Assembly: GCA_024235695.1 (NCBI GenBank)
Contig: JACKLX010000003.1
Location: 124,001 to 188,000 of the forward strand
Direction of reading: 5' to 3'
Source: Accumulibacter sp.
GTDB taxonomy: Bacteria > Pseudomonadota > Gammaproteobacteria > Burkholderiales > Rhodocyclaceae
DNA: 64,000 nucleotides
The translations under genes were made by a program, and so were the position numbers. Under the pieces are notes generated by a model. The model was not told the DNA's origin. It saw only the letters and a program-made list of their open reading frames with translations, and searched no databases. Shown piece by piece: positions 1 to 64,000 of the stretch (the stretch's first letter is position 1; each line of letters opens with the position of its first letter).

Positions 1-846
1 GAGCTGGATGACTTCCGGCTTGCTGAGCATCTCCTGTATCCAGATCAGGTTGCGGAAGCCTTCGTGGCGAACCGCCTTGACCGCGGCCTCCATTTCGGCG
101 CGAACTTCCGCGGTGTCGGGAGATCCCGCGCAGAGCACGACCTGCGCGTCGGGGTTGATGTAGCGGACCGCGTTCACCAGGTGCAGGATGCCCTTCTGGC
201 GCGTGATCCTGCCGACGAAGAGGACAATCGGCCGCTTCGGGTCGACACCGTACTGCTCGAGGGCGCTGGTGTCGGTGGTCGGATGGTATTGCTCGACCTT
301 GATGCCGTTGTAGATCACCGAGATCTTGTCGGGATCGATGTCGAAGTGCTCGAGGATGTCGGCTTTGGTCCCTTCGGAAACGGCGATCACCCCATCGGCC
401 ATCTGCAGCGAGGTGCGCTCGATCCATGACGACATGTCGTAGCCGCAGCCCAATTGCTCGCGTTTCCATGGCCGCAGGGGTTCCAGCGAGTGCACCGTAT
501 GCACCAGAGGTATGCCGTAGAGATTCTTTGCGAGGATTCCGCCAAGATGGGCGTACCAGGTGTGCACATGCACGACGTCGGCGTCGACCTGATCGCTGAG
601 CGTCTCGAGGTTGGTCTCGAAGGTGTCGAGGGCGCCGCTGAGCTTCTTGTCGACGTGTGCGAAACTGCCTTTGCCGAAGGCGTAGCCCTTGACCCGGACA
701 CCACCGTTGACCGTGTCCTGGTTTCCGAAACAGCGTACTTCGACGTGCATCAGCCGGGCCAGTTCGTCAGCCAGGTACTCGACGTGCACTCCCGCTCCAC
801 CGTACACGTTGGGAGGGTATTCTCGGGTCAGCAGCATTACTTTCAT
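1..846 (-). CDS. glgA: Glycogen synthase, GT4 family (3' end outside window)
   Basis: The minus strand reads 282 open codons from an ATG at 846 to the left edge, so the C-terminus is missing. The product begins with MKVMLLTREYPP followed by GGAGVHVEYLADEL, the N-terminal Rossmann fold with the glycine-rich donor loop typical of the actinobacterial-type GlgA branch of GT4 enzymes. Further on are HVHTWYAHLGG, the H-T-V-H-S-L-E-P-L-R-P-W segment and the C-domain start IVLFVGRITRQKG. This family transfers glucose from an ADP- or other NDP-glucose donor to glycogen, or to maltose-1-phosphate precursors, in the cytoplasm. It is divergent from tsaB with about 205 bp between them. The family call is strong; the exact acceptor is not decided by sequence. 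Confidence 0.88.
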   Translation of the reverse strand, partial: MKVMLLTREYPPNVYGGAGVHVEYLADELARLMHVEVRCFGNQDTVNGGVRVKGYAFGKGSFAHVDKKLSGALDTFETNLETLSDQVDADVVHVHTWYAHLGGILAKNLYGIPLVHTVHSLEPLRPWKREQLGCGYDMSSWIERTSLQMADGVIAVSEGTKADILEHFDIDPDKISVIYNGIKVEQYHPTTDTSALEQYGVDPKRPIVLFVGRITRQKGILHLVNAVRYINPDAQVVLCAGSPDTAEVRAEMEAAVKAVRHEGFRNLIWIQEMLSKPEVIQL

Positions 847-1051
847 TGTGGCACTTTCCATGCTTTGGTTGTCAGAAGGGAGCCATGTCGCCGCCTCCCC
901 GGCGCGTATCGGTTGTCCCTGCCATTGTATCGGCAAAGGCCGCGAGCGGCCAAACCGGCGGCAGCGAACGGCCGGTGTGAGGCGTTCGTCGCAACCGCCG
1001 GCGTCAATGTTGGCGAGGACGTCGGCGAGCAGCCCGGGTAAAATACGGCGC

Positions 1052-1729
1052 ATGAATCTGCTGGCCATCGAGACGTCCACCGAGTCGGGCAGCATCGCCG
1101 TCTGGCGCGACGGCGAGCTGACGCGGCGTTGCTGCCCACCTGGCGTTGCCCATTCCGAAACGCTGCTGCCGCTGATCCGGACGACCATGCGCGACGTCGG
1201 CCTCGCCCTTGCCGAGCTGCACGCCGTCGCCTTTGCCGCCGGACCGGGGTCCTTCACCGGTCTGCGCGTCGCCTGCGGTGTCGCCCAGGGCCTGGCTGTC
1301 GCCCACCAGCTGCCGGTCATCGCGGTCGGTACGCTCGACGCGATGGCGCTGGCCAGCGCCGGCGAGCGGGTGATCGTGGCGCTCGATGCACGCATGGGCG
1401 AGGTCTATTTCGGCTTCTTCGAGCGATCGTTGCCGCTGGCGCCGGTGGCCGTCTGTCGACCGTCGGAACTGCCGATCCCGGCGTCGTCTGGCTGGCTGGC
1501 CTGTGGTAACGGACTGGCGGCCTACCCGCTACTGCGCCAGCGGCTGGCGGACTGCGTGCGGTCGTGGCAGCCCGAGCTGATGCCCGATGCCGGCACCGTC
1601 GCCAGGCTTGCGGCGACCAGCCTGGCGCGCGGTGAAACCGTCGATGCGGCCGACGCGGCGCCGCTCTATGTCCGCAACAAGGTGGCGCTGACCGTTGTCG
1701 AGCGTCTGGCGACCGGCGGCAAGGCGTGA
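1052..1729 (+). CDS. tsaB: tRNA t6A37 threonylcarbamoyltransferase subunit TsaB
   Basis: A 225-residue protein of the ASKHA-fold TsaB family, the scaffold partner of TsaD and TsaE that places threonylcarbamoyl on A37 of ANN-decoding tRNAs. The start MNLLAIETSTESGSIAV and the motif AAGPGSFTGLRVA near residues 63-75 are diagnostic. The reading frame stays open upstream, but only the ATG at 1052 begins the conserved N-terminus, and length then fits the family. The stop codon overlaps the GTG start of rimI, so the two are probably translationally coupled. The tsaB-rimI pairing is common in proteobacteria. Confidence 0.95.
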   Translation: MNLLAIETSTESGSIAVWRDGELTRRCCPPGVAHSETLLPLIRTTMRDVGLALAELHAVAFAAGPGSFTGLRVACGVAQGLAVAHQLPVIAVGTLDAMALASAGERVIVALDARMGEVYFGFFERSLPLAPVAVCRPSELPIPASSGWLACGNGLAAYPLLRQRLADCVRSWQPELMPDAGTVARLAATSLARGETVDAADAAPLYVRNKVALTVVERLATGGKA

Positions 1730-2202
1730 GCGCCGTGCTGTCAGCGCAGGTCGAGATGATGCCGATGGGTCATGGCGACGTCGACGAGATGCTGGCGGTC
1801 GAACGCGCTGTCTATCCCTTCCCGTGGACGCGCGGCAATTTCCTCGACTCGATCGCCTCCGGGTACAGTAGCTGGGGCTGCCGGGTCGCCGGCGAACTGG
1901 TCGGCTACTACGTGCTGATGCTGGCGCTGGACGAAGCGCACCTGCTCAATCTGAGCGTCACGGAGAAGCGTCAGGGAATGGGTTTCGGCGCTGGCCTGTT
2001 GCGCCACGCAATGCGCTCGGCTCGTCGCGGGGGGGCGATGATGATGTTGCTCGAGGTGCGTCCGTCGAACGACAAGGCACGGGCGCTGTACCGGCATTTC
2101 GGTTTCGAACAGATCGGCGTGCGGCGCGCCTATTACGCGGCCGACGCCGGTCGTGAGGATGCGCTGGTGCTGCAGCACCCGCTTGCCGAGGTTTCGGCAT
2201 GA
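1726..2202 (+). CDS. rimI: Ribosomal-protein/alanine N-acetyltransferase RimI
   Basis: A 158-residue GNAT acetyltransferase that uses acetyl-CoA to acetylate the N-terminal amine of ribosomal protein S18 and some other proteins. The GNAT core shows the N-terminal VERAVYPFPW segment, the acetyl-CoA strand with LLNLSVTEKRQGMGFG, and the typical RimI C-terminal stretch LLEVRPSNDKARALYRHFGF. The start is a GTG at 1726 that overlaps the tsaB stop (GTGA). The 3' end overlaps the udg start (ATGA). This makes a tight tsaB-rimI-udg operon. Confidence 0.93.
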   Translation: MSAVLSAQVEMMPMGHGDVDEMLAVERAVYPFPWTRGNFLDSIASGYSSWGCRVAGELVGYYVLMLALDEAHLLNLSVTEKRQGMGFGAGLLRHAMRSARRGGAMMMLLEVRPSNDKARALYRHFGFEQIGVRRAYYAADAGREDALVLQHPLAEVSA

Positions 2203-2999
2203 GCGTTGGCAGTCGTCGGCGCGCCGCGCTGACGCGCGCGGAATTGCTGCGCGAGATGGGTCTGGCGCGGCCGTGGCGATTGCGCGAGAAGCGACCGGCG
2301 GCCGGCACTGTGCTCACGCCGAGCGCCGACGAAGTGGTCGAATGTCACCGGCCGGCAGGCCTTGATCCGCCGCCAGCCGCCGACCGCAGGGCAGAGATCG
2401 CCGCGCTGGACTGGCCGCAGTTGCGGCAAAGCGTCGCCGACTGTCGGGCCTGCGGCCTCTGCCGGGAGCGGCGGCAGGCGGTGCTTGGCGTCGGTGACGT
2501 CAACGCCGACTGGCTGTTCATTGGCGAGGGTCCGGGGGCCGAGGAGGACGCGCGTGGCGAGCCCTTCGTTGGCCCGGCCGGCAAGCTGCTCGATGCGATG
2601 CTCGCGGCGATTGATTTGCGACGCGGCGACGATGTCTACATCGCCAACGCCGTCAAGTGTCGCCCGCCCGGCAACCGCACGCCGGAGGCCGCCGAGATGG
2701 CCGCTTGCGCGCCCTATCTGAACCGCCAGATCGCGCTGATCCAGCCGCGGCTGATCGTTCTGCTGGGCCGCGCCGCGGCGAACTCGGTGCTCGGCGAGGT
2801 CGGTTCGCTGGCGAGTCTGCGCGGCCGCTCGCTGACGTATCGCGGAGCGCTGCCCGGCGGACCCGAAATCCCGGTGGTGGTCACCTACCATCCCGCCTAC
2901 TTGTTGCGTACCATGCTCGACAAGGCCAGGGCCTGGGAAGACCTGTGCCGAGCGCGGGCGCTGTGGCGTGCTGTGCGGGCGGCGCCGCCGCCTGGCTGA
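2199..2999 (+). CDS. Uracil-DNA glycosylase, family 4 (Fe-S type)
   Basis: A 266-residue protein that removes uracil from DNA at the first step of base excision repair. The catalytic domain starts near residue 70 with a cysteine pair (CRACGLC), consistent with the 4Fe-4S cluster of family 4 enzymes. It continues with [17 protein letters not shown] (active-site motif) and HPAYLLR (DNA-intercalation motif). The first 70 or so residues are a proline/arginine-rich extension without recognised domain, as often seen in betaproteobacterial homologues. The ATG at 2199 overlaps the rimI stop. Family 4 is sometimes annotated as phage SPO1 DNA-polymerase-related protein. Confidence 0.92.
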
Positions 3000-3115
3000 G
3001 TGCCTTGCCTGATCGCGACAGCTTGGCCTGGGTCGTCGGGCAGGTCGTGCTCTCGGGGCGCCGGGCGGCCAGCCCGTCTATCGCCGAAACAGCAGAGGAA
3101 GATGAGGACAAGATC

Positions 3116-3751
3116 GTGCGCATACGTTTGCTGACCATTATCGTGCTGCTTGCCGGCCTGCTCGCCGGCTGCGGCTACAACACTTTTCAGAGCGGTGACG
3201 AGGCGGTCAAGTCGGCATGGTCGGAGGTGCTCAACCAGTACCAGCGGCGCGCCGACCTGGTCCCCAACCTGGTCGCCACGGTCCAGGGCTACGCCAGTCA
3301 CGAAAAGGAGGTGTTGACCCAGGTGACGCAGGCGCGCGCGCAGGTTGGCAGCATTCAGCCAACGCCGGAACTGGTCAACGATCCCGCCGCCTTTGCCCGC
3401 TTTCAGCAGGCGCAGGCGGGTCTGTCGAGCGCGCTGTCGCGCTTGCTGGTAGTCGTCGAGAGGTACCCGCAACTGAAGGCAGACGCCGCTTTCCGCGACT
3501 TGCAGGCACAACTCGAGGGTACCGAGAACCGCATCGCCGTGGCGCGCAACCGCTACATCAAGGCGGTTGAGGCCTACAACGTCTCGGTGCGCAGTTTTCC
3601 GAACAATCTCACGGCGATGATCTTCGGTTACGGCGTCAAGCCCAATTTCAGCGTCGATGCCGAGCGCGAGCGGGCGATCACGGCGCCGCCGACGGTCGAC
3701 TTCTCGGCGCCTGCCGCGGCCGGCAAGGCTGCGCCGGCAGCCGCCAACTAG
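3116..3751 (+). CDS. LemA family lipoprotein-like membrane protein
   Basis: A 211-residue LemA protein starting at a GTG at 3116, chosen because it directly precedes the hydrophobic leader. The leader [19 protein letters not shown] ends in a lipobox-like LAGC, so an N-terminal lipid anchor is likely. The body shows the LemA helical-bundle signature: [19 protein letters not shown], then [10 protein letters not shown], the [20 protein letters not shown] stretch and [12 protein letters not shown]. LemA proteins have no settled biochemical role but are usually encoded with TPM-domain proteins, as here: the next start lies 2 bp after this stop. The C-terminus is Ala/Pro-rich. Confidence 0.93.
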
Positions 3752-3753
3752 CC

Positions 3754-4635
3754 GTGTCGAGGCTCTATGGCCGATCGCTGCCGTGGCTGCTGGGCGTATG
3801 GCTGCTGCTCGCTACCGCCTTGGCCGATGGCGCCGAGACACAGCCGATTCCGCCGCTGCGCGCTCGGGTTACCGACCTCACCGGCACGCTCGCCGCCGGG
3901 CAGCAGGCGAAACTGGACGCCAGGCTGGCCGCCTTCGAGCGCGCGAAGGGCGCGCAGATCGCGGTGCTGATCGTCGCCACGGTGCAACCCGAGACCATCG
4001 AGCAATACGCGCTGCGCGTCGTCGAGGCGTGGCAGCTGGGTCGGCAGGGCATCGACGACGGCGCCTTGTTGCTGGTCGCCAGGGACGACCGCAAGCTGCG
4101 CATCGAGGTCGGCTACGGCCTCGAAGGCGTGCTCAACGACGCGACCGCAAAGCGCATCGTCAGCGAAACGATCAGCCCCCGTTTTCGGCAGGGTGACTTC
4201 GCTGGCGGTATCGACGCCGGCGTCGATGCACTGCTCAAGGTGGTCGGTGGCGAACCGCTGCCGCCACCGGCCGCGGCGCCGAGTCAGCGCGCCGATCGTG
4301 GCGATAGTCCCTTCGAGACGCTGCTGATGGTCGGCTTCATGATCGTTTTCGTGATCGGCCGCATGCTGCGGGCGATCTTCGGAAGCCTGCTGGCGGCCAT
4401 CATCGTCGCTGTCGCCGCCGGCGTCTTGGCCGCGCTGCTGCTCTCGTCGCTGCTGGCGGCGGTGATCATCGGCGTGCTTGCGTTCTTCGCCTCGCTGTTG
4501 ATCGGCGCCCTGGGTTCCGGCGTCAGGACTGCCGGCGGTGGCCCCTGGCGCGGTGGTGGCGGTGGTGGCCGATCCGGCGGCTTTTCCGGGGGTGGCGGCC
4601 GCTTTGGCGGCGGCGGCGCTTCGGGAGGCTGGTGA
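3754..4635 (+). CDS. TPM-domain (YgcG-type) membrane protein
   Basis: A 293-residue protein with a GTG start 2 bp after lemA. Residues 1-27 form a signal peptide (cleavage likely near ALADGAE). Residues about 33-165 are a TPM domain, with VTDLTGTLAAGQQAKL and the G-Y-G-L-E-G-V-L-N-D segment. Two closely spaced hydrophobic segments follow around residues 185-245. The tail is very glycine-rich (repeats of GGGG, SGGFSGGGG) ending in ASGGW. This architecture is typical of YgcG/TPM_phosphatase proteins encoded beside LemA; TPM domains have been linked to phosphatase or photosystem-repair roles, but bacterial function is unclear. The stop overlaps the next gene. Confidence 0.9.
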   Translation: MSRLYGRSLPWLLGVWLLLATALADGAETQPIPPLRARVTDLTGTLAAGQQAKLDARLAAFERAKGAQIAVLIVATVQPETIEQYALRVVEAWQLGRQGIDDGALLLVARDDRKLRIEVGYGLEGVLNDATAKRIVSETISPRFRQGDFAGGIDAGVDALLKVVGGEPLPPPAAAPSQRADRGDSPFETLLMVGFMIVFVIGRMLRAIFGSLLAAIIVAVAAGVLAALLLSSLLAAVIIGVLAFFASLLIGALGSGVRTAGGGPWRGGGGGGRSGGFSGGGGRFGGGGASGGW

Positions 4636-5132
4636 TGCGATTGACGCGACTGCTGCGCCACCTGCTGCTGCCTGACTGGTGGTTGCTGCGGCCTTTTTCG
4701 CGGCGCCTCCTGCAACGCATCGAAGAGGCCGTCGTCGCCTCCGAAGCGACGCATCTCGGCGAGTTGCGGCTGGTCGTCGAAGGCAACCTGCCGCTGGCCA
4801 GCGTGTGGCGCGATCAGACGCCACGGATGCGTGCGATCGAGTTGTTTGCCCAGTTGGGCGTCTGGGACACCGAATGCAACAGCGGCGTGCTGATCTACCT
4901 GCAACTGATCGACCGGCGCGTCGAGATCGTCGCCGACCGGGGAATTCACGCTTGCCTCGGTCAGCCGTTCTGGGACGCCGTCTGCCGCCAGATGGAGGGC
5001 GCTTTTCAAAGCGGCGATTTCGAGAACGGCACGCTGCGCGCGCTGGAAACGATCAGCACAGCGCTGCGCGATCACTTCCCGGCGTTGTCTGCGAACCCGG
5101 ATGAGTTGCCGAACGCGCCGCTGCTGCTCTAG
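4632..5132 (+). CDS. Second TPM-domain protein, cytoplasmic or membrane-associated
   Basis: A 166-residue TPM-domain protein without a clear signal peptide. It starts at a GTG at 4632 immediately followed by ATG at 4635; either could be used, and both lie in the overlap with the previous gene. Recognisable TPM features are the HLGELRLVVEGNLP strand, the RAIELFAQLGVWDTE segment, then GVLIYLQLIDRRVEIVADRG and FENGTLRALETI. LemA plus one secreted TPM protein plus one short TPM protein is a recurrent operon, and together they probably act at the cell envelope. The gene ends one base before the convergent AsnC-type gene, so no terminator fits between them. Confidence 0.88.
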   Translation: MMRLTRLLRHLLLPDWWLLRPFSRRLLQRIEEAVVASEATHLGELRLVVEGNLPLASVWRDQTPRMRAIELFAQLGVWDTECNSGVLIYLQLIDRRVEIVADRGIHACLGQPFWDAVCRQMEGAFQSGDFENGTLRALETISTALRDHFPALSANPDELPNAPLLL

Positions 5133-5133
5133 G

Positions 5134-5658
5134 CTAATTCTCGGCGTAGCGGACGCGCTGGCGCGGCCTGCTCGGTTGCGTCAGGTGACCCAGGGGCATG
5201 ACATGCGTCTGCTTGACGGTTTGCAGGGCAATGCTGGTCTTGATGCGGGCGACGCCCGGCAGGCACAACATGCGCTTCATCATCAGCTCGGAGAACGCCG
5301 CCAGGTCCGGCGCGACGATGCGCAGCATGTAATCGGCGTCGCCGCTGACCGAGAAGCAGTCGAGCACCTCGGGCATCGCCGCGACGGCGCTTTCGAAGGT
5401 TTCGCTGGCAGTGTCGCCATGACTTTCGAGGATGACCTGGGCGAATGCGGTGACCCCCAGGCCGAGCGCCGAGGGCGCGAGCAGGGCGACGTAGCCGGCG
5501 ATGATGCCGTCCTCTTCGAGACGCTGGATGCGCCGGCTGATCTGCGACGCGGAGAGCTTGATCTGCTCGCCAAGGGTCGCGTTGGTGGCATTCCCCTTGC
5601 GCTGCAATGCGTCGAGAAGTGCAAGATCGTAGCGGTCAATGGTGATTTTGGACATCAT
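5134..5658 (-). CDS. Lrp/AsnC family transcriptional regulator
   Basis: A 174-residue regulator with an N-terminal winged helix-turn-helix at about residues 8-60 (DLALLDALQRKGN, then LSASQISRRIQRLEEDGII) and a C-terminal RAM/Lrp ligand-binding domain at about 70-155 (CFSVSGDADYMLRIVAPDL). Such proteins form octamers and respond to amino acids. It is divergent from the phenylpyruvate/indolepyruvate decarboxylase gene, so the two share a 134-bp control region. An aromatic amino acid or 2-keto acid effector is a reasonable inference. Two ATGs in tandem (5658, 5655) are possible starts. The last 20 residues are basic and extend beyond the usual family length. Confidence 0.93.
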   Translation of the reverse strand: MMSKITIDRYDLALLDALQRKGNATNATLGEQIKLSASQISRRIQRLEEDGIIAGYVALLAPSALGLGVTAFAQVILESHGDTASETFESAVAAMPEVLDCFSVSGDADYMLRIVAPDLAAFSELMMKRMLCLPGVARIKTSIALQTVKQTHVMPLGHLTQPSRPRQRVRYAEN

Positions 5659-5686
5659 TTACCCAATTTGCGCATGAAGTGTGCGG

Positions 5687-5715
5687 ATTATAGGCGTTTG
5701 CGTCGGCGTTTCCAA
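5687..5715 (-). promoter_or_regulatory. Sigma-70-type promoter for the AsnC-family gene
   Basis: On the minus strand a TTGGAA hexamer (5715-5710) is followed, after exactly 17 bp, by a perfect TATAAT (5692-5687). It lies 29 bp upstream of the regulator's start codon and reads towards it. It also lies within the leader of the divergent decarboxylase gene, so regulator binding here could control both directions. Confidence 0.7.
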
Positions 5716-5792
5716 TACCTGGCACGGCTCGTCCCGGCGGCGTGCCGTTGCTGTCATCATCAATCCTGTTCACGACGACGAAGGAGCCGCCG

Positions 5793-7415
5793 ATGAAACT
5801 CACCGAATCGCTGCTGCAGGCGCTGAAAGCGCACGGCGCCAGGCAGATCTTCGGCATTCCCGGCGACTTTGCGCTGCCCTTTTTCAAGATCATCGAGGAA
5901 TCGGCGATCCTGCCCCTTTATACGCTGTCGCACGAGCCCGCGGTCGGGTTTGCCGCAGACGCCGCGGCGCGGATGGTCGGCGGGCTGGGTGTTGCGGCGG
6001 TGACCTACGGTGCCGGTGCGCTGAACATGATCAACCCGGTGGCCGCGGCCTATGCCGAGAAATCGCCGCTGGTGGTGCTCTCCGGCGGGCCGGGCAAGAA
6101 CGAAGCGAAGGCCGGCCTGTTGTTGCACCATCAGGCCAAGACGCTGGACTCGCAGTTCCAGATTTTCCGGGAGATCACCTGCGATCAGGTACGGCTCGAC
6201 GACGCCGATCGCGCCCCGGCCGACATCGCCCGCGTCCTCGGCAACTGCCAACGCCATTCGCGGCCGGTATACATCGAGTTGCCGCGCGACATGGTCGGCG
6301 AGCCCTGTCAGGCGGTGCTGCCACTGCCGGCGCCGGCGGTCGATCAGGACGCGCTCGACGCCTGCGTGGACGAGATCCGCGCCCGCCTGGCGCGGGCCAG
6401 CCGGCCGGTGCTGATGGTCGGCGTCGAGGTCCGCCGCTTCGGGCTTGAAGCGCGGGTTGCCGAACTGTCGCGGCGCCTTGGTCTGCCGGTGGTCACCAGC
6501 TTCATGGGACGCGGTTTGCTGGCCGACGCCGATGCGCCGCTGTTTGGCACCTACATGGGCGTCGCCGGCCTTCCCGAAGTGACCGAAATGGTCGAGAACT
6601 CGGATGGTCTGCTCCTCCTCGGGGTGATCATCTGCGATACCAATTTTGGCGTTTCGGCGAGCAAGATCGACCTGCGCAAGACCATTCAGGCGTTCGATGG
6701 CCAGGTGACCATGGCTTACCACACCTACCCGCAGATCCCGCTGACGGCACTGGTCGATCGTTTCCTGGATCGGATTCCCGCCGGTGGCAGTGCTTGCGCG
6801 ATGGCGCCGCGCCGTTTCCCGCGTGGCATGATCGCCGACCAGGCGGCGCTGACACCGTCCGACATCGCCGCCGCGGTCAACGACCTGATGGCCGAGCACG
6901 GCAAGTTGCCGATCGCTTCGGACATCGGCGACTGCCTGTTTACCGCCATGGATATCGAGCACACCGCGCTCGTTGCCCCCGGCTATTACGCGACGATGGG
7001 CTTCGGCGTGCCGGCCGGCCTCGGCCTGCAGGCGTCGACCGGACAGCGGCCGCTGATTCTGGTCGGTGACGGGGCTTTCCAGATGACCGGCTGGGAACTC
7101 GGCAACTGCCAGCGCTACGGCTGGGATCCGATCGTCCTGCTGTTCAACAACGCCAGTTGGGAAATGCTGCGCACCTTCCAGCCCGAGTCGTCGTTCAACG
7201 ACCTCGGCCACTGGGGCTTCGCGGAGATGGCCAGCGGACTGGGTGGCGACGGGCGGCGGGCAGGTACACGCGCCGAACTCAAGGCCGCACTCGATCACGC
7301 GGTCGTGACGCGCGGCCGCTTTCAGCTGATCGAGATGACGATTCCGCGCGGCGTCCTGTCGGCGACCCTGGCGCGTTTCGTGGCGGGCGTCAAACAACTC
7401 AATGCCGCAAGGTAG
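5793..7415 (+). CDS. Phenylpyruvate/indolepyruvate decarboxylase (ThDP enzyme)
   Basis: A 540-residue thiamine-diphosphate decarboxylase. The start ATG at 5793 follows a good AAGGAG site; the frame is open further upstream but lacks family sequence. The N-domain has FGIPGDFALPFF and the catalytic glutamate context LSHEPAVGFAADAAARM. The C-domain ThDP/Mg motif runs from GDGAFQMTGWELGN to LLFNNASWEML. The closest family is PpdC/IpdC, which decarboxylates phenylpyruvate or indole-3-pyruvate to the aldehyde (Ehrlich-type aromatic amino acid breakdown, or auxin synthesis in some bacteria). Oxaloacetate-free ketoacid decarboxylation is expected in the cytoplasm. The divergent AsnC-type regulator supports a role in aromatic amino acid turnover. 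Confidence 0.88.
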   Translation: MKLTESLLQALKAHGARQIFGIPGDFALPFFKIIEESAILPLYTLSHEPAVGFAADAAARMVGGLGVAAVTYGAGALNMINPVAAAYAEKSPLVVLSGGPGKNEAKAGLLLHHQAKTLDSQFQIFREITCDQVRLDDADRAPADIARVLGNCQRHSRPVYIELPRDMVGEPCQAVLPLPAPAVDQDALDACVDEIRARLARASRPVLMVGVEVRRFGLEARVAELSRRLGLPVVTSFMGRGLLADADAPLFGTYMGVAGLPEVTEMVENSDGLLLLGVIICDTNFGVSASKIDLRKTIQAFDGQVTMAYHTYPQIPLTALVDRFLDRIPAGGSACAMAPRRFPRGMIADQAALTPSDIAAAVNDLMAEHGKLPIASDIGDCLFTAMDIEHTALVAPGYYATMGFGVPAGLGLQASTGQRPLILVGDGAFQMTGWELGNCQRYGWDPIVLLFNNASWEMLRTFQPESSFNDLGHWGFAEMASGLGGDGRRAGTRAELKAALDHAVVTRGRFQLIEMTIPRGVLSATLARFVAGVKQLNAAR

Positions 7416-7435
7416 GCGGGCGCTGATGGCGGTGC

Positions 7436-8698
7436 TCAGTGCTTGCCATCGTCGAGGTGCGAGACGTCGTCGTGACGCCGCTGGTTGGCCTCGTGTCGAC
7501 GTTTGACGAGGAACATGGCGCCGCTGAGGAACAGGCCGAACAGCGTGATTACCAGGTAGATCGACATCTCCGAGCGGATCATCAGGAAGTAGATGCCGGT
7601 CATCGCCAGGATCGACAGGTTCTCGTTGAAGTTCTGCACCGCGATCGAGTGGCCGGCACCCATCAGGATATGGCCGCGGTGTTGTAACAGGGCGTTCATC
7701 GGCACCACGAAGAAGCCGGACAGGGCGCCGATCAGCACCAGCAGCGGCACCGCCAGCCACATCTGCTGGACGAAGTTCATGACCAGAACGATGATCCCCA
7801 TGGCGATGCCGAGTGGAATGACCCGAACGGCCTTGCGCAGGGTGATCATCCGCGCGGCGCCGACTGCGCCCAGCGCGACGCCGACGGCGACCACGCCCTG
7901 CAGCATGCTCGACTTGGAGAGGTCGAGGTGCAGCGCACTCTCGGCCCACTTGATGACGATGAACTGCAGCGTCGCGCCCGCGCCCCAGAACAGCGTGGTC
8001 ACCGCCAGTGAGATCTGGCCGAGGCGGTCACGCCAGAGCAGCAACAGGCAATGATTGAACTCGCGCAGCAGATACCAGGGGTTCCTGTGCAGCACCCGGT
8101 GGTCGACGCCGGTGTCCGGGATGTAGAGGTTGAACAGCGCGGCGAGCAGGTAGAAGGCGGCGACGAAACAGATCGCCATCTCGCCGACGGTATCGACGCC
8201 GGTGGTGATCACCGGAAAATCGAAACTCAGCAGCGATTCGGCGACGTCCGGCCGGATCAGCAAGCCGCCGACGACGACGCCGAGGATGATCGCGCCGACC
8301 GTCAATCCCTCGATCCAGCCGTTGGCGACGACCAGCAGGCGGTGCGGCAGGTATTCGGTCAGAATGCCGTACTTGGCCGGCGAGTAGGCTGCTGCACCGA
8401 GACCGACCACGGCATAGGCGAGCAGAGGATGGACGTCCCAGTACATCATGGCGCAACCGAGGATCTTGATCGCGTTGCTGATGAACATCACCCGCCACTT
8501 GGGCATCGAGTCGGCAAAGGCGCCGACGAACGCCGCGAGAACGACGTAGGAGACGGTGAAGAAGGTCTTCAGTAGCGGCTCGTATTCGCTCGGCGCCTGC
8601 ATCTCGCGCAGGATGGAGATGGCAACGATGAGCAGGACATTGTCGGCCATCGCGGAAAAAAACTGCGCGGCCATGATGATGTAGAAGCCAAAAGGCAT
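7436..8698 (-). CDS. lplT: Lysophospholipid transporter LplT (MFS)
   Basis: A 420-residue major facilitator protein with about 12 hydrophobic segments. The ATG at 8698 begins MPFGFYIIMAAQFFSAMADNV, the conserved LplT N-terminus with the Q-F-x-S-A-x-x-D-N motif in the first helix. Other matches are the GLGAAAYSPAKYGILTEYLP loop and HRVLHRNPWYLLREFNH. LplT flips lysophospholipids across the inner membrane for re-acylation. In enterobacteria it pairs with the acyltransferase aas; no such partner lies here. The frame remains open far upstream, but that part reads as antisense of the LysR gene. It is convergent with the decarboxylase. Confidence 0.9.
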   Translation of the reverse strand: MPFGFYIIMAAQFFSAMADNVLLIVAISILREMQAPSEYEPLLKTFFTVSYVVLAAFVGAFADSMPKWRVMFISNAIKILGCAMMYWDVHPLLAYAVVGLGAAAYSPAKYGILTEYLPHRLLVVANGWIEGLTVGAIILGVVVGGLLIRPDVAESLLSFDFPVITTGVDTVGEMAICFVAAFYLLAALFNLYIPDTGVDHRVLHRNPWYLLREFNHCLLLLWRDRLGQISLAVTTLFWGAGATLQFIVIKWAESALHLDLSKSSMLQGVVAVGVALGAVGAARMITLRKAVRVIPLGIAMGIIVLVMNFVQQMWLAVPLLVLIGALSGFFVVPMNALLQHRGHILMGAGHSIAVQNFNENLSILAMTGIYFLMIRSEMSIYLVITLFGLFLSGAMFLVKRRHEANQRRHDDVSHLDDGKH

Positions 8699-8853
8699 GG
8701 AGTGTTCTGGATGGGGGGTAGGTCTCGAGATGCTGGGCTTATACCATGAAAGGTCGCAACTTGTTAGCGCGGCCGCTGGCTGTACCGGTAGCACGAGGGC
8801 GCCGCCCGGCTGCTCTCTGTCCGGCGGGTCGCTTTTGTGTTTGAATACGGCAA

Positions 8854-8880
8854 ATAAGTCGAAACAGGGAGATGACTTAT
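8854..8880 (+). promoter_or_regulatory. Inverted repeat enclosing the Shine-Dalgarno of the LysR gene
   Basis: ATAAGTC (8854-8860) and GACTTAT (8874-8880) are perfect inverted repeats separated by 13 bases that contain the GGGAG ribosome-binding site. The right arm includes the first two bases of the start codon. As DNA it could be an operator; as RNA it would put the start codon in a stem and the ribosome-binding site in the loop. Either would fit autoregulation, which is common for LysR genes. Confidence 0.45.
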
Positions 8881-9781
8881 GGCGGATCGTCGCCTTCAGG
8901 TTTTTCACGCCGTCGCCAAACACCTTTCCTTCACCAAGGCGGGCGAGGCGCTGCACATGACGCAGCCGGCGGTGACCTTCCAGATAAAACAGCTCGAGGA
9001 GCGATTCAATACCCGCCTTTTCGATCGCGGCGGCGGCCGCATCTCGCTGACGCCTGCCGGCGATCTCGTCCTCGACTATGCCGAGCGTATCCTCGGACTG
9101 TCCACCGAACTCGATATCCGCGTCGCCGAAATGACCGGTCAGATGAGCGGCAGCCTGCTGGTCGGCGCCAGCACGACAATTGCCGAGTTCATGCTGCCGC
9201 CGATCCTCGGCGAGTTCAACGTCCGTTATCCGCAGGTGCGGGCGCGGCTTACGGTCGCCAATTCCGACGTCATCAGCAACGCCATCGCCGCGCACTCGCT
9301 CGATATCGGCCTGATCGAGTCGCAGTTGACACTGCCCAGCCTGCAGTGCGAGGTCTGCGGCGACGATGAACTGCAGGTGGTCTGCGCGCGCGATCATCCG
9401 CTGGCCAGCCGCGGCGAGGTCGAAGCGCGCGGCCTGCTGGCGCACGATTTCATTGCCCGCGAGCCGGGGTCGAGTACGCGCGAAGTCACCGACGCCTATC
9501 TGCGCGCCTGCGGCGTCGAACCCGAACAGCTCAGGACGGTGATGGAGTTGTCGAGCCCGGAAGCCCTCAAGGGCGTGGTCGCCACCGGCCTCGGATTCTC
9601 GATCGTCTCGCGGGCCAGTTTCGAGAAGGAGCGTCAGCTCGGAACGCTGGTCGGCGTGCCCTTGCGGCCGGCGCTGAAGCGGACGCTGTCGCTGGTCTAT
9701 CCCAAGGAACGCTTCCGGTCACAGGTGGTTCTCAGTTTCGTCGAATTCGCCAGGAGCAAGCTCAAGGAGCTGTCTGCCTGA
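8879..9781 (+). CDS. LysR family transcriptional regulator
   Basis: A 300-residue LysR-type regulator. The N-terminal winged helix covers residues about 1-60 (VFHAVAKHLSFTKAGEALHMTQPAVTF, written here in part: SFTKAGEALHMTQPAV). The effector-binding domain covers about 88-295, opening with GSLLVGASTTIAEFMLPPIL, which is typical of the CysB/CbbR/YeiE-like branch. No target is obvious: the neighbour lplT is divergent (180 bp) and alr follows with a TGATG overlap, so co-transcription with alr is likely. The overlap suggests alr expression is coupled to the regulator. Confidence 0.92.
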   Translation: MADRRLQVFHAVAKHLSFTKAGEALHMTQPAVTFQIKQLEERFNTRLFDRGGGRISLTPAGDLVLDYAERILGLSTELDIRVAEMTGQMSGSLLVGASTTIAEFMLPPILGEFNVRYPQVRARLTVANSDVISNAIAAHSLDIGLIESQLTLPSLQCEVCGDDELQVVCARDHPLASRGEVEARGLLAHDFIAREPGSSTREVTDAYLRACGVEPEQLRTVMELSSPEALKGVVATGLGFSIVSRASFEKERQLGTLVGVPLRPALKRTLSLVYPKERFRSQVVLSFVEFARSKLKELSA

Positions 9782-10884
9782 TGCCACGCCCGATCGAGGC
9801 CCGCATCGACCTCGCGGCGCTGCGTCACAATTACCTGCTCGCCAGACAACACGCCACCCGTCGAAGTCCTGCCGCCAAGGCCTGGGCAGTGGTCAAGGCC
9901 AACGCCTACGGGCATGGCCTGCTGCGCGCCGCAGCAGCACTCGGCGATGTCGCCGACGGTTTCGCGCTGCTCGACCTCGGCGAGGCGGTCGCCCTGCGCG
10001 AGGCGGGCATCCGGCAGCCGATCCTGCTGCTCGAGGGTTTCTTCGAGCTGGCCGATCTGGCCGTCTGTGCCGAGCACCGGCTGACCGTCGTCGTCCATTG
10101 CCTGGAGCAGTTGCAGCTGCTGCGACGAGCGCTGCCGCCTCGCTGCCTGCCGGTCTATCTCAAGCTCAACAGCGGCATGAACCGGCTCGGCCTGACCGCC
10201 GGGCAGCTGCCGGCGGTCAGGCGCGAACTGGCGACCTCGCCGACGCCGGCCGCAGTGACGCTGATGACCCATTTCGCCGAAGCCGACGGCGATGCTGGCG
10301 AGCGCTCGATCAACTGGCAGCTCGAGCGGTTTGCTGCAATGACCGCCGGCTGGGCTGACGCTGCCGGCTGGCCGCGATCACTGGCCAATTCGGCGGCGAT
10401 CCTGCGCTACCCGGAGACGGCGCACGACTGGGTGCGGCCGGGGATCATGCTCTACGGCGGCAGTCCGTTTGCCGACCAGGACGCGGCCGGCCTGGGCTTG
10501 CAGCCGGTGATGACGCTGTGCAGCCGAATCCTGGCGGTGCAGGAAATCGCCGTCGGCGAGCGTGTCGGTTACGGCGGCACTTTCGTCGCGCAGCGGCCGA
10601 CGCGGGTCGGCGTCGTCGCCTGCGGTTATGCCGACGGCTATCCGCGGCACGCGCCGGGCGGGACGCCGATCATCGTCGCCGGCCGCCGGACGCAGACCCT
10701 GGGGCGGGTATCGATGGACATGCTGGCGTGCGACCTCACCGACCTGCCGGAAGCCGGCGTCGATAGCCCGGTGGTGCTGTGGGGCGATGGCCTGGCGGCC
10801 GACGAGGTGGCCAGCGCCGCGGGGACGATCAGCTATGAGCTGTTCTGCGCGCTGGCGCGCCGTGTCCCGGTGCGCGTCGTCTGA
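9781..10884 (+). CDS. alr: Alanine racemase (PLP enzyme)
   Basis: A 367-residue alanine racemase that interconverts L- and D-alanine for peptidoglycan. The PLP lysine is K39 within VVKANAYGHG. The N-terminal TIM barrel is followed by a beta domain with the second catalytic base in VGYGGTF and the signature GYADGYPRHAPGG. Full length matches the family. The ATG at 9781 overlaps the TGA of the LysR gene, and radA starts 2 bp after its stop, so lysR-alr-radA form a likely operon; alr-radA adjacency is common in betaproteobacteria. Confidence 0.96.
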   Translation: MPRPIEARIDLAALRHNYLLARQHATRRSPAAKAWAVVKANAYGHGLLRAAAALGDVADGFALLDLGEAVALREAGIRQPILLLEGFFELADLAVCAEHRLTVVVHCLEQLQLLRRALPPRCLPVYLKLNSGMNRLGLTAGQLPAVRRELATSPTPAAVTLMTHFAEADGDAGERSINWQLERFAAMTAGWADAAGWPRSLANSAAILRYPETAHDWVRPGIMLYGGSPFADQDAAGLGLQPVMTLCSRILAVQEIAVGERVGYGGTFVAQRPTRVGVVACGYADGYPRHAPGGTPIIVAGRRTQTLGRVSMDMLACDLTDLPEAGVDSPVVLWGDGLAADEVASAAGTISYELFCALARRVPVRVV

Positions 10885-10886
10885 CC

Positions 10887-12266
10887 ATGGCCAGGGCTGG
10901 CGGCGCGGCGAAGGTCATCTTCTCGTGTACCGAGTGTGGTGCCAGCGCCGGCAAGTGGCAGGGGCAGTGTCCGGGTTGCGGGGTGTGGAATACACTCGTC
11001 GAGACGGTCGCCGAGGCCGCGGCCAGCAGCCAGCAACGACGTTTCGCGGCCCTCGGTGGCAGCTCGGCGCTGCAGACGCTGTCCGAGATCGAAGCCCGCG
11101 AGGAAGACCGTCTGCCGACCGGCGTCGGCGAGTTCGATCGGGCGCTCGGTGGCGGCCTGGTGGCCGGCGGCGTCGTGCTGATCGGTGGCGATCCGGGGAT
11201 CGGCAAGAGCACGCTGTTGCTGCAGGCGCTGGCCGAGATGTCGGTGACGCGTGGCGTGCTCTACGTCAGTGGCGAGGAGTCGGGCCAGCAGATCGCCATG
11301 CGCGCCCGGCGCCTGGCGCTCGAAACGGGCCGCCTGCGCCTGCTCGCCGAGATCAATCTCGAAAGAATCCTGGTCGCGCTGCAAGCCGACCGGCCGCAGG
11401 TGGCGGTGATCGACTCGATCCAGACGCTGTGGTCCGAGCAGCTCAATTCGGCGCCGGGATCGGTCGCGCAGGTACGCGAATGCGCTGCGCAGCTGACCCG
11501 CCTGGCCAAGCAGACCGGCATCACCGTGATCCTGGTCGGGCACGTCACCAAGGAGGGGGCGCTGGCCGGGCCACGGGTGCTCGAGCACATCGTCGACACC
11601 GTGCTGTATTTTGAAGGCGATACGCATTCGAGCTTCCGGCTGATCCGCGCGGTCAAGAATCGCTACGGCGCGGTCAACGAAATAGGCGTTTTCGCGATGA
11701 CCGACCGCGGCCTGAAAGGCGTCAGTAACCCGTCGGCGATTTTTCTGTCGCAGCACGGCCACGACGTTTCCGGTTCCTGCGTGCTGGTTACCCAGGAAGG
11801 CACGCGACCGCTGTTGGTCGAGATCCAGGCGCTGGTCGATCAGGCGCATGGCAATCCGCGGCGCCTCACCGTCGGCCTCGACGCGCAGCGCCTGGCGATG
11901 TTGCTGGCCGTACTGCACCGCCACGCGGGCATCGTCTGTTTTGATCAGGACGTTTTCGTCAATGCCGTCGGTGGCGTCCGGATCGGCGAGCCAGCGGCCG
12001 ATCTGGCGGTTTCTCTGGCGATCGTTTCATCACTTAGAAACAAGGCGTTGCCAGAGAAACTTATTGTGTTTGGTGAGGTCGGGCTGGCCGGCGAGATACG
12101 GCCGGCGCCGCGCGGCCAGGAACGCCTCAGGGAAGCCGCCAAGCTCGGCTTCGCACGCGCCCTGATCCCCGAAGCCAACCGGCCCCGGCAAGCGATTGCC
12201 GGAATCGAGCTGATCGCCGTGCGGCGAGTCGAGGAAGCGGTGCAGCGGCTGCGCGATCTCGAATGA
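10887..12266 (+). CDS. radA: DNA repair protein RadA
   Basis: A 459-residue RadA, a RecA-like ATPase that promotes branch migration during homologous recombination. The N-terminal C4 zinc finger is CTECGASAGKWQGQCPGCG. It is followed by the RecA core with Walker A GGDPGIGKST near residue 100. The RadA-specific KNRxG motif appears as KNRYG, an aromatic substitution for the usual F. The C-terminal Lon-protease-like domain is present with GGVRIGEPAADLAVSLAI. Length and domain order are normal. It is convergent with the diguanylate cyclase. Confidence 0.96.
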   Translation: MARAGGAAKVIFSCTECGASAGKWQGQCPGCGVWNTLVETVAEAAASSQQRRFAALGGSSALQTLSEIEAREEDRLPTGVGEFDRALGGGLVAGGVVLIGGDPGIGKSTLLLQALAEMSVTRGVLYVSGEESGQQIAMRARRLALETGRLRLLAEINLERILVALQADRPQVAVIDSIQTLWSEQLNSAPGSVAQVRECAAQLTRLAKQTGITVILVGHVTKEGALAGPRVLEHIVDTVLYFEGDTHSSFRLIRAVKNRYGAVNEIGVFAMTDRGLKGVSNPSAIFLSQHGHDVSGSCVLVTQEGTRPLLVEIQALVDQAHGNPRRLTVGLDAQRLAMLLAVLHRHAGIVCFDQDVFVNAVGGVRIGEPAADLAVSLAIVSSLRNKALPEKLIVFGEVGLAGEIRPAPRGQERLREAAKLGFARALIPEANRPRQAIAGIELIAVRRVEEAVQRLRDLE

Positions 12267-12317
12267 GCTTCGCCGGAACGGCGTCTCGGCAAGCTGGTGA
12301 TTCGCGGCCAGCAGCTT

Positions 12318-13649
12318 TCAGCCGGGGCGCTGGCCGCCTTCCCGGTCTGCCGCCTTGAACCTTCCGGTTCTCAGCTCGCCGGTCGCCGTCGCGACCACCA
12401 CCCGGTTGCGACCCTGCCTCTTGGCATCGTAGAGTGCCGCGTCGGCGCGCTTGAGGGCGCTGGCCAGCGAACCGCCGGAGGCGTCGGCCAGACCGACGCT
12501 GAGGGTGATTGGCAGGCAGACCTCTTCCGCCACTTCGATCGGGCTGGCGGCGAGCCGCTGCCGCAGCCGTTCGGCCAGCCGATACGCCTCGTCGATACCG
12601 GTTTCCGAGAACAGGAAGGCGAACTCCTCGCCACCGTAGCGGCCAGCCCAGTCAGACTGGCGCAGGGTCCTGGCGAACAGCTCGGCAACCGACTGCAGCA
12701 CGAGATCGCCGACCGCGTGTCCGTAACGGTCGTTGATCTGCTTGAAGTTATCGAGGTCGGCCATGCCGATGCAAACCGGCCGGCCGTAGCGGTGCGCACG
12801 CTTGAGCTCTTCCTCGGCCAGCACCGTGAAGTGTCGTCGGTTGAACATGCCGGTGAGGTCGTCGGTGGTCGCCAGCAGCACCAGTTGCTGGCGCGCCTGC
12901 TCGTTGTCGTGCATCGACTGTCGCAACTGCCCGATGGCGCCCTCGACGGCACCGATTTCCACCATCGACGCCGCCGGGAAGGGTTTCATCGGCTGCCCTG
13001 AACGCAGCGCCAACAGCGCCTCGTCCATGACCTGCAGCGGGCGGATCAGGTGGCGGTGGATCAGGAAAAGGACGACGCCGACGAAAGCGGCGACCAGCGC
13101 CAGGACCACCGCCAGTTTGAATCGACTGTGCACCATCGTCGACGACATCTGGCGCAGGTCGTCGGTCGCCAGGTTGACGCCGGCAATCGAAACGTCGTCG
13201 GCCAGCAGGCTCAGCCGGTTCGACAACATCAGCCATTCGGCGTAACTCTGCTCGCTCATGCCCTGGCGGGCGGCCCGTGCGAGGAAGCCCTCGACCTCGC
13301 GAGCGAGCGCGGCGGTGCGCGCGTCGGCCAGCATCGCCGGGTGGCTGGCCAGCAGGCTGACGATGAACAATGCCTGTTGGCGGGCGACCGGCGTCGGACC
13401 GGAAAAGACGCGCTCGCCCTCCAGACGCAGTTGCTCGACGTTGCGCGCCAGGCGAAACTGCTCGAGTGTCGTCGGAATCGTCTTGTCCTGCAGCCGTTGC
13501 GAGCCCTCGAGCACCTGCCGCTGGTCGACCGCGAGCAGGAACAGCAGGGTCAGGAACAGGCAACCGAAGATTCCGCCGACCACCGCGAACGCCCTGCCGG
13601 CCGGCCATGCTTTCCTGGCAGTGTGTTCAGGCAGGCCGGGCGCTGTCAT
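12318..13649 (-). CDS. Membrane diguanylate cyclase (GGDEF) with periplasmic sensor
   Basis: A 443-residue protein starting at ATG 13649, which sits 1 base after the upstream gene's stop. Two hydrophobic segments (about residues 18-42 and 178-200) bracket a helical periplasmic region of some 135 residues; a HAMP-like stretch follows. The GGDEF domain starts around 265 with DDLTGMFNRRHF and has an intact GGEEF active site. An RxxD inhibitory site (RQSD) lies five residues before it, so c-di-GMP synthesis with product inhibition is expected. It is the last gene of a three-gene operon after two periplasmic solute-binding proteins, which could be its signal-delivery partners. Confidence 0.92.
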   Translation of the reverse strand: MTAPGLPEHTARKAWPAGRAFAVVGGIFGCLFLTLLFLLAVDQRQVLEGSQRLQDKTIPTTLEQFRLARNVEQLRLEGERVFSGPTPVARQQALFIVSLLASHPAMLADARTAALAREVEGFLARAARQGMSEQSYAEWLMLSNRLSLLADDVSIAGVNLATDDLRQMSSTMVHSRFKLAVVLALVAAFVGVVLFLIHRHLIRPLQVMDEALLALRSGQPMKPFPAASMVEIGAVEGAIGQLRQSMHDNEQARQQLVLLATTDDLTGMFNRRHFTVLAEEELKRAHRYGRPVCIGMADLDNFKQINDRYGHAVGDLVLQSVAELFARTLRQSDWAGRYGGEEFAFLFSETGIDEAYRLAERLRQRLAASPIEVAEEVCLPITLSVGLADASGGSLASALKRADAALYDAKRQGRNRVVVATATGELRTGRFKAADREGGQRPG

Positions 13650-13650
13650 C

Positions 13651-14460
13651 TCAGTCGAGGTCGAAGGAAAAATGCTGGCGCCACAGCCGCTGGTAGGTGC
13701 CATCGCGGCGCATCGCGGTGAGCGCCGCGTTGACGCTTTGCCGGAGCCGCTGGTCGTCGCGTGGCAGAGCGACGTGCACGCTGCCGCCGAGGCCCTCGTC
13801 GATCAATCCCGGGCCAACGAAGGTCGGCGGCTCGTTGGCTGCCGGGTCGAGCACCAGATAGGCGCCGAGGACCGGCAGCAGAGCGAAATCGGCCTGCTCC
13901 TCGTACAGAGCCTCGAGGCAATCGCCCATGGTCATCATCGTCAGCACCTCCAGGCGGTGCGCGGTCGCCAGGCTCTGCAGGTGCCGCTGCTGTTGCGAAC
14001 CGCCGATCACCACGATGCGGGCGCCGCGCAGCTTGTCGAGCGTGATCTCGGCGCCGGCCGGCGATGCGAAACGCGCCGCCACCCGGGGAAAGGCCAGCAA
14101 TCGGCTGGCCGATCGGAACAGGGGGTCGCTGAAGGCGACCCGCGCCTCGCGTTCCGGCGTTCGCAGATAGGTCCCGAAACCGAGCTGGAAGCGTCCGCTC
14201 TCGACGCCCGGGATGATCTCGGGAAAATCCGGATACCAGAAGACACAGCGGGCGTTCAGCCGGCGGCAGGCCTCGCGCGCCACCGCCGTGTTGAAGTCGG
14301 CGAGCAGGGTCGCGCGGCTTGATCTTGCTGGCGCGTTGGGGTGCTCTTGCGGCGCCTTCGGGCGGGCGATGGCCACCTGCAACTGCAGCGCGGCGGCGGT
14401 GCCGCTGCAGATCATGGCGGCACAACAGAGGGCGCCGAGGGCGCTTGCGGTCAGTCGCAC
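13651..14460 (-). CDS. Periplasmic solute-binding protein (PBPb-type), second of a pair
   Basis: A 269-residue protein with a GTG start at 14460, 1 base after the upstream stop. A signal peptide (cleavage near TAAALQL) leads into a type II periplasmic binding fold of the amino-acid-binding kind: the GRFQLGFGTYLRTPEREARV region corresponds to the conserved ligand-binding loop. The second lobe contains LDKLRGARIVVIGGSQQQ and the ending is DGTYQRLWRQHF. No permease or ATPase gene is adjacent. The operon with a GGDEF sensor suggests signalling rather than transport, which is inference. Starts further upstream are possible but would overlap the previous gene. Confidence 0.85.
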   Translation of the reverse strand: MRLTASALGALCCAAMICSGTAAALQLQVAIARPKAPQEHPNAPARSSRATLLADFNTAVAREACRRLNARCVFWYPDFPEIIPGVESGRFQLGFGTYLRTPEREARVAFSDPLFRSASRLLAFPRVAARFASPAGAEITLDKLRGARIVVIGGSQQQRHLQSLATAHRLEVLTMMTMGDCLEALYEEQADFALLPVLGAYLVLDPAANEPPTFVGPGLIDEGLGGSVHVALPRDDQRLRQSVNAALTAMRRDGTYQRLWRQHFSFDLD

Positions 14461-14461
14461 G

Positions 14462-15259
14462 TCACTGCAGGCGAAAAGGGAGGTGCTCGGTGTTCAGGCG
14501 GTCAAAGCGGCCGTCGCGCTTGATCCGGTCGAAGGCGTGATTGATTCGGTCACGCAGTTCGGGCTTTGCCGGATTGATCGCGAAGCAGACGTCGCCACTC
14601 AGCTCGTTCTGCGGCATGACCTTGGTCTGCAAGCCGAGTGACTGGATCAATGGCTCCTGGCGCAGGGTCAGGGCGGTGGCCATCGGAATCAATACCGCGT
14701 TGACCTTTCCCGAGGCGAGCAGCGCCGGGAACTCCGAATGGTGGCTGACGGCAGTCGTCTGCCAGCCCTGCGCCAGGGCATAGCGGAGTTGCGCGCCGCC
14801 GGCAACCGCCGCGACCCGTGCCGCGGCCGCGCCGGGCGCGACGCCCGGTCTGGCAAACCAGATGCTGTTGGAACGGTAGTAGGGCTGCGAGAAGAGCACC
14901 TTGGCCCGGCGTTCCGGGGTGTTCAGCAGACTGACTGCCGAGAAATCAAACTCGCCCGCGACCAGGCCGGGAATGACTTGCTGCAGCGACACCACCTGCA
15001 AGTCGCAGCGTACTTCCATCGCCTCGCACAGGGCGTTTGCCACGCCGATATTGAAGCCGGCCGGCTGGCCGGCCGAATCGGTATAGGACATCGGCGGCGA
15101 ATTGGACAGGACCGCGACGCGCAGCACATCCTCTGCCGCCCGGGCAGACACGCCGATGGTCAGAGCCAGCAGCGCCGACCAGAACAGTGGAGTAGCTCGA
15201 CGACGCGAGGCAGCCACATTACACGCTCCGCAGGTGTTGTTTTTTCGCCAGTCTAGCAT
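14462..15259 (-). CDS. Periplasmic solute-binding protein (PBPb-type), first of a pair
   Basis: A 265-residue amino-acid-type binding protein starting at ATG 15259. The leader is longer than usual (about 43 residues with a basic RRR and a hydrophobic core ending ARAAE). Mature features are LRVAVLSNSPPMSYTDSAG, the loop GEFDFSAVSLLNTPERRAKV, and the ending RIKRDGRFDRLN. It is paralogous to the next gene: both keep the TPERxA ligand-loop motif, although overall identity looks low. It is the first gene of the operon that ends in the diguanylate cyclase, and is divergent from the ABC permease gene. Confidence 0.87.
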   Translation of the reverse strand: MLDWRKNNTCGACNVAASRRRATPLFWSALLALTIGVSARAAEDVLRVAVLSNSPPMSYTDSAGQPAGFNIGVANALCEAMEVRCDLQVVSLQQVIPGLVAGEFDFSAVSLLNTPERRAKVLFSQPYYRSNSIWFARPGVAPGAAAARVAAVAGGAQLRYALAQGWQTTAVSHHSEFPALLASGKVNAVLIPMATALTLRQEPLIQSLGLQTKVMPQNELSGDVCFAINPAKPELRDRINHAFDRIKRDGRFDRLNTEHLPFRLQ

Positions 15260-15376
15260 CTTCAGTTGGCCATGCGCTCGCGGTATTCCGGGCCGGGAGG
15301 GGCGCCTCCGGCCGGCTGCTGGTGGGAGGCTTCTTTCTGCTTGTGCCCGGCCCGGTGAACCTTGTACCTTGTGATC

Positions 15377-17902
15377 ATGAACTGGTGGTCTTTTTCCTGG
15401 CGGATGCTGCGTCGCGATGCGCGCGCGGGCGAGTTGCGCTTGCTGGCGGCAGCGCTGGTCGTCGCCGTTGCGGCGTTGTCGGCGGTCGGCTTCTTCACCG
15501 ACCGCGTCCGCCAGGCACTGGAACGTGAGTCGCACCAGCTGCTCGGCGCCGACCTGTTGCTGACGGCCGACCATCCATGGCCGACGGCGCTGGCTGTCGA
15601 GGCCCGCGAGCGCGGCCTGCAGGTCGTCGAAACGCGCACCTTCCCGAGCATGGTGAGGCGTGGCGTGGGCGCCGACTTGCAGGCGCAGCTGGTCGAGGTC
15701 AAGGCGGTGAGTGCCGGTTACCCCCTGCGCGGCGCCTTGCGCATCGCAGCGGCGCTGAACGTTGCCGACCGACGCGCCGACGGGGTGCCGCTGGCCGGCA
15801 CGATCTGGATCGACGAGCGCCTGGCGTCGGCCCTGAGCGCCGGTGTCGGTGATCAGATCGCCGTCGGCCGGGCGTCGCTGCGTGTTGCCGCGTTGCTGAC
15901 CCTGGAACCCGATCGTGGCATCAATTTCTTCAGCGTCGCGCCGCGGCTGCTGATGAATCTCGACGATCTGCCGGCAACCGCCCTGCTGCAGGTCGGCAGT
16001 CGGGTCGGTTACCGGCTGCTGCTGGCCGGCGATCCAACATCGATCAGGAGCTTCAGGCGCGAGATCGAGCCGCGCCTGGCGCGTGGCGAGCGGATCGAAG
16101 ACCCACAGAACGGGCGACCCGAGATTCGCAGTGCGCTCGACCGGGCACAGAAATTCCTTGGTCTTTCCGCCTTGTTGACCGTGGTGATGGCGGCCGTGGC
16201 GGTGGCGCTGGCGGCTCGGCGCTACGTCCAGCGGCACCTTGATCCCTGTGCCGTGATGCGCTGCCTGGGTGCGACGCAGGGGACACTGCTGCGTCTCCAT
16301 CTCGGTCAGTTTGCCGTGCTCGGTCTGCTCGCCGCCAGCGGCGGCTGCGCGCTCGGTTACCTGGCGCACTTCGCCCTGCACGCCTGGCTCGCGCAGTTGC
16401 TGGCGACACCCTTGCCGCCGCCGGGGCTGCTGCCGGTCGGGCAGGGCGTCGTGGTCGGCATGCTGCTGCTCTTTGGCTTCGCCGTGCCGCCCCTGCTACA
16501 GCTGAAGAAGGTGCCGACCCTGCGGGTTCTGCGCGGCGAGCTGGGCAGTCCGCAAGCCGGGCTGCTCGGTGGCTATCTGCTCGGCCTGCTGGCGCTGGCC
16601 GGGCTGATGTTCTGGGTCGCCGGCGAGGTCGCGCTCGGCAGCTACGTGGTGGTCGGTTTTGCGACGGCACTGATTGTCTTTGCGCTGTTTGCCCGGCTGG
16701 CGGTCAGGCTGGCGGCGGCAGCGCGCGGTCGGCCAGGCGGCGTCGGCTGGCGCTATGGTCTGGCCAGTCTCGAAAGGCGGGCGACCGCCAGCGTCGTCCA
16801 GATCGTCGCCCTGTCACTCGGTTTCATGGCCTTGCTGCTGCTCACCGTGATCCGCGACGATCTGCTCGACGCCTGGCGCCGGGCAGTGCCGGCCGATGCA
16901 CCGAACCGCTTCGTGGTCAACATCCAGCCCGAGCAGGTGACGCCGGTGCGTGCGGCGCTGGCGGCGCAGGGCTTGTCGCCGGAACTGGCGCCGATGATTC
17001 GTGGCCGGCTGACGCGAATCAACGGCGTCGAGGTCGACGCCGCGAGCTACAACGACGACCGTGCCCAGCGACTGGTCGAACGCGAGTTCAACCTGTCGAT
17101 GCGTGCCGACCTGCCGGCCGGCAACAGCCTCAGCGCGGGGCGCTGGTTTTCTGCCGCCGATCTCGAGAATGGCAGCGGCAGCGGCGAGGCCTCGGCGTCG
17201 GTGGAGGATGGTCTCGCGAGGACCCTGGGGCTGTCGGTCGGCGACCGCATCGAGTTCGTCGTCGCCGGCGAGACGATCGCCATGCGGGTGGTTGGCTTGC
17301 GCAAGGTCGACTGGGACAGCATGCAGGTGAATTTCTTCGTGCTGACGCCGCCGCGGGTGCTGCAGGGCTATCCGGCGAGCTGGATTACCAGCTTCTATCT
17401 GCCGCCGGCCAAAATGATGCTGGTCAACCAGCTGCTTCGCGACTTCCCCAACCTGACGGTGATCGACGTCGCAGCGATCCTTCGTCAGCTGCAGGCGATC
17501 ATCGACCAGGTGGCGCAGGCGGTGCAGTTCGTGTTCCTGTTCACTCTGCTCGCCGGGATCATCGTCCTCTATGCGGCGCTGGCGTCGGCGGCGCAGGAGC
17601 GGCGCTACGAGCTGGCGGTGATGCGCTCGCTGGGAGCTCGTCGCGCGCAGTTGCGGCGCGCCTTGCTGGCCGAATTCGCGGCGGTCGGGGCGCTGTCCGG
17701 CCTGATTGCCGCGCTCGGCGCGACCGCCGTCGCGCAGTTGCTGGCGCGGCAAGCGTTTCACTTCGACGTCGAGGTCAATCTGTGGCTGCCGCTGCTGGGC
17801 ATCGCCGGTGGCATGGCGCTGGTCACCGGCGCCGGCTGGTTCGCCGCGTCGAGACTGTTGCAGACCCCGCCACTGGAGGCCCTGCGCGGGGGCAGCGCGT
17901 GA
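15377..17902 (+). CDS. ABC transporter permease, FtsX/YbbP-like (MacB-type)
   Basis: An 841-residue membrane protein. The ATG at 15377 (MNWWSFSWRMLRRDARAGELR) is preferred over upstream TTG because it begins the conserved N-terminus. It has the double-FtsX layout of YbbP: one N-terminal helix, a large periplasmic domain, three helices near residues 255-370, two more around 395-440, a second periplasmic domain and three C-terminal helices with ALASAAQERRYELAVMRSLGA. Such permeases work with a YbbA-like ATPase, often near tesA, in export of lipids or toxic hydrophobic molecules. No ATPase gene lies beside it here, so its partner must be elsewhere. Confidence 0.88.
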   Translation: MNWWSFSWRMLRRDARAGELRLLAAALVVAVAALSAVGFFTDRVRQALERESHQLLGADLLLTADHPWPTALAVEARERGLQVVETRTFPSMVRRGVGADLQAQLVEVKAVSAGYPLRGALRIAAALNVADRRADGVPLAGTIWIDERLASALSAGVGDQIAVGRASLRVAALLTLEPDRGINFFSVAPRLLMNLDDLPATALLQVGSRVGYRLLLAGDPTSIRSFRREIEPRLARGERIEDPQNGRPEIRSALDRAQKFLGLSALLTVVMAAVAVALAARRYVQRHLDPCAVMRCLGATQGTLLRLHLGQFAVLGLLAASGGCALGYLAHFALHAWLAQLLATPLPPPGLLPVGQGVVVGMLLLFGFAVPPLLQLKKVPTLRVLRGELGSPQAGLLGGYLLGLLALAGLMFWVAGEVALGSYVVVGFATALIVFALFARLAVRLAAAARGRPGGVGWRYGLASLERRATASVVQIVALSLGFMALLLLTVIRDDLLDAWRRAVPADAPNRFVVNIQPEQVTPVRAALAAQGLSPELAPMIRGRLTRINGVEVDAASYNDDRAQRLVEREFNLSMRADLPAGNSLSAGRWFSAADLENGSGSGEASASVEDGLARTLGLSVGDRIEFVVAGETIAMRVVGLRKVDWDSMQVNFFVLTPPRVLQGYPASWITSFYLPPAKMMLVNQLLRDFPNLTVIDVAAILRQLQAIIDQVAQAVQFVFLFTLLAGIIVLYAALASAAQERRYELAVMRSLGARRAQLRRALLAEFAAVGALSGLIAALGATAVAQLLARQAFHFDVEVNLWLPLLGIAGGMALVTGAGWFAASRLLQTPPLEALRGGSA

Positions 17903-18024
17903 GTCGCCCCGGGTTTCTCGCCGGCGCTACCGGCGACGCGCCTTCCGTTATCATTCGCCTTGCGGCGACGCCGACGACAGCGCGCGGCCTATTGACCAAT
18001 ACTGCAGGCAGGAGGAGTATCGAG

Positions 18025-19005
18025 ATGAAAGAGAGGACCTTGCTGGTCTTGCGGCACGGGAAATCGGACTGGACGACCGGCGAAGACGATTACGATCGGC
18101 CCCTGGTCAGCCGTGGTCGTCTGGGTAGCCGGAAGATGGGGGCCTGGATCAGGAGCACGAAGCGGCTTCCCGATCTGGTGTTGAGCTCGCCGGCCGAGCG
18201 TGCACGTCAAACGACCGAGGCGGCGTGCCGGGCGATGGGTCTGCCGTTGAAGAAGGTGCGCTGGGACGAGCGGATCTATGCGGCGCCGCTGGAGTTCCTG
18301 CTGGCGGCGCTGGCCGACTGCCCGAAAGGCGCTCGCCGAGTGCTGCTGGTCGGCCACAACCCCGGTCTGGAATACCTGATCGAGTATCTCGCCGACGGCG
18401 GCGTCGAGACGCCGGCCGACGGCAAGATCCTGCCGACGTCGGCATTGGCCGAGCTGACGGTGCTTGATGACTGGGCCAAGCTGGGGCGCGGCTGCGCCAG
18501 CCTGGTGTCGGTGATCCGACCGGGCGAGGTGCCCGACGATCTGGCGATGGCGGACGAGGATCCCGTCGAAGAAGTCGATGGCGGTCCTGTCCCGGACTAC
18601 TTCTATACGCAATCGGCGGTCTTGCCCTATCGTCGGTTCGACGGCGCGCTGCAGATCATGGTCATCGCCTCGCGCAAGGGCACGCGCTGGGTGATTCCCA
18701 AGGGTGTCAAGGAGCCCGACCTGTCCTTGCGGGATTCCGCGAGCAAGGAGGCACTTGAGGAAGCCGGCATCCGCGGGCGACTCGACGAGCAGCCGATCGG
18801 CCATTACGAGTACGCCAAGTGGGGCGGGGTGTGCACGGTTGCGGTGTTTCCGATGGAGGTCAGCGAGAGCGTTCCGGAGGAGGAATGGGAGGAGAGCCAC
18901 CGCGAACGGCGGTGGCTCGCACCCCGGAAGGCCCGGCGCCTGCTGGACGAATCAGCGCTTGGCAAGCTGGTCGACAAGCTGGCCAGGAAACTCGCGAAAC
19001 GCTGA
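18025..19005 (+). CDS. SixA-like histidine phosphatase fused to NUDIX hydrolase
   Basis: A 326-residue two-domain protein; the ATG at 18025 follows a strong AGGAGG-like site. Residues about 4-165 are a histidine-phosphatase domain with RHGKSDW (His11) and the second catalytic histidine in LLVGHNPGLEYL (His111), closest to SixA phosphohistidine phosphatases. Residues about 190-326 are a NUDIX domain with a box from G227 to I249 ending in KEALEEAGI; glutamates of the EExG core are kept, but the first E and the R of the consensus are L and K. Mycobacterial MutT1 joins the same two domains in the opposite order. The substrate is unknown: diadenosine polyphosphates, inositol-type pyrophosphates or oxidised nucleotides are candidates. 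Confidence 0.9.
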   Translation: MKERTLLVLRHGKSDWTTGEDDYDRPLVSRGRLGSRKMGAWIRSTKRLPDLVLSSPAERARQTTEAACRAMGLPLKKVRWDERIYAAPLEFLLAALADCPKGARRVLLVGHNPGLEYLIEYLADGGVETPADGKILPTSALAELTVLDDWAKLGRGCASLVSVIRPGEVPDDLAMADEDPVEEVDGGPVPDYFYTQSAVLPYRRFDGALQIMVIASRKGTRWVIPKGVKEPDLSLRDSASKEALEEAGIRGRLDEQPIGHYEYAKWGGVCTVAVFPMEVSESVPEEEWEESHRERRWLAPRKARRLLDESALGKLVDKLARKLAKR

Positions 19006-19023
19006 GTGGTGAATGGCGAGTTC

Positions 19024-19050
19024 GCCGGCGGTGCCCGATCCGCCGCCGGC
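19024..19050. terminator. Inverted repeat between convergent genes
   Basis: GCCGGCGG (19024-19031) pairs with CCGCCGGC (19043-19050) around an 11-base loop, between the ends of the phosphatase/NUDIX gene and serA. There is no U-tract. It could stop transcription from both sides. Confidence 0.45.
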
Positions 19051-19067
19051 GGGCCGCGATCGGTGGC

Positions 19068-20240
19068 TCAGATCACCCGCACGCGGATCACGTGCTCGAC
19101 CGCGCGGATGGCGTCGATCACCTCGGCGCACGGCAGCTTATCGACGTCGACGATGTTGAAAGCCAGTTCGGCGCGGCTCTTGTTCATCATGTCGACGACG
19201 TTGACCTTGTTGTCGGCGAGGACCGAAAGGACATGGCCGAGAACCCCGGAAACGTTGTCGTTGGCGAAGGTGATCCGCGACGTGCCCGGGCTACGTTCCA
19301 TGGCCAGTGTCGGGAAGTTGACCGAATTGACGATGTTGCCATTTTCCAGGTAGCCAATCAGCTGATCGGCCGCCATCACCGCGCAGTTTTCCTCGGATTC
19401 CTCGGTGCTGGCGCCGATGTGCGGCATGGCGATGATTTTCTCGTGCCCGAGCAACGAGGGCTCCGGGAAGTCGCAGACGTACTTGCCTAGCCTGCCGGCC
19501 GCCAGACTGTCGAGCACGGCTGCCGCGTCGACGATGGCGTCGCGCGCGAAGTTGAGCAGGACGGCACCGGGCTTGATCACGGCCAGCGCGTCGGCGTTGA
19601 TCATGTGTCGTGTCGCCTCGATCGACGGCACGTGCAGCGAGACGTAGTCGGAGCGCGCGAGCAGCGCCTGCAGGTTCTCCATTCGGCTGACCTCGTTCGA
19701 CAGGCGCCAGGCGGCATCGATCGACAATACCGGGTCGAAGCCGACGACCTTCATGCCCATCGCCAGCGCCATTTCGGCGACCATCGAGCCGATTGCGCCG
19801 AGGCCGACGATGCCCAGCGTCTTGCCACGGATCTCGTTGCCGGCGAAGCGGGATTTTTCCTTTTCAACGCGCGGCGACATCTCGGCCGGGTCCTTGAGGT
19901 CGGTCAGCGACTGCACGAAGTTCATGCTGGCAACGATTCCGCGCGCGCTCAGCAACATTCCTGCCATTACCAGTTCCTTGACCGCGTTGGCATTGGCCCC
20001 GGGGGTGTTGAAGACGACGATGCCCTGCCTGCCGTACTCCGCAACCGGAACATTGTTGACGCCGGCGCCGGCACGGGCGACGGCCAGCAGCGAAGCGGGT
20101 ACCTCGATGCCTTGCAGCTTCTGGCTGCGTAGGAGGAAGGCATCCGGGTGCGCGATGTCGCTGCCGACTTCATAGGATTGACGGGGGAAACGATCGAGGC
20201 CGGCGACGGCGATCTGGTTGTAGGTTCTCACCTTGTACAT
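19068..20240 (-). CDS. serA: D-3-phosphoglycerate dehydrogenase
   Basis: A 390-residue NAD-dependent enzyme that oxidises 3-phosphoglycerate to phosphohydroxypyruvate, the first step of serine synthesis. The start is ATG 20240 (MYKVRTYNQIAVAGLDRF); the open frame upstream has no family sequence. The nucleotide-binding domain has LGIVGLGAIGSMVAEMAL. The catalytic histidine region is MPHIGASTEESEENCA. A C-terminal ACT domain (about residues 320-390) suggests allosteric control, possibly by serine. It lies 94 bp downstream of serC on the same strand, so both serine-pathway genes are probably co-transcribed. Confidence 0.94.
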   Translation of the reverse strand: MYKVRTYNQIAVAGLDRFPRQSYEVGSDIAHPDAFLLRSQKLQGIEVPASLLAVARAGAGVNNVPVAEYGRQGIVVFNTPGANANAVKELVMAGMLLSARGIVASMNFVQSLTDLKDPAEMSPRVEKEKSRFAGNEIRGKTLGIVGLGAIGSMVAEMALAMGMKVVGFDPVLSIDAAWRLSNEVSRMENLQALLARSDYVSLHVPSIEATRHMINADALAVIKPGAVLLNFARDAIVDAAAVLDSLAAGRLGKYVCDFPEPSLLGHEKIIAMPHIGASTEESEENCAVMAADQLIGYLENGNIVNSVNFPTLAMERSPGTSRITFANDNVSGVLGHVLSVLADNKVNVVDMMNKSRAELAFNIVDVDKLPCAEVIDAIRAVEHVIRVRVI

Positions 20241-20334
20241 GGGGATTTCGCTCAAGTAGGGGTTGTAATGACCATCTGCGGTTTGCCTGCCGTGAACCTC
20301 GCCGGCGCGACTAACGAATGTCGGTTCGAACCGA

Positions 20335-21450
20335 TCAGCCAGCGACCTGCGCATGGGCCCAGGCCAGCCAGGGCATCAGCGCCTGCAGGTCGGCAGTTTC
20401 GACGGTGGCGCCGCACCAGATGCGGATGCCGGCCGGCGCATCCTTGTACGAGCCGATGTCGAAGGCGACGCCCTCGCTGTCGAGCAGTTTGACGAGCTTC
20501 TTGACCTGCTCGGCGTCGAGTTCGAGGCTGAGGCAGACACTGGTATTCGAACGCGTCGCGGGGTCCCGGGCGAGGAAAGAGATCCAGTCATTGGCGGCAA
20601 CGAAGTCGGCGATTACCGCCAGGTTGGCTTCGCTGCGGGCAATCGCCGCGGTGACGCCGCCGATACTGTCGATCCACTGCAAGGCGTCGAGATAGTCGGC
20701 GACGCACAACATCGAAGGCGTGTTGATCGTTTCGCCGCGAAAAATCCCTTCGATCAGCTTGCCACCCGAGGTCAGCCGGAAAACCTTGGGCATCGGCCAT
20801 GGCGGGCTGTAGCTCTCGAGGCGCGCGACGGCGCGCGGGCCAAGGATCAGCATGCCGTGGGCGCCTTCGCCGCCGAGCACCTTCTGCCAGGAAAAGGTGA
20901 TGACGTCGAGCTTTTCCCAGGGCAGTTGCATGGCGAACACCGCCGAGGTCGCGTCGCAGATGGTCAGGCCGGCGCGATCGTCCGGGATCCAGTCGCCGTT
21001 GGGAACCTTGACGCCGGAGGTGGTGCCGTTCCAGGTGAACACCACGTCGTTGGCGAAGTTGACCTGCGACAGGTCCACGATCTCGCCGTAGTCGGCCTTG
21101 CGGGTGGTAACGTCGGCAAGCTTCAGTTGCTTGACGACGTCGGTGACCCAACCGGAACCGAAGGACTCCCACGCCAGCACGTCAACGCCACGTGCGCCAA
21201 GCAGCGACCACAGCGCCATTTCCACGGCGCCGGTGTCCGATCCCGGCACGATGCCGACCCGGTAGCCGGCGGGCAGACCGAGCACGCGGGCGGTCTCGGC
21301 GCAGGCCTGTGCCAGTACCTTCTTGCCCAGCGCCGAGCGGTGCGAGCGGCCCAGGGTGTCGAGTCGCAGGGCGCTGACGTCGTAGCCGGGGCGTTTGCTG
21401 CATGGCCCCGAGGAGAAATTGGCGTTCTTCGGTTTTTCTGTGGCTTGCAT
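20335..21450 (-). CDS. serC: Phosphoserine aminotransferase (alpha-proteobacterial/archaeal type)
   Basis: A 371-residue class V PLP aminotransferase converting phosphohydroxypyruvate to phosphoserine. The ATG at 21450 begins [23 protein letters not shown], the expected N-terminus. The PLP lysine lies in the stretch [16 protein letters not shown]. The sequence resembles the Methanosarcina/Rhizobium-type SerC rather than the enterobacterial type, seen in [19 protein letters not shown]. It precedes serA in the same direction. Upstream on the same strand a TACAAT (21535-21530) is a possible -10 element. Confidence 0.92.
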
Positions 21451-22117
21451 GATGGCCTCTGTCTCGGAGAAAAAAGCGCGTGATGCCGCCGTCGCGAAGC
21501 AGGACTGGCGGTCATCGAACAAGGATGGGATTGTAACAGAGTGCGTTTTCGCGGGCAGCAGGCCGGATGGGCAGAAAGACAGTTGTGGTCGCTCGCCGGC
21601 GGCGCCTGAAGCGGTGCTCGATGACTGCCTCAAGACGTCGTAATGTGCTTGAACCAACCAGCGGCAATGCTACCAAGTAACACGAAGTATGAACGCTAAT
21701 AAACGGATATATGGATAGATATTGAACAAAGTGCCCCTGGCATTGCACCCCGTGCCAGCGGCCGCAGGCGTTTGCCATGGATTGCGCAGGCCTAAAGTTC
21801 GCCGCGCGGGTGCCGTTAGCCAGTCGGTGGCCGCAGAGCGGTCGTCGGGCGTGTCGAAACTGGCCGTCGCGCCGCGGCCGGCGATTGCCGAATGATGACA
21901 GAGCTCGCGGGCAGGCAAGCGCCGGTCGGTTCATGGAGCGTCACGAGATGTTTTTCATCAAGCGGGGGATAAAGACGGCGAGTCGGACTGCGACTCGCGC
22001 GCGCCCGGCGGGTCCCTGCACCGCCGGCAGCGGCCGCGCGGCCGTTGCTGCGTGGCCGCGCGTCGGGCGTGCGGCCGGTTGCCGCCGCGGGCTGCACTTT
22101 CGACGGGCATTCCGGCG
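21451..22117. other. 667-bp intergenic region with an AT-rich island
   Basis: This stretch between divergent serC and the REC-PAS-kinase gene holds no protein I can support. An AT-rich island at about 21668-21730 contrasts with the GC-rich surroundings and probably contains promoter or regulator-binding sequence. Short open frames on both strands, including one on the plus strand that ends in an ATGA overlap with the downstream start, encode Arg/Ala-rich low-complexity sequence without family resemblance. Confidence 0.6.
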
Positions 22118-23758
22118 ATGATCGACACCATCGACGATCCCGATCTGTTGGCGGGTCTGTCGGCCAGCAAGGCCGGCACGGCAAGTCGCTCCCCACCCGG
22201 TTCGAGCGCCTGGACGGTATTGCTGGTCGACGACGAGGCCGACGTTCGTGCGGTGCTCCGTCTGGCGCTGCAGGACATGCTGGTCGAGGGCAGCGGCCTG
22301 CGGCTCCTCGAGGCGTCGTCGGCCAGGGAAGCGCGTGCCATGCTCGCCGCCAATGCCGATGTCGCCCTGATCCTGCTCGACGTGGTGATGGAGTCCGATC
22401 GGGCAGGGCTCGAGCTGGTACGCCACATCCGGGAGCAGCTCGGCAACCGCAGCGTGCAGATCGTCCTGGTCACCGGACAGCCGGGTTACGCGCCCCAGCG
22501 CGAAGTGGTCAGCGCCTACCAGATCAACGGCTACTGGCTCAAGTCGGAACTCAGCGCCGACCGTATCCACCTTACCGTGTGCTCGGCGATTCGCAGCTAT
22601 CGATTGATGCGCGAGCACGAAATCCTGCAGCGCGACCTGCAAGGGAAGGTGCGGCAACTCGATGACACGCTGCGCGTGCTGCGTGACAGCGAGACCAACC
22701 TGATCCGCGCGCAGTCGGTGGCGAAGGTCGGCAGCTGGACCTTCGAACTGGCTACCGACGAGATACGACTGTCGGCCGAGACCCGCCGCATCTTCGGCCT
22801 GGCGGCAGGGACGGTCGGCAGTTACGAGGGCTACCTGGCGCGCGTTTTCCCGGATGACCGGGCCTCACTGGAGCAGGCATGGCAAGCCGCACTGGCCAGT
22901 GGCGAGCCATTCGAGCACGAGCATCGAATCATGCTCGGGCGCAGCCTGCGCCACGTCCGCCAGCAGGCGGATCTGACCCGGGGTGCCGACGGCCGGCCAC
23001 TGCGCTGTGTCGGCACGACGCAGGACATTACCGAGCGCAAACAGGCGGAGGAGGAGCTCAGGCGCTCGAACGCCGAGCTCGAACAGTTCAGCTACGCCGT
23101 TTCGCACGATCTGCGTCAGCCGCTGCGGATGATCTCGAGCTACCTGCAACTGCTCGGTATCAGCCTCGGCGAGCAGCTCGACGACGAGCAACGTGAGCAT
23201 TTCAGGTTCGCCACCGACGGCGCCAGGCGCCTCGACCGGATGCTCGTGGCCTTGCTCGAGTACTCGCGGGTCGGCCGCATGGGCGAGCCACCGACCTGGG
23301 TCGACACCCGCGCGATCGTCGACGAGGCGCTGCTCTACCTGCAACCGGCGATTGCCGAGGCGCAGGCCCGGGTCAGCGTGCGTGGCCGCTGGCCGCGCGC
23401 CCTGCTGCGTGCCGACGAGATGCTGCGCCTGATCCAGAACCTGATCGGCAATGCCACCAAGTTCCGGGTTGCCGGGCGGCGGCCGGAGATCCGGGTGTCG
23501 AGCAGGATTGCGGCCGGGACGTGGTTCCTGACCGTGGCCGACAACGGCCTGGGAATCGCTCCGGCACAGTTTGGCCGGCTGTTTCAGGTCTTCCAGCGCC
23601 TGCAGAGTCGCGCCAGCTATGAAGGCAGCGGCGTTGGTCTGGCACTTTGCCGCAAGATTGCCGAGCATCACGATGGCCGGATATGGGTCGAGTCCGACGG
23701 CGAGGGGCAGGGCAGCCGTTTCTGCGTGTCACTGCCGCTGGCTCGGGAGGAGGTATGA
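22118..23758 (+). CDS. Hybrid REC-PAS-histidine kinase
   Basis: A 546-residue cytoplasmic signalling protein starting at ATG 22118. Residues about 32-155 are a receiver domain with the phospho-acceptor D88 in LILLDVV and acidic pair VDDE. A PAS domain at about 205-310 (VAKVGSWTFELATDEIRLS, then TTQDITERKQ) is followed by a HisKA region with FSYAVSHDLRQPLRMI and an HATPase with NLIGNATKFR, VADNGLGI and GSGVGLALCRKI. No membrane segment is visible. The stop overlaps the next kinase gene (ATGA), so both are translated together. The N-terminal receiver suggests it is itself a phosphorelay target. Confidence 0.92.
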   Translation: MIDTIDDPDLLAGLSASKAGTASRSPPGSSAWTVLLVDDEADVRAVLRLALQDMLVEGSGLRLLEASSAREARAMLAANADVALILLDVVMESDRAGLELVRHIREQLGNRSVQIVLVTGQPGYAPQREVVSAYQINGYWLKSELSADRIHLTVCSAIRSYRLMREHEILQRDLQGKVRQLDDTLRVLRDSETNLIRAQSVAKVGSWTFELATDEIRLSAETRRIFGLAAGTVGSYEGYLARVFPDDRASLEQAWQAALASGEPFEHEHRIMLGRSLRHVRQQADLTRGADGRPLRCVGTTQDITERKQAEEELRRSNAELEQFSYAVSHDLRQPLRMISSYLQLLGISLGEQLDDEQREHFRFATDGARRLDRMLVALLEYSRVGRMGEPPTWVDTRAIVDEALLYLQPAIAEAQARVSVRGRWPRALLRADEMLRLIQNLIGNATKFRVAGRRPEIRVSSRIAAGTWFLTVADNGLGIAPAQFGRLFQVFQRLQSRASYEGSGVGLALCRKIAEHHDGRIWVESDGEGQGSRFCVSLPLAREEV

Positions 23759-25413
23759 CGGCGCGCGCCAGTTCGCCGCTGGCCGCTGGCCGTGCGCTCT
23801 CGCCGGCGACCGACGGCCAGGGCCCACTGCCCTGGCGACCGGCGTCCGCGGCGGTGCTGGTTTTTTTCGTCGCTGCGGCGCTGGCCACCGGGCTGATCTG
23901 GCATGACCACGACGATCGCCAGCGCGAGGCGCGCGAGCTGGCCGGCGATCTCGTGGCAGAGCGCATGTACGCCATACAGGGCAGCATCGATCGGGCGCTG
24001 TCGCCGACCTACGCGCTGCTGGCAATGCTGCAGCAGGGCAGCGGAACGATCGCCCGCTTCGAGGCGACGGCCGGTCAACTGCTCCGTTACCAGGCTGGCG
24101 TCGCGGCGTTGCAACTGGCGCCGGGCGGCGTCGTTCGACAGGTAGCGCCGTTGAACGGCAAGGAGCAGGTGATGGGTCGCGATTTGCGTGCCGATCCGGC
24201 GGCGCAGCGCGCCGCGCTGCTGGCTCGTGACAGCGGGCAAATGACGCTCACGGCACCGTTCCGGCGGTCCGAGGGCGGTATCGCAGTGGCCGGCTTGCTA
24301 CCGGTATTTCTCGACGACGGCGACGGTCGGCAGGCGTTCTGGGGCTTCGCCATCGCCTTGATCGCCCTTCCCGAGGCGCTGGCGCCGGCCAGGCTGGCCG
24401 AGCTGGTGGCGCGTGGTTACGCCTACCAGCTGTCGCTGTTGCCTGCCGGCAGCGACCAGAGCCTGCTCATCGACGCTTCTCCCAAGCTCCTCCCGGTGGA
24501 ACCGGTCGAGCGGCATCTGCAGGTCGCGAACGCCACCTGGACCTTGCGCATCGCGCCGGCGCCGGGCTGGATCGACCTTGCCGGTCTGTCGTGGAAGGCT
24601 GGCGTGGCGCTGCTGTTGTGCCTGCTGCTCGCCTGGCAGGCCGCATCGCAGGCGCAACTGCTCGCCCGGGCCCGGACGCACGAACGCGACCTCGAACGGC
24701 GGGTGGCGCAGAGGACGGCCGACTTGCAGCGCTTTGCCGAAATAAGCGCGCATCACCTGCGCGAGCCGGCGCGCCTCGTCGCCAGTTACGCCGGCCATCT
24801 GCGCGCCCGCCTGGCTGGACGGGTGGACGACGATGAAGTCCAGCTGTCGCTGGACTTCATCGGTCAGCAGGCCGGCAAGCTGCAGAACCTGCTGCGTGAC
24901 ATCGAACTCTACATGGCGGCCGATCAGGCACCTGGTGCGCTGGCGCCGTGCGACGTCGACAAGACGCTTGGCGAGGTCCTGGCGATGCTCGCCGAGCCGC
25001 TCGCCGAGGCCGATGCCCGGCTGGCCGTAGGTCGCCTGCCTGGCGCCCTGATCGATGCGCCGCGCCTGGCCAGCATTTTCCGGATCACGCTCGACAACGC
25101 CCTGCGTCATGGTCGAGGCGAGCGGCCGTTGCGGCTGGAGATCGCTGGCGAGCGGCACGGGGAACGCGTACGCTACCGGATCTGCGACAACGGTCCGGGC
25201 GTCGAGGCGGTCTATCGCCAGCGGGTATTCCGCCTGTTCGAGCGGCTGTCTTCGACTGGCGAAGGTACCGGCGTCGGCCTGGCTATCCTGCGCCGTATCG
25301 CCGAAAGCGTGGGCGGTCGCGCCTGGCTGGAAGAGAGTGCCGGCGGTGGCTGCTGCGTGCTCCTTGACTTGCCGGCCGCCGAGCAGCAACGGCCCGCCGA
25401 GCGATGCCGCTGA
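23755..25413 (+). CDS. Membrane sensor histidine kinase, CHASE-like periplasmic domain
   Basis: A 552-residue kinase. One hydrophobic segment at about 30-50 and another at about 275-298 enclose a periplasmic domain of roughly 225 residues resembling CHASE sensors (RMYAIQGSIDRALSPTYAL near its start). The kinase core has a divergent H-box AHHLREPARLVASYAG, an N-box ITLDNALRHG, and G-boxes CDNGPGVEAVY and GEGTGVGLAILRRI. The start at 23755 overlaps the previous stop, and the small response regulator follows after 10 bp. The most likely output is phosphotransfer to that regulator. Confidence 0.9.
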   Translation: MTARASSPLAAGRALSPATDGQGPLPWRPASAAVLVFFVAAALATGLIWHDHDDRQREARELAGDLVAERMYAIQGSIDRALSPTYALLAMLQQGSGTIARFEATAGQLLRYQAGVAALQLAPGGVVRQVAPLNGKEQVMGRDLRADPAAQRAALLARDSGQMTLTAPFRRSEGGIAVAGLLPVFLDDGDGRQAFWGFAIALIALPEALAPARLAELVARGYAYQLSLLPAGSDQSLLIDASPKLLPVEPVERHLQVANATWTLRIAPAPGWIDLAGLSWKAGVALLLCLLLAWQAASQAQLLARARTHERDLERRVAQRTADLQRFAEISAHHLREPARLVASYAGHLRARLAGRVDDDEVQLSLDFIGQQAGKLQNLLRDIELYMAADQAPGALAPCDVDKTLGEVLAMLAEPLAEADARLAVGRLPGALIDAPRLASIFRITLDNALRHGRGERPLRLEIAGERHGERVRYRICDNGPGVEAVYRQRVFRLFERLSSTGEGTGVGLAILRRIAESVGGRAWLEESAGGGCCVLLDLPAAEQQRPAERCR

Positions 25414-25423
25414 GGCGCGTGCG

Positions 25424-25888
25424 ATGACCGCAACGGTGGCCATGGGCAAAGGTCCGCGACCCTTCGTGGTCCTCCTGGCCGAGGACGAGCCGGCCGACGC
25501 CCATCTCGTGAAACTGGCGCTGAACGGCGGCGAGGATGCGCTCGCGACCGACGTGCACCATCTCGTCGATGGCCGCGAGGCGCTCGAATACCTGCGACGG
25601 CAGGGTGAGCGTTTCGCCACCGCGGTGCGTCCCGATCTGATTCTGCTCGATCTCAACATGCCGCGAATGGACGGCCGGGAGTTCCTGCTGGCGATCAAGC
25701 AGGATCCGGCGCTGCGTGATATCCCGGTGGTCGTTCTGAGCACTTCCGAGGTCGATCGCGACCGCCGCGAGACCGATCGTCTCGGGGCGGCCGGCTACAT
25801 CGCCAAGCCGCTCGACGTCGCGCAATTCATTACCGAGATTCGTCGCTTGATCGGTTACTGGATGGCCCTTGCGAGGCGGTCTGGATAG
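25424..25888 (+). CDS. Single-domain response regulator (Rcp1-like)
   Basis: A 154-residue receiver-only protein. The acidic pair is in LLAEDEPADAHL, the phospho-acceptor is D76 in LILLDLNMPRMDG, and the conserved lysine is in AAGYIAKPLDV. The length and the LNMPRMDGREFL motif are typical of Rcp1-type regulators that accept phosphate from phytochrome-like kinases. No DNA-binding or enzymatic output domain follows, so it probably relays phosphate or acts by protein contact. The ATG at 25424 lies 10 bp after the kinase stop. Confidence 0.9.
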   Translation: MTATVAMGKGPRPFVVLLAEDEPADAHLVKLALNGGEDALATDVHHLVDGREALEYLRRQGERFATAVRPDLILLDLNMPRMDGREFLLAIKQDPALRDIPVVVLSTSEVDRDRRETDRLGAAGYIAKPLDVAQFITEIRRLIGYWMALARRSG

Positions 25889-25890
25889 CG

Positions 25891-26304
25891 ATGAGCGAAA
25901 TCGACCAGGGACCGCGGCGCGCGCCCGCCCGGCCGATCGAAGTGGCGGCCAGCGCTCCCTGGCGGCGCCAGTCGCGCTGGCTCGATGGCGGCGGTTTGCG
26001 GCGAACCGGCAACGGTGGCAAGCGGCCGCTACGGCGGGCATTCTGGCGGCGTCATGGTGCAAACGAGCCAAATTGCCCGACAATGGCCGTTGCAGCACGC
26101 GCCGACGGCAGCGCGTGCATGCGGGCGGCGTGGCAGGCCGGCGGTGGCACGGGTCGGAGCAGCCGGAACGGTCACAGCGGCGGCAGCGCGGCCGGCGCTT
26201 TCGAGGTTCGGCTCGGATCGATCATCCGGGCCTGCGGGACGATCGGGCGGCAGTGCTCGCTGGTCGGCTGCCGGTGGCTGGGGCAACAGGAGGGCAGGGT
26301 ATGA
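25891..26304 (+). CDS. Possible small cistron filling an operon gap (unrecognised)
   Basis: A 137-codon open frame begins with ATG 2 bp after the response regulator stop and ends in an ATGA overlap with the next gene, exactly as a coupled operon member would. The product (MSEIDQGPRRAPARP at the start) is Arg/Gly/Ala-rich, has several Cys, and has no domain I recognise. The first 30 or so codons show the third-position GC bias of real genes; the remainder does so less clearly, and the other two frames are also open for long stretches. It may be a real lineage-specific protein, a decayed gene, or a GC-rich chance frame. Confidence 0.3.
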   Translation: MSEIDQGPRRAPARPIEVAASAPWRRQSRWLDGGGLRRTGNGGKRPLRRAFWRRHGANEPNCPTMAVAARADGSACMRAAWQAGGGTGRSSRNGHSGGSAAGAFEVRLGSIIRACGTIGRQCSLVGCRWLGQQEGRV

Positions 26305-27623
26305 GCAGGACGACCGGACGGCGGATTTCGATTCTGGTGGTCGAGGACGACCCCGGCGATCTGGGTTTGATCCGGACCAATGTCCGACTCGCGGGTCTGC
26401 GACAGATCGGCGACAAGGACCCCGTCGTCTGGGCCTCGTCGCTCGCCGACGGCATTGCCGCCGTCGCCGCCAGCAGGCCGGATGTGGTGTTGCTCGATCT
26501 GTCACTGCCCGATTCGGCGGGTCTCGCCACGGTCGAAACGATGCGCGCCGCCGCGCCCGACGTGCCGATCATCGTGCTCACCGGTCAGGACGACCATCAG
26601 CTCGCCGAGGCGGCATTGCAGGCGGGTGCGCAGGATTATCTGGTCAAGGACCAGTTGTTTCAACACGATGCGCTCGGACGGGCGATACGGCACGCGCTGG
26701 TGCGCCAGCGGCTCGAATCGCGGCTGCGTCTGTTCGAGGCGGCACTCAGTTCGGTGGCCAACGGCATCGTCATCACCGACGTCAGTTCGGCGATCGAGTG
26801 GGCCAACCCGGCGTTCACCCGGATTACCGGCTTTGAACTGGCGGAGGCGATCGGCCGCAACCCGGGCGAAATCCTGAATTCGGGGAAGCAGGACGCGCGT
26901 TTCTACGAAGCGATGTGGCAGACCATTCTCGCTGGCCAGATCTGGAGCGGCGAACTGGTCAACCGGCGCAAGGACGGCAGCCTCTTCGACGAAGCGCTGA
27001 CCATCTCGCCGGTGACCGGCAGCGACGGCAGGATCCAGCACTTCGTCGCGATCAAGCAGGATATTTCCGAACGCAAGGCGATCGAGGAGCGTGTCCAGCA
27101 TCTCGCCCACCATGATCAGCTGACCGACCTGCCCAATCGCATCCTGCTCACCGACCGCTTGTTCCAGTCACTCGCGCAGGCGCGTCGCGAACGCGGCACG
27201 CTGGCCGTGATGTTTCTCGATCTCGACAATTTCAAGCCGGTGAACGATACGCTGGGTCATGACGTTGGCGACTTGCTGCTCAAGGAGGTGGCGCTGCGCC
27301 TGCGGGCGTGTGCGCCGAGGGATTCGGACACGGTTGCCCGGCTCGGCGGCGACGAGTTCGTGATTCTGCTGGCGCAGATCGACAAGGCCGGCGACGCGGT
27401 GGTGGTGGCTGCCAAGGTACTGGCGGCGATCGGTCGGCCGTTCGCCATCGGGCCACACCGGATCGAGATCTCGACCAGCATCGGCATCGCCGTCTATCCG
27501 CAGCACGGTGAGGACGTCAACCGCTTGCTGAAGAACGCCGATACCGCCATGTATCACGCCAAGAAGGCCGGACGTGGCTGCTACCGCTTCTTCCGGGAAC
27601 TGGCCGAAACGGCCGATGCCTAG
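26301..27623 (+). CDS. Response regulator diguanylate cyclase (REC-PAS-GGDEF)
   Basis: A 440-residue protein; ATG at 26301 has an AGGAGGGC site upstream. Residues about 8-130 are a receiver domain with D66 in VVLLDLSLPDSAG and the lysine in AQDYLVKDQL. A PAS domain with PAC (about 150-270) contains NGIVITDVSSAIEWANPAF. The GGDEF domain (about 275-435) has NDTLGHDVGDLLL and an intact GGDEF site with RDSD as the RxxD inhibitory site five residues upstream. It should make c-di-GMP when phosphorylated, plausibly by one of the two kinases encoded just upstream. Confidence 0.93.
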   Translation: MSRTTGRRISILVVEDDPGDLGLIRTNVRLAGLRQIGDKDPVVWASSLADGIAAVAASRPDVVLLDLSLPDSAGLATVETMRAAAPDVPIIVLTGQDDHQLAEAALQAGAQDYLVKDQLFQHDALGRAIRHALVRQRLESRLRLFEAALSSVANGIVITDVSSAIEWANPAFTRITGFELAEAIGRNPGEILNSGKQDARFYEAMWQTILAGQIWSGELVNRRKDGSLFDEALTISPVTGSDGRIQHFVAIKQDISERKAIEERVQHLAHHDQLTDLPNRILLTDRLFQSLAQARRERGTLAVMFLDLDNFKPVNDTLGHDVGDLLLKEVALRLRACAPRDSDTVARLGGDEFVILLAQIDKAGDAVVVAAKVLAAIGRPFAIGPHRIEISTSIGIAVYPQHGEDVNRLLKNADTAMYHAKKAGRGCYRFFRELAETADA

Positions 27624-27679
27624 CGTCTCCGGCAGTCGCCGGCAAATCAATGGGAAGGTCAGGGGGAGAAGTTGCGGTA

Positions 27680-30600
27680 ATGGATGAGCAGTTGACACTG
27701 GACAGCGATCAGGACAGTCAGCCCGCCTTCTGGGCTCCCTCGCTGGCGTTCCTGAAGTACACCGGCTGGTCGGTGCTGATCGCCGCGGCGGCGGCGCTGC
27801 TGACGCTCGTGCTGACCGTTCCCGAGCAACCGTGGCGGGCGGCCGGGCCGGCGTCGATGGTGCTGGTGGCGGTAATTGTCCTGCGCCTGCTGTCGCTCGG
27901 ACGCGTGCGTGCGTCCTTGACCGTCCTGGTCTGGGGCACCTGGCTGGTGATCGGGGCGATTTCGACCTTCTACGGGGGGTTGCGTGGCCTGTTGATCATC
28001 GCCTACCCGCTGGTGATCATGACCGGCGGCTGGCTGCTTGGCGAGCGCGCGGCGGTCGCTCTGGCGGCGCTGACGGCGGTGGTGATCGCCGTCTTCGTGA
28101 CCGCCGACTTTGCGCACCTGCTGCCGGCGCAGCCGCCGACACCGGCGCTGATTTACGGTCTGGTACAGATCGCCTGCGTCGTCGTCGCCTTGCTGCTGAT
28201 TGTCTTTCTGATCCGCTCGTACCAGCAACGGATCGACGACGTGCGCCGCCTGGGGAGCGATCTGGCGCAGCGAACGGCGGAAGTTCAGGCGCGCGAGGCG
28301 GACCTCAACCGCGCCCAGGCGGTCGCCGGCGTCGGCAGCTGGGTGGTCGACCTGAGCAGCGGCAGGATCGAGATGTCGGCCGAGGCGTGTCGCATCTTTG
28401 CTTTTCCCGAGGGCACCGTCGGTAGCCTCGACGGCTTCATGGCGCTGGTCCATGCCGCGGATCGCCAGGCTCTGCAGCAAGCCAGCGAGGCGGCGCTCGC
28501 CGGCCGGCCGTTCGACATCGAGCTGCGGATCGTCGTCGGCGGTTCGGTACGCTGGATCGCGCAGCGCGCGGAGGTCGAGTTCGACGCGCAGGGCAAGCCG
28601 GTGCGCAGCGTTGGCACCACCCAGGACATCACCGTGCGCAAGGAACTGGAAAACAGCCTGCGCGAGCAGCGCGAGTTCTTCCGCTTGATTTCAGAGAGCA
28701 TTGGCGAGCATATCGTGGTCCTCGACCTGGAAGGCCGACGGCTGTACAACAGCCCCTCGTATCGCCAGTTCTTCGGCAGCGCCAGCGATCTGAGGGGTAG
28801 CGATTCGTTTGCCGACATTCACCCCGATGACCGCGAGCGGGTGGTCGCGGTCTTCCGCCAGACGGCGCGAAGCGGCGTCGGTCAGCAGATCCAGTACCGC
28901 CTGGTGCGCTCGGACGGCAGCATTCGTCAGATGGCGTCGTCCGGCAACGTCATCAAGGACAGCAGCGGCCAGGTGACGCGAGTGGTCGTCGTGTCGCACG
29001 ACATCACCGAAAAGATGCAGGCGGAACAGTGGGAGCGCATTGCCGCCACCGCCTTCGAGTCGCAACAGGGGATGTTCATCACCGACGCCAACGGCGTCAT
29101 TCTGCGGATCAACCAGGCGTTTACCGAGATCACCGGCTACAGCGCCGACGAATGCCTCGGCAAGACGCCGAAACTGCTCCGTTCGGGTCGTCACGACGCA
29201 GCTTTCTACGCCGCGATGCGCGCGACCATCGAAAGCACCGGCGCCTGGCAGGGCGAAATCTGGAACCGCCGCAAGAACGACGAGATCTATCCGGAGTGGC
29301 TGACGATTTCGGCCGTCAAGGACAGTGCAGGCCAACTCACGCATTACGTGTCGACCTTGACCGACATCACCATGCGCAAGGCGGCGCAGGAAGAGATCCG
29401 GCATCTCGCCTTCTACGACGCGCTGACCGGTCTGCCCAATCGCCGTTTGCTGCTCGACCGCCTGCGCCTGGCACAGGTGTCGAGCAGTCGCCACGAGCGC
29501 CAGGGGGCGCTGTTGTTCATCGACCTCGACAACTTCAAGACGCTCAACGACACGCTCGGGCACGACATGGGCGACCGCTTGCTGCAGCACGTTGCCCGGC
29601 GGCTTTCCGACTGCGTGCGCGAGCGTGATACGGTCGCCCGTCTGGGCGGCGACGAGTTCGTCGTGATGCTCGAAGATCTCGGCCGCCGGCCGGAGGACGC
29701 CGCCGCCCAGACGCGCAACGTCGCCGGCAAGATCCTCGACGTGCTCAACCAGCCCTACGATCTGACCGGACACGAGTACCACAACACGCCAAGTATCGGC
29801 ATCGCGCTGTTTGGCGACGGCAAGGACGGCATCGACGAGTTGATGAAAAGGGCCGACCTGGCGATGTACGAGGCCAAGGCCGCTGGCCGCAACACCTTGC
29901 GTTTCTTCGATCCGCAGATGCAGGCCGTGGTCATGGCGCGCGCCAGTCTCGAGAAGGACCTGCGCGACGCGCTGCACAAGCGCGAGCTGGTGCTGTTCTA
30001 TCAGCCGCAGGTCGATACGACGGGTCGGGTCATCGGCGCCGAGGCGCTGCTGCGCTGGCAGCATCCGCAGCGGGGCATGGTGTCGCCGGGCGAGTTCATT
30101 CCGCTGGCGGAGGAAACCGGGCTGATCCTGCCGCTGGGCCTGTGGGTGCTCGAGACGGCCAGCGCCCAGTCGGTCGTCTGGGCGACCGGACGGCCGGATT
30201 TCACCGTTTCGGTCAACGTCAGCGCCCGGCAGTTCCGCCAGTCGAACTTCGTCGAGCAGGTGCTGGCGGTCCTCGCTCGCAGCGGCGCCGAGCCGAAGCA
30301 TCTGAAACTCGAGCTGACCGAGAGCATGTTGTTCGACAACGTCCAGGAAATGATCGCCAAGATGAGCGCGCTGAAGGATCGCGGCGTCGGCTTTTCGCTC
30401 GACGACTTCGGCACCGGTTACTCGTCGCTGTCGTATCTCAAGCGGCTGCCGCTTGACCAGCTGAAGATCGACCAGTCCTTCGTGCGCGACCTGCTGACCG
30501 ATCCCAACGACGAGGTGATCGCCCGCACGATCATCGCGCTGGCCAGCACGCTCGGGCTGGCGGTGATTGCCGAAGGGGTCGAAACGGTCGAGCAGCGCGA

Positions 30601-30697
30601 CGCGCTGGAAGCGCAGGGTTGCCACGCCTACCAGGGCTATCTGTTCAGCCGGCCGCTGCCGGTCGCCGAGTTCGACGTCTTCCTGCAGCGACAGTAA
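27680..30697 (+). CDS. Membrane PAS-PAS-PAS-GGDEF-EAL c-di-GMP enzyme
   Basis: A 1005-residue protein starting at ATG 27680. The N-terminus has five to six hydrophobic segments between residues 25 and 185 (a MASE-like sensor). Three PAS regions follow (starting near VAGVGSWVVDLSSG, EHIVVLDLEGRRLYNS, and GMFITDANGVILRINQAF). The GGDEF domain has an intact GGDEF and a RERD inhibitory site. The EAL domain is complete, with EALLRW, LELTESM, DDFGTGYSSLSYL and KIDQSFV, so both synthesis and hydrolysis of c-di-GMP are possible. It closes the signalling cluster, 56 bp after the REC-PAS-GGDEF gene. Confidence 0.94.
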   Translation: MDEQLTLDSDQDSQPAFWAPSLAFLKYTGWSVLIAAAAALLTLVLTVPEQPWRAAGPASMVLVAVIVLRLLSLGRVRASLTVLVWGTWLVIGAISTFYGGLRGLLIIAYPLVIMTGGWLLGERAAVALAALTAVVIAVFVTADFAHLLPAQPPTPALIYGLVQIACVVVALLLIVFLIRSYQQRIDDVRRLGSDLAQRTAEVQAREADLNRAQAVAGVGSWVVDLSSGRIEMSAEACRIFAFPEGTVGSLDGFMALVHAADRQALQQASEAALAGRPFDIELRIVVGGSVRWIAQRAEVEFDAQGKPVRSVGTTQDITVRKELENSLREQREFFRLISESIGEHIVVLDLEGRRLYNSPSYRQFFGSASDLRGSDSFADIHPDDRERVVAVFRQTARSGVGQQIQYRLVRSDGSIRQMASSGNVIKDSSGQVTRVVVVSHDITEKMQAEQWERIAATAFESQQGMFITDANGVILRINQAFTEITGYSADECLGKTPKLLRSGRHDAAFYAAMRATIESTGAWQGEIWNRRKNDEIYPEWLTISAVKDSAGQLTHYVSTLTDITMRKAAQEEIRHLAFYDALTGLPNRRLLLDRLRLAQVSSSRHERQGALLFIDLDNFKTLNDTLGHDMGDRLLQHVARRLSDCVRERDTVARLGGDEFVVMLEDLGRRPEDAAAQTRNVAGKILDVLNQPYDLTGHEYHNTPSIGIALFGDGKDGIDELMKRADLAMYEAKAAGRNTLRFFDPQMQAVVMARASLEKDLRDALHKRELVLFYQPQVDTTGRVIGAEALLRWQHPQRGMVSPGEFIPLAEETGLILPLGLWVLETASAQSVVWATGRPDFTVSVNVSARQFRQSNFVEQVLAVLARSGAEPKHLKLELTESMLFDNVQEMIAKMSALKDRGVGFSLDDFGTGYSSLSYLKRLPLDQLKIDQSFVRDLLTDPNDEVIARTIIALASTLGLAVIAEGVETVEQRDALEAQGCHAYQGYLFSRPLPVAEFDVFLQRQ

Positions 30698-30750
30698 GGG
30701 CCGGCCTGCCGATGGCGCTGGTTGCCGACCCCAGCGGTGCGCAGGCGAAC

Positions 30751-31653
30751 TCAGCGACCCTCGCCACGCGCCGCCAGGTAAATCCCGGCCAGCAGCAGGA
30801 CGAAGCCGACGCCCTGCAGCAGGGCGAACGACTCGGCGAAGAAGAGCCATGCCAGCAGCGCGCTGCCAACCGGTTCGCCCAGCGTCACGACGGCGATGAA
30901 GGTCGCCGACACGTGTTTCAGCGACCAGTTGTACGCGGTGTGGCCGAGCAACTGCGGCCCCAGCGCCATGCCCAGCGCGAGCAGGTAGGCGGCGCCGGCG
31001 TAACCGCCGAGCGGCGTCGCACTGGCCTGGCACGCCAGCAGCAGGAACAGCGAAGCGCTGCCGTAGGCCAGCCAGACGTAAGCGGGTAGCGGCAGATTGG
31101 CGCGCAAGCGGCGGCCGATCAGCAGATACGCCGAAAAACACCAGCTGCCGACGATCGCCAGGAAGTTGCCGAGCAGCGGATCGCTGCCGGCGACGCTGTT
31201 GCGGCTGTCGCTCCAGAAGATCAGCAGGCTGCCGGACAGCGAAATGACGATACCGACGGCCATCAGCCGGCTCGGCTTCTCGCCGAACAGGATGAACGAC
31301 GCGATGCCGACCCACAGCAGATTGGTCGTGACCAGCGCCGTGCTGCTGGCTACCGAGGTGTATTCGAGTGACGTGATCCAGGTTGCGAAATGCAGCGCCA
31401 GAAAGAAGCCGGCGCCGCAGGTCAGCAGCAGCTGTCGCGCGCTCAGGGTACGCAGCACGCGGCCCGACTGCCAGAGCGCGATCGGCGTGATGAGCACCGC
31501 TGCGATGCCGAGGCGCAGCGTCGCGATGGTCAGCGATGGCAGACCATAGGCCTGTGCAAAGCGCGCCAGGATGGCGCCGAAGGAGATCGCCAGCAGGCCG
31601 ATGCCGAGGACGACAAAGGGCAGCCAGCGCGGCGGCGCCTCGCTCGTTTCCAC
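30751..31653 (-). CDS. EamA/DMT family transporter
   Basis: A 300-residue drug/metabolite transporter with ten hydrophobic segments in two EamA repeats. It starts RWLPFVVLGIGLLAISFGAILARFAQ and has the second-repeat motif TFIAVVTLGEPVGSALLAWLFF. The start is uncertain: a GTG at 31653 sits 19 bp after the livF stop and precedes the first helix, while longer in-frame readings would overlap livF. No strong ribosome-binding site is visible. It may be the last gene of the liv operon, possibly an amino-acid exporter, but the substrate cannot be read from sequence. Confidence 0.85.
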   Translation of the reverse strand: METSEAPPRWLPFVVLGIGLLAISFGAILARFAQAYGLPSLTIATLRLGIAAVLITPIALWQSGRVLRTLSARQLLLTCGAGFFLALHFATWITSLEYTSVASSTALVTTNLLWVGIASFILFGEKPSRLMAVGIVISLSGSLLIFWSDSRNSVAGSDPLLGNFLAIVGSWCFSAYLLIGRRLRANLPLPAYVWLAYGSASLFLLLACQASATPLGGYAGAAYLLALGMALGPQLLGHTAYNWSLKHVSATFIAVVTLGEPVGSALLAWLFFAESFALLQGVGFVLLLAGIYLAARGEGR

Positions 31654-31672
31654 GCGCGTGTCCGCGGATTGG

Positions 31673-32401
31673 CTAGGCTGCGCTCTCGGTCTGACCACCT
31701 TCCAGATACGCGGCGCGGACCTCGGGACTTGCCAGCAGTTCGCTGCCGGTACCCGAGAGGATGATCTGACCATGCTGCAGCACGTAGGCGCGATGCGCCA
31801 CGCGCAGCGCGTGGTGCGCGTTCTGTTCGACCAGCAGGATCGTCATGCCATGCTCGCGGTTCAGTTCACGGACGATCTGGAAGATCTTCTTGATGTACAG
31901 CGGTGCCAGTCCCAGCGAGGGTTCGTCGAGCAACAGCAGTTGCGGGCGGCTCATCAGCGCGCGCGCAATGGCCAGCATCTGCTGCTCGCCACCGGAGAGC
32001 GTGCCGGCGCTCTGCGTGCAGCGTTCCTCGAGGATCGGGAACAGTGCGTACATCCGCCGGAGGTCGACGTCGAAGTTGCTTTCCTCGCCGAGCACGGCGC
32101 CCATCTGCAGGTTTTCGATGACCGTCATGCGCGGAAAGATCCGCCGGCCCTCGGGAACCAGCGAGATGCCGCGTCGGGCAATGTCGTGCGTCGCCAGCGC
32201 GGTGATGTCCTCGCCGTCGAAGACGATGCGTCCTGCCGAAGCGCGTGGCTGGCCGAAGATCGACATCATCAGTGTCGATTTGCCGGCGCCGTTGGCGCCG
32301 ATCAGCGTCACCACCTCGCCGACCTGCACCGCAAGATCGACGCCGTGCAGGGCATGGATGCTTCCATAGTGGGCGTGGACGCCCGACAGCTGCAGCATCA
32401 T
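31673..32401 (-). CDS. livF: Branched-chain amino acid ABC transporter ATPase LivF
   Basis: A 242-residue ABC ATPase. Walker A is GANGAGKST, the signature is LSGGEQQMLAIARAL, Walker B is LLLLDEPSLGL, and the H-loop is LLVEQNAHHALRVAHRAYVLQHG, typical of LivF. The first of two tandem ATGs (32401) overlaps the livG stop. It energises the LivHM channel with LivG in import of branched-chain or related amino acids. Confidence 0.95.
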   Translation of the reverse strand: MMLQLSGVHAHYGSIHALHGVDLAVQVGEVVTLIGANGAGKSTLMMSIFGQPRASAGRIVFDGEDITALATHDIARRGISLVPEGRRIFPRMTVIENLQMGAVLGEESNFDVDLRRMYALFPILEERCTQSAGTLSGGEQQMLAIARALMSRPQLLLLDEPSLGLAPLYIKKIFQIVRELNREHGMTILLVEQNAHHALRVAHRAYVLQHGQIILSGTGSELLASPEVRAAYLEGGQTESAA

Positions 32402-33233
32402 GGTCTTGCCTCCGGGTGCAGTTGTTCGTCGGCATCGTCCTCGCCCAGGTAGGCCTTGATGACGTTGGGATCCTGCTGGACCTGTGTCGGGCTGCCTTCG
32501 GCTATCTTGCGCCCGTAGTTGAGCACGCAGATGTGGTCGGAGACGTTCATCACGACGCTCATGTCGTGCTCGATCAGCAGGATGGCGATGCCTTCGTCGC
32601 GAGCCAGATGCTTGAGCAGCTCGTTGAGTTCGGCCGATTCGCGCGGATTGAGGCCGGCGGCCGGCTCGTCGAGGCACAGCAGCAGCGGATCGACGCAGAG
32701 CGCCCGGGCGATCTCGATTCGCCGCTGCATGCCGTAGGGCAGGTCGCCGGCGGCGGTATTGGCCTTGTCGATCAGATCCAGGCGTTTGAGCCAGCCGATC
32801 GCCTTGTCCATTGCCTTCTTTTCCGCCTGGCGATAGCCCGACAGGCCGAACAGACCGGCCAGCGAGAAGCGCGAGGCATGCTGCAGGGCGTTGTGCTGGG
32901 CAACCATCAGGTTCTCGAGCACGGTCATTTTCGGGAACAGGCGGATGTTCTGGAAGGTGCGCACGACCTGCGCCTTGTGCGCCACCTGGTGGCTGGGCAG
33001 CGCTTCCAGGCGCATCAGGCCGCGTTGCGGGTGATTCAGGCGAACGCTGCCGTCGGTCGGCTTGTAGAAACCGGTCAGACAGTTGAAGAAGGTCGTCTTG
33101 CCGGCACCATTTGGCCCGATGACGCCGGTGATCTGGCGCCCGGCGACGTCGAGCGACATGTCGTCGATGGCCAGCAGACCACCGAAACGCATGGTTAGGC
33201 GCTCGACGCTGAGCAGCGGCGCGGTGGCGGCGC

Positions 33234-33237
<4 letters not shown>
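32398..33237 (-). CDS. livG: Branched-chain amino acid ABC transporter ATPase LivG
   Basis: A 279-residue ABC ATPase with Walker [18 protein letters not shown], the LivG-specific [18 protein letters not shown] segment, and Walker [15 protein letters not shown]. The signature is degenerate: [16 protein letters not shown] replaces LSGGQ with LPYGMQ, as is usual in LivG. The start ATG overlaps the livM stop and the stop overlaps livF. Confidence 0.95.
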
Positions 33238-35467
<2,230 letters not shown>

Positions 35468-35518
35468 CGCCTTCCTCCTTTGCTGCTTGCGCAAGATGCG
35501 CTGATTGTCAGGATCGCG

Positions 35519-35746
35519 TCAGGCCGCCAAGCGCTCGCGGCCAGCGCAATCTCGGAATCGTCCAGGCTCTGCAATGCCAGGGTCCTGGCAGATCCTGATG
35601 GCCAAGTGATAGCGGACCTCGTCAGGCCTGGGAAGGGCGCTCCGCCTGTTGGTCATTGCGTGGCGCCACCGGGAATGACTGCCGACTTCAGGCAGCAAGG
35701 CGCAATCATGTGCCGTCAAATGCGCTAGCAGGTCGCGCCGTTCCAC
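35519..35746 (-). CDS. hicA: HicA family mRNA-interferase toxin
   Basis: A 75-residue HicA-like protein with a GTG start 9 bp after the hicB stop. The N-terminus MERRDLLAHLTAHDCALL matches the HicA pattern of a helix followed by the double-stranded-RNA-binding-like strand. The catalytic histidine is in EVGSHSRW (usual form GSHxxY/W). The motif ALPRPDEVRYHLAIRICQDPGI corresponds to the conserved PRHxEI..LxxxICRDLGI ending. HicA cleaves mRNA when free of HicB. About 15 extra residues follow the normal end. Confidence 0.82.
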   Translation of the reverse strand: MERRDLLAHLTAHDCALLPEVGSHSRWRHAMTNRRSALPRPDEVRYHLAIRICQDPGIAEPGRFRDCAGRERLAA

Positions 35747-35755
35747 AGGGCCGCT

Positions 35756-35968
35756 TCACAGGGCAATGGGCAATTCTTCGCATCGCTTTTCAGTCGCTGC
35801 AAGTGCATCTGCCCGATTCAGGTCAATGGCTTCGATCAGAGTGTCACGAAGCGATTGCGACAGGGTTTCTCGCGAAGACTCCTGGCAGTCAACGCCAGGA
35901 ACTTCTTCTATCGAGCCAATCCACCAGTCGGCATGCTGCTTGATTACTGCGGTACAGGTTTGCTTCAT
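35756..35968 (-). CDS. hicB: HicB family antitoxin
   Basis: A 70-residue protein beginning MKQTCTAVIKQHADWWIGSI and continuing EEVPGVDCQESSRETLSQSL, the partly degraded RNase-H-like fold of HicB antitoxins (the strand-turn VPGV/DCQ and the helix with LRDTLIEAI). The antitoxin-first order (hicB then hicA) is one of the two known arrangements. GC content of this gene is visibly lower than that of putA and livH on either side, indicating recent acquisition. The ATG at 35968 has GGGAGAACG upstream. It lacks a separate DNA-binding domain. Confidence 0.82.
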   Translation of the reverse strand: MKQTCTAVIKQHADWWIGSIEEVPGVDCQESSRETLSQSLRDTLIEAIDLNRADALAATEKRCEELPIAL

Positions 35969-36170
35969 GTTTCGTTCTCCCTTGCCGATATCGAGGCGGA
36001 ATGGCATGAAACCGTTTGCGCCGCCAGTTCGGAATTCAGCACAGAATTCGGCCGCCTGCCGGACGAATCGGCAGCGACGCCCGGGCAGACTCCGAACCTC
36101 CCTTGGCACTGGATTTTGCCGTTGATGGTGATCACGGGGGAAAGCCGGAGAGCGCACGCCGCCACCCGCA

Positions 36171-39100
36171 TCATTCATCACCCGCATCGAGCGCCATCAA
36201 GCTGGCGTTGCCGCCGGCGGCGGTGGTGTCGACCGACAGCGTCCGTTCGCTGGCGAAGCGGTACAGGTAGTGCGGGCCACCGGCCTTTGGCCCGGTGCCC
36301 GACAGACCCTCGCCGCCGAAGGGCTGGACGCCGACGACCGCGCCGATGACGTTGCGGTTGACGTAGGTGTTGCCGACGTGCAGGCGGGCGGTGATTCGCC
36401 GGATGGTCTCCTCGATGCGGCTGTGGATGCCGAGCGTCAGGCCGTAGCCGGTGCTGGCGATGGCCTCGCAGACCTTGTCGAGATCCTCGCCGCGCCAGCG
36501 AATGACGTGCAGGATCGGGCCGAAGACTTCGCGTTCGAGACGCGACAGGCTGTCGATCTCGTAGGCGCACGGCGCAAAGAAGCTGCCGTGGCTGGTCGCC
36601 TGCTCGTCGAGCGGGCAGCTGGAGATCGGCGTTGCGAAACTGTCCAGCCAGCTGGCGTGGGCGACCAGCACCTTGCGTGCCGCTTCGTCGATCACCGGCC
36701 CGACGTCGGTGCGCAGGTCGGCGGGGTCGCCGATGCGCAGTTCCTGCATTGCCCCGGCGAGCATGCTGCACACCCGGTCGGCAATATCGGCCTGGACGAA
36801 AAGGACGCGCAAGGCCGAACAGCGCTGGCCGGCGGAGTTGAACGCCGAGGCGACGACGTCGCGGACGATCTGTTCGGGCAGCGCCGACGAATCGGCGATC
36901 ATCGCGTTCTGGCCGCCGGTTTCGGCGATCAGTGGCACCAGCGGGCCGTCCTTGCCGGCCAGCGTGCGGGCGATGATTCGCGCCACTTCGGTCGAGCCGG
37001 TGAAGGCGACGCCGGCGCATTCACGAGCGGCGACCAGCGCCGCCCCGATCCGCCCGTCGCCCGGCAGGAAGGCCAGCGCCTCGGCCGGGATGCCGGCGCC
37101 ATGCAGCAGGCCGACGGCCAGCGCGGCGACCAGCGGCGTCTGCTCGGCGGGTTTGGCGAGCACCGTGTTGCCGGCAGCCAGCGCGGCGGCGATCTGGCCG
37201 ACGAAGATGGCCAGCGGGAAGTTCCACGGGCTGATGCAGACGAAGACGCCGCGGCCGTGCAAGGACAGACTGTTGCGCTCGCCGGTCGGGCCCGGCAGTT
37301 CGATCGCCGCCGAGAATTTCTCTTTCGCCTGTGCCGCGTAGTAGCGGCAGAAATCGATCGCTTCGCGGACCTCGGAAACGGCATCGCCCTGTATGCGGCC
37401 GCCTTCGCGAACGATCAGCGCGACCAGTTCGGGGAGGCGCTCCTGCATCGCGTCGGCGGCGCGTTCGAGGGCTGCGGCGCGGCTGCTGGCCGGCGTCGCT
37501 TCCCAGGCCGGGAAAGCCGCCTGGGCGGCCGCCAGAGCGGCGTTGACGTCGGCCGTGCTGGCCTCGATCACCTTACCGACGACGTCACGCTGGTTGGCCG
37601 GCGAGCAGACCGGCCGGCTGCTGGCGCCAGACCCCTGCTTGCCGGCAATCAGCGGTGCCGCCAGGTAGCTGACCCTGGCGCTCTGTTTGATGGCGCTGCG
37701 CAGGTCTTCGAGGGTGGCTTTGTCGTTCATGTCGAGTCCTTCACTGTTGCTGCGCTCGGCGCCGAAGAGCTCGCGCGGCAGCGGGATGCGGCTTTGCCGT
37801 TTGACCGCCAGGGCGGCCAGCTTTTCGACGGGGTCGGCGATCAGGGCGTCGATTGGCAGGTCGGCGTCGGCGATGCGATTGACGAACGACGAATTGGCGC
37901 CGTTCTCCAGCAGGCGGCGAACGAGATACGCCAGCAGGTCTTCATGACTGCCGACCGGCGCATAGACGCGACACGCGCGCCCGAGCTTGTCCTTGCCGAC
38001 GATCTGGTCGTACAGCTCTTCGCCCATGCCGTGCAGCCGCTGGTATTCCCATTCGTCGCTGCCACCGGCGCTGATCGCGATTTCGGCAACGGCCGCCAGG
38101 GTGTGCGCGTTATGCGTCGCGAACGCCGGATAAAAAGCCTGCGGGTCGGCGAAGAGGCGTCTGGCGCAGGCCAGATAGGACACGTCGCTGGCCACCTTGC
38201 GGGTGAATACCGGGTAATCGGACAAGCCGCGTTCCTGCGCCAGCTTGATCTCGGCGTCCCAGTAGGCGCCCTTGCAGAGGCGAACCAGCAGTCGCCGCTG
38301 GCCGCGGTGGGCGATGTCGGCGAGCCAGTCGATGACCGGCAGGGCGCGCTTCTGGTAGGCCTGCACAGCGAGTCCGAGGCCATTCCAGCCGACCAGTTCG
38401 TGGTCGGTGGCGAGCGCTTCGATGAGGTCCAGCGACATCTCCAGCCGATCCGCCTCTTCGGCGTCGATCGTCAGGCCGATGTTGCGCGCCTTGGCGCGCA
38501 CCGCCAGCGCCTTGATCGCCGGCAGCAGCTCGCGGCGGACGCGGTCCTCGTTGGCCACTTCGTAGCGGGGGTGCAGCGCCGAGAGCTTGATCGAGATCGA
38601 CGGTGCGATGAACGGTGGGCGGCCGGCGGCCGAATCGCCGATGGCGGCGATCGCCTTGCTGTAGGAGTCGAAATAGCGCAGTGCGTTGGCACTGGTGCGG
38701 GCCGACTCGCCGAGCATGTCGTAGGAGTGGCGGTAGCCGGCCTTCTCGGCGTTGCGCGCGCGCTCGAGCGCTTCGTGGATGTTGCGTCCCATCACGAACT
38801 GCCGGCCGAGAATGCGCATCGCGGTGATCACCGCCTGACGGATCACCGGTTCGCCGGTGCGCGCCACCAGCCGCCGGAGCGTGCCGCTCAGCTTGCGGTC
38901 GGCGGTGTCGAGATTGACGATCCGGCCGGTCAGCATCAGCGCCCAGGTGCCGGCGTTCACGAAGGTGCTGTGCGACGCCCCCAGCCGCTTCTGCCACTCG
39001 GTGCTGCCGATCTTGTCGCGGATCAGGCGATCGACCGTTTCAGCGTCGGGGATGCGCAGTAGCGCCTCGGCCAGGCACATCAGCACGACGCCCTCACGCG

Positions 39101-39314
39101 ACGAGAGGTCGTAGGTGGCCAGGAAGGCATCGATGCCGCCGGTTTTCAGGCGGCTGTCGCGAACGTTCTGGACCAGCGGCGTGGCGCGCTGGCGGATGCC
39201 CTGTTGTTCGGAGTGGGTGAAACGCGCCCGGGCGATCAACTCCTCGACGATCTGTTCTTCGTCGATCCGGTGATAGTCACGCAGACGCTGGCGTAGTGTT
39301 GGGGTCGTGGCCAC
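36171..39314 (-). CDS. putA: Bifunctional proline dehydrogenase / P5C dehydrogenase PutA
   Basis: A 1047-residue enzyme that oxidises proline to glutamate in two steps, channelled between domains. The start is a GTG at 39314 (VATTPTLRQRLRDYHRI). The FAD-dependent proline dehydrogenase domain covers about 50-470 (SALHPRYEVANEDRV, LVRLCKGAYWDAEIK, and YAPVGSHEDLLAYLVRRLLENGA, cited in part). The aldehyde dehydrogenase domain covers about 540-1020 with ISPWNFPLAIF, ETGGQNAMI and the catalytic cysteine in NSAGQRCSALR. There is no N-terminal ribbon-helix-helix domain, so unlike E. coli PutA it should not be a repressor. It lies between livK and the hicBA-livHMGF genes. Confidence 0.95.
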   Translation of the reverse strand: MATTPTLRQRLRDYHRIDEEQIVEELIARARFTHSEQQGIRQRATPLVQNVRDSRLKTGGIDAFLATYDLSSREGVVLMCLAEALLRIPDAETVDRLIRDKIGSTEWQKRLGASHSTFVNAGTWALMLTGRIVNLDTADRKLSGTLRRLVARTGEPVIRQAVITAMRILGRQFVMGRNIHEALERARNAEKAGYRHSYDMLGESARTSANALRYFDSYSKAIAAIGDSAAGRPPFIAPSISIKLSALHPRYEVANEDRVRRELLPAIKALAVRAKARNIGLTIDAEEADRLEMSLDLIEALATDHELVGWNGLGLAVQAYQKRALPVIDWLADIAHRGQRRLLVRLCKGAYWDAEIKLAQERGLSDYPVFTRKVASDVSYLACARRLFADPQAFYPAFATHNAHTLAAVAEIAISAGGSDEWEYQRLHGMGEELYDQIVGKDKLGRACRVYAPVGSHEDLLAYLVRRLLENGANSSFVNRIADADLPIDALIADPVEKLAALAVKRQSRIPLPRELFGAERSNSEGLDMNDKATLEDLRSAIKQSARVSYLAAPLIAGKQGSGASSRPVCSPANQRDVVGKVIEASTADVNAALAAAQAAFPAWEATPASSRAAALERAADAMQERLPELVALIVREGGRIQGDAVSEVREAIDFCRYYAAQAKEKFSAAIELPGPTGERNSLSLHGRGVFVCISPWNFPLAIFVGQIAAALAAGNTVLAKPAEQTPLVAALAVGLLHGAGIPAEALAFLPGDGRIGAALVAARECAGVAFTGSTEVARIIARTLAGKDGPLVPLIAETGGQNAMIADSSALPEQIVRDVVASAFNSAGQRCSALRVLFVQADIADRVCSMLAGAMQELRIGDPADLRTDVGPVIDEAARKVLVAHASWLDSFATPISSCPLDEQATSHGSFFAPCAYEIDSLSRLEREVFGPILHVIRWRGEDLDKVCEAIASTGYGLTLGIHSRIEETIRRITARLHVGNTYVNRNVIGAVVGVQPFGGEGLSGTGPKAGGPHYLYRFASERTLSVDTTAAGGNASLMALDAGDE

Positions 39315-39533
39315 GCTCAATCCTGCCTTCCAGTCGATTGGACCCGACCCGCTGTCGCGGTGTCGCGTCGAGTTGCCGAAATGCCCGGCGTCTGGCGGAC
39401 GCCGGGGGATGTTTCCGTTCGAGGCGCGAACTCGTTGATCGCCTCGGAGCCCGCTCGCGGCGCCGATCTTCCGGTTCCGCGAGCGGGGTGAACCCTGCAC
39501 GCCCTTGCGATGGCCGCCAGGCGCGCGTGAAGA

Positions 39534-40631
39534 TCACTTCTTCACATAGTCGTACTTGCCGCCCTGCCACTGATAGACCATGAAGCCGGGCAGTTTGTTG
39601 TCGCCCTTGCCGTCGAAGCTCAGCTTGCCGATGACGGTTTCGAAGCTGCCTTCACGCAGAGCCTTCTCCATGTCCTTGTACTTGGTGCTCTTGGCCTTCT
39701 CGGCCGCTTCGGCGAACAGCTGCATGGCGGCATAGGCGTACATCACGTAGCCTTCGGGGTCGATCTTGGCATCGTGGAACTTCTTGACGACACTGGCGGC
39801 AGCGGGATTCTTGCGCGGGTCGGGAGCAAAGGTGAACAGCACGTTGTCGGCGGCCGGACCGGCAGCGGTCACCAGTTCGGAGTTGGTCATCGTGTCGCCG
39901 CCCATCACCGTCAGTTTCAGGCCGGCCTGCTGGGCCTGGCGCAGGATCAGCGCGACCTCGGTGTGGTAGCCGCCAAAGGCGAGGACCTGGATGCCGGCCG
40001 ACTTGAGCTTGCTGACCAGGCCCGAATAGTCCTTTTCACCGGCAGTGATCGACTCGCGCAGCGTCGGCTTGATGCCCTTGGCTTCGAGCGCCTTGGCGAT
40101 CTCGTCGGCAAGCCCCTTGCCGTAGGCGCTCTTGTCGTCGACGACGGCGATCTTCTTGCCCTTGAAGTGCTCGGCCAGATAGTTGCCGGCGACCAGACCC
40201 TGCTGGTCATCGCGACCCATGATCCGGAAGACGTTCTTCAGGCCGCGTTCGGTGACCTGCGGGTTGGTCGACACCGTCGCCATCGGGATCTGTGCCTCGT
40301 TGTAGACGTCCGAGGCGGGGATCGTCGAGCTCGAGCACCAGTGGCCGTGCATGAAGGCGATCTGCTTGTTGACCATCGTGTTGGCGACCGAAACGGCCTG
40401 TTTGGGGTCGCACGCGTCGTCGCCGACTTCCAGCTGCAGTTTCTGTCCGAGGACGCCGCCCTTGGCATTGATGTCGGCGATGGCCATCTCGGCGCCCTTG
40501 CGGATCTGGTCTCCCGCCGAGGCGTACTGACCGGTCATCGGACCGGCGATGGCGACGACGATGTCGGCGCTGGCGTTGCCGCCCGCCAGGGCAAGCAGGC
40601 CGAAGCCGGCGATCAGAATCTGTTTTCTCAT
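39534..40631 (-). CDS. livK: Branched-chain amino acid ABC transporter substrate-binding protein
   Basis: A 365-residue periplasmic binding protein of the LivJ/LivK/BraC type. The signal peptide is MRKQILIAGFGLLALAGGNASA. The mature protein starts DIVVAIAGPMTGQYASAGDQ and has GHWCSSSTIPAS and GKKIAVVDDKSAYGKGLAD, with ligand-contact features of the family. The start ATG overlaps the gntR stop (ATGA), and the strong AAAGGAGGAA site lies inside the end of gntR. With livHMGF it makes one transporter; the putA gene between them suggests proline as a likely ligand. Confidence 0.95.
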   Translation of the reverse strand: MRKQILIAGFGLLALAGGNASADIVVAIAGPMTGQYASAGDQIRKGAEMAIADINAKGGVLGQKLQLEVGDDACDPKQAVSVANTMVNKQIAFMHGHWCSSSTIPASDVYNEAQIPMATVSTNPQVTERGLKNVFRIMGRDDQQGLVAGNYLAEHFKGKKIAVVDDKSAYGKGLADEIAKALEAKGIKPTLRESITAGEKDYSGLVSKLKSAGIQVLAFGGYHTEVALILRQAQQAGLKLTVMGGDTMTNSELVTAAGPAADNVLFTFAPDPRKNPAAASVVKKFHDAKIDPEGYVMYAYAAMQLFAEAAEKAKSTKYKDMEKALREGSFETVIGKLSFDGKGDNKLPGFMVYQWQGGKYDYVKK

Positions 40632-41326
40632 TTGTTTCCTCCTTTGCTACGGTGGTCGTTAAGGTAATTGACAAGTGACGCACCCGCATCGAGCACGTGC
40701 GCTCGAGTGAGTTCTGCCGCCGCGTCGGGGTCCCGGCGGACGAACGCATCGAGAATCTCGCCGTGTTCGTGCTGGGTCTTGGGCATTTCGGTGGTCACGG
40801 ACAACAGCGCCCGGACGTAACGCTCGACCTTGTTGTACAGCGTGCGGATTTCGCCAAGCAGGATCGGCCGGCCGGCCGCGGCGTAAAGCGTCGAGTGAAA
40901 AAGCCAGTTCAGCTCGCCCCAGCGGCCGGCATCGTTGGCCAGAGCGAAGGCGTCGAGGTGCTGGCGCGCCTGTTCGATCGCCGGGTCGCCGATCAGCGGC
41001 GCCGAAAGGCGTGCCGCCCGGGCTTCGAGCATTGCCCGGATCTCCATGTATTCGTCGATCTCGGCGGCCGACAGGGAAGCGACGACGGCGCCACGGTGGG
41101 GCAGGAAAGTCACCAGGCCCTTGGCTTCGAGGTGCTTGAGCGCTTCGCGGACGGGGATCTTGCTGACGTGGAAGTGGCTGGCGATCTCGTCCTGCCGGAG
41201 CAGCTCGCCGGCTGGCAGCAGGCCGTCGACAATCGCCTTCTTGAGCGTCTGGGCGACGTGATCGGAGGCGCTGAGGCGCGGCATCTTCTGTGCGGCGATC
41301 AGTTCGAGAACCGACGGCATGGGCAA
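40628..41326 (-). CDS. GntR family (FadR/FCD subfamily) transcriptional regulator
   Basis: A 232-residue regulator with an N-terminal winged helix at about residues 18-82 (GELLRQDEIASHFHVSKIPVREALKHLE, shown in part by HVSKIPVREALKHLEAKGLV) and a C-terminal helical FCD domain. A TTG at 41326 is the favoured start because GGAGG lies 8 bases upstream; an in-frame ATG at 41320 is the alternative. The stop overlaps the livK start, so regulator and binding protein are co-translated. A perfect palindrome in its own promoter region indicates autoregulation. It probably controls the livK-putA genes and perhaps livHMGF. Confidence 0.93.
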   Translation of the reverse strand: MPMPSVLELIAAQKMPRLSASDHVAQTLKKAIVDGLLPAGELLRQDEIASHFHVSKIPVREALKHLEAKGLVTFLPHRGAVVASLSAAEIDEYMEIRAMLEARAARLSAPLIGDPAIEQARQHLDAFALANDAGRWGELNWLFHSTLYAAAGRPILLGEIRTLYNKVERYVRALLSVTTEMPKTQHEHGEILDAFVRRDPDAAAELTRAHVLDAGASLVNYLNDHRSKGGNK

Positions 41327-41341
41327 TGATCGAGCCTCCGC

Positions 41342-41357
41342 ATATCGTATACGATAT
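41342..41357. promoter_or_regulatory. 16-bp palindromic GntR operator over the gntR promoter
   Basis: ATATCGTATACGATAT is a perfect palindrome containing TCGTATACGA, which fits the TNGTNNNACNA-like sites bound by FadR-subfamily GntR regulators. On the minus strand a TTGCCG hexamer (41373-41368) and TATACG (41351-41346), 16 bp apart, form a plausible promoter whose -10 lies inside the palindrome. It is 16 bp upstream of the TTG start. Confidence 0.75.
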
Positions 41358-41543
41358 AAACACCAGGCGGCAACCTTAGCGGCGCATTGGTTTCATTGCA
41401 AGCTGCGGTGCAGCAATTGGCCGCTCGCTGGCGCGAGCGGGCTTGCGCGGCTGGAAAACCCGGCCTGGCGGCGATCGGGTCGGCGTCGGCAAGGCGGCTG
41501 ACGACGATCGAGCTTCGCCGGCTTGCTGTAGAATCCGCAAGCC

Positions 41544-43760
41544 ATGACTTCCGCCAAGCTCGCCGCGCACAGCAGCGCTCCCCGCAACCTCTTCTCGTAC
41601 CGGAAATACTGGGCCAGTCGCTTCGGCACGGCGCCTTTCCTGCCGATGTCACGCGCCGAAATGGACGAGCTCGGCTGGGATTCGTGCGACGTCATCCTGG
41701 TCACCGGTGACGCCTACATCGACCACCCGAGCTTCGGCATGGCGCTGATCGGTCGCCTGCTCGAGGCGCAGGGCTTTCGCGTCGGCATCATCAGTCAGCC
41801 CGACTGGCGCTCGGCCAGCGCTTTTCGGCTGCTGGGCGAGCCGAACCTGTTCTTCGGCGTCACCGCCGGCAACATGGATTCGATGGTCAATCGCTACACT
41901 GCCGACCGCAGGCCGCGCTCGGATGACGCCTACACGCCGAATGCCGAGCCGCAGCGGCGTCCCGATCACGCCGTGGTGGTCTACGCGCAACGTTGTCGCG
42001 AGGCCTTTCCGGGCGCCAATGTGGTGATCGGCTCGATCGAAGCCAGCCTGCGCCGCATCGCCCACTACGACTACTGGTCGGACAAGGTGCGGCGCTCGGT
42101 GCTGCCCGATTCGAAGGCCGACCTGCTGATCTTCGGCAGCGCCGAGCGGGCCGTCGTCGAACTGGCGCACCGTCTGGCGGCCGGCGAGCGCATTGCCGAA
42201 ATCCGCGATCTGCGCGGTACCGCGTTCATGGTTCCGCGCGGTTACCTGCCGGCTGGCGACTGGGCCGAGATCGATTCGACCGAGGTCGATACGCCGGGAA
42301 CGCTGGTCCGCCATCCCGACCCGTATGCGATGACCGCGGATGCTGGCAGGGAAGCGACGTGCGCCGCACGCGCGGCGGCCCCCGACGCGACCGGTGCACA
42401 ATCGCCGGCGCCGGTGGTCATCCAGTTCCAGTTGCACCAGCGCATGCCCCGGCTCGACCGCGAGCGGACGGCGATCCGCTTGCCGTCGTACGAGCAGGTG
42501 GCCGCCGACCCGGTACTCTACGCGCACGCCTCGCGAACCTTCCATGTCGAATCGAATCCGGGCAACGCGCGGGCGCTGATCCAGGCGCACGGCGAGCGCG
42601 ACGTCTGGCTCAATCCGCCACCGCTGCCGCTGAGCACGCCGGAAATGGACGGCGTCTTCGCCTCGCCGTTCCAGCGCCGGCCGCACCCCTCGTACGGCGA
42701 CGCGAAGATTCCCGCTTTCGAGATGATCCGTTTCTCGATCAACATCATGCGCGGCTGTTTTGGCGGCTGTACCTTCTGCTCGATCACCGAGCACGAAGGG
42801 CGAATCATCCAGAGTCGTTCGGAGCAATCGATCGTGCGCGAGATCGAGGAAATCCGCGACAAGACACCGGGCTTCACCGGCATCATTTCCGACCTCGGCG
42901 GGCCAACCGCCAACATGTACCGCCTGGCGTGCAGGGATACGACGATCGAGTCCTCGTGCCGCCGCCTGTCGTGTGTCTTTCCCGGCATTTGCGAGAACCT
43001 TGGCACCGATCACACGCCGCTGGTCAATCTCTACCGCAAGGCGCGGGCGGTGCCGGGAGTGAAGAAGGTGCTGATCAGTTCGGGCCTGCGCTACGACCTC
43101 GCCGTGCGCGATCCGCAGTACGTCCGGGAACTGGTCAGCCACCACGTCGGCGGCTACCTCAAGATCGCCCCCGAGCACACCGAGGACGGCCCCTTGGCGC
43201 ACATGATGAAACCAGGCATGGGCTCCTACGAGCAGTTCAAGGCGATGTTCGAGAAATTCTCGAAAGAGGCCGGCAAGGAGCAGTACCTGATTCCCTATTT
43301 CATCGCCGCGCATCCCGGGACCACCGACCAGGACATGCTCAACCTGGCCCTGTGGCTCAAGCGCAACGGCTTCCGGCTCGATCAGGTGCAGACCTTCCTG
43401 CCGACACCGATGGCCCTGGCCACGGCGATGTATCACAGCCGGAAGAACCCGCTGCACAAGGTCGGCCGCACTTCCGGCCAGGTCGAGACCGTTCGCACCG
43501 GCCGCCAGCGACGCCTGCACAAGGCTTTCCTGCGCTATCACGACGCCAACAACTGGCCCTTGCTGCGCGAGGCGCTGAAGCAGATGGGACGCGTCGACCT
43601 GATCGGTAACGGTCGCCAGCAGTTGATCCCAAGTTTCCAGCCGGCGGGCACCGGAAGCTTGCGAAGCGGGGCCGCAGGCGAGCCGAAGGCGCCGCCGCGT
43701 GCGCTGGCGCGCGCTGCCGTCGGCACCGCGCCGGCAAGGAAGCCGGGGCGCCGGCGCTGA
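41544..43760 (+). CDS. ygiQ: YgiQ family radical SAM protein
   Basis: A 738-residue protein. The N-terminal domain opens with [21 protein letters not shown], the typical YgiQ start. The radical SAM core has the cluster motif [10 protein letters not shown] (CxxxCxxC) near residue 410, preceded by [12 protein letters not shown]. Downstream are [19 protein letters not shown] and the YgiQ-specific C-terminal region with [15 protein letters not shown]. The reaction is unknown for the family. The last 40 residues are a Pro/Ala/Arg-rich tail. It is divergent from gntR with about 215 bp between them. Confidence 0.94.
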
Positions 43761-43774
43761 ATGCGGTCGCCGGC

Positions 43775-43793
43775 TGCGGTCGCCGGGACCGCA
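43775..43793. terminator. Hairpin between convergent ygiQ and cupin genes
   Basis: TGCGGTC (43775-43781) pairs with GACCGCA (43787-43793) over a 5-base loop, in the 43-bp space between two convergent stop codons. No U-tract follows, so it is a plausible but unproven bidirectional terminator. Confidence 0.5.
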
Positions 43794-43803
43794 CTGGTCG
43801 GAA

Positions 43804-44142
43804 TCAATCGGAATCAGCCGCCGTTCGGTAGTGCACCGCCAGCCAGATGGTCGTGCGCCCGGGGGGCGTCCAGTCCACCCGGTGCCGCCGTCGTGGCGCA
43901 ATGTCGACGTAACTCCCGGCCTTGAGGAGCAGCGCTTGCGGTTGGTCCTCGAAGCGCAGCAGCGCTTCTCCCTGAACCAGCAGCACCCACTCGGCGGACA
44001 CCTGTTGGTACCAGAAACCCGGCGGGCTGCGGTGGCCGGTCGAGACGATCCGTTCAATGCGGATGCCCGGCCGGGCAAGCAGTTCGACGAACTGCTCGTC
44101 GGCAGTGGCGGAAGGCGGCAGGTCGGCGAAGAGATCGTTCAT
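43804..44142 (-). CDS. Small cupin-domain protein
   Basis: A 112-residue single-cupin protein starting at ATG 44142 (MNDLFADLPPSATADEQF). The cupin barrel is seen in ERIVSTGHRSPPGFWYQQVSAEWVLLVQGEA, in which the first motif lacks the usual HxH pair. The second motif is AGSYVDIAPRRRHRVDWT. Homologues are short cytoplasmic proteins of unknown substrate in proteobacteria; the loss of part of the metal-binding motif leaves catalysis in doubt. It stands alone between ygiQ and cti. Confidence 0.85.
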   Translation of the reverse strand: MNDLFADLPPSATADEQFVELLARPGIRIERIVSTGHRSPPGFWYQQVSAEWVLLVQGEALLRFEDQPQALLLKAGSYVDIAPRRRHRVDWTPPGRTTIWLAVHYRTAADSD

Positions 44143-44347
44143 CGGCGGTCGCAAGTTGTCCAGAGGGCGGCGCGGCGAGGGCGGCCGCCGGGTGCCGCTG
44201 ACGGCGGTCAGGACGCCATCCTAGCCGACGACAGCGCGAGCGGGAACTGGCGCAGCGGCCCTCAGAGTCGGTATCCTTCACAGCTTGCCGGTGTGGACCG
44301 TCGGCGCGCAGTTGCCGGCGCTGCGCAACAAGCTTGGGAAACGGCTC

Positions 44348-46696
44348 ATGACCACCAACTGGAAATCGCTGCTCTTGTTCATCGTCGTCCTCAGCGGCTG
44401 TGCGGCAATCACCCGCCACACGCTCAACGAGGAGTACGGCGCGCCCGACCCGGCGCGCTTTGACACGCCGGTTCCGCCACCGCCGGGATTCTCGTATCGC
44501 GGCGACGTGCAGCCGGTCCTTGAAAAGCGATGCGTGGTCTGCCACGCGTGCTACGACGCGCCGTGCCAGCTGAAGTTCACGGCCTGGCAAGGGGTGGCGC
44601 GCGGCACCAGCAAGGAGATCGTCTATGACAGTGGCCGCCTGCTCGAGGCGCCGCTGTCGCGTCTTTTCATAGACGCGCAGAGCGCTTCGCAGTGGCGTGG
44701 CAAAGGCTTCTCGGCGGTGCTCAACGAGCGCCAGCAGACGCCGGCGGCGAATCTCGCGGCGAGCGTCATGTATCGCGCGCTGAAGCTCAAGCAGGACCAT
44801 CCCCTGCCGGATACGGCGATCCTGCCGAAGACCTTCGACTTTTCGCTCGATCGGGTGCAGCAGTGCCCGCGAATCGACGAATACGACGCCTTCGAGCGCA
44901 AGAACCCGCTGTGGGGAATGCCCTTCGGTCTGCCCGGGCTGAGCGCTGGCGAAATGGCCACCTTGCGCCGCTGGCTCGAACTGGGCGCGCCGTTCGAGGG
45001 ACTGCCAGCGATCCCGGCAGCGGTCGAACGGCAGGTCGCCGACTGGGAAGCTTTCTTCAACGGCGATTCGCTCAAGCAACGCCTGGTCAGCCGCTACCTC
45101 TACGAACACCTCTTCCTGGCGCACCTCCACTTCGATGACGACCCCGCGCATCACTACTTCCGGATGGTCCGGTCGCGGACGCCACCGGGACAGCCGATCG
45201 AACTCATCGCCAGCCGCCGTCCCTACGACGATCCGGGCGTCGAGCGCGTCTACTACCGGCTCGATCGCGAGCGCGAAACGATCGTCGACAAGACCCATCT
45301 GCCCTATGTGCTCGGGCGGCAGCGCATGGCACGCTGGCGGCAGCTGTTCATCGAGCCCGACTACGCGGTGCGCGAGCTTCCCTCGTACGCTCTGCAGGAC
45401 GCTTCCAACCCCTTTCTGACCTTCAAGGCCCTGCCGACCACGGCGCGCTATCAATTCATGCGCGACGAGGCCGAGTTCACCATCATGGGTTTCATCAAGG
45501 GCCCGGTCTGCCGCGGCCAGGTGGCGCTGAATGTCATCGAGGATCGCTTCTGGGTGTTCTTCCTCGCCGACGGCGATCTGCAGGACCAGGCCGGCGAGTA
45601 CCAGTCACGCGAGTCCAGCCTGCTCGCCCTGCCGGCGGCGCAGGGAAGCGATGCGGCGATCGTCGGCCCCTGGCGCAAGTACGCCAAATTGCAGGCCGAG
45701 TATCTGCGGGCCAAGTCGAAATTCCTCGACCGCTACGCGGCGACCGGGAAGCGGCCGACGCTGCAGTGGATCTGGAACGGTGACGGCGACAACCCGAACG
45801 CCGCGCTGACCGTCTTTCGCCACTTCGACAACGCCTCGGTGGTCAAGGGCCTCGTCGGTGGTCCGCCGAAAACGGCGTGGGTGATCGGTTACGGCCTGCT
45901 CGAGCGCATCCACTATCTGCTGGTCGCCGGTTACGACGTCTACGGCAACGTCGGTCACCAGTTGCTGTCGCGGCTGTACATGGACTTCCTGCGCATGGAA
46001 GGAGAGTTCAACTTCATCACCTTCCTGCCCCTTGACGATCGCAAGGCGGTGAGTGACTTCTGGTATCGGGGTGCCAGCCAGGAGGTCAGGAACCACGTCT
46101 ACGGCAACCTGGCCAGTTTCGACGTCCAGACCGGCATTCGCTTCCGCCCCGGCGATCCGCAGCAACAGTTCTACGCGATGCTCGAGCGCCGGCTGGCGCC
46201 GGTCCTCGAGCATCGTTACGATCTCTCGCAAGTGAGCGATGATTCCCTGCGCGAGGATCTCGCGGCGCTTGCCAGGCTGCGTGGCGCGTCGCTGTCGTGG
46301 TTCCCCGAGATGGTTTTCGTGCGGCTGGAGGACCCGCCGCGTCCGCCGCGCTACTTCACCCTGCTGCGCAATACCGGTCATCTCAGCGTCTCCAGACTGC
46401 TCGACGAGGGACGCGAGCTGGCGCCGGCAGAGAACACGATGACCATCGTGCCGGGTTTCATCGGCTCGTACCCGAGCGCCATATACCGCGTGCAGCGCTC
46501 GCAGATCGGTGCCCTGGCCGCCGCCATCGGCGGTCTGTCGTCGGCCGAAGACTATCGCCGGCTCGCCGACCGCTACGTCGTTCGCCGCAGCAATCCCGGT
46601 TTCTGGCAGGCCAGCGACGAACTCCAGGAGGCTCACCTGAGCATCGCGCCGGTCAGCGGCGGGCTGTTCGACTACAACCGGCTGGAGAACCGCTGA
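44348..46696 (+). CDS. cti: Fatty acid cis/trans isomerase Cti
   Basis: A 782-residue periplasmic haem enzyme that converts cis-unsaturated membrane fatty acids to trans forms under solvent or heat stress. The ATG at 44348 begins a signal sequence with a lipobox-like LSGC at residues 15-18, so a lipid anchor is possible. A cytochrome c-type haem motif CVVCH is at residues 62-66, followed by a second Cys cluster (ACYDAPC). The rest follows the Cti family throughout, such as LWGMPFGLPGLSAGEM and FLPLDDRKAVSDFWYRGAS. A strong hairpin follows the stop directly. Confidence 0.95.
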   Translation: MTTNWKSLLLFIVVLSGCAAITRHTLNEEYGAPDPARFDTPVPPPPGFSYRGDVQPVLEKRCVVCHACYDAPCQLKFTAWQGVARGTSKEIVYDSGRLLEAPLSRLFIDAQSASQWRGKGFSAVLNERQQTPAANLAASVMYRALKLKQDHPLPDTAILPKTFDFSLDRVQQCPRIDEYDAFERKNPLWGMPFGLPGLSAGEMATLRRWLELGAPFEGLPAIPAAVERQVADWEAFFNGDSLKQRLVSRYLYEHLFLAHLHFDDDPAHHYFRMVRSRTPPGQPIELIASRRPYDDPGVERVYYRLDRERETIVDKTHLPYVLGRQRMARWRQLFIEPDYAVRELPSYALQDASNPFLTFKALPTTARYQFMRDEAEFTIMGFIKGPVCRGQVALNVIEDRFWVFFLADGDLQDQAGEYQSRESSLLALPAAQGSDAAIVGPWRKYAKLQAEYLRAKSKFLDRYAATGKRPTLQWIWNGDGDNPNAALTVFRHFDNASVVKGLVGGPPKTAWVIGYGLLERIHYLLVAGYDVYGNVGHQLLSRLYMDFLRMEGEFNFITFLPLDDRKAVSDFWYRGASQEVRNHVYGNLASFDVQTGIRFRPGDPQQQFYAMLERRLAPVLEHRYDLSQVSDDSLREDLAALARLRGASLSWFPEMVFVRLEDPPRPPRYFTLLRNTGHLSVSRLLDEGRELAPAENTMTIVPGFIGSYPSAIYRVQRSQIGALAAAIGGLSSAEDYRRLADRYVVRRSNPGFWQASDELQEAHLSIAPVSGGLFDYNRLENR

Positions 46697-46724
46697 CCCC
46701 CCGATCGGCAGCCGGATCGGGGGG
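46697..46724 (+). terminator. Strong hairpin directly after cti
   Basis: CCCCCCGATC (46697-46706) and GATCGGGGGG (46715-46724) form a perfect 10-bp stem with an 8-base loop, starting at the base after the cti stop. It lacks a U-tract but sits between convergent cti and the DUF3617 gene and probably ends both transcripts. Confidence 0.7.
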
Positions 46725-46743
46725 CAGGGCGGGCTGAGCGCGC

Positions 46744-47301
46744 TCAGCGCTGCTGCTTCATCATCTCCTGGACGCGCGGATCCTTCATCATTTCGTTGAG
46801 GTTGATGCCGCCCACGTTCGGCATGATCACGTCACCGGCTTTCTGGCCTGGCTTGCAGGGTCCGATCCAGCGCGCATCGATCGTCGCTTTCGACTCGCTG
46901 ACGCCATTCATCGGCGGCTTGAAGCGGGTCTGCATCTCGCCCTTGTAGGCCGAGTCGAAGGTGCCGACGAAAACCGCGTCGGTCGTTGCCTCGGTGCCCT
47001 GCAGCTGGCAGACCGAATGAACGGTGACCTTGTTGCCTTGCGTCCTGACGTCGAGGACGCTGCAGTTGTGTTTCTCCTTGCTGGCCTGTTGCTGCATCAG
47101 GTCATCGCTGTGCTGGTCGATGCATTGCTGCATCGCGCCGATTCCCGGCATGCCCTGCATGCGGCTGTTGATCTCCCACAGCCCCGGTTTGCGCCGGGGC
47201 AGGTCGGCGGCGCCGGCAGTGGTGAGCAGGCTCGTCGCGATCAGCGCGAGCAGCAGCAGGCGAGGAGTCAAACGGCGATCGGTTCGGGCGGCAAAGGTCA
47301 T
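46744..47301 (-). CDS. DUF3617 family periplasmic protein
   Basis: A 185-residue exported protein. The signal peptide runs to about residue 31 (LLLLALIATSLLTTAGAAD). The mature part has the DUF3617 opening RKPGLWEINSRM, a conserved cysteine pair (QQCIDQ and HNCSVLD), and VTVHSVCQLQG. Function is unknown; members are often annotated as hypothetical proteins induced under stress. The C-terminus is Met/Gln-rich (MMKDPRVQEMMKQQR). It is convergent with cti and divergent from mtnA. Confidence 0.88.
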   Translation of the reverse strand: MTFAARTDRRLTPRLLLLALIATSLLTTAGAADLPRRKPGLWEINSRMQGMPGIGAMQQCIDQHSDDLMQQQASKEKHNCSVLDVRTQGNKVTVHSVCQLQGTEATTDAVFVGTFDSAYKGEMQTRFKPPMNGVSESKATIDARWIGPCKPGQKAGDVIMPNVGGINLNEMMKDPRVQEMMKQQR

Positions 47302-47450
47302 CAGCGTTCCTGGTTGATGAAAAGGCAGGTGGCGGCGAAGCGGCAGTTTAAACCTGAACGCCGGTCAACCGGAACCGCCGGCCGACGTCGTGTCGTCGCC
47401 GTGCTCGCTGGTCGTCGGTATCGCGGCAGGCGGCTGGTAGAATGCCGGCC

Positions 47451-48536
47451 ATGAGAGTGAACGGTATGCCGATGCGAACGATCTGGCCGGTGGCCGGGCG
47501 CTTTGCCGTCGAGGTGATCGACCAGACCGTGCTGCCACACCGCTACGAGGTACTGCGCCTGGCCAGCGTTGAAGACGTGGCGCGGGCGATCTGCGGCATG
47601 CAGGTACGCGGCGCGCCGCTGATCGGCGTCGCTGCCGCCTACGGTGTCGCGCTGGCGATGACTCGGCGGGCCGACGATGCGGCGCTGCTGGCCGCCGTCG
47701 AGCGGCTCGCCGCGACGCGGCCGACGGCGGTGAACCTGCGCTGGGCGCTGGCGCGCGTGCAGCACTTCCTGCTGCCACTCTCGCCGGATCTGCGCGCCGA
47801 AGCGGCGTGGCGGGAAGCCGCCCGGATTGCCGACGAAGACGTCGAGCAGTGTCGCCGCATCGGTCAGCACGGGCTCCGCCTGCTTCGTTCGCGGATCGGC
47901 GCCAGCGGCCGCCTCGAGGTGATGACCCACTGCAATGCCGGCTGGCTGGCCACGGTCGATTGCGGCACGGCGCTGGCGCCGGTCTACGCGGCGTTCGACG
48001 CGGGTCTCGAGGTGCATGTCTGGGTTTCCGAGACACGGCCGCGCAATCAGGGCCTGTTGACCGCCTGGGAACTCGCGCAGCACGGCGTGCCGCACACCCT
48101 GATCGTCGACAACGCTGCCGGCCTGCTGCTGGCGCGCGGCGGCATCGACGCGGTGATCGTCGGCGCCGACCGGATCGCCGCCAACGGCGACGTCGCCAAC
48201 AAGATCGGCAGTTACCTCAAGGCGCTGGCAGCGAGCGCCGCTGGCGTCCCGTTTCTGGTTGCGGCGCCGCGATCGACGATCGACTTCGCGTGTCCGAACG
48301 GTGCGGCGATCCCGATCGAGGAACGCAGCGCCGACGAGTTGCGCCTGGTACACGGCTGCGACGCGGCCGGCGTCGCTGCACGGCTCAGACAGCTGCCGCT
48401 CGGCGAAGCGGTCGTCAATCCGGCCTTCGACGTGACGCCGGCGCGCCTGATCGAGGCCTTGATCAGCGAACGCGGTTGCTGCCCGGCGAGTCGCGAAGGG
48501 CTGTTGACGCTTTATCCGGAAGAAAGACATGACTGA
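47451..48536 (+). CDS. mtnA: 5-methylthioribose-1-phosphate isomerase MtnA
   Basis: A 361-residue isomerase converting methylthioribose-1-phosphate to methylthioribulose-1-phosphate. Motifs are MQVRGAPLIGVAAAYG (phosphate binding), the catalytic cysteine in MTHCNAGWLATVD, and the catalytic aspartate in VGADRIAANGDVANKIG. ATG 47442 is an alternative start three codons upstream. The stop overlaps the start of a class II aldolase gene, which suggests that the product goes straight to that enzyme. The usual methionine-salvage genes (mtnB-type dehydratase, mtnC, mtnD) are not adjacent. Confidence 0.95.
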   Translation: MRVNGMPMRTIWPVAGRFAVEVIDQTVLPHRYEVLRLASVEDVARAICGMQVRGAPLIGVAAAYGVALAMTRRADDAALLAAVERLAATRPTAVNLRWALARVQHFLLPLSPDLRAEAAWREAARIADEDVEQCRRIGQHGLRLLRSRIGASGRLEVMTHCNAGWLATVDCGTALAPVYAAFDAGLEVHVWVSETRPRNQGLLTAWELAQHGVPHTLIVDNAAGLLLARGGIDAVIVGADRIAANGDVANKIGSYLKALAASAAGVPFLVAAPRSTIDFACPNGAAIPIEERSADELRLVHGCDAAGVAARLRQLPLGEAVVNPAFDVTPARLIEALISERGCCPASREGLLTLYPEERHD

Positions 48537-49179
48537 ACTTCGCCTGCAGCTGATCGACACCGCGCGCCGGATGGCCGGCGCCGGCCTCAACCGTGGCACT
48601 GCCGGCAACGTCAGCGTCCGCGCCAGCGACGGTGACGGCGGCGGCGAGGGCTTCCTGATCACGCCGACCGGCATGGCTTACGACGCCCTGGCGAGTGAAG
48701 ACGTCGTCTTCATGCGTCTCGACGGCAGCACCGAGGGCCGCCGCAAGCCGTCGTCCGAGTGGCGCTTCCACCGCGATCTCTATCTCGATCGCGCCGACGC
48801 CGGCGCGATCGTCCATGCCCACTCGCCGTTCGCCACCAGCCTGGCGTGCCTGCGTCGCGAGATCCCGCCCTTCCACTACATGATCGCGCGCTTTGGCGGC
48901 GACAACCTGCGCTGCGCCGCTTACGCGACCTTCGGTACGCAGGCGCTCTCCGACGCCGTGCTGCAGGCCATCGCCGGCCGCCGGGCGTGCCTGCTCGCCA
49001 ACCACGGCATGCTGGTGTTCGGCGACGATCTCGGCCAGACGTTCGATCTGGCGGTCGAACTCGAGACGCTTTGCGAGCAGTACTGGCGGTCCTGCCAGCT
49101 CGGTGAACCGGTACTGCTCGACGCCGCCGAGATGCGCAAGGTGCTCGCCCGCTTCGGCAGCTACGGGCAGCAGGCCTGA
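48529..49179 (+). CDS. Class II aldolase, FucA/Ald2-like (DHAP shunt candidate)
   Basis: A 216-residue zinc-dependent aldolase. It follows L-fuculose-phosphate aldolase closely: GLNRGTAGNVSVR, FLITPTGMAYD, KPSSEWRFHRDLY, the metal-site HAHSPF, FHYMIARFGG, CAAYATFGT and the third histidine in LANHGM. MtnB dehydratases of the same superfamily lack this close FucA pattern. The 8-bp overlap with mtnA makes 5-methylthioribulose-1-phosphate the likely substrate, giving DHAP and methylthioacetaldehyde as in the DHAP shunt of Rhodospirillum and E. coli. Pathway assignment is inference; family is certain. Confidence 0.88.
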   Translation: MTELRLQLIDTARRMAGAGLNRGTAGNVSVRASDGDGGGEGFLITPTGMAYDALASEDVVFMRLDGSTEGRRKPSSEWRFHRDLYLDRADAGAIVHAHSPFATSLACLRREIPPFHYMIARFGGDNLRCAAYATFGTQALSDAVLQAIAGRRACLLANHGMLVFGDDLGQTFDLAVELETLCEQYWRSCQLGEPVLLDAAEMRKVLARFGSYGQQA

Positions 49180-49210
49180 GCAGGGTCACAGAGAGGATCC
49201 GCGAGCGAGC

Positions 49211-50836
49211 ATGTTGCGCATCAGCGAAATCCGCCTGCCGATCGACCATCCGCCCGAAGCGCTGGCGGCCGCGGTCGCCGCCCGGCTGGCCATCGCGCCG
49301 GCAGACGTCGGCGCGATCCGGGTGTTCCGGCGCAGTCAGGACGCGCGCAAGGCGAGCGCGCTGACCTTCATCTACAGCGTGGACGTCGCCGTGCCCGACG
49401 ACGCGCTACTGCTCGCGAAGTTCGCCGGCGACCGGCGCCTGCAGCCGACGCCGGACATGCGCTACCACTTCGTCGGGCAGGCGCCGGTGCCGCTGAGTTC
49501 GCGGCCGATCGTCGTCGGTTTCGGCCCGGCCGGGATTTTTGCGGCGCTGATTCTGGCCCAGAGCGGATTTCGGCCGATCGTCATCGAGCGCGGCAAGGCG
49601 GTACGCGAGCGAACACAGGACACCTGGGGATTGTGGCGCCGGAAGGTGCTCGATCCCGAGTCGAACGTGCAGTTCGGTGAAGGCGGCGCCGGCACCTTTT
49701 CCGACGGCAAGCTGTACAGCCAGATCAAGGATCCGCAGCATCATGGCCGCAAGGTGCTTGAGGAGTTCGTCAAGGCCGGCGCGCCGGCGGAGATCCTCTA
49801 CGTCAGCAAACCGCATATCGGCACCTTCCGGTTGGTCGGCATGGTCGAGCAGATGCGCCGCGAGATCGAGCGCCTCGGCGGCGAGATTCGCTTCCAGCAG
49901 CGGCTCACCGGCCTGCAGATCGACCACGGACAGCTGCGCGGCCTGACGCTCGCTTCAGGCGAGCAATTGCGCGGCGAGCAGGTGATCCTGGCGCTCGGCC
50001 ACAGCGCCCGCGACAGCTTCGAGATGCTGCAGCGCGCCGGCGTGTTGATGGAAGCCAAGCCGTTCTCGATCGGCCTGCGCATCGAGCATCCGCAATCGCT
50101 GATCGACCAGGCGCGCTTCGGCAGGCACGCCGGCAACCCGCTGCTCGGCGCCGCCGACTACAAGCTGGTCCATCACTGTCGCAACGGGCGGTCGGTGTAC
50201 AGCTTCTGCATGTGCCCGGGTGGGACGGTGGTGGCGGCGACCTCGGAAGAGCGGCGGGTGGTAACCAACGGCATGAGCCAGTATTCGCGCAACGAACGCA
50301 ACGCCAACGCCGGCATCGTCGTCGGCATCACGCCGCTCGACTACCCGGGCGGGCCGCTGGCCGGCATCGAGCTGCAGCGGCGGCTGGAAAGTCGTGCCTT
50401 TGAACTCGGAGGCGGCAGCTACGAGGCGCCGGCGCAGCTGGTCGGCGACTTTCTCGCCGGCCGCCCGTCGACCCGCCTCGGGTCGGTGATCCCGTCGTAT
50501 CAGCCGGGCGTGCGGCTGACCAACCTCGCCAGCGCCCTGCCGGATTACGCGGTCGAGGCGATTCGCGAGGCCTTGCCAGCCTTCGACCGCCAGATCAGGG
50601 GCTTCGCGATGGCCGACGCGGTGCTCACCGGTGTCGAGACGCGTACCTCGTCGCCCCTGCGAATCACCCGCGGCAGCGACTTCCAGAGTCTCAACGTCAG
50701 GGGACTGTACCCGGCGGGCGAGGGCGCGGGTTACGCCGGCGGCATCCTCTCGGCCGGCGTCGACGGCATCCGCGTTGCCGAGGCGCTGACGCGCGAACTG
50801 CTCAGGCGCGCAGCGCTGCCCGGCTCGGCGAGTTAG
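49211..50836 (+). CDS. FAD-dependent dehydrogenase (uncharacterised, YtfP/COG2509-like)
   Basis: A 541-residue flavoprotein starting at ATG 49211. An N-terminal domain of about 95 residues (LRISEIRLPIDHPPEAL, then VFRRSQDARK) precedes the FAD-binding Rossmann motif VVGFGPAGIFAALILAQ. The family-specific FGEGGAGTFSDGKLYSQIKD and FSIGLRIEHPQ follow, and YPAGEGAGYAGGILSAGVDG at the C-terminus completes the FAD site. The reaction is unknown for this conserved group. It lies 31 bp after the aldolase gene and may be co-transcribed, though a functional link is not established. Confidence 0.9.
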   Translation: MLRISEIRLPIDHPPEALAAAVAARLAIAPADVGAIRVFRRSQDARKASALTFIYSVDVAVPDDALLLAKFAGDRRLQPTPDMRYHFVGQAPVPLSSRPIVVGFGPAGIFAALILAQSGFRPIVIERGKAVRERTQDTWGLWRRKVLDPESNVQFGEGGAGTFSDGKLYSQIKDPQHHGRKVLEEFVKAGAPAEILYVSKPHIGTFRLVGMVEQMRREIERLGGEIRFQQRLTGLQIDHGQLRGLTLASGEQLRGEQVILALGHSARDSFEMLQRAGVLMEAKPFSIGLRIEHPQSLIDQARFGRHAGNPLLGAADYKLVHHCRNGRSVYSFCMCPGGTVVAATSEERRVVTNGMSQYSRNERNANAGIVVGITPLDYPGGPLAGIELQRRLESRAFELGGGSYEAPAQLVGDFLAGRPSTRLGSVIPSYQPGVRLTNLASALPDYAVEAIREALPAFDRQIRGFAMADAVLTGVETRTSSPLRITRGSDFQSLNVRGLYPAGEGAGYAGGILSAGVDGIRVAEALTRELLRRAALPGSAS

Positions 50837-50848
50837 CGCGAAGCGCGC

Positions 50849-51280
50849 TCAGCCGCCGAAGCGGCGCTTGCTCTGTTCGCGACGCTCCTGCGCTTCGAGG
50901 CACAGCGCCGCGGTCGGACGCGCCAGCAGCCGGGCGATGCCGATCGGCTCGCCGGTTTCCTCGCACCAGCCGTAATTGCCTTCGTCGATGCGGCGCAGCG
51001 ACTCACGAATCTTCTGGAGCAGCTTCCGTTCGCGGTCGCGGACGCGCAGTTCCAGGGTGTGTTCCTCTTCGGTACTGGCCCGGTCGTTCCAGTCCGAACT
51101 TATTTCGCTCTCCTGCAGGTGTCCTGCCGTCTCCTTGACTGCCGACAGCAGCGCTTCTTCCTCGTCGAGCAAGCGTCGGCGAAAAAAGGCCAGCTGTCCG
51201 GCAGACATGTACTCGTCTGGCGAGGCGGCGAGCAGCGTCGCTTCGGTCTCTGCGCCAGCTCTTGCGGCAAGTTTGTTCAT
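50849..51280 (-). CDS. dksA: RNA polymerase-binding transcription factor DksA (two-Cys type)
   Basis: A 143-residue DksA: N-terminal coiled coil with the tip context SSDWNDRASTEEE (the DxxDxA equivalent), then a C-terminal zinc-finger-like fold. Instead of four cysteines it has C-x2-T-x17-C-x2-A (WCEET ... LCLEA), so zinc binding may be weak or absent, as described for Pseudomonas DksA2 and other betaproteobacterial DksA. It tunes rRNA and stress promoters with ppGpp. ATG 51280 is chosen because GGAG lies 8 bases upstream; an in-frame GTG at 51289 overlaps that site. Confidence 0.92.
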   Translation of the reverse strand: MNKLAARAGAETEATLLAASPDEYMSAGQLAFFRRRLLDEEEALLSAVKETAGHLQESEISSDWNDRASTEEEHTLELRVRDRERKLLQKIRESLRRIDEGNYGWCEETGEPIGIARLLARPTAALCLEAQERREQSKRRFGG

Positions 51281-51555
51281 GTCTTTCACTCCGTTACGTC
51301 CTGATCAGGCAGCGGTTGCCAGCGACGGCCCTGGCGTCGCCTCTGGGAGCCGCGTGTTCGTGCCACAGGCGGAGCATGTTATAGCATTGCGCGTCGGGGG
51401 CATAGCCGGATGCCTGAAGCGGACAGTCGGCAGCAAACGACAGCGTTGATCGTCAGCGCGCTGCCGCTCCTTCGGCGTCGCCCGCGTCGATCGATCGGAT
51501 CGGCCAGATCAGTTACCATCGCCTGCTTCGATCACCAGTCACGAGGGTCAAGCAG

Positions 51556-52785
51556 ATGCGTTCTCCAGAAATGGACCGGGCGGCCGCCGAACGGGTGACG
51601 CCCTGGACGGTCTTCCTGATTTTCCTGCGCCTCGGGCTGACCTCGTTCGGTGGGCCGGTCGCGCATCTCGGCTACTTCCGCGAGGAGTTCGTCAACCGCC
51701 GCCGCTGGCTCAGCGATCGTGCCTACGCCGATCTGGTCGCGCTGTGCCAGTTCCTGCCCGGCCCGGCGAGCAGTCAGGTCGGCATCTCGATCGGCCTGTC
51801 GCGGGCCGGCTATGGCGGCGCGCTGGCTGCCTGGACGGGGTTCACGCTGCCGTCGGCGGTCGCCCTGATCGTCTTCGCGCTCGGCATTGCGAGCTGGGGC
51901 GACGCCGTGCCGGCAGGCGTGCTGGACAGCCTCAAGGTGGTCGCCGTGGCGGTCGTCGCACAGGCGGTGTGGGGGATGGCGCGCAGCCTCTGTGTCGGCA
52001 GCTTGCGCGTCTCGATCATGGCCGCGGCAGCGTGCATCGTGCTGGCCTGGCCCAGCGCACTGGCGCAGGTCGGCGTGATCGTTGCCGCCGGAGCGCTTGG
52101 TGTGTTGCTCTTCAAGGTCAGCGCCGACGCCGTGCACGAACCGCTGCCGATGACCGTCGGCCGTCGCGCCGGCAGTGTCTGGCTGGCGCTGTTCGTGGCC
52201 CTGCTGGTCGCCCTGCCGCTGCTGGCGCAAGCCTGGCCGGAAAGGACGCTGGCGTTGATCGACGCCTTCTACCGCGCCGGATCGCTGGTTTTCGGCGGCG
52301 GCCACGTCGTCCTGCCGCTGTTGCAGGCCGAGGTGGTGCCCACCGGCTGGGTGAGCAGGGAATCCTTCCTGGCCGGCTACGGCGCCGCGCAGGCGGTCCC
52401 CGGCCCGCTCTTCACCTTCGCCGCTTTCCTCGGGGCGTCGATGAACGAGGCGCCGAGCGGCTGGCTGGGTGGCGCGATCTGCCTGGTCGCGGTCTTCGTC
52501 CCCTCGTTCCTGCTGGTCTGCGGCGCCCTGCCGTTCTGGGAGCAGCTGCGGCGCAGCCAGCACACGCAGGCGGCGCTGGCCGGCGTCAATGCCGCGGTCG
52601 TCGGTTTGTTGCTGGCCGCGCTGTATCAGCCGGTGTGGACCAGCGCCATACGCCAGCCGGCCGACTTCGGTCTGGCGCTGGTCGCGCTGGTCGCCCTGAT
52701 GTTCTGGAAACTGCCACCGACGCTGGTGGTGGTCGGCAGCGCAGTGGCGGGCTGGCTGTTGAGCCGTTTCGCCATCGCCGTCTGA
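51556..52785 (+). CDS. chrA: Chromate transporter ChrA (CHR family)
   Basis: A 409-residue membrane protein with two homologous CHR halves. The first half has the motifs LRLGLTSFGGPVAHLGYF and LCQFLPGPASSQVGISIGL. The second has the matching AGSLVFGGGHVVLPLLQ and GYGAAQAVPGPLFTFAAFLG. Such long-form ChrA proteins export chromate by an antiport mechanism; other members carry sulfate-like anions, so chromate resistance is likely but not proven. No chrB regulator is adjacent. A hairpin follows its stop. Confidence 0.93.
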   Translation: MRSPEMDRAAAERVTPWTVFLIFLRLGLTSFGGPVAHLGYFREEFVNRRRWLSDRAYADLVALCQFLPGPASSQVGISIGLSRAGYGGALAAWTGFTLPSAVALIVFALGIASWGDAVPAGVLDSLKVVAVAVVAQAVWGMARSLCVGSLRVSIMAAAACIVLAWPSALAQVGVIVAAGALGVLLFKVSADAVHEPLPMTVGRRAGSVWLALFVALLVALPLLAQAWPERTLALIDAFYRAGSLVFGGGHVVLPLLQAEVVPTGWVSRESFLAGYGAAQAVPGPLFTFAAFLGASMNEAPSGWLGGAICLVAVFVPSFLLVCGALPFWEQLRRSQHTQAALAGVNAAVVGLLLAALYQPVWTSAIRQPADFGLALVALVALMFWKLPPTLVVVGSAVAGWLLSRFAIAV

Positions 52786-52788
52786 AGG

Positions 52789-52805
52789 CCGGGGCGTCGC
52801 CCCGG
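52789..52805 (+). terminator. GC-rich hairpin after chrA
   Basis: CCGGGGC (52789-52795) and GCCCCGG (52799-52805) pair over a 3-base loop, 3 bases after the chrA stop. It separates chrA from the convergent helicase gene. No U-tract is present. Confidence 0.5.
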
Positions 52806-52840
52806 GATGACAGCGCGGCTCGAGGCGATCGCGGTCGGCG

Positions 52841-52951
52841 TCAGGGGCTTCGCATGTCATCGAGAAATCCTGATGCCGGTTCGACGCTGGTCATAAGCAG
52901 ACGATCCCGCGCTCGCGCGCACGCGACGTGGAGCAGATGGCGCTCGGTGTC
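52841..52951 (-). pseudogene. Out-of-frame 3' end of the UvrD-like helicase gene
   Basis: Reading minus-strand from 52951 in the next frame gives 36 residues and a TGA at 52841. They begin DTERHLLHVACARARDRLL and continue to a natural-looking end (FLDDMRSP). This is UvrD motif VI (usual form VACTRAR) plus the expected short tail. It joins the upstream frame exactly where a Y codon is expected: the DNA reads GTC-TA-GAC where GTC-TAC/T-GAC would restore the frame. So one base is missing, and the loss itself creates the TAG stop of the main frame. Confidence 0.85.
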
Positions 52952-54942
52952 TAGACCTCCTGCAGGTCGGCGTCGTCACCGACCGTCTCGATGCGCTCCT
53001 GCAAGGGAATTACCTCGTCGTCGCATGCCATCACCACCACGGCGCGGAATTCCAGCCCCTTGGCGAGGTGCGTGGTGCTGATGGCGACTTGCCCGCTGAT
53101 CGTCTCGACCTGCTCGTCGAGGACCTTGAAGGCCAGCCCCGATTCCCTGACGGCCGCCCGGACGCGGTCGAGCTGTGCCTCGGATTGAACGAACACGCCG
53201 ATCTCGTGCGGCAGCAGGCCGGCCTCGGCACACCCCGTCAGCCATTTGGCGACTGCTCCGATTTCCTCGCTCTCGTCCTTGTGGTTGTGGATTATTGGCG
53301 GCGGGCCGTTGGACACCGAGATGGTGTCGCTGCGATCCTCGCTGTTGCCATCGACGTCGGTCACGGTCGGGCCAAGCAGTCGATCAGCCTGGCTGCGGAT
53401 TTGGTGCGAGGTACGGTAGTTGACGCGCAAGGTGCGCGAGCGTCCCCGGATGTCCACCCCGAGCGCTTTGCACGAAAACGGTTGCTGGAAGATGCGCTGG
53501 CCAAGGTCGCCGGCAAAAAACAGCGCATTGGGCCGGCCGCCACCCAGGGCGGCAAGGAATCGGAGATGAGCGACACCGAGATCCTGTGCTTCGTCCACCA
53601 CCGCGAAGTCCAAGACCACCTTTTTCTGCGCCGAAAATGCTGCGGCCAAAGCGGTGAACCGCTCTGCATGCGTGATCAGCTTGCGTTCGTGCAGTCTTGC
53701 GCGTAGCCGCTCGAAGATCGACCACAGCACGGCGCGCTGCGCTTCCGGAAGCCTGCTCTTCCGACCGAGGCGAACCACGTCGCGATATTCATCCCAGGTG
53801 GTCAGCTGCCACGCATCGACGACCTGTTCCCATTCGGTCAGGACAAAATGCACGCTGAACCTGTGGCCGTCGATGGCGCTCGCCGCGTCATTCAGTACTT
53901 CGCGGATGAACTCCCGGCTGGCCATCAATGGCGGGCCCACGTGGGCCGTGTACAGCCGCAGACCGATTGCCTCCAGCGAATGAACGTCTATTCGCTCGGC
54001 GAGGCGCGGCTTGTGGGCCAACAAGCGCTTCAGCTTCGCGTGCAGTGCACTCGCCAGGGTGTCCGAGAAAGTCGTCAGGAGGACGCGCGCATCGTTATTC
54101 GTACGCGCCAGATAGGCGGCCCGATGCAGGGCGACGATGGTCTTCCCCGTGCCGGCCGAGCCAGCAACCCGTGCCGGTCCCGCATGGTCACGCTCGACCC
54201 ATTGTTGTTGTTCGGGATGAAGAAAGACGGCCCACTTGTCCCACGGGAGTTCGAGCGCGCGCTGCAACTCGTCTACGTTCGACATCATCCTGAAGCGTCG
54301 TTGAGCGTCGGGGTGATCGAAGGGGCCGACTGTTTCGGCGGATGGCGTCGGTGCGCGAGGTTTGCCGCCTGTTGCCAGTTCAAGCAGTGCCTCTGCCGCC
54401 TCGGCTGGCAGATGGTCGGATAAGGCCAGAAGCGTGTCCTCGTTCGCCTGCTTGACGTCGGCCAACCATTCGGCCGGTACCCCGTAACCGAGGAGTTCGT
54501 CATCGGACCTGCCGGCAAACAGGGGTGGTAGCTCGGGCGCTGGCTTTGGCTCCAGCACGAGTTCCGCTCGCAGCGCCTTTTGCGTGTACGCCGGGACAAC
54601 GATTTCCTTTACCGTCTCGCGTATCTCGACCAACTGCGCGGCACCCGTCTTCGGGTGCGTTTCCAGCTTGCGCCGTTCAGCCCAGTCGTATGCCTTGTCG
54701 TGGTGATCGACGTAGCAGAGCAAGAGGCTCGCATTGCTTCTGAGCACGATCAGACGCAGGTCGCTGCCGGCCCTTACTGACCGGAAGTGATTGTCCGGTG
54801 CGCGGTCCAGTCGGTGGAAGCTCAAGCCCGGATTGGCAGGATTGAGCTGCAAGTCGAACGCTGTCGTCTTGATAGCCGTTTTCTCGCCGCCGGTCAGGCG
54901 CGCCAGGCTGTCGGTGAACGTATCTGCGATGCGGAATTCCAT
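52951..54942 (-). CDS. UvrD-like helicase with RelE/ParE-like N-terminus (C-terminally truncated)
   Basis: A 663-residue superfamily 1 helicase. Residues 1-95 resemble the RelE/ParE toxin fold (FTDSLARLTGGEKTAI, then DLRLIVLRSNASLLLCYVDH and HDKAYDWAERRKLE). The helicase core has Walker A GSAGTGKT (261-268), DEAQD (450-454), GDLGQRIF, motif IV VNYRTSHQIRSQA and motif V STTHLAKGLEFRAVVV. It then stops at DDADLQEV, before motif VI with the arginine finger, because of a one-base frameshift; the rest lies at 52841-52951. Without motif VI, ATP hydrolysis should fail. It starts 19 bp after the DUF234-type ATPase gene and belongs to the leftward defence-type locus. Confidence 0.85.
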   Translation of the reverse strand: MEFRIADTFTDSLARLTGGEKTAIKTTAFDLQLNPANPGLSFHRLDRAPDNHFRSVRAGSDLRLIVLRSNASLLLCYVDHHDKAYDWAERRKLETHPKTGAAQLVEIRETVKEIVVPAYTQKALRAELVLEPKPAPELPPLFAGRSDDELLGYGVPAEWLADVKQANEDTLLALSDHLPAEAAEALLELATGGKPRAPTPSAETVGPFDHPDAQRRFRMMSNVDELQRALELPWDKWAVFLHPEQQQWVERDHAGPARVAGSAGTGKTIVALHRAAYLARTNNDARVLLTTFSDTLASALHAKLKRLLAHKPRLAERIDVHSLEAIGLRLYTAHVGPPLMASREFIREVLNDAASAIDGHRFSVHFVLTEWEQVVDAWQLTTWDEYRDVVRLGRKSRLPEAQRAVLWSIFERLRARLHERKLITHAERFTALAAAFSAQKKVVLDFAVVDEAQDLGVAHLRFLAALGGGRPNALFFAGDLGQRIFQQPFSCKALGVDIRGRSRTLRVNYRTSHQIRSQADRLLGPTVTDVDGNSEDRSDTISVSNGPPPIIHNHKDESEEIGAVAKWLTGCAEAGLLPHEIGVFVQSEAQLDRVRAAVRESGLAFKVLDEQVETISGQVAISTTHLAKGLEFRAVVVMACDDEVIPLQERIETVGDDADLQEV

Positions 54943-54961
54943 GCCTGCTTCCCTGTCTCGA

Positions 54962-56425
54962 CTACAGTCCGGCCGTCAGGTCGACGAGGCTCTGCGGCAA
55001 TACGTCGCGCTCCTGCAATGCCGCCCTGGCGTCCGCGCCAATGTCGGGGGCGATGGCCACGTACTCGCGCGTCCACCCTTTGAACTTCGGATGCACGGCA
55101 AGGAAGCGGTCGGCGCTCTTCTTCAGGGCATCTGCCGCGCCAATCAGACGGTCGGGGTTGCGCTTGCAGGTGCCGAAGCGAATTCGACGCTCGTCTTCGT
55201 TCACCGCCACGAGGTCGATTTCGACGTCGGAGCGATCCCAATAACCGCGAATACGCTCGCTGAGCGCGAAATCGCCAATGCCCAGGCGGCTGCGCTCCTC
55301 GTATAGCTGGCCCGCGAGGTCTTCCAGCGCGTAGCCCTCGACGTCGGCCAGACGCCCGTCGGCCTGGTCGATCAGGACGTCGATCGGGCGAAAAGCGACC
55401 GCCGAAACCGGCCGCTGCAAGGCCGACAGCCAGGCGCGCAGGAAATTGTCGCGGATGTAGTAGCGGCCGCTGCGTGCCCGCGCCGGCGAGAAGATCGGCA
55501 GGCGCCGCTCGATCATCCGGTAGCGTTCGCTGAGAACCTTCAGATAGCCGCCGACCTGGCGCACCTCGCCGGGACCGGAAAGCTCGACCATCGTCGCTTC
55601 GATGTCGGCGTTGGTGCAGCCCGGGTGTCTGGCCAGGTACTGCAACACCATGTCGTAGCGTCCGCGCAGTTCGCGCAGAAACCAGTTGTCGGCTTCGTTG
55701 CGCAGGGGCGAGGAACTGGAGAAGAACAGGCTGCGCAGCAAGGGCCGGCGCTCCGCGTTCAGCACCCCTTGCTCGTAGGCGTCGCGGTAAAACTTGGGTA
55801 CACCCTCGAACAGATTCCAGAGAAACAGCAGCCGTGAAGGATCGTCGTTGGCGTGGACGCGCAGGATCTCCAGCACCGAGGCGATGTCGAGATGCCCCAA
55901 CTCGATGGTGTCCGTGCTGCGGTTGAAAAGTGGTGCATCCCGATCCTCGAGTACGGCGGTCATTTCGGCGTGCAGCGATCCGAGCACGATCAAGCCGCCG
56001 ACGACCTGCGCCGCACGCGCAGCGAGGCGATCGACTTCCGCTTGCAGCAGCGAACAGAAGTCAGCCAGTTGCTTGCGGTGGAAATACTGGAACTCATCGA
56101 GCGCCACCACGTAACCGGCACTGGCCAGCCGCCCGATCAGTTGTGCCAGTTCACCGAGGCTGGTAACCCGCGCGTCGATACCAAACGTTTCCAGATAGCC
56201 GTTGCAGGCGGCTACGACACCTGCGGGGTCGGAATCCGGGATCTGAATGTAGAGCGTTCTGTCGATGGCGGCTGCACGCAGCGCCTCCTGGATCAGCGCT
56301 GTCTTGCCGATACGCCGTCGTCCGGAAATCTGCAGGAAGAACTATCGCCGCCGCTCGAGAATGCGCTGCATCTGTTGCAGCTCGGAGCGGCGGCCATAGA
56401 ACGACCAGGGAGCCATGTCAGTCAT
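54962..56425 (-). pseudogene. DUF234-type AAA ATPase interrupted by an amber codon
   Basis: From ATG 56425 the minus strand encodes MTDMAPWSFYGRRSEL and continues to RRR, then TAG at 56344-56342, then FFLQISGRRRIGKTAL in the same frame. The amber replaces a codon for W (TGG) expected before the P-loop. The frame then stays open to a stop at 54962, giving 488 codons in all. Visible parts: Walker A GRRRIGKT, Walker B-like VVALDEFQYF, winged-helix segment, and a C-terminal DUF234 region with SDVEIDLVAVNEDERRIRFGTCK. In the last motif the usual ECK reads TCK, so the putative nuclease Glu is lost. The longest downstream restart (GTG 56110) would lack the P-loop. Confidence 0.82.
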
Positions 56426-56544
56426 GTCGAATGCGTTGCGCGCCTTAATATAAAAGTTCTTACCTTAACCACAAAACAGAATCAAGCTATTGAATTATAT
56501 ATAAATAGCTGTTCACGAGAAGTCGCGTGGGCATGGTCGCAAAG
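56426..56544. promoter_or_regulatory. AT-rich spacer, likely promoter for the ATPase-helicase pair
   Basis: The 119 bp between the methyltransferase stop and the ATPase start are strongly AT-rich (about 56450-56512), with several TATA-like stretches on both strands. This is unlike the GC-rich surroundings. It probably holds a separate promoter for the two leftward genes that follow and may mark the join between two modules. Confidence 0.5.
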
Positions 56545-59400
56545 CTAGACCCTGAACACCTTCATCACCTCGTCCCCGAGGTGATTGATCACCTTCACGG
56601 CTATCCGCCCGGATTTCGGCTTGTCGAACGGGCGCGAGGTGTCGCTGTTCAAGGTCGCCCAGGCCTCCGGGTCGATCTCGGCCTTCAGCGTCGTCCTGAG
56701 CGCGCGGTAGGGGTCGTTGGCGCCGAGGAAGTAGGCGTGACGGACGAAGAAGCTCTCTTCGTTGTAGTCGGTATCGATGAACCAGCAGGCGATGCCGTCG
56801 GCGCCGTGGCTGATCACTTCGCCGGTCTGTGGCTTGAAGACGTCGACGCCGTTTACCTTCAGCCGCAGCCTGCCGTCTGCTTCGGGCAGCAGGGTGATGT
56901 CGGGTTCGCCGAAGATCACGAAGAGGTTGCCCTTGCCGGTGTTCTTGAGGTCCTCGGCCATGTGCAGGTCGGCGTTCATGCGCGCCTTGAGGACCGGGAT
57001 GCGGCCGAGCTTGCTGAAGTCGGTGGCGTGCGCCTCGTAGTTGAAGGCGCAGGCGATCAGCACGTCGAAGCCGCCATCGCCCGCCTCGCGCGCGGCGGCG
57101 ACGAGGTCGGCGCGCTGCACGGTGCCGAACTCGGGGCCGATGAAGATCGCGGCGCGCTTGTCGCTGCCGGTTTCGGCGTTGCCTTCGAGGTAGCGGCCTT
57201 CGGCGCAGACCAGATCGCCGGGCCAGGGGGTGAGGGCGGTGAAGCTGATGCGATCTTCCCTGTGCGCCTGCTGCACGCCGGCGGTCTTCAGGTTTTCCAG
57301 CACCATCTGCGGGAACGACTGTTTCGCGGCGTAGTCGGCGCGGTCCTGATTGAAGCCGTCGATCAGTTCGTCGTCCTCGTCGACGCCGAGCACGCGGTGC
57401 GGGCTGAGGCTCTCGACGGTGAACGGGCCGGCGACGCGGACGGTCTTTTTGTCCTCGTAGGGCTTGTCGTAGAGCGTTTCGAATTCGGCTTTGGCGGCAA
57501 TCGACGCGTCGATTTCCTGCTGCCGGCCGATGCGCGCCTGCCACCAGTCGGCGTGCAGCTTCTTCGCTGCTTCCGGCCACCTGCCGTCGGCATCGCGCGG
57601 AATCTCCCACTCGTGCCACGATTTCTGGAGCGCGGCGTTCAGCGCTTCGCGCAAGGGTTCCAGCTTCGCCTGCCACTGCTCCCAGATGACGTCGATCTCG
57701 GCGTTGTTGGCGATGGACTTGAGCGTGATGTGCGGCACGCGCTCATAGACAAAGCCGTGGCGGATGTCGCCATGCACCGGCTGTGAACTCGGCGCGGAGC
57801 GAGTGACTTCGGCTTCCTTGAGCTGGCCGGCGCGCGAGTCGGCAAGCAGGTAGAAGGGATAGCGCGCGCCCATGATGCGCGCACGGGCCAGCGCCAGCGC
57901 GACGCGCGAGGTGTCGATGGTGATCCAGCGGCGGCCCCATTGCTCGGCGACGGTGGCGGTGGTGCCGGAACCGCAGGTCGGGTCGAGGACGAGGTCGCCG
58001 GGGTCGGTGGCCATAAGGAGGCAGCGTTCGATGGCGCGTGTGCCCGTTTGCACGACGTAAATCTTCTCATCCCCATAGCCGCTTTGCCGTGTGTCATCCC
58101 AAATATCGTTGCGGGGCTTGAACGCGAAATCGTTGAAATAGCGAACGAATGTCAACGACTTGCCAATCGCGAACAAGCGGTTCGCTTTGTTCAGTTGGTT
58201 TAAGCCGCGGAGATTGGTGCTGAAGGTCCGCTTTCCTGGAGTAAACGTCTGGCCCTTGAAATCATATTCGCTCACATCATTTTCCTGTTGTGGCCTAGCG
58301 CTGGTGAGGGGGTTATACCGATAAGCTCGCGCGCCTTCTGGCAGAGGCACAACTTCGTCACCTTCTTCCTTGGTCATAGGACGCCGCTTGCCATCGGAGT
58401 TTTCAACGAATCTCACATTCATGTCTTCTGAGTGAGATCGTCCTTCGAAGGATGGCCTGAACTTCAGTGATGTGCGGTCTTTGGCAAACCACAGCAAGTA
58501 GTCGCAGGTGTTATCAAGCGCTCCGCTGGCCTTGCCTGTCGTTTTCCTGAATACGACCTGTGCGATGAAGTTTCCATCCCCAAACACCTCATCCATCACC
58601 GCCCGAACCCGGTGCACATTTTCATCCCCGATCTGCACGAAAATCGATCCCGACTCCGTCAGCAGATCGCGCGCCACGGTCAGCCGATCCCGCAGGTAGG
58701 TCAGGTAGCTGTGTATCCCGTCCCGCCAGGTGTCGCGGAAGGCTTTGACCTGCTCGGGCTCGCGGGTGATGTGGTCGGCCTTGCCGTCCTTGACGTCGCG
58801 GCTGGTCGTGCTCCACTGAAAGTTGCTGTTGAACTTGATCCCGTAGGGCGGATCGAGGTAGATGCACTGCACCTTGCCGCGCAGGCCTTCGCGCTCGGCC
58901 AGGCTGGCCATCACCTGCAGCGAGTCGCCGAGGATCATGCGGTTGGTCCAGTTCTGGTCGTGCTGGTAGAACTCGGTCCTGTCGGCGCCGGCCGGGATGC
59001 CGTTGAAGTCGGCGAAGAGGTCCGGCGTGAGCTGCCCGGCCTCGTGCGCACGTTCCCTGGTGCTGCGCAGCAGGTCGTCGATCAGCGCCTTGGGGTGCAC
59101 CTTCTCCTGGATGTAGAGCGGCGGCGCGTGCACGACGAGGTCGCTCCAGTCCTGCTCGTCCTTGCCGCGCCAGACGAGCTGCGGGTCGAGATCGCGATTC
59201 CGTGTGGCTTTTTCGGCGCTGTCGCCAGCGACGGTGCGTGGGTAGCTGACCTGCTTCGGCTGCTGCTCCTCCTTGTCCAGCACGGACTGGTATTCGGCGG
59301 TCGGGATGTTCCTGCGCTTCGCCTCGTCGTGGGTCAGCGACTCGATGGTCTTGCCGTTGCCGGCAGCGGTGGATCGGGCGGGTCTGGTGGATCTGGCCAT
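56545..59400 (-). CDS. Type III-like adenine-specific DNA methyltransferase (Mod)
   Basis: A 951-residue site-specific N6-adenine methyltransferase. DPPY (residues 183-186 in CIYLDPPYGIKFNSNF) precedes the SAM-binding DPTCGSGTTATVAEQWGRRW, the beta-class order of type III Mod proteins. The target-recognition region lies between them. A C-terminal extension of over 350 residues (LYDKPYEDKKTVRVAGPFTV, then NVFKPQTGEV-like parts) is longer than classical Mod. The ATG at 59400 is favoured: AAAGG lies 7 bases upstream; ATG 59406 is the alternative. It starts 22 bp after the Fic gene stop. It should protect host DNA from the restriction helicase encoded at the head of the locus. Confidence 0.92.
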   Translation of the reverse strand: MARSTRPARSTAAGNGKTIESLTHDEAKRRNIPTAEYQSVLDKEEQQPKQVSYPRTVAGDSAEKATRNRDLDPQLVWRGKDEQDWSDLVVHAPPLYIQEKVHPKALIDDLLRSTRERAHEAGQLTPDLFADFNGIPAGADRTEFYQHDQNWTNRMILGDSLQVMASLAEREGLRGKVQCIYLDPPYGIKFNSNFQWSTTSRDVKDGKADHITREPEQVKAFRDTWRDGIHSYLTYLRDRLTVARDLLTESGSIFVQIGDENVHRVRAVMDEVFGDGNFIAQVVFRKTTGKASGALDNTCDYLLWFAKDRTSLKFRPSFEGRSHSEDMNVRFVENSDGKRRPMTKEEGDEVVPLPEGARAYRYNPLTSARPQQENDVSEYDFKGQTFTPGKRTFSTNLRGLNQLNKANRLFAIGKSLTFVRYFNDFAFKPRNDIWDDTRQSGYGDEKIYVVQTGTRAIERCLLMATDPGDLVLDPTCGSGTTATVAEQWGRRWITIDTSRVALALARARIMGARYPFYLLADSRAGQLKEAEVTRSAPSSQPVHGDIRHGFVYERVPHITLKSIANNAEIDVIWEQWQAKLEPLREALNAALQKSWHEWEIPRDADGRWPEAAKKLHADWWQARIGRQQEIDASIAAKAEFETLYDKPYEDKKTVRVAGPFTVESLSPHRVLGVDEDDELIDGFNQDRADYAAKQSFPQMVLENLKTAGVQQAHREDRISFTALTPWPGDLVCAEGRYLEGNAETGSDKRAAIFIGPEFGTVQRADLVAAAREAGDGGFDVLIACAFNYEAHATDFSKLGRIPVLKARMNADLHMAEDLKNTGKGNLFVIFGEPDITLLPEADGRLRLKVNGVDVFKPQTGEVISHGADGIACWFIDTDYNEESFFVRHAYFLGANDPYRALRTTLKAEIDPEAWATLNSDTSRPFDKPKSGRIAVKVINHLGDEVMKVFRV

Positions 59401-59422
59401 GGTCATGCCTTTGCTGGTCGCA

Positions 59423-60634
59423 TCAGGGTGATTCCGGTTTGCCGGCAGGCTTGATGTTCGTCGGGACGACGAAGCCCGGCCATAGTGCGTTGTCGGTATC
59501 GAGGAAAGCCAGTTGCAGCTCCCGCAGGCGGTGCAGGTCACGCTGGCGCGTCTTGTCGTTGAGCTTCAGATAGAGGCTTTTGTACCAGGGTGCCTGGCGC
59601 ACTTCGGCGAGAGGCAACGGCCGTCCGCGATCGAGCAGCATGGAAAGGATGGTGTACTGGCGGGCGTTGATCCGTTTTTCGTCGAGGGCGCGGCGGATGT
59701 CGCTCTCGTAGAGCAACATGTGCACCAGTCGATTGACGCGATCATGCAGCGTGTTGATGGTCTGCCGCATGCCTTCGAGATGGAAGTCGACGAAGCCCTG
59801 ATTCGGGGCCTCGCGCTTTTTTTCGGCGGCCTTGCGGCAGCTGTTGAAGAGGGTGAAATAGGCGTCGATATTCTGCAGGTAGTAGCGCGTCAGGGCGAAG
59901 GGCGCGTAGCGGTAACCGGCGGCCTGCAGCAAGGTGGCTTCGATGACGCGGCCGACGCGGCCATTGCCGTCCCAAAAGGGGTGAATCTGCTCGTAGTAGA
60001 GGTGCACCAGCGGCGCGCGGATCAGCGCCGGGACCGCCGCTGCCTGGAGATCGTCATGCCAGGCGATCAGTGCGACGAGCAGACGTTCGACGTCCCTGCC
60101 GTATTGCGGCGGCCTGTAGCGGCCGCCATGGGCGGCGTCGCCGACAAGGGTGACGCGGGTCTTCGGGTTGTCGCGGATGAGGCCCGGGCGGTTGTCGTCG
60201 TGCGGGATGCCGGCGGTGACGAGCCGATGCAGATCGACGATGAATTGTGTCGTCAGTGACCAGCCGGGTGTCTTGGCGGCGGTCCTGGAAAAATCGTAGG
60301 CCGCCTTGATGTTGAGTGCGCGCTGTTGCTCGACCGCGTGCAACTGCTGCGGATCGAGCGCCAGCGCGCTGGCGGTTTCCTCCTCGCTCAGCGTACCGCC
60401 TTCGATGGTGTTGGTGCCGAACACGCTGCTGACGATCACCTCCTGCTCCAGCTGGTTCGCCACCTGGGCCAGCGGGGACGCGACGAAGCGCGCATGCGCG
60501 TCCTCGACACGGTGCAGTCCCAGCGCGACCGCCGCCGCCGTGAATCCGGGCTGGAAGACGAACGGCCCGAAGCGGTCGGTGTCGATCCGGCGGACGATAT
60601 CGGAACAGTCTCCGGGCAAAATTTTGTCGTCCAT
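59423..60634 (-). CDS. Fic family protein (class II, self-inhibited AMP-transferase)
   Basis: A 403-residue Fic protein. The catalytic motif HPFWDGNGRVGR (218-229) is complete, so AMP transfer to a target hydroxyl is expected. The inhibitory motif (S/T)xxxE(G/N) is present before the Fic core as TNTIEG (74-79), which marks class II Fic proteins held off by their own N-terminal helix. A C-terminal winged helix region (ARQYTILSMLLDRGRPLPL) ends the protein. It sits between the restriction and modification genes on the same strand, with only 22 bp to the methyltransferase, so it looks like an integral member of the locus. The target is unknown. Confidence 0.93.
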   Translation of the reverse strand: MDDKILPGDCSDIVRRIDTDRFGPFVFQPGFTAAAVALGLHRVEDAHARFVASPLAQVANQLEQEVIVSSVFGTNTIEGGTLSEEETASALALDPQQLHAVEQQRALNIKAAYDFSRTAAKTPGWSLTTQFIVDLHRLVTAGIPHDDNRPGLIRDNPKTRVTLVGDAAHGGRYRPPQYGRDVERLLVALIAWHDDLQAAAVPALIRAPLVHLYYEQIHPFWDGNGRVGRVIEATLLQAAGYRYAPFALTRYYLQNIDAYFTLFNSCRKAAEKKREAPNQGFVDFHLEGMRQTINTLHDRVNRLVHMLLYESDIRRALDEKRINARQYTILSMLLDRGRPLPLAEVRQAPWYKSLYLKLNDKTRQRDLHRLRELQLAFLDTDNALWPGFVVPTNIKPAGKPESP

Positions 60635-60735
60635 GGTGTCCGATGGTTTGTTGCAAAGACTCCTTGCGTTTCAGGAAGATACACAAACAAGCGGCAAGAT
60701 GTGTCGCGGGAAATGTCCTACCGGAAATACTCCCC

Positions 60736-63700
60736 TTATTCGGCCAGTGAGTCGATCATCCGGGCGAATTCCGCCTCGACCCTGGCCTTGAAATCCGTCT
60801 CGATCTGGTACACCTCGCAGAACTCGGCGAAGGCCCAGCGGCCATGACTACCGAGATGGTTCACGCCGGGCACCCAGTAGGTGTCCATGGTCGCCTTCTT
60901 TTCGACCGCGTCCTCGCGCCGGTAGCCCTTGATCTCGACGATGAGGTGCAGCAGATCCTCGGGACCGTGGCCGTCGTCGACCAGGACGATGAAGTCGGGC
61001 AGGTACTTGCGCGTCTCGGAGCCGTAGCGGTAGGGCACTTCGAGCCCGAGGCCGTGGTTCTTGGCGTAGGCACGCACCCTGGGATGCGCTTCGGCGACGC
61101 GGCAGAATTCGCCTTCCCAGTCGCTGTCGAGCACCACCCAGTTGATCTGGCAGTGCCTGGAACTGGTCTGCCAGCGGTCGGTCTTCGAGGTGTTGAAACG
61201 GACGTGAGCGGTCGAGCCGCTGGGGTTGTAGGGGTCGAGCAGCGCCTTGATCGGGCGCTCGCCGAGGAACTGCCGGGTGATCGCCGCGGTGATCTTGTTG
61301 CAGGCCATGTCGGCCAGCTCCTGGTACATCAGCTGCGCCGGGTAGGTGCCGCCCTTGCAGACGAGATACTTGCGCTTGTCGTCACCGTCCAGCCATTGCC
61401 TGGTGATCCGCTTCAACTGGCCGAAGAGGTGGAGCCTGGGGTTTTCGCCGGGGTCGCGCCACCTGGTGTACAGCAGCCTTTTGGTCAGGTGAAAGACCAG
61501 GGTCGAAGGTCGCACGTCGCCGAGGTGCGCGACGGTGAGGTCCACGCCTTCGCCGATGATGCCTTCGTTGCGGTTTACCGTCGGTCCGGTCAGGTCGGGC
61601 GTCAGTTCCAGGACGGATTCCTCGCTGAAGGCGGCGCTCAAGCGTTCTTCCGGCAACTCGACCCGGTAGCCTGCGACGCGGGGAAAACGAATCTCCAGCG
61701 CGTCGCGCTCCGGGCGCACCGCCTTGACCTGCACCGTCTCGCGCGGCCGTTGCGGCGGAGCGATCACCGGCCTGGCGGTGAAGTCGAAGGGGATGCCGAA
61801 GACGTCGGCGTACTCGACGCTGAACAGGCCCTCGTCGTTCAGTTCGTAGGACTGGCGGCGCAGCGCGCGACCGATCACCTGCTCGCAGAGCAGTTGCGTG
61901 CCGAAGGCGCGAATGCCGAGGACGTGGGTGACGGTGTTGGCGTCCCAGCCCTCGGTGAGCATCGACACCGACACGACGCAGCGGATGGCGCCGCCCAGCT
62001 GGCCCGGCTTGCCGACGGTGTTCATCACCTCGCGCAGCAGCTCCTGGTCGGTGATGCTGTCGCCGGCACGAGCATCCCCCGAGCGCTCGACGATCTCGCG
62101 CCGGAAACGTTCGATTTCGTCGGCCGCCATGCCGCGGAAACTGGCATCGAGTGCGTCGCCCGCTTCCAGTTGCTCGCTGTCGATCAACAGGGTGTTGGGG
62201 CGCGGCAGGGCGTTGCCGGTGACGTCGTCGAAGTTGCGAAACAGCGCCAGGTGGCCGTTAACCGGCGTGATCGTTCCGTCATCGTTCTGGCGATGAAAAC
62301 CCGCGACGTAGTCATACACCAGCTTGGATACGGCGGTGTTCTGGCAGACGATGATGAAACACGGCGGCACGCGGATGCCGGCCTCCTGCCACAGCCGGTA
62401 GGTCTTTTGGTAGTGGCCGTAGAGCGCTTCGAGCGCGGTTTGCAGGCGAAGGGGAAGTTTTTCCGGGTCGAGCTCGCCGCCTTGCCCACGGCCCTTCTTC
62501 GGCATGTCTTTTCGGATGTGTTCCCACAGATTGCGGAAGATCGGCAGTTCGTCGCCGCTGATGTTTTGCGCGACCGGCACGCGCGGCAGCTTGACGATGC
62601 CGCATTCGATGGCGTCCATCAGCGAGAAATCGCTCATCGTCCACGGGAACAGGGTGCCCTCGACGTAGCCCGAACCGCGGAGGAAGAACGGCGTCGCCGA
62701 GAGGTCGATCACCCGGGCGACGCCGAGCTTGCGCTTGACCGCTTCGAGGCCGGAAATCCACAGGCGCGCGGCCTCGTTCTCCTTCCTGGCCAGGGCTTTC
62801 GCTTCTCGCAGGTCGGCGCCGGTCAGTGGCTTGCCTTCGCCGTCCACGAAGTCGGCGTCGTCCGCTGGCTTCTCGCGGTAGCAGTGGTGCGCCTCGTCGT
62901 TGATCACCAGGATGTTCTTCATGCCCATCAGGTCCGGCATCACCCGCTGCAGCATCTGGCCTTCGTTCTCCTCGGTCCGCAGTTCGTCGCCGGTACGGCC
63001 CTGCAGCAGCTGACGTCCGCCCTTGCTTATCTCGAGGCGGTCGCGCAGCTTGAAGGCGTGGAAGTTGGTGATGACGATCTTGGCGCGGTTGAGCTCGTCG
63101 AGCATGTCGCCCGGCACCAGTTCGCGGTCCTTGTAATAACTGTCGGGGTCGTTTGGCTGCAGCACCCGCAGGCGGTCCTTGATCGTCAGACCGGGTGCAC
63201 AGACCAGGAAACCGCGCGTGAAATTCCTGCTCGCCGGGCGGCGCAGCGCGTTGATCGTCTGCCAGGCGATCAGCATCGCCATCACCGTCGTCTTGCCCGC
63301 ACCGGTAGCAAGTTTCAGAGCCAGGCGCATCAGCTCGGGGTTGGCGTCCTGGTTCGCTGCCGTCAGGTGTTCGAGGATGCCCTTGCCGTACCTGCTTTGC
63401 GGCGCCACTTCGGCGAGCCAGATCGCCGTTTCCACCGCTTCCACCTGGCAGAAGAAGGGACGGAAGTCGTTGAAGTCGTGCTGGCGCCAATGCTGCAGCA
63501 GGCGAACGGTCTCCGGCGTGACCTGCCACTGGCCTGGATTGGGCAGGGCGCGCCAGGCGTCCACATGCGCACGCACCTGGTTGATGATCGACGTCGGGTC
63601 GTACTGCTGTTTCTGGGTCGACAGTCCCTGGCCATTGTCGAAGACGAAAGCCTGCTGCCTGTCCCTGGCGGCACCCGTGCGCCTCCGGGGTTTGGGAATC

Positions 63701-63837
63701 GGCGTGATGAACTGCACGCGCCGCCGCGCTTCGAGAATCTGCTGCGTCGGCTGCCCCGTCTCGTCAAGCTCCCAGTGCCGCGAAGGGCACGCGTACGGCG
63801 AGTTCAGGATCGGATGGTCGAAGAACGGATTGGACAT
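60736..63837 (-). CDS. Type III-like restriction helicase/endonuclease (Res)
   Basis: A 1033-residue superfamily 2 helicase-nuclease. Walker A LATGAGKTTV starts near 176, the DEAH box is at 314-317 (NDEAHHCY), motif III is DLSATPFFLRGSG, and the C-half helicase motif is EQVIGRALRRQSYEL. The C-terminal PD-(D/E)xK nuclease reads YLPDFIVLVDDG ... LIVEIKGYR (residues about 950-980), intact. It is the kind often annotated BPTD_3080-family restriction endonuclease. ATG 63837 (MSNPFFDHP) is chosen over a TTG two codons upstream. It is the first gene of the leftward locus; a promoter should lie in the last 150 bp of the window. Confidence 0.92.
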   Translation of the reverse strand: MSNPFFDHPILNSPYACPSRHWELDETGQPTQQILEARRRVQFITPIPKPRRRTGAARDRQQAFVFDNGQGLSTQKQQYDPTSIINQVRAHVDAWRALPNPGQWQVTPETVRLLQHWRQHDFNDFRPFFCQVEAVETAIWLAEVAPQSRYGKGILEHLTAANQDANPELMRLALKLATGAGKTTVMAMLIAWQTINALRRPASRNFTRGFLVCAPGLTIKDRLRVLQPNDPDSYYKDRELVPGDMLDELNRAKIVITNFHAFKLRDRLEISKGGRQLLQGRTGDELRTEENEGQMLQRVMPDLMGMKNILVINDEAHHCYREKPADDADFVDGEGKPLTGADLREAKALARKENEAARLWISGLEAVKRKLGVARVIDLSATPFFLRGSGYVEGTLFPWTMSDFSLMDAIECGIVKLPRVPVAQNISGDELPIFRNLWEHIRKDMPKKGRGQGGELDPEKLPLRLQTALEALYGHYQKTYRLWQEAGIRVPPCFIIVCQNTAVSKLVYDYVAGFHRQNDDGTITPVNGHLALFRNFDDVTGNALPRPNTLLIDSEQLEAGDALDASFRGMAADEIERFRREIVERSGDARAGDSITDQELLREVMNTVGKPGQLGGAIRCVVSVSMLTEGWDANTVTHVLGIRAFGTQLLCEQVIGRALRRQSYELNDEGLFSVEYADVFGIPFDFTARPVIAPPQRPRETVQVKAVRPERDALEIRFPRVAGYRVELPEERLSAAFSEESVLELTPDLTGPTVNRNEGIIGEGVDLTVAHLGDVRPSTLVFHLTKRLLYTRWRDPGENPRLHLFGQLKRITRQWLDGDDKRKYLVCKGGTYPAQLMYQELADMACNKITAAITRQFLGERPIKALLDPYNPSGSTAHVRFNTSKTDRWQTSSRHCQINWVVLDSDWEGEFCRVAEAHPRVRAYAKNHGLGLEVPYRYGSETRKYLPDFIVLVDDGHGPEDLLHLIVEIKGYRREDAVEKKATMDTYWVPGVNHLGSHGRWAFAEFCEVYQIETDFKARVEAEFARMIDSLAE

Positions 63838-64000
63838 GGTCAACGCCCCCGGACTTGACCGATGACAGGCTGGTCGCCGCCGCGGTCAGGGCGGGTCGAG
63901 TGCGAACGGCACGCGCAGTGGCATTTGTTGGCGGCGGCCATTGTTCTCCCCGTGGTGGGCGCCTGTCTTTTCGAATGCGCTCCAATGTACTGCAGCTGTT

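Follow-up and report, generated by a model that had tools for sequence, protein, structure and literature searches.

A probable recent loss-of-function frameshift in the HigB/RelE-like UvrD helicase gene of a partly decaying Accumulibacter operon

The helicase gene at the end of a five-gene, minus-strand operon in Accumulibacter sp. is one base short inside a conserved tyrosine codon, and its main reading frame stops just before motif VI. We consider it very probable that this is a genuine and recent loss-of-function mutation, and that the helicase is now a pseudogene in a partly decaying operon. The gene lies in the window, by which we mean the whole 64,000-nucleotide stretch analysed here (G000:C3:124001-188000), which comes from a draft genome of 3.83 Mb in 32 contigs with a completeness of 83.66%. 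The order of the genes on the minus strand is RES, Fic-like, MOD, PDC-S27 ATPase and HigB/RelE-like plus UvrD helicase, and the features used below are the following.

60736..63843, minus strand: RES, type III-like restriction helicase, 1035 codons, open, named from its sequence and the gene order
59423..60634, minus strand: protein of 403 codons, open, which we take to be Fic-like from its protein sequence; it overlaps the start of the MOD ORF
56545..59541, minus strand: MOD, type III-like DNA methyltransferase, 998-codon ORF, open (PADLOC MTase_III, 1463.8 bits)
54962..56425, minus strand: PDC-S27 ATPase (DUF234), from ATG 56425, between MOD and the helicase, with TAG at codon 28
54942-52841, minus strand: HigB/RelE-like plus UvrD helicase, whole gene from the ORF frames, including the displaced tail
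54610..54942, minus strand: N-terminal HigB/RelE-like region, placed by the matches of homologues to PF05015
52951..54942, minus strand: helicase main frame, 663 codons
52951..52956, minus strand: junction, GTC then TAG, where the conserved Tyr codon is short by one base
52841..52951, minus strand: displaced C-terminal piece in the -1 frame, 36 codons plus TGA, with motif VI (Thr to Ala) and then the tail

In the mechanism that we propose, the loss of one base from the conserved Tyr codon just before motif VI would have placed a stop after 663 residues, and the product would lack the end of RecA-like domain 2, namely the rest of the motif VI arginine helix and the strand and helix that follow it. 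Removal of the arginine finger would silence the helicase motor, and the body and the displaced tail would have drifted after the frame was lost. The cargo ATPase is interrupted as well and the frames of MOD and RES are open, so the operon would be decaying in part.

The frame break and the domain that it displaces

The main frame ends at a TAG (52953-52951) directly after the residues DLQEV. From the GAC at 52951 the -1 frame runs without a stop to a TGA at 52843-52841, reading DTERHLLHVACARARDRLLMTSVEPASGFLDDMRSP; the earlier note on this DNA had the coordinates, the frames and the motif right. The junction was compared with a homologue set consisting of the best 80 of 238 loci by score, which were taken from genome contigs and had to contain exact short peptide matches, so that whole copies are favoured. 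Of these 80 loci 78 were aligned, L072 being omitted because its contig ends first and L058 because its start had been set in a short duplicate. At the junction each of the 78 aligned homologues, out of the best 80 of 238, has a Tyr, after which the frame stays open across motif VI; therefore, the window gene is one base short inside its Tyr codon, as had been proposed. Homologues that end naturally at DLQEV, the contrary case put forward in the earlier note, number none among the 78. For motif VI the usual reading in the aligned homologues is LLYVACTRARD, from which L046 and L050 depart by single changes, and L023 has a different tail after RARD. The full copy of L058 reads VYDTERHLLYVACTRARD, with the Tyr and YVACTRARD present, and the same two features are found in all 12 loci on viral contigs. 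Two loci hold partial duplicates of the gene: at L058:1063-1170 there is a second copy of the first 36 helicase codons, ~880 bp upstream of the full copy, and in L079 residues 1-76 are encoded a second time at 2378-2605.

The longest run of one base at the break, GGAGGTCTAGACACC, is two, which bears out the remark that no long homopolymer lies there. A Shine-Dalgarno-like AGGAGGT is present at 52955-52961, one base ahead of the TAG; it corresponds to the codons of the conserved QEV, and the likeness is probably accidental.

Searches against Pfam indicated that the main frame matches UvrD-helicase (PF00580, 9.3e-15, 55.5 bits with a cut-off of 23) and UvrD_C (5.5e-10); it also contains the Walker A sequence GSAGTGKT, and its best relative is 82% identical. 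The displaced piece gave two matches, to UvrD_C_2 (E 0.049) and UvrD_C (E 0.071), both weak and below the cut-off. It carries the stretch that we take to be motif VI, which with its arginine finger sits outside the main frame, in the -1 frame after the TAG, and has Ala in place of Thr. The gene resembles the UvrD/PcrA/Rep helicases of superfamily 1A in its UvrD-helicase and UvrD_C domains, both above cut-off, in that these proteins are its closest relatives of solved structure both by profile and by fold, and in the VACTRARD type of motif VI of its homologues. In contrast to them it has a fused N-terminal HigB/RelE-like region, and the window copy differs further in being truncated before motif VI and in its drift. 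Foldseek likewise placed UvrD/PcrA/Rep first, at a TM of about 0.3-0.4. A structure model of the whole homologue L002 is of low confidence (mean pLDDT 69.4, pTM 0.41) and was used only to place the part lost, which on this model takes in the last part of helix 656-674 together with strand 677-686 and helix 691-697. The arginine finger used for ATP hydrolysis by UvrD and PcrA comes from motif VI, and by analogy the truncated helicase, lacking that residue, should not hydrolyse ATP productively.

The RelE-like name that the earlier note gave to the protein is fair for the N-terminus of the family, for which each of the 20 homologues scanned gave a PF05015 (HigB/RelE-like) match at E <= 1 (best 3.5e-6), but the window copy itself shows no match. 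The N-terminal region alone had no meaningful match by sequence in the PDB, and no RelE structure appeared among the 50 Foldseek matches listed for a poor query model (pTM 0.41).

Changes at near-invariant positions and codon rates

A position was taken as near-invariant when at most one other sequence deviates there. The window helicase is changed at 12 such positions, the most of all 79 sequences (median 1, next highest 10), and these divide into 9 of 206 positions in the body and 3 of 17 in the tail; elsewhere, tail changes were found in six other sequences, one in each. Seven changes, checked singly, lie at positions identical in all 78 others (Q21K, H67L, W491C, F544S, M624T, Y672H, and T676A), and at the position of E692G, in the tail, 77 others have E and one has a gap. 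Motif VI of the window reads VACARAR, where Thr occupies the altered position in 78 of 78 relatives. Motif VI and the tail had been described as intact but displaced; displaced they are, but with Y672H, T676A and E692G they are not intact. The changed tail and the nine body changes, together with the TAG in the neighbouring ATPase gene, were absent from that description.

From the length of its terminal branch, 2.8 changes would be expected in the window copy vs. the 12 observed, a difference with a rough Poisson P of ~3e-5. In the intact L015 and L074, which have short branches, the ratio of near-invariant changes to branch length is higher than in the window, and L009, with a branch like the window's, carries one. 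When the measure was repeated by tblastn without the tail, the window ranked 4 of 89, and the three loci above it, L115 (G014), L113 (G022), and L117 (G024), are other copies of the genus, all of them broken. By the tblastn measure MOD is changed at 2 of 377 near-invariant positions (rank 37 of 56) and RES at 11 of 425 (rank 8 of 18), and both look ordinary on this measure; for FIC and S27 there were too few homologues (1 and 4, respectively) for such counts. The closest piece to the window gene is a remnant in G017, with 92% DNA identity over 258 bases. This remnant keeps W54 and H67, which are changed in the window, and has Q21K in common with it; therefore, part of the window's change postdates the split.

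In a two-ratio codon model, omega was 0.103 on the window branch vs. 0.084 elsewhere, which is not significant (p 0.23); foregrounds were fitted on UVRD only, for L003, the window, and L004. Pairwise dN/dS for the helicase was 0.116 between the window and L002 and 0.111 for the intact pair L002 and G035, and MOD values, at 0.255 to 0.309 (vs. G015, G019, and G004), exceed that of the helicase. Over the first 86 helicase codons, where changes are few, dN/dS was 0.232 for the window and the G017 remnant, 0.140 for G019 and G004, and 0.067 for L002 and G035. Signs of relaxed constraint are thus present at the near-invariant positions, but relaxation is neither significant in the branch omega nor visible in pairwise dN/dS. 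Because these two measures show no strong decay, the helicase gene appears to have been constrained through most of the time since its lineage separated and, supposing that it is dead, to have been freed only recently. The suggestion in the earlier note that the gene died very recently is accordingly supported as regards the death, but the word very has to be softened, since there has been time enough for about a dozen near-invariant changes, though with omega not significantly up.

Sequence quality and the neighbouring ATPase gene

An indel in the assembly or consensus, already raised in the earlier note, would mean that living cells carry the gene unbroken and that the base is missing from the sequence record only. 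One-base deletions are a common type of error, the genome is a draft, and whole-gene omega is not significantly raised, all of which speaks for this explanation, but it leaves unaccounted for the 12 near-invariant substitutions, including seven at sites where the other 78 sequences are all alike, and the TAG in the neighbouring gene, which is a substitution; nor is there a homopolymer at the site. As a control, the window was compared with stretches of the relatives G001 and G011 using ORFs of at least 150 aa with identity >60% and leaving out ORFs covered by half or less, so that the control covers those genes which the window, from 12.4 to 52.8 kb, has in common with G001 or G011. Each of the 27 distinct conserved intervals so obtained, 33,186 bp in all, matches G001 or G011 in one frame and shows no frame break, which argues against an assembly error. 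Coverage is below 90% in 4 of the 27. Inner stops occur in three, two of them at the very start of the alignment, before the likely true start, and the third in a frame whose codon-position base composition suggests an antisense ORF; some of the 27 control intervals may indeed be antisense ORFs. We therefore hold an indel error to be improbable, and return to the view that the base was lost in the cell.

The neighbouring ATPase gene bears on the same question. In the S27 frame from the ATG at 56425, an in-frame TAG stands at codon 28 (56344-56342), where G015 and G019 read Trp. The remaining ORF (56110-54962) matches PADLOC PDC-S27, a candidate single-gene defence ATPase, at 1.7e-182. PDC systems were found by guilt-by-embedding and for most of them validation is pending, as described in PMC12988326. 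Over most of its length S27 is well conserved relative to G015 and G019. Compared with G015, S27 shows 32 synonymous changes and 1 nonsynonymous codon change in the first 240 compared codons, and G015 has a frame change near residue 240 in its own S27 copy. The dN/dS of S27 was 0.508 over the last 74 codons vs. the G017 remnant and 0.063 over the whole ORF vs. G019. The S27 evidence on decay is mixed, and the stop, if real, is probably young, to judge from the codon comparisons. Two lesions that fall in adjacent genes, with no others seen, are more in keeping with real decay than with errors scattered over the sequence.

A different explanation accepts the break and supposes that the truncated 663-residue protein keeps a job, for example through its HigB/RelE-like region or in DNA binding, and that only the helicase activity has been given up. 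Most of the body still has a low dN/dS, and the share of changed positions is higher in the tail than in the body (3 of 17 vs. 9 of 206), although the numbers are small. However, positions identical in all 78 others are changed both in the N-terminal region (Q21K and H67L) and in the helicase part (W491C and M624T), and the N-terminal region of the window copy lacks the Pfam match found in 20 of 20 scanned homologues, so we regard a retained role as very unlikely. On the preferred reading of a real loss of function, the gene is an ordinary, recently dead helicase gene, a further case of decay in a probable defence gene, and should be annotated as a pseudogene.

Copies in related genomes and the operon family

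A search of 150 related genomes, not ranked toward whole copies, gave 14 with a match at 1e-30, including the window's own genome and nine others of the genus; this limit misses short remnants such as that of G015, with 48 residues. Three genomes of the genus (G015, G016, and G020) match only at 34-36% over near full length, which is a more distant kind. As for the close copies in the genus, the helicase is whole in G004; it has a frame change near residue 383 and ends near 426 in G019, has two frame changes in G022, is cut near 344 and carries a TAG in G014, is reduced to residues 1-91 in G017, and is split between two contigs in G024, where the frame changes near 124-141, and the G015 remnant makes the seventh close copy. 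With the window included, one of the eight close copies is whole and the others are broken elsewhere or are remnants. The break in G019 could be an error because it falls in a run of seven G. By locus, the broken or remnant copies among the other close ones of the genus are six of seven (L110, L111, L113, L114, L115, and L117/L096). Outside the genus, G035, G063, and G074 match the full query in one open frame, and G050 has a frame change at 522.

Across the other broken copies the frame changes lie near residues 84, 383, 522, and 557, and since these places differ, no recoding site is conserved. The notion of a switch by slippage or programmed shifting, also offered in the earlier note, in which the ribosome or polymerase would shift by one and both full-length and truncated forms would be made, is hardly credible: although the tail frame is open with an end like that of the homologues, and AGGAGGT precedes the TAG by one base, this sequence simply encodes the conserved QEV, inspection by eye revealed no slippery heptamer or repeat at the site, the 78 aligned homologues all pass it with neither stop nor shift, other broken copies shift elsewhere, the tail is changed at 3 of its 17 near-invariant positions, and the shift needed would be -1 (or +2), whereas the known site of the release-factor-2 type shifts +1.

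With regard to the partners of the broken helicase, MOD and RES are both open in the window and both in one frame in G015, and in G019 MOD is in one frame and RES in two. In G004, RES (L112 region 936-3836) has ~320 bases absent near its start in a DNA-level comparison with the window, and this operon may be damaged too although its helicase is whole. The Fic-like gene of the window has 85.6% DNA identity to the G004 copy. A broader and rather doubtful idea is that Accumulibacter repeatedly loses the HigB-UvrD effector, at different places, while Mod and partly Res are kept, which would reflect selection against a costly effector and leave a system that still methylates but is disarmed. If true, repeated effector loss beside a kept methyltransferase could show which part of the operon is costly.

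The operon resembles type III restriction-modification (Mod/Res), in that MOD matches PADLOC MTase_III and a RES-like helicase gene lies upstream; the true start of MOD may be inside the ORF, because matches begin near codon 61. The Fic-like gene lies between RES and MOD. The operon differs from type III systems in the extra HigB/UvrD gene and, at 58 of 76 measured loci, in the 390-4802 bp inserted between MOD and that gene; the other 18 loci have <=74 bp there. No named system combining Mod, UvrD and RelE/HigB was recognised in the literature searched, which is weak evidence of absence. The longest ORFs of the inserts (>120 aa) form 35 clusters (blastp, 1e-5), part of which may not be genes. 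Defence genes embedded inside other defence operons are known from published work (PMC12988326, PMC12255303). A role in defence is probable for the Res-(Fic)-Mod-[cargo]-HigB/UvrD operon, and a family of operons with a variable cargo slot may merit a study of its own. The operon may also be mobile. Among 11 plasmid records, 10 have partial matches to the query in its helicase part, at 60-80% identity, and one matches only the ATPase part, and relatives of the helicase were found at 12 loci on viral contigs.
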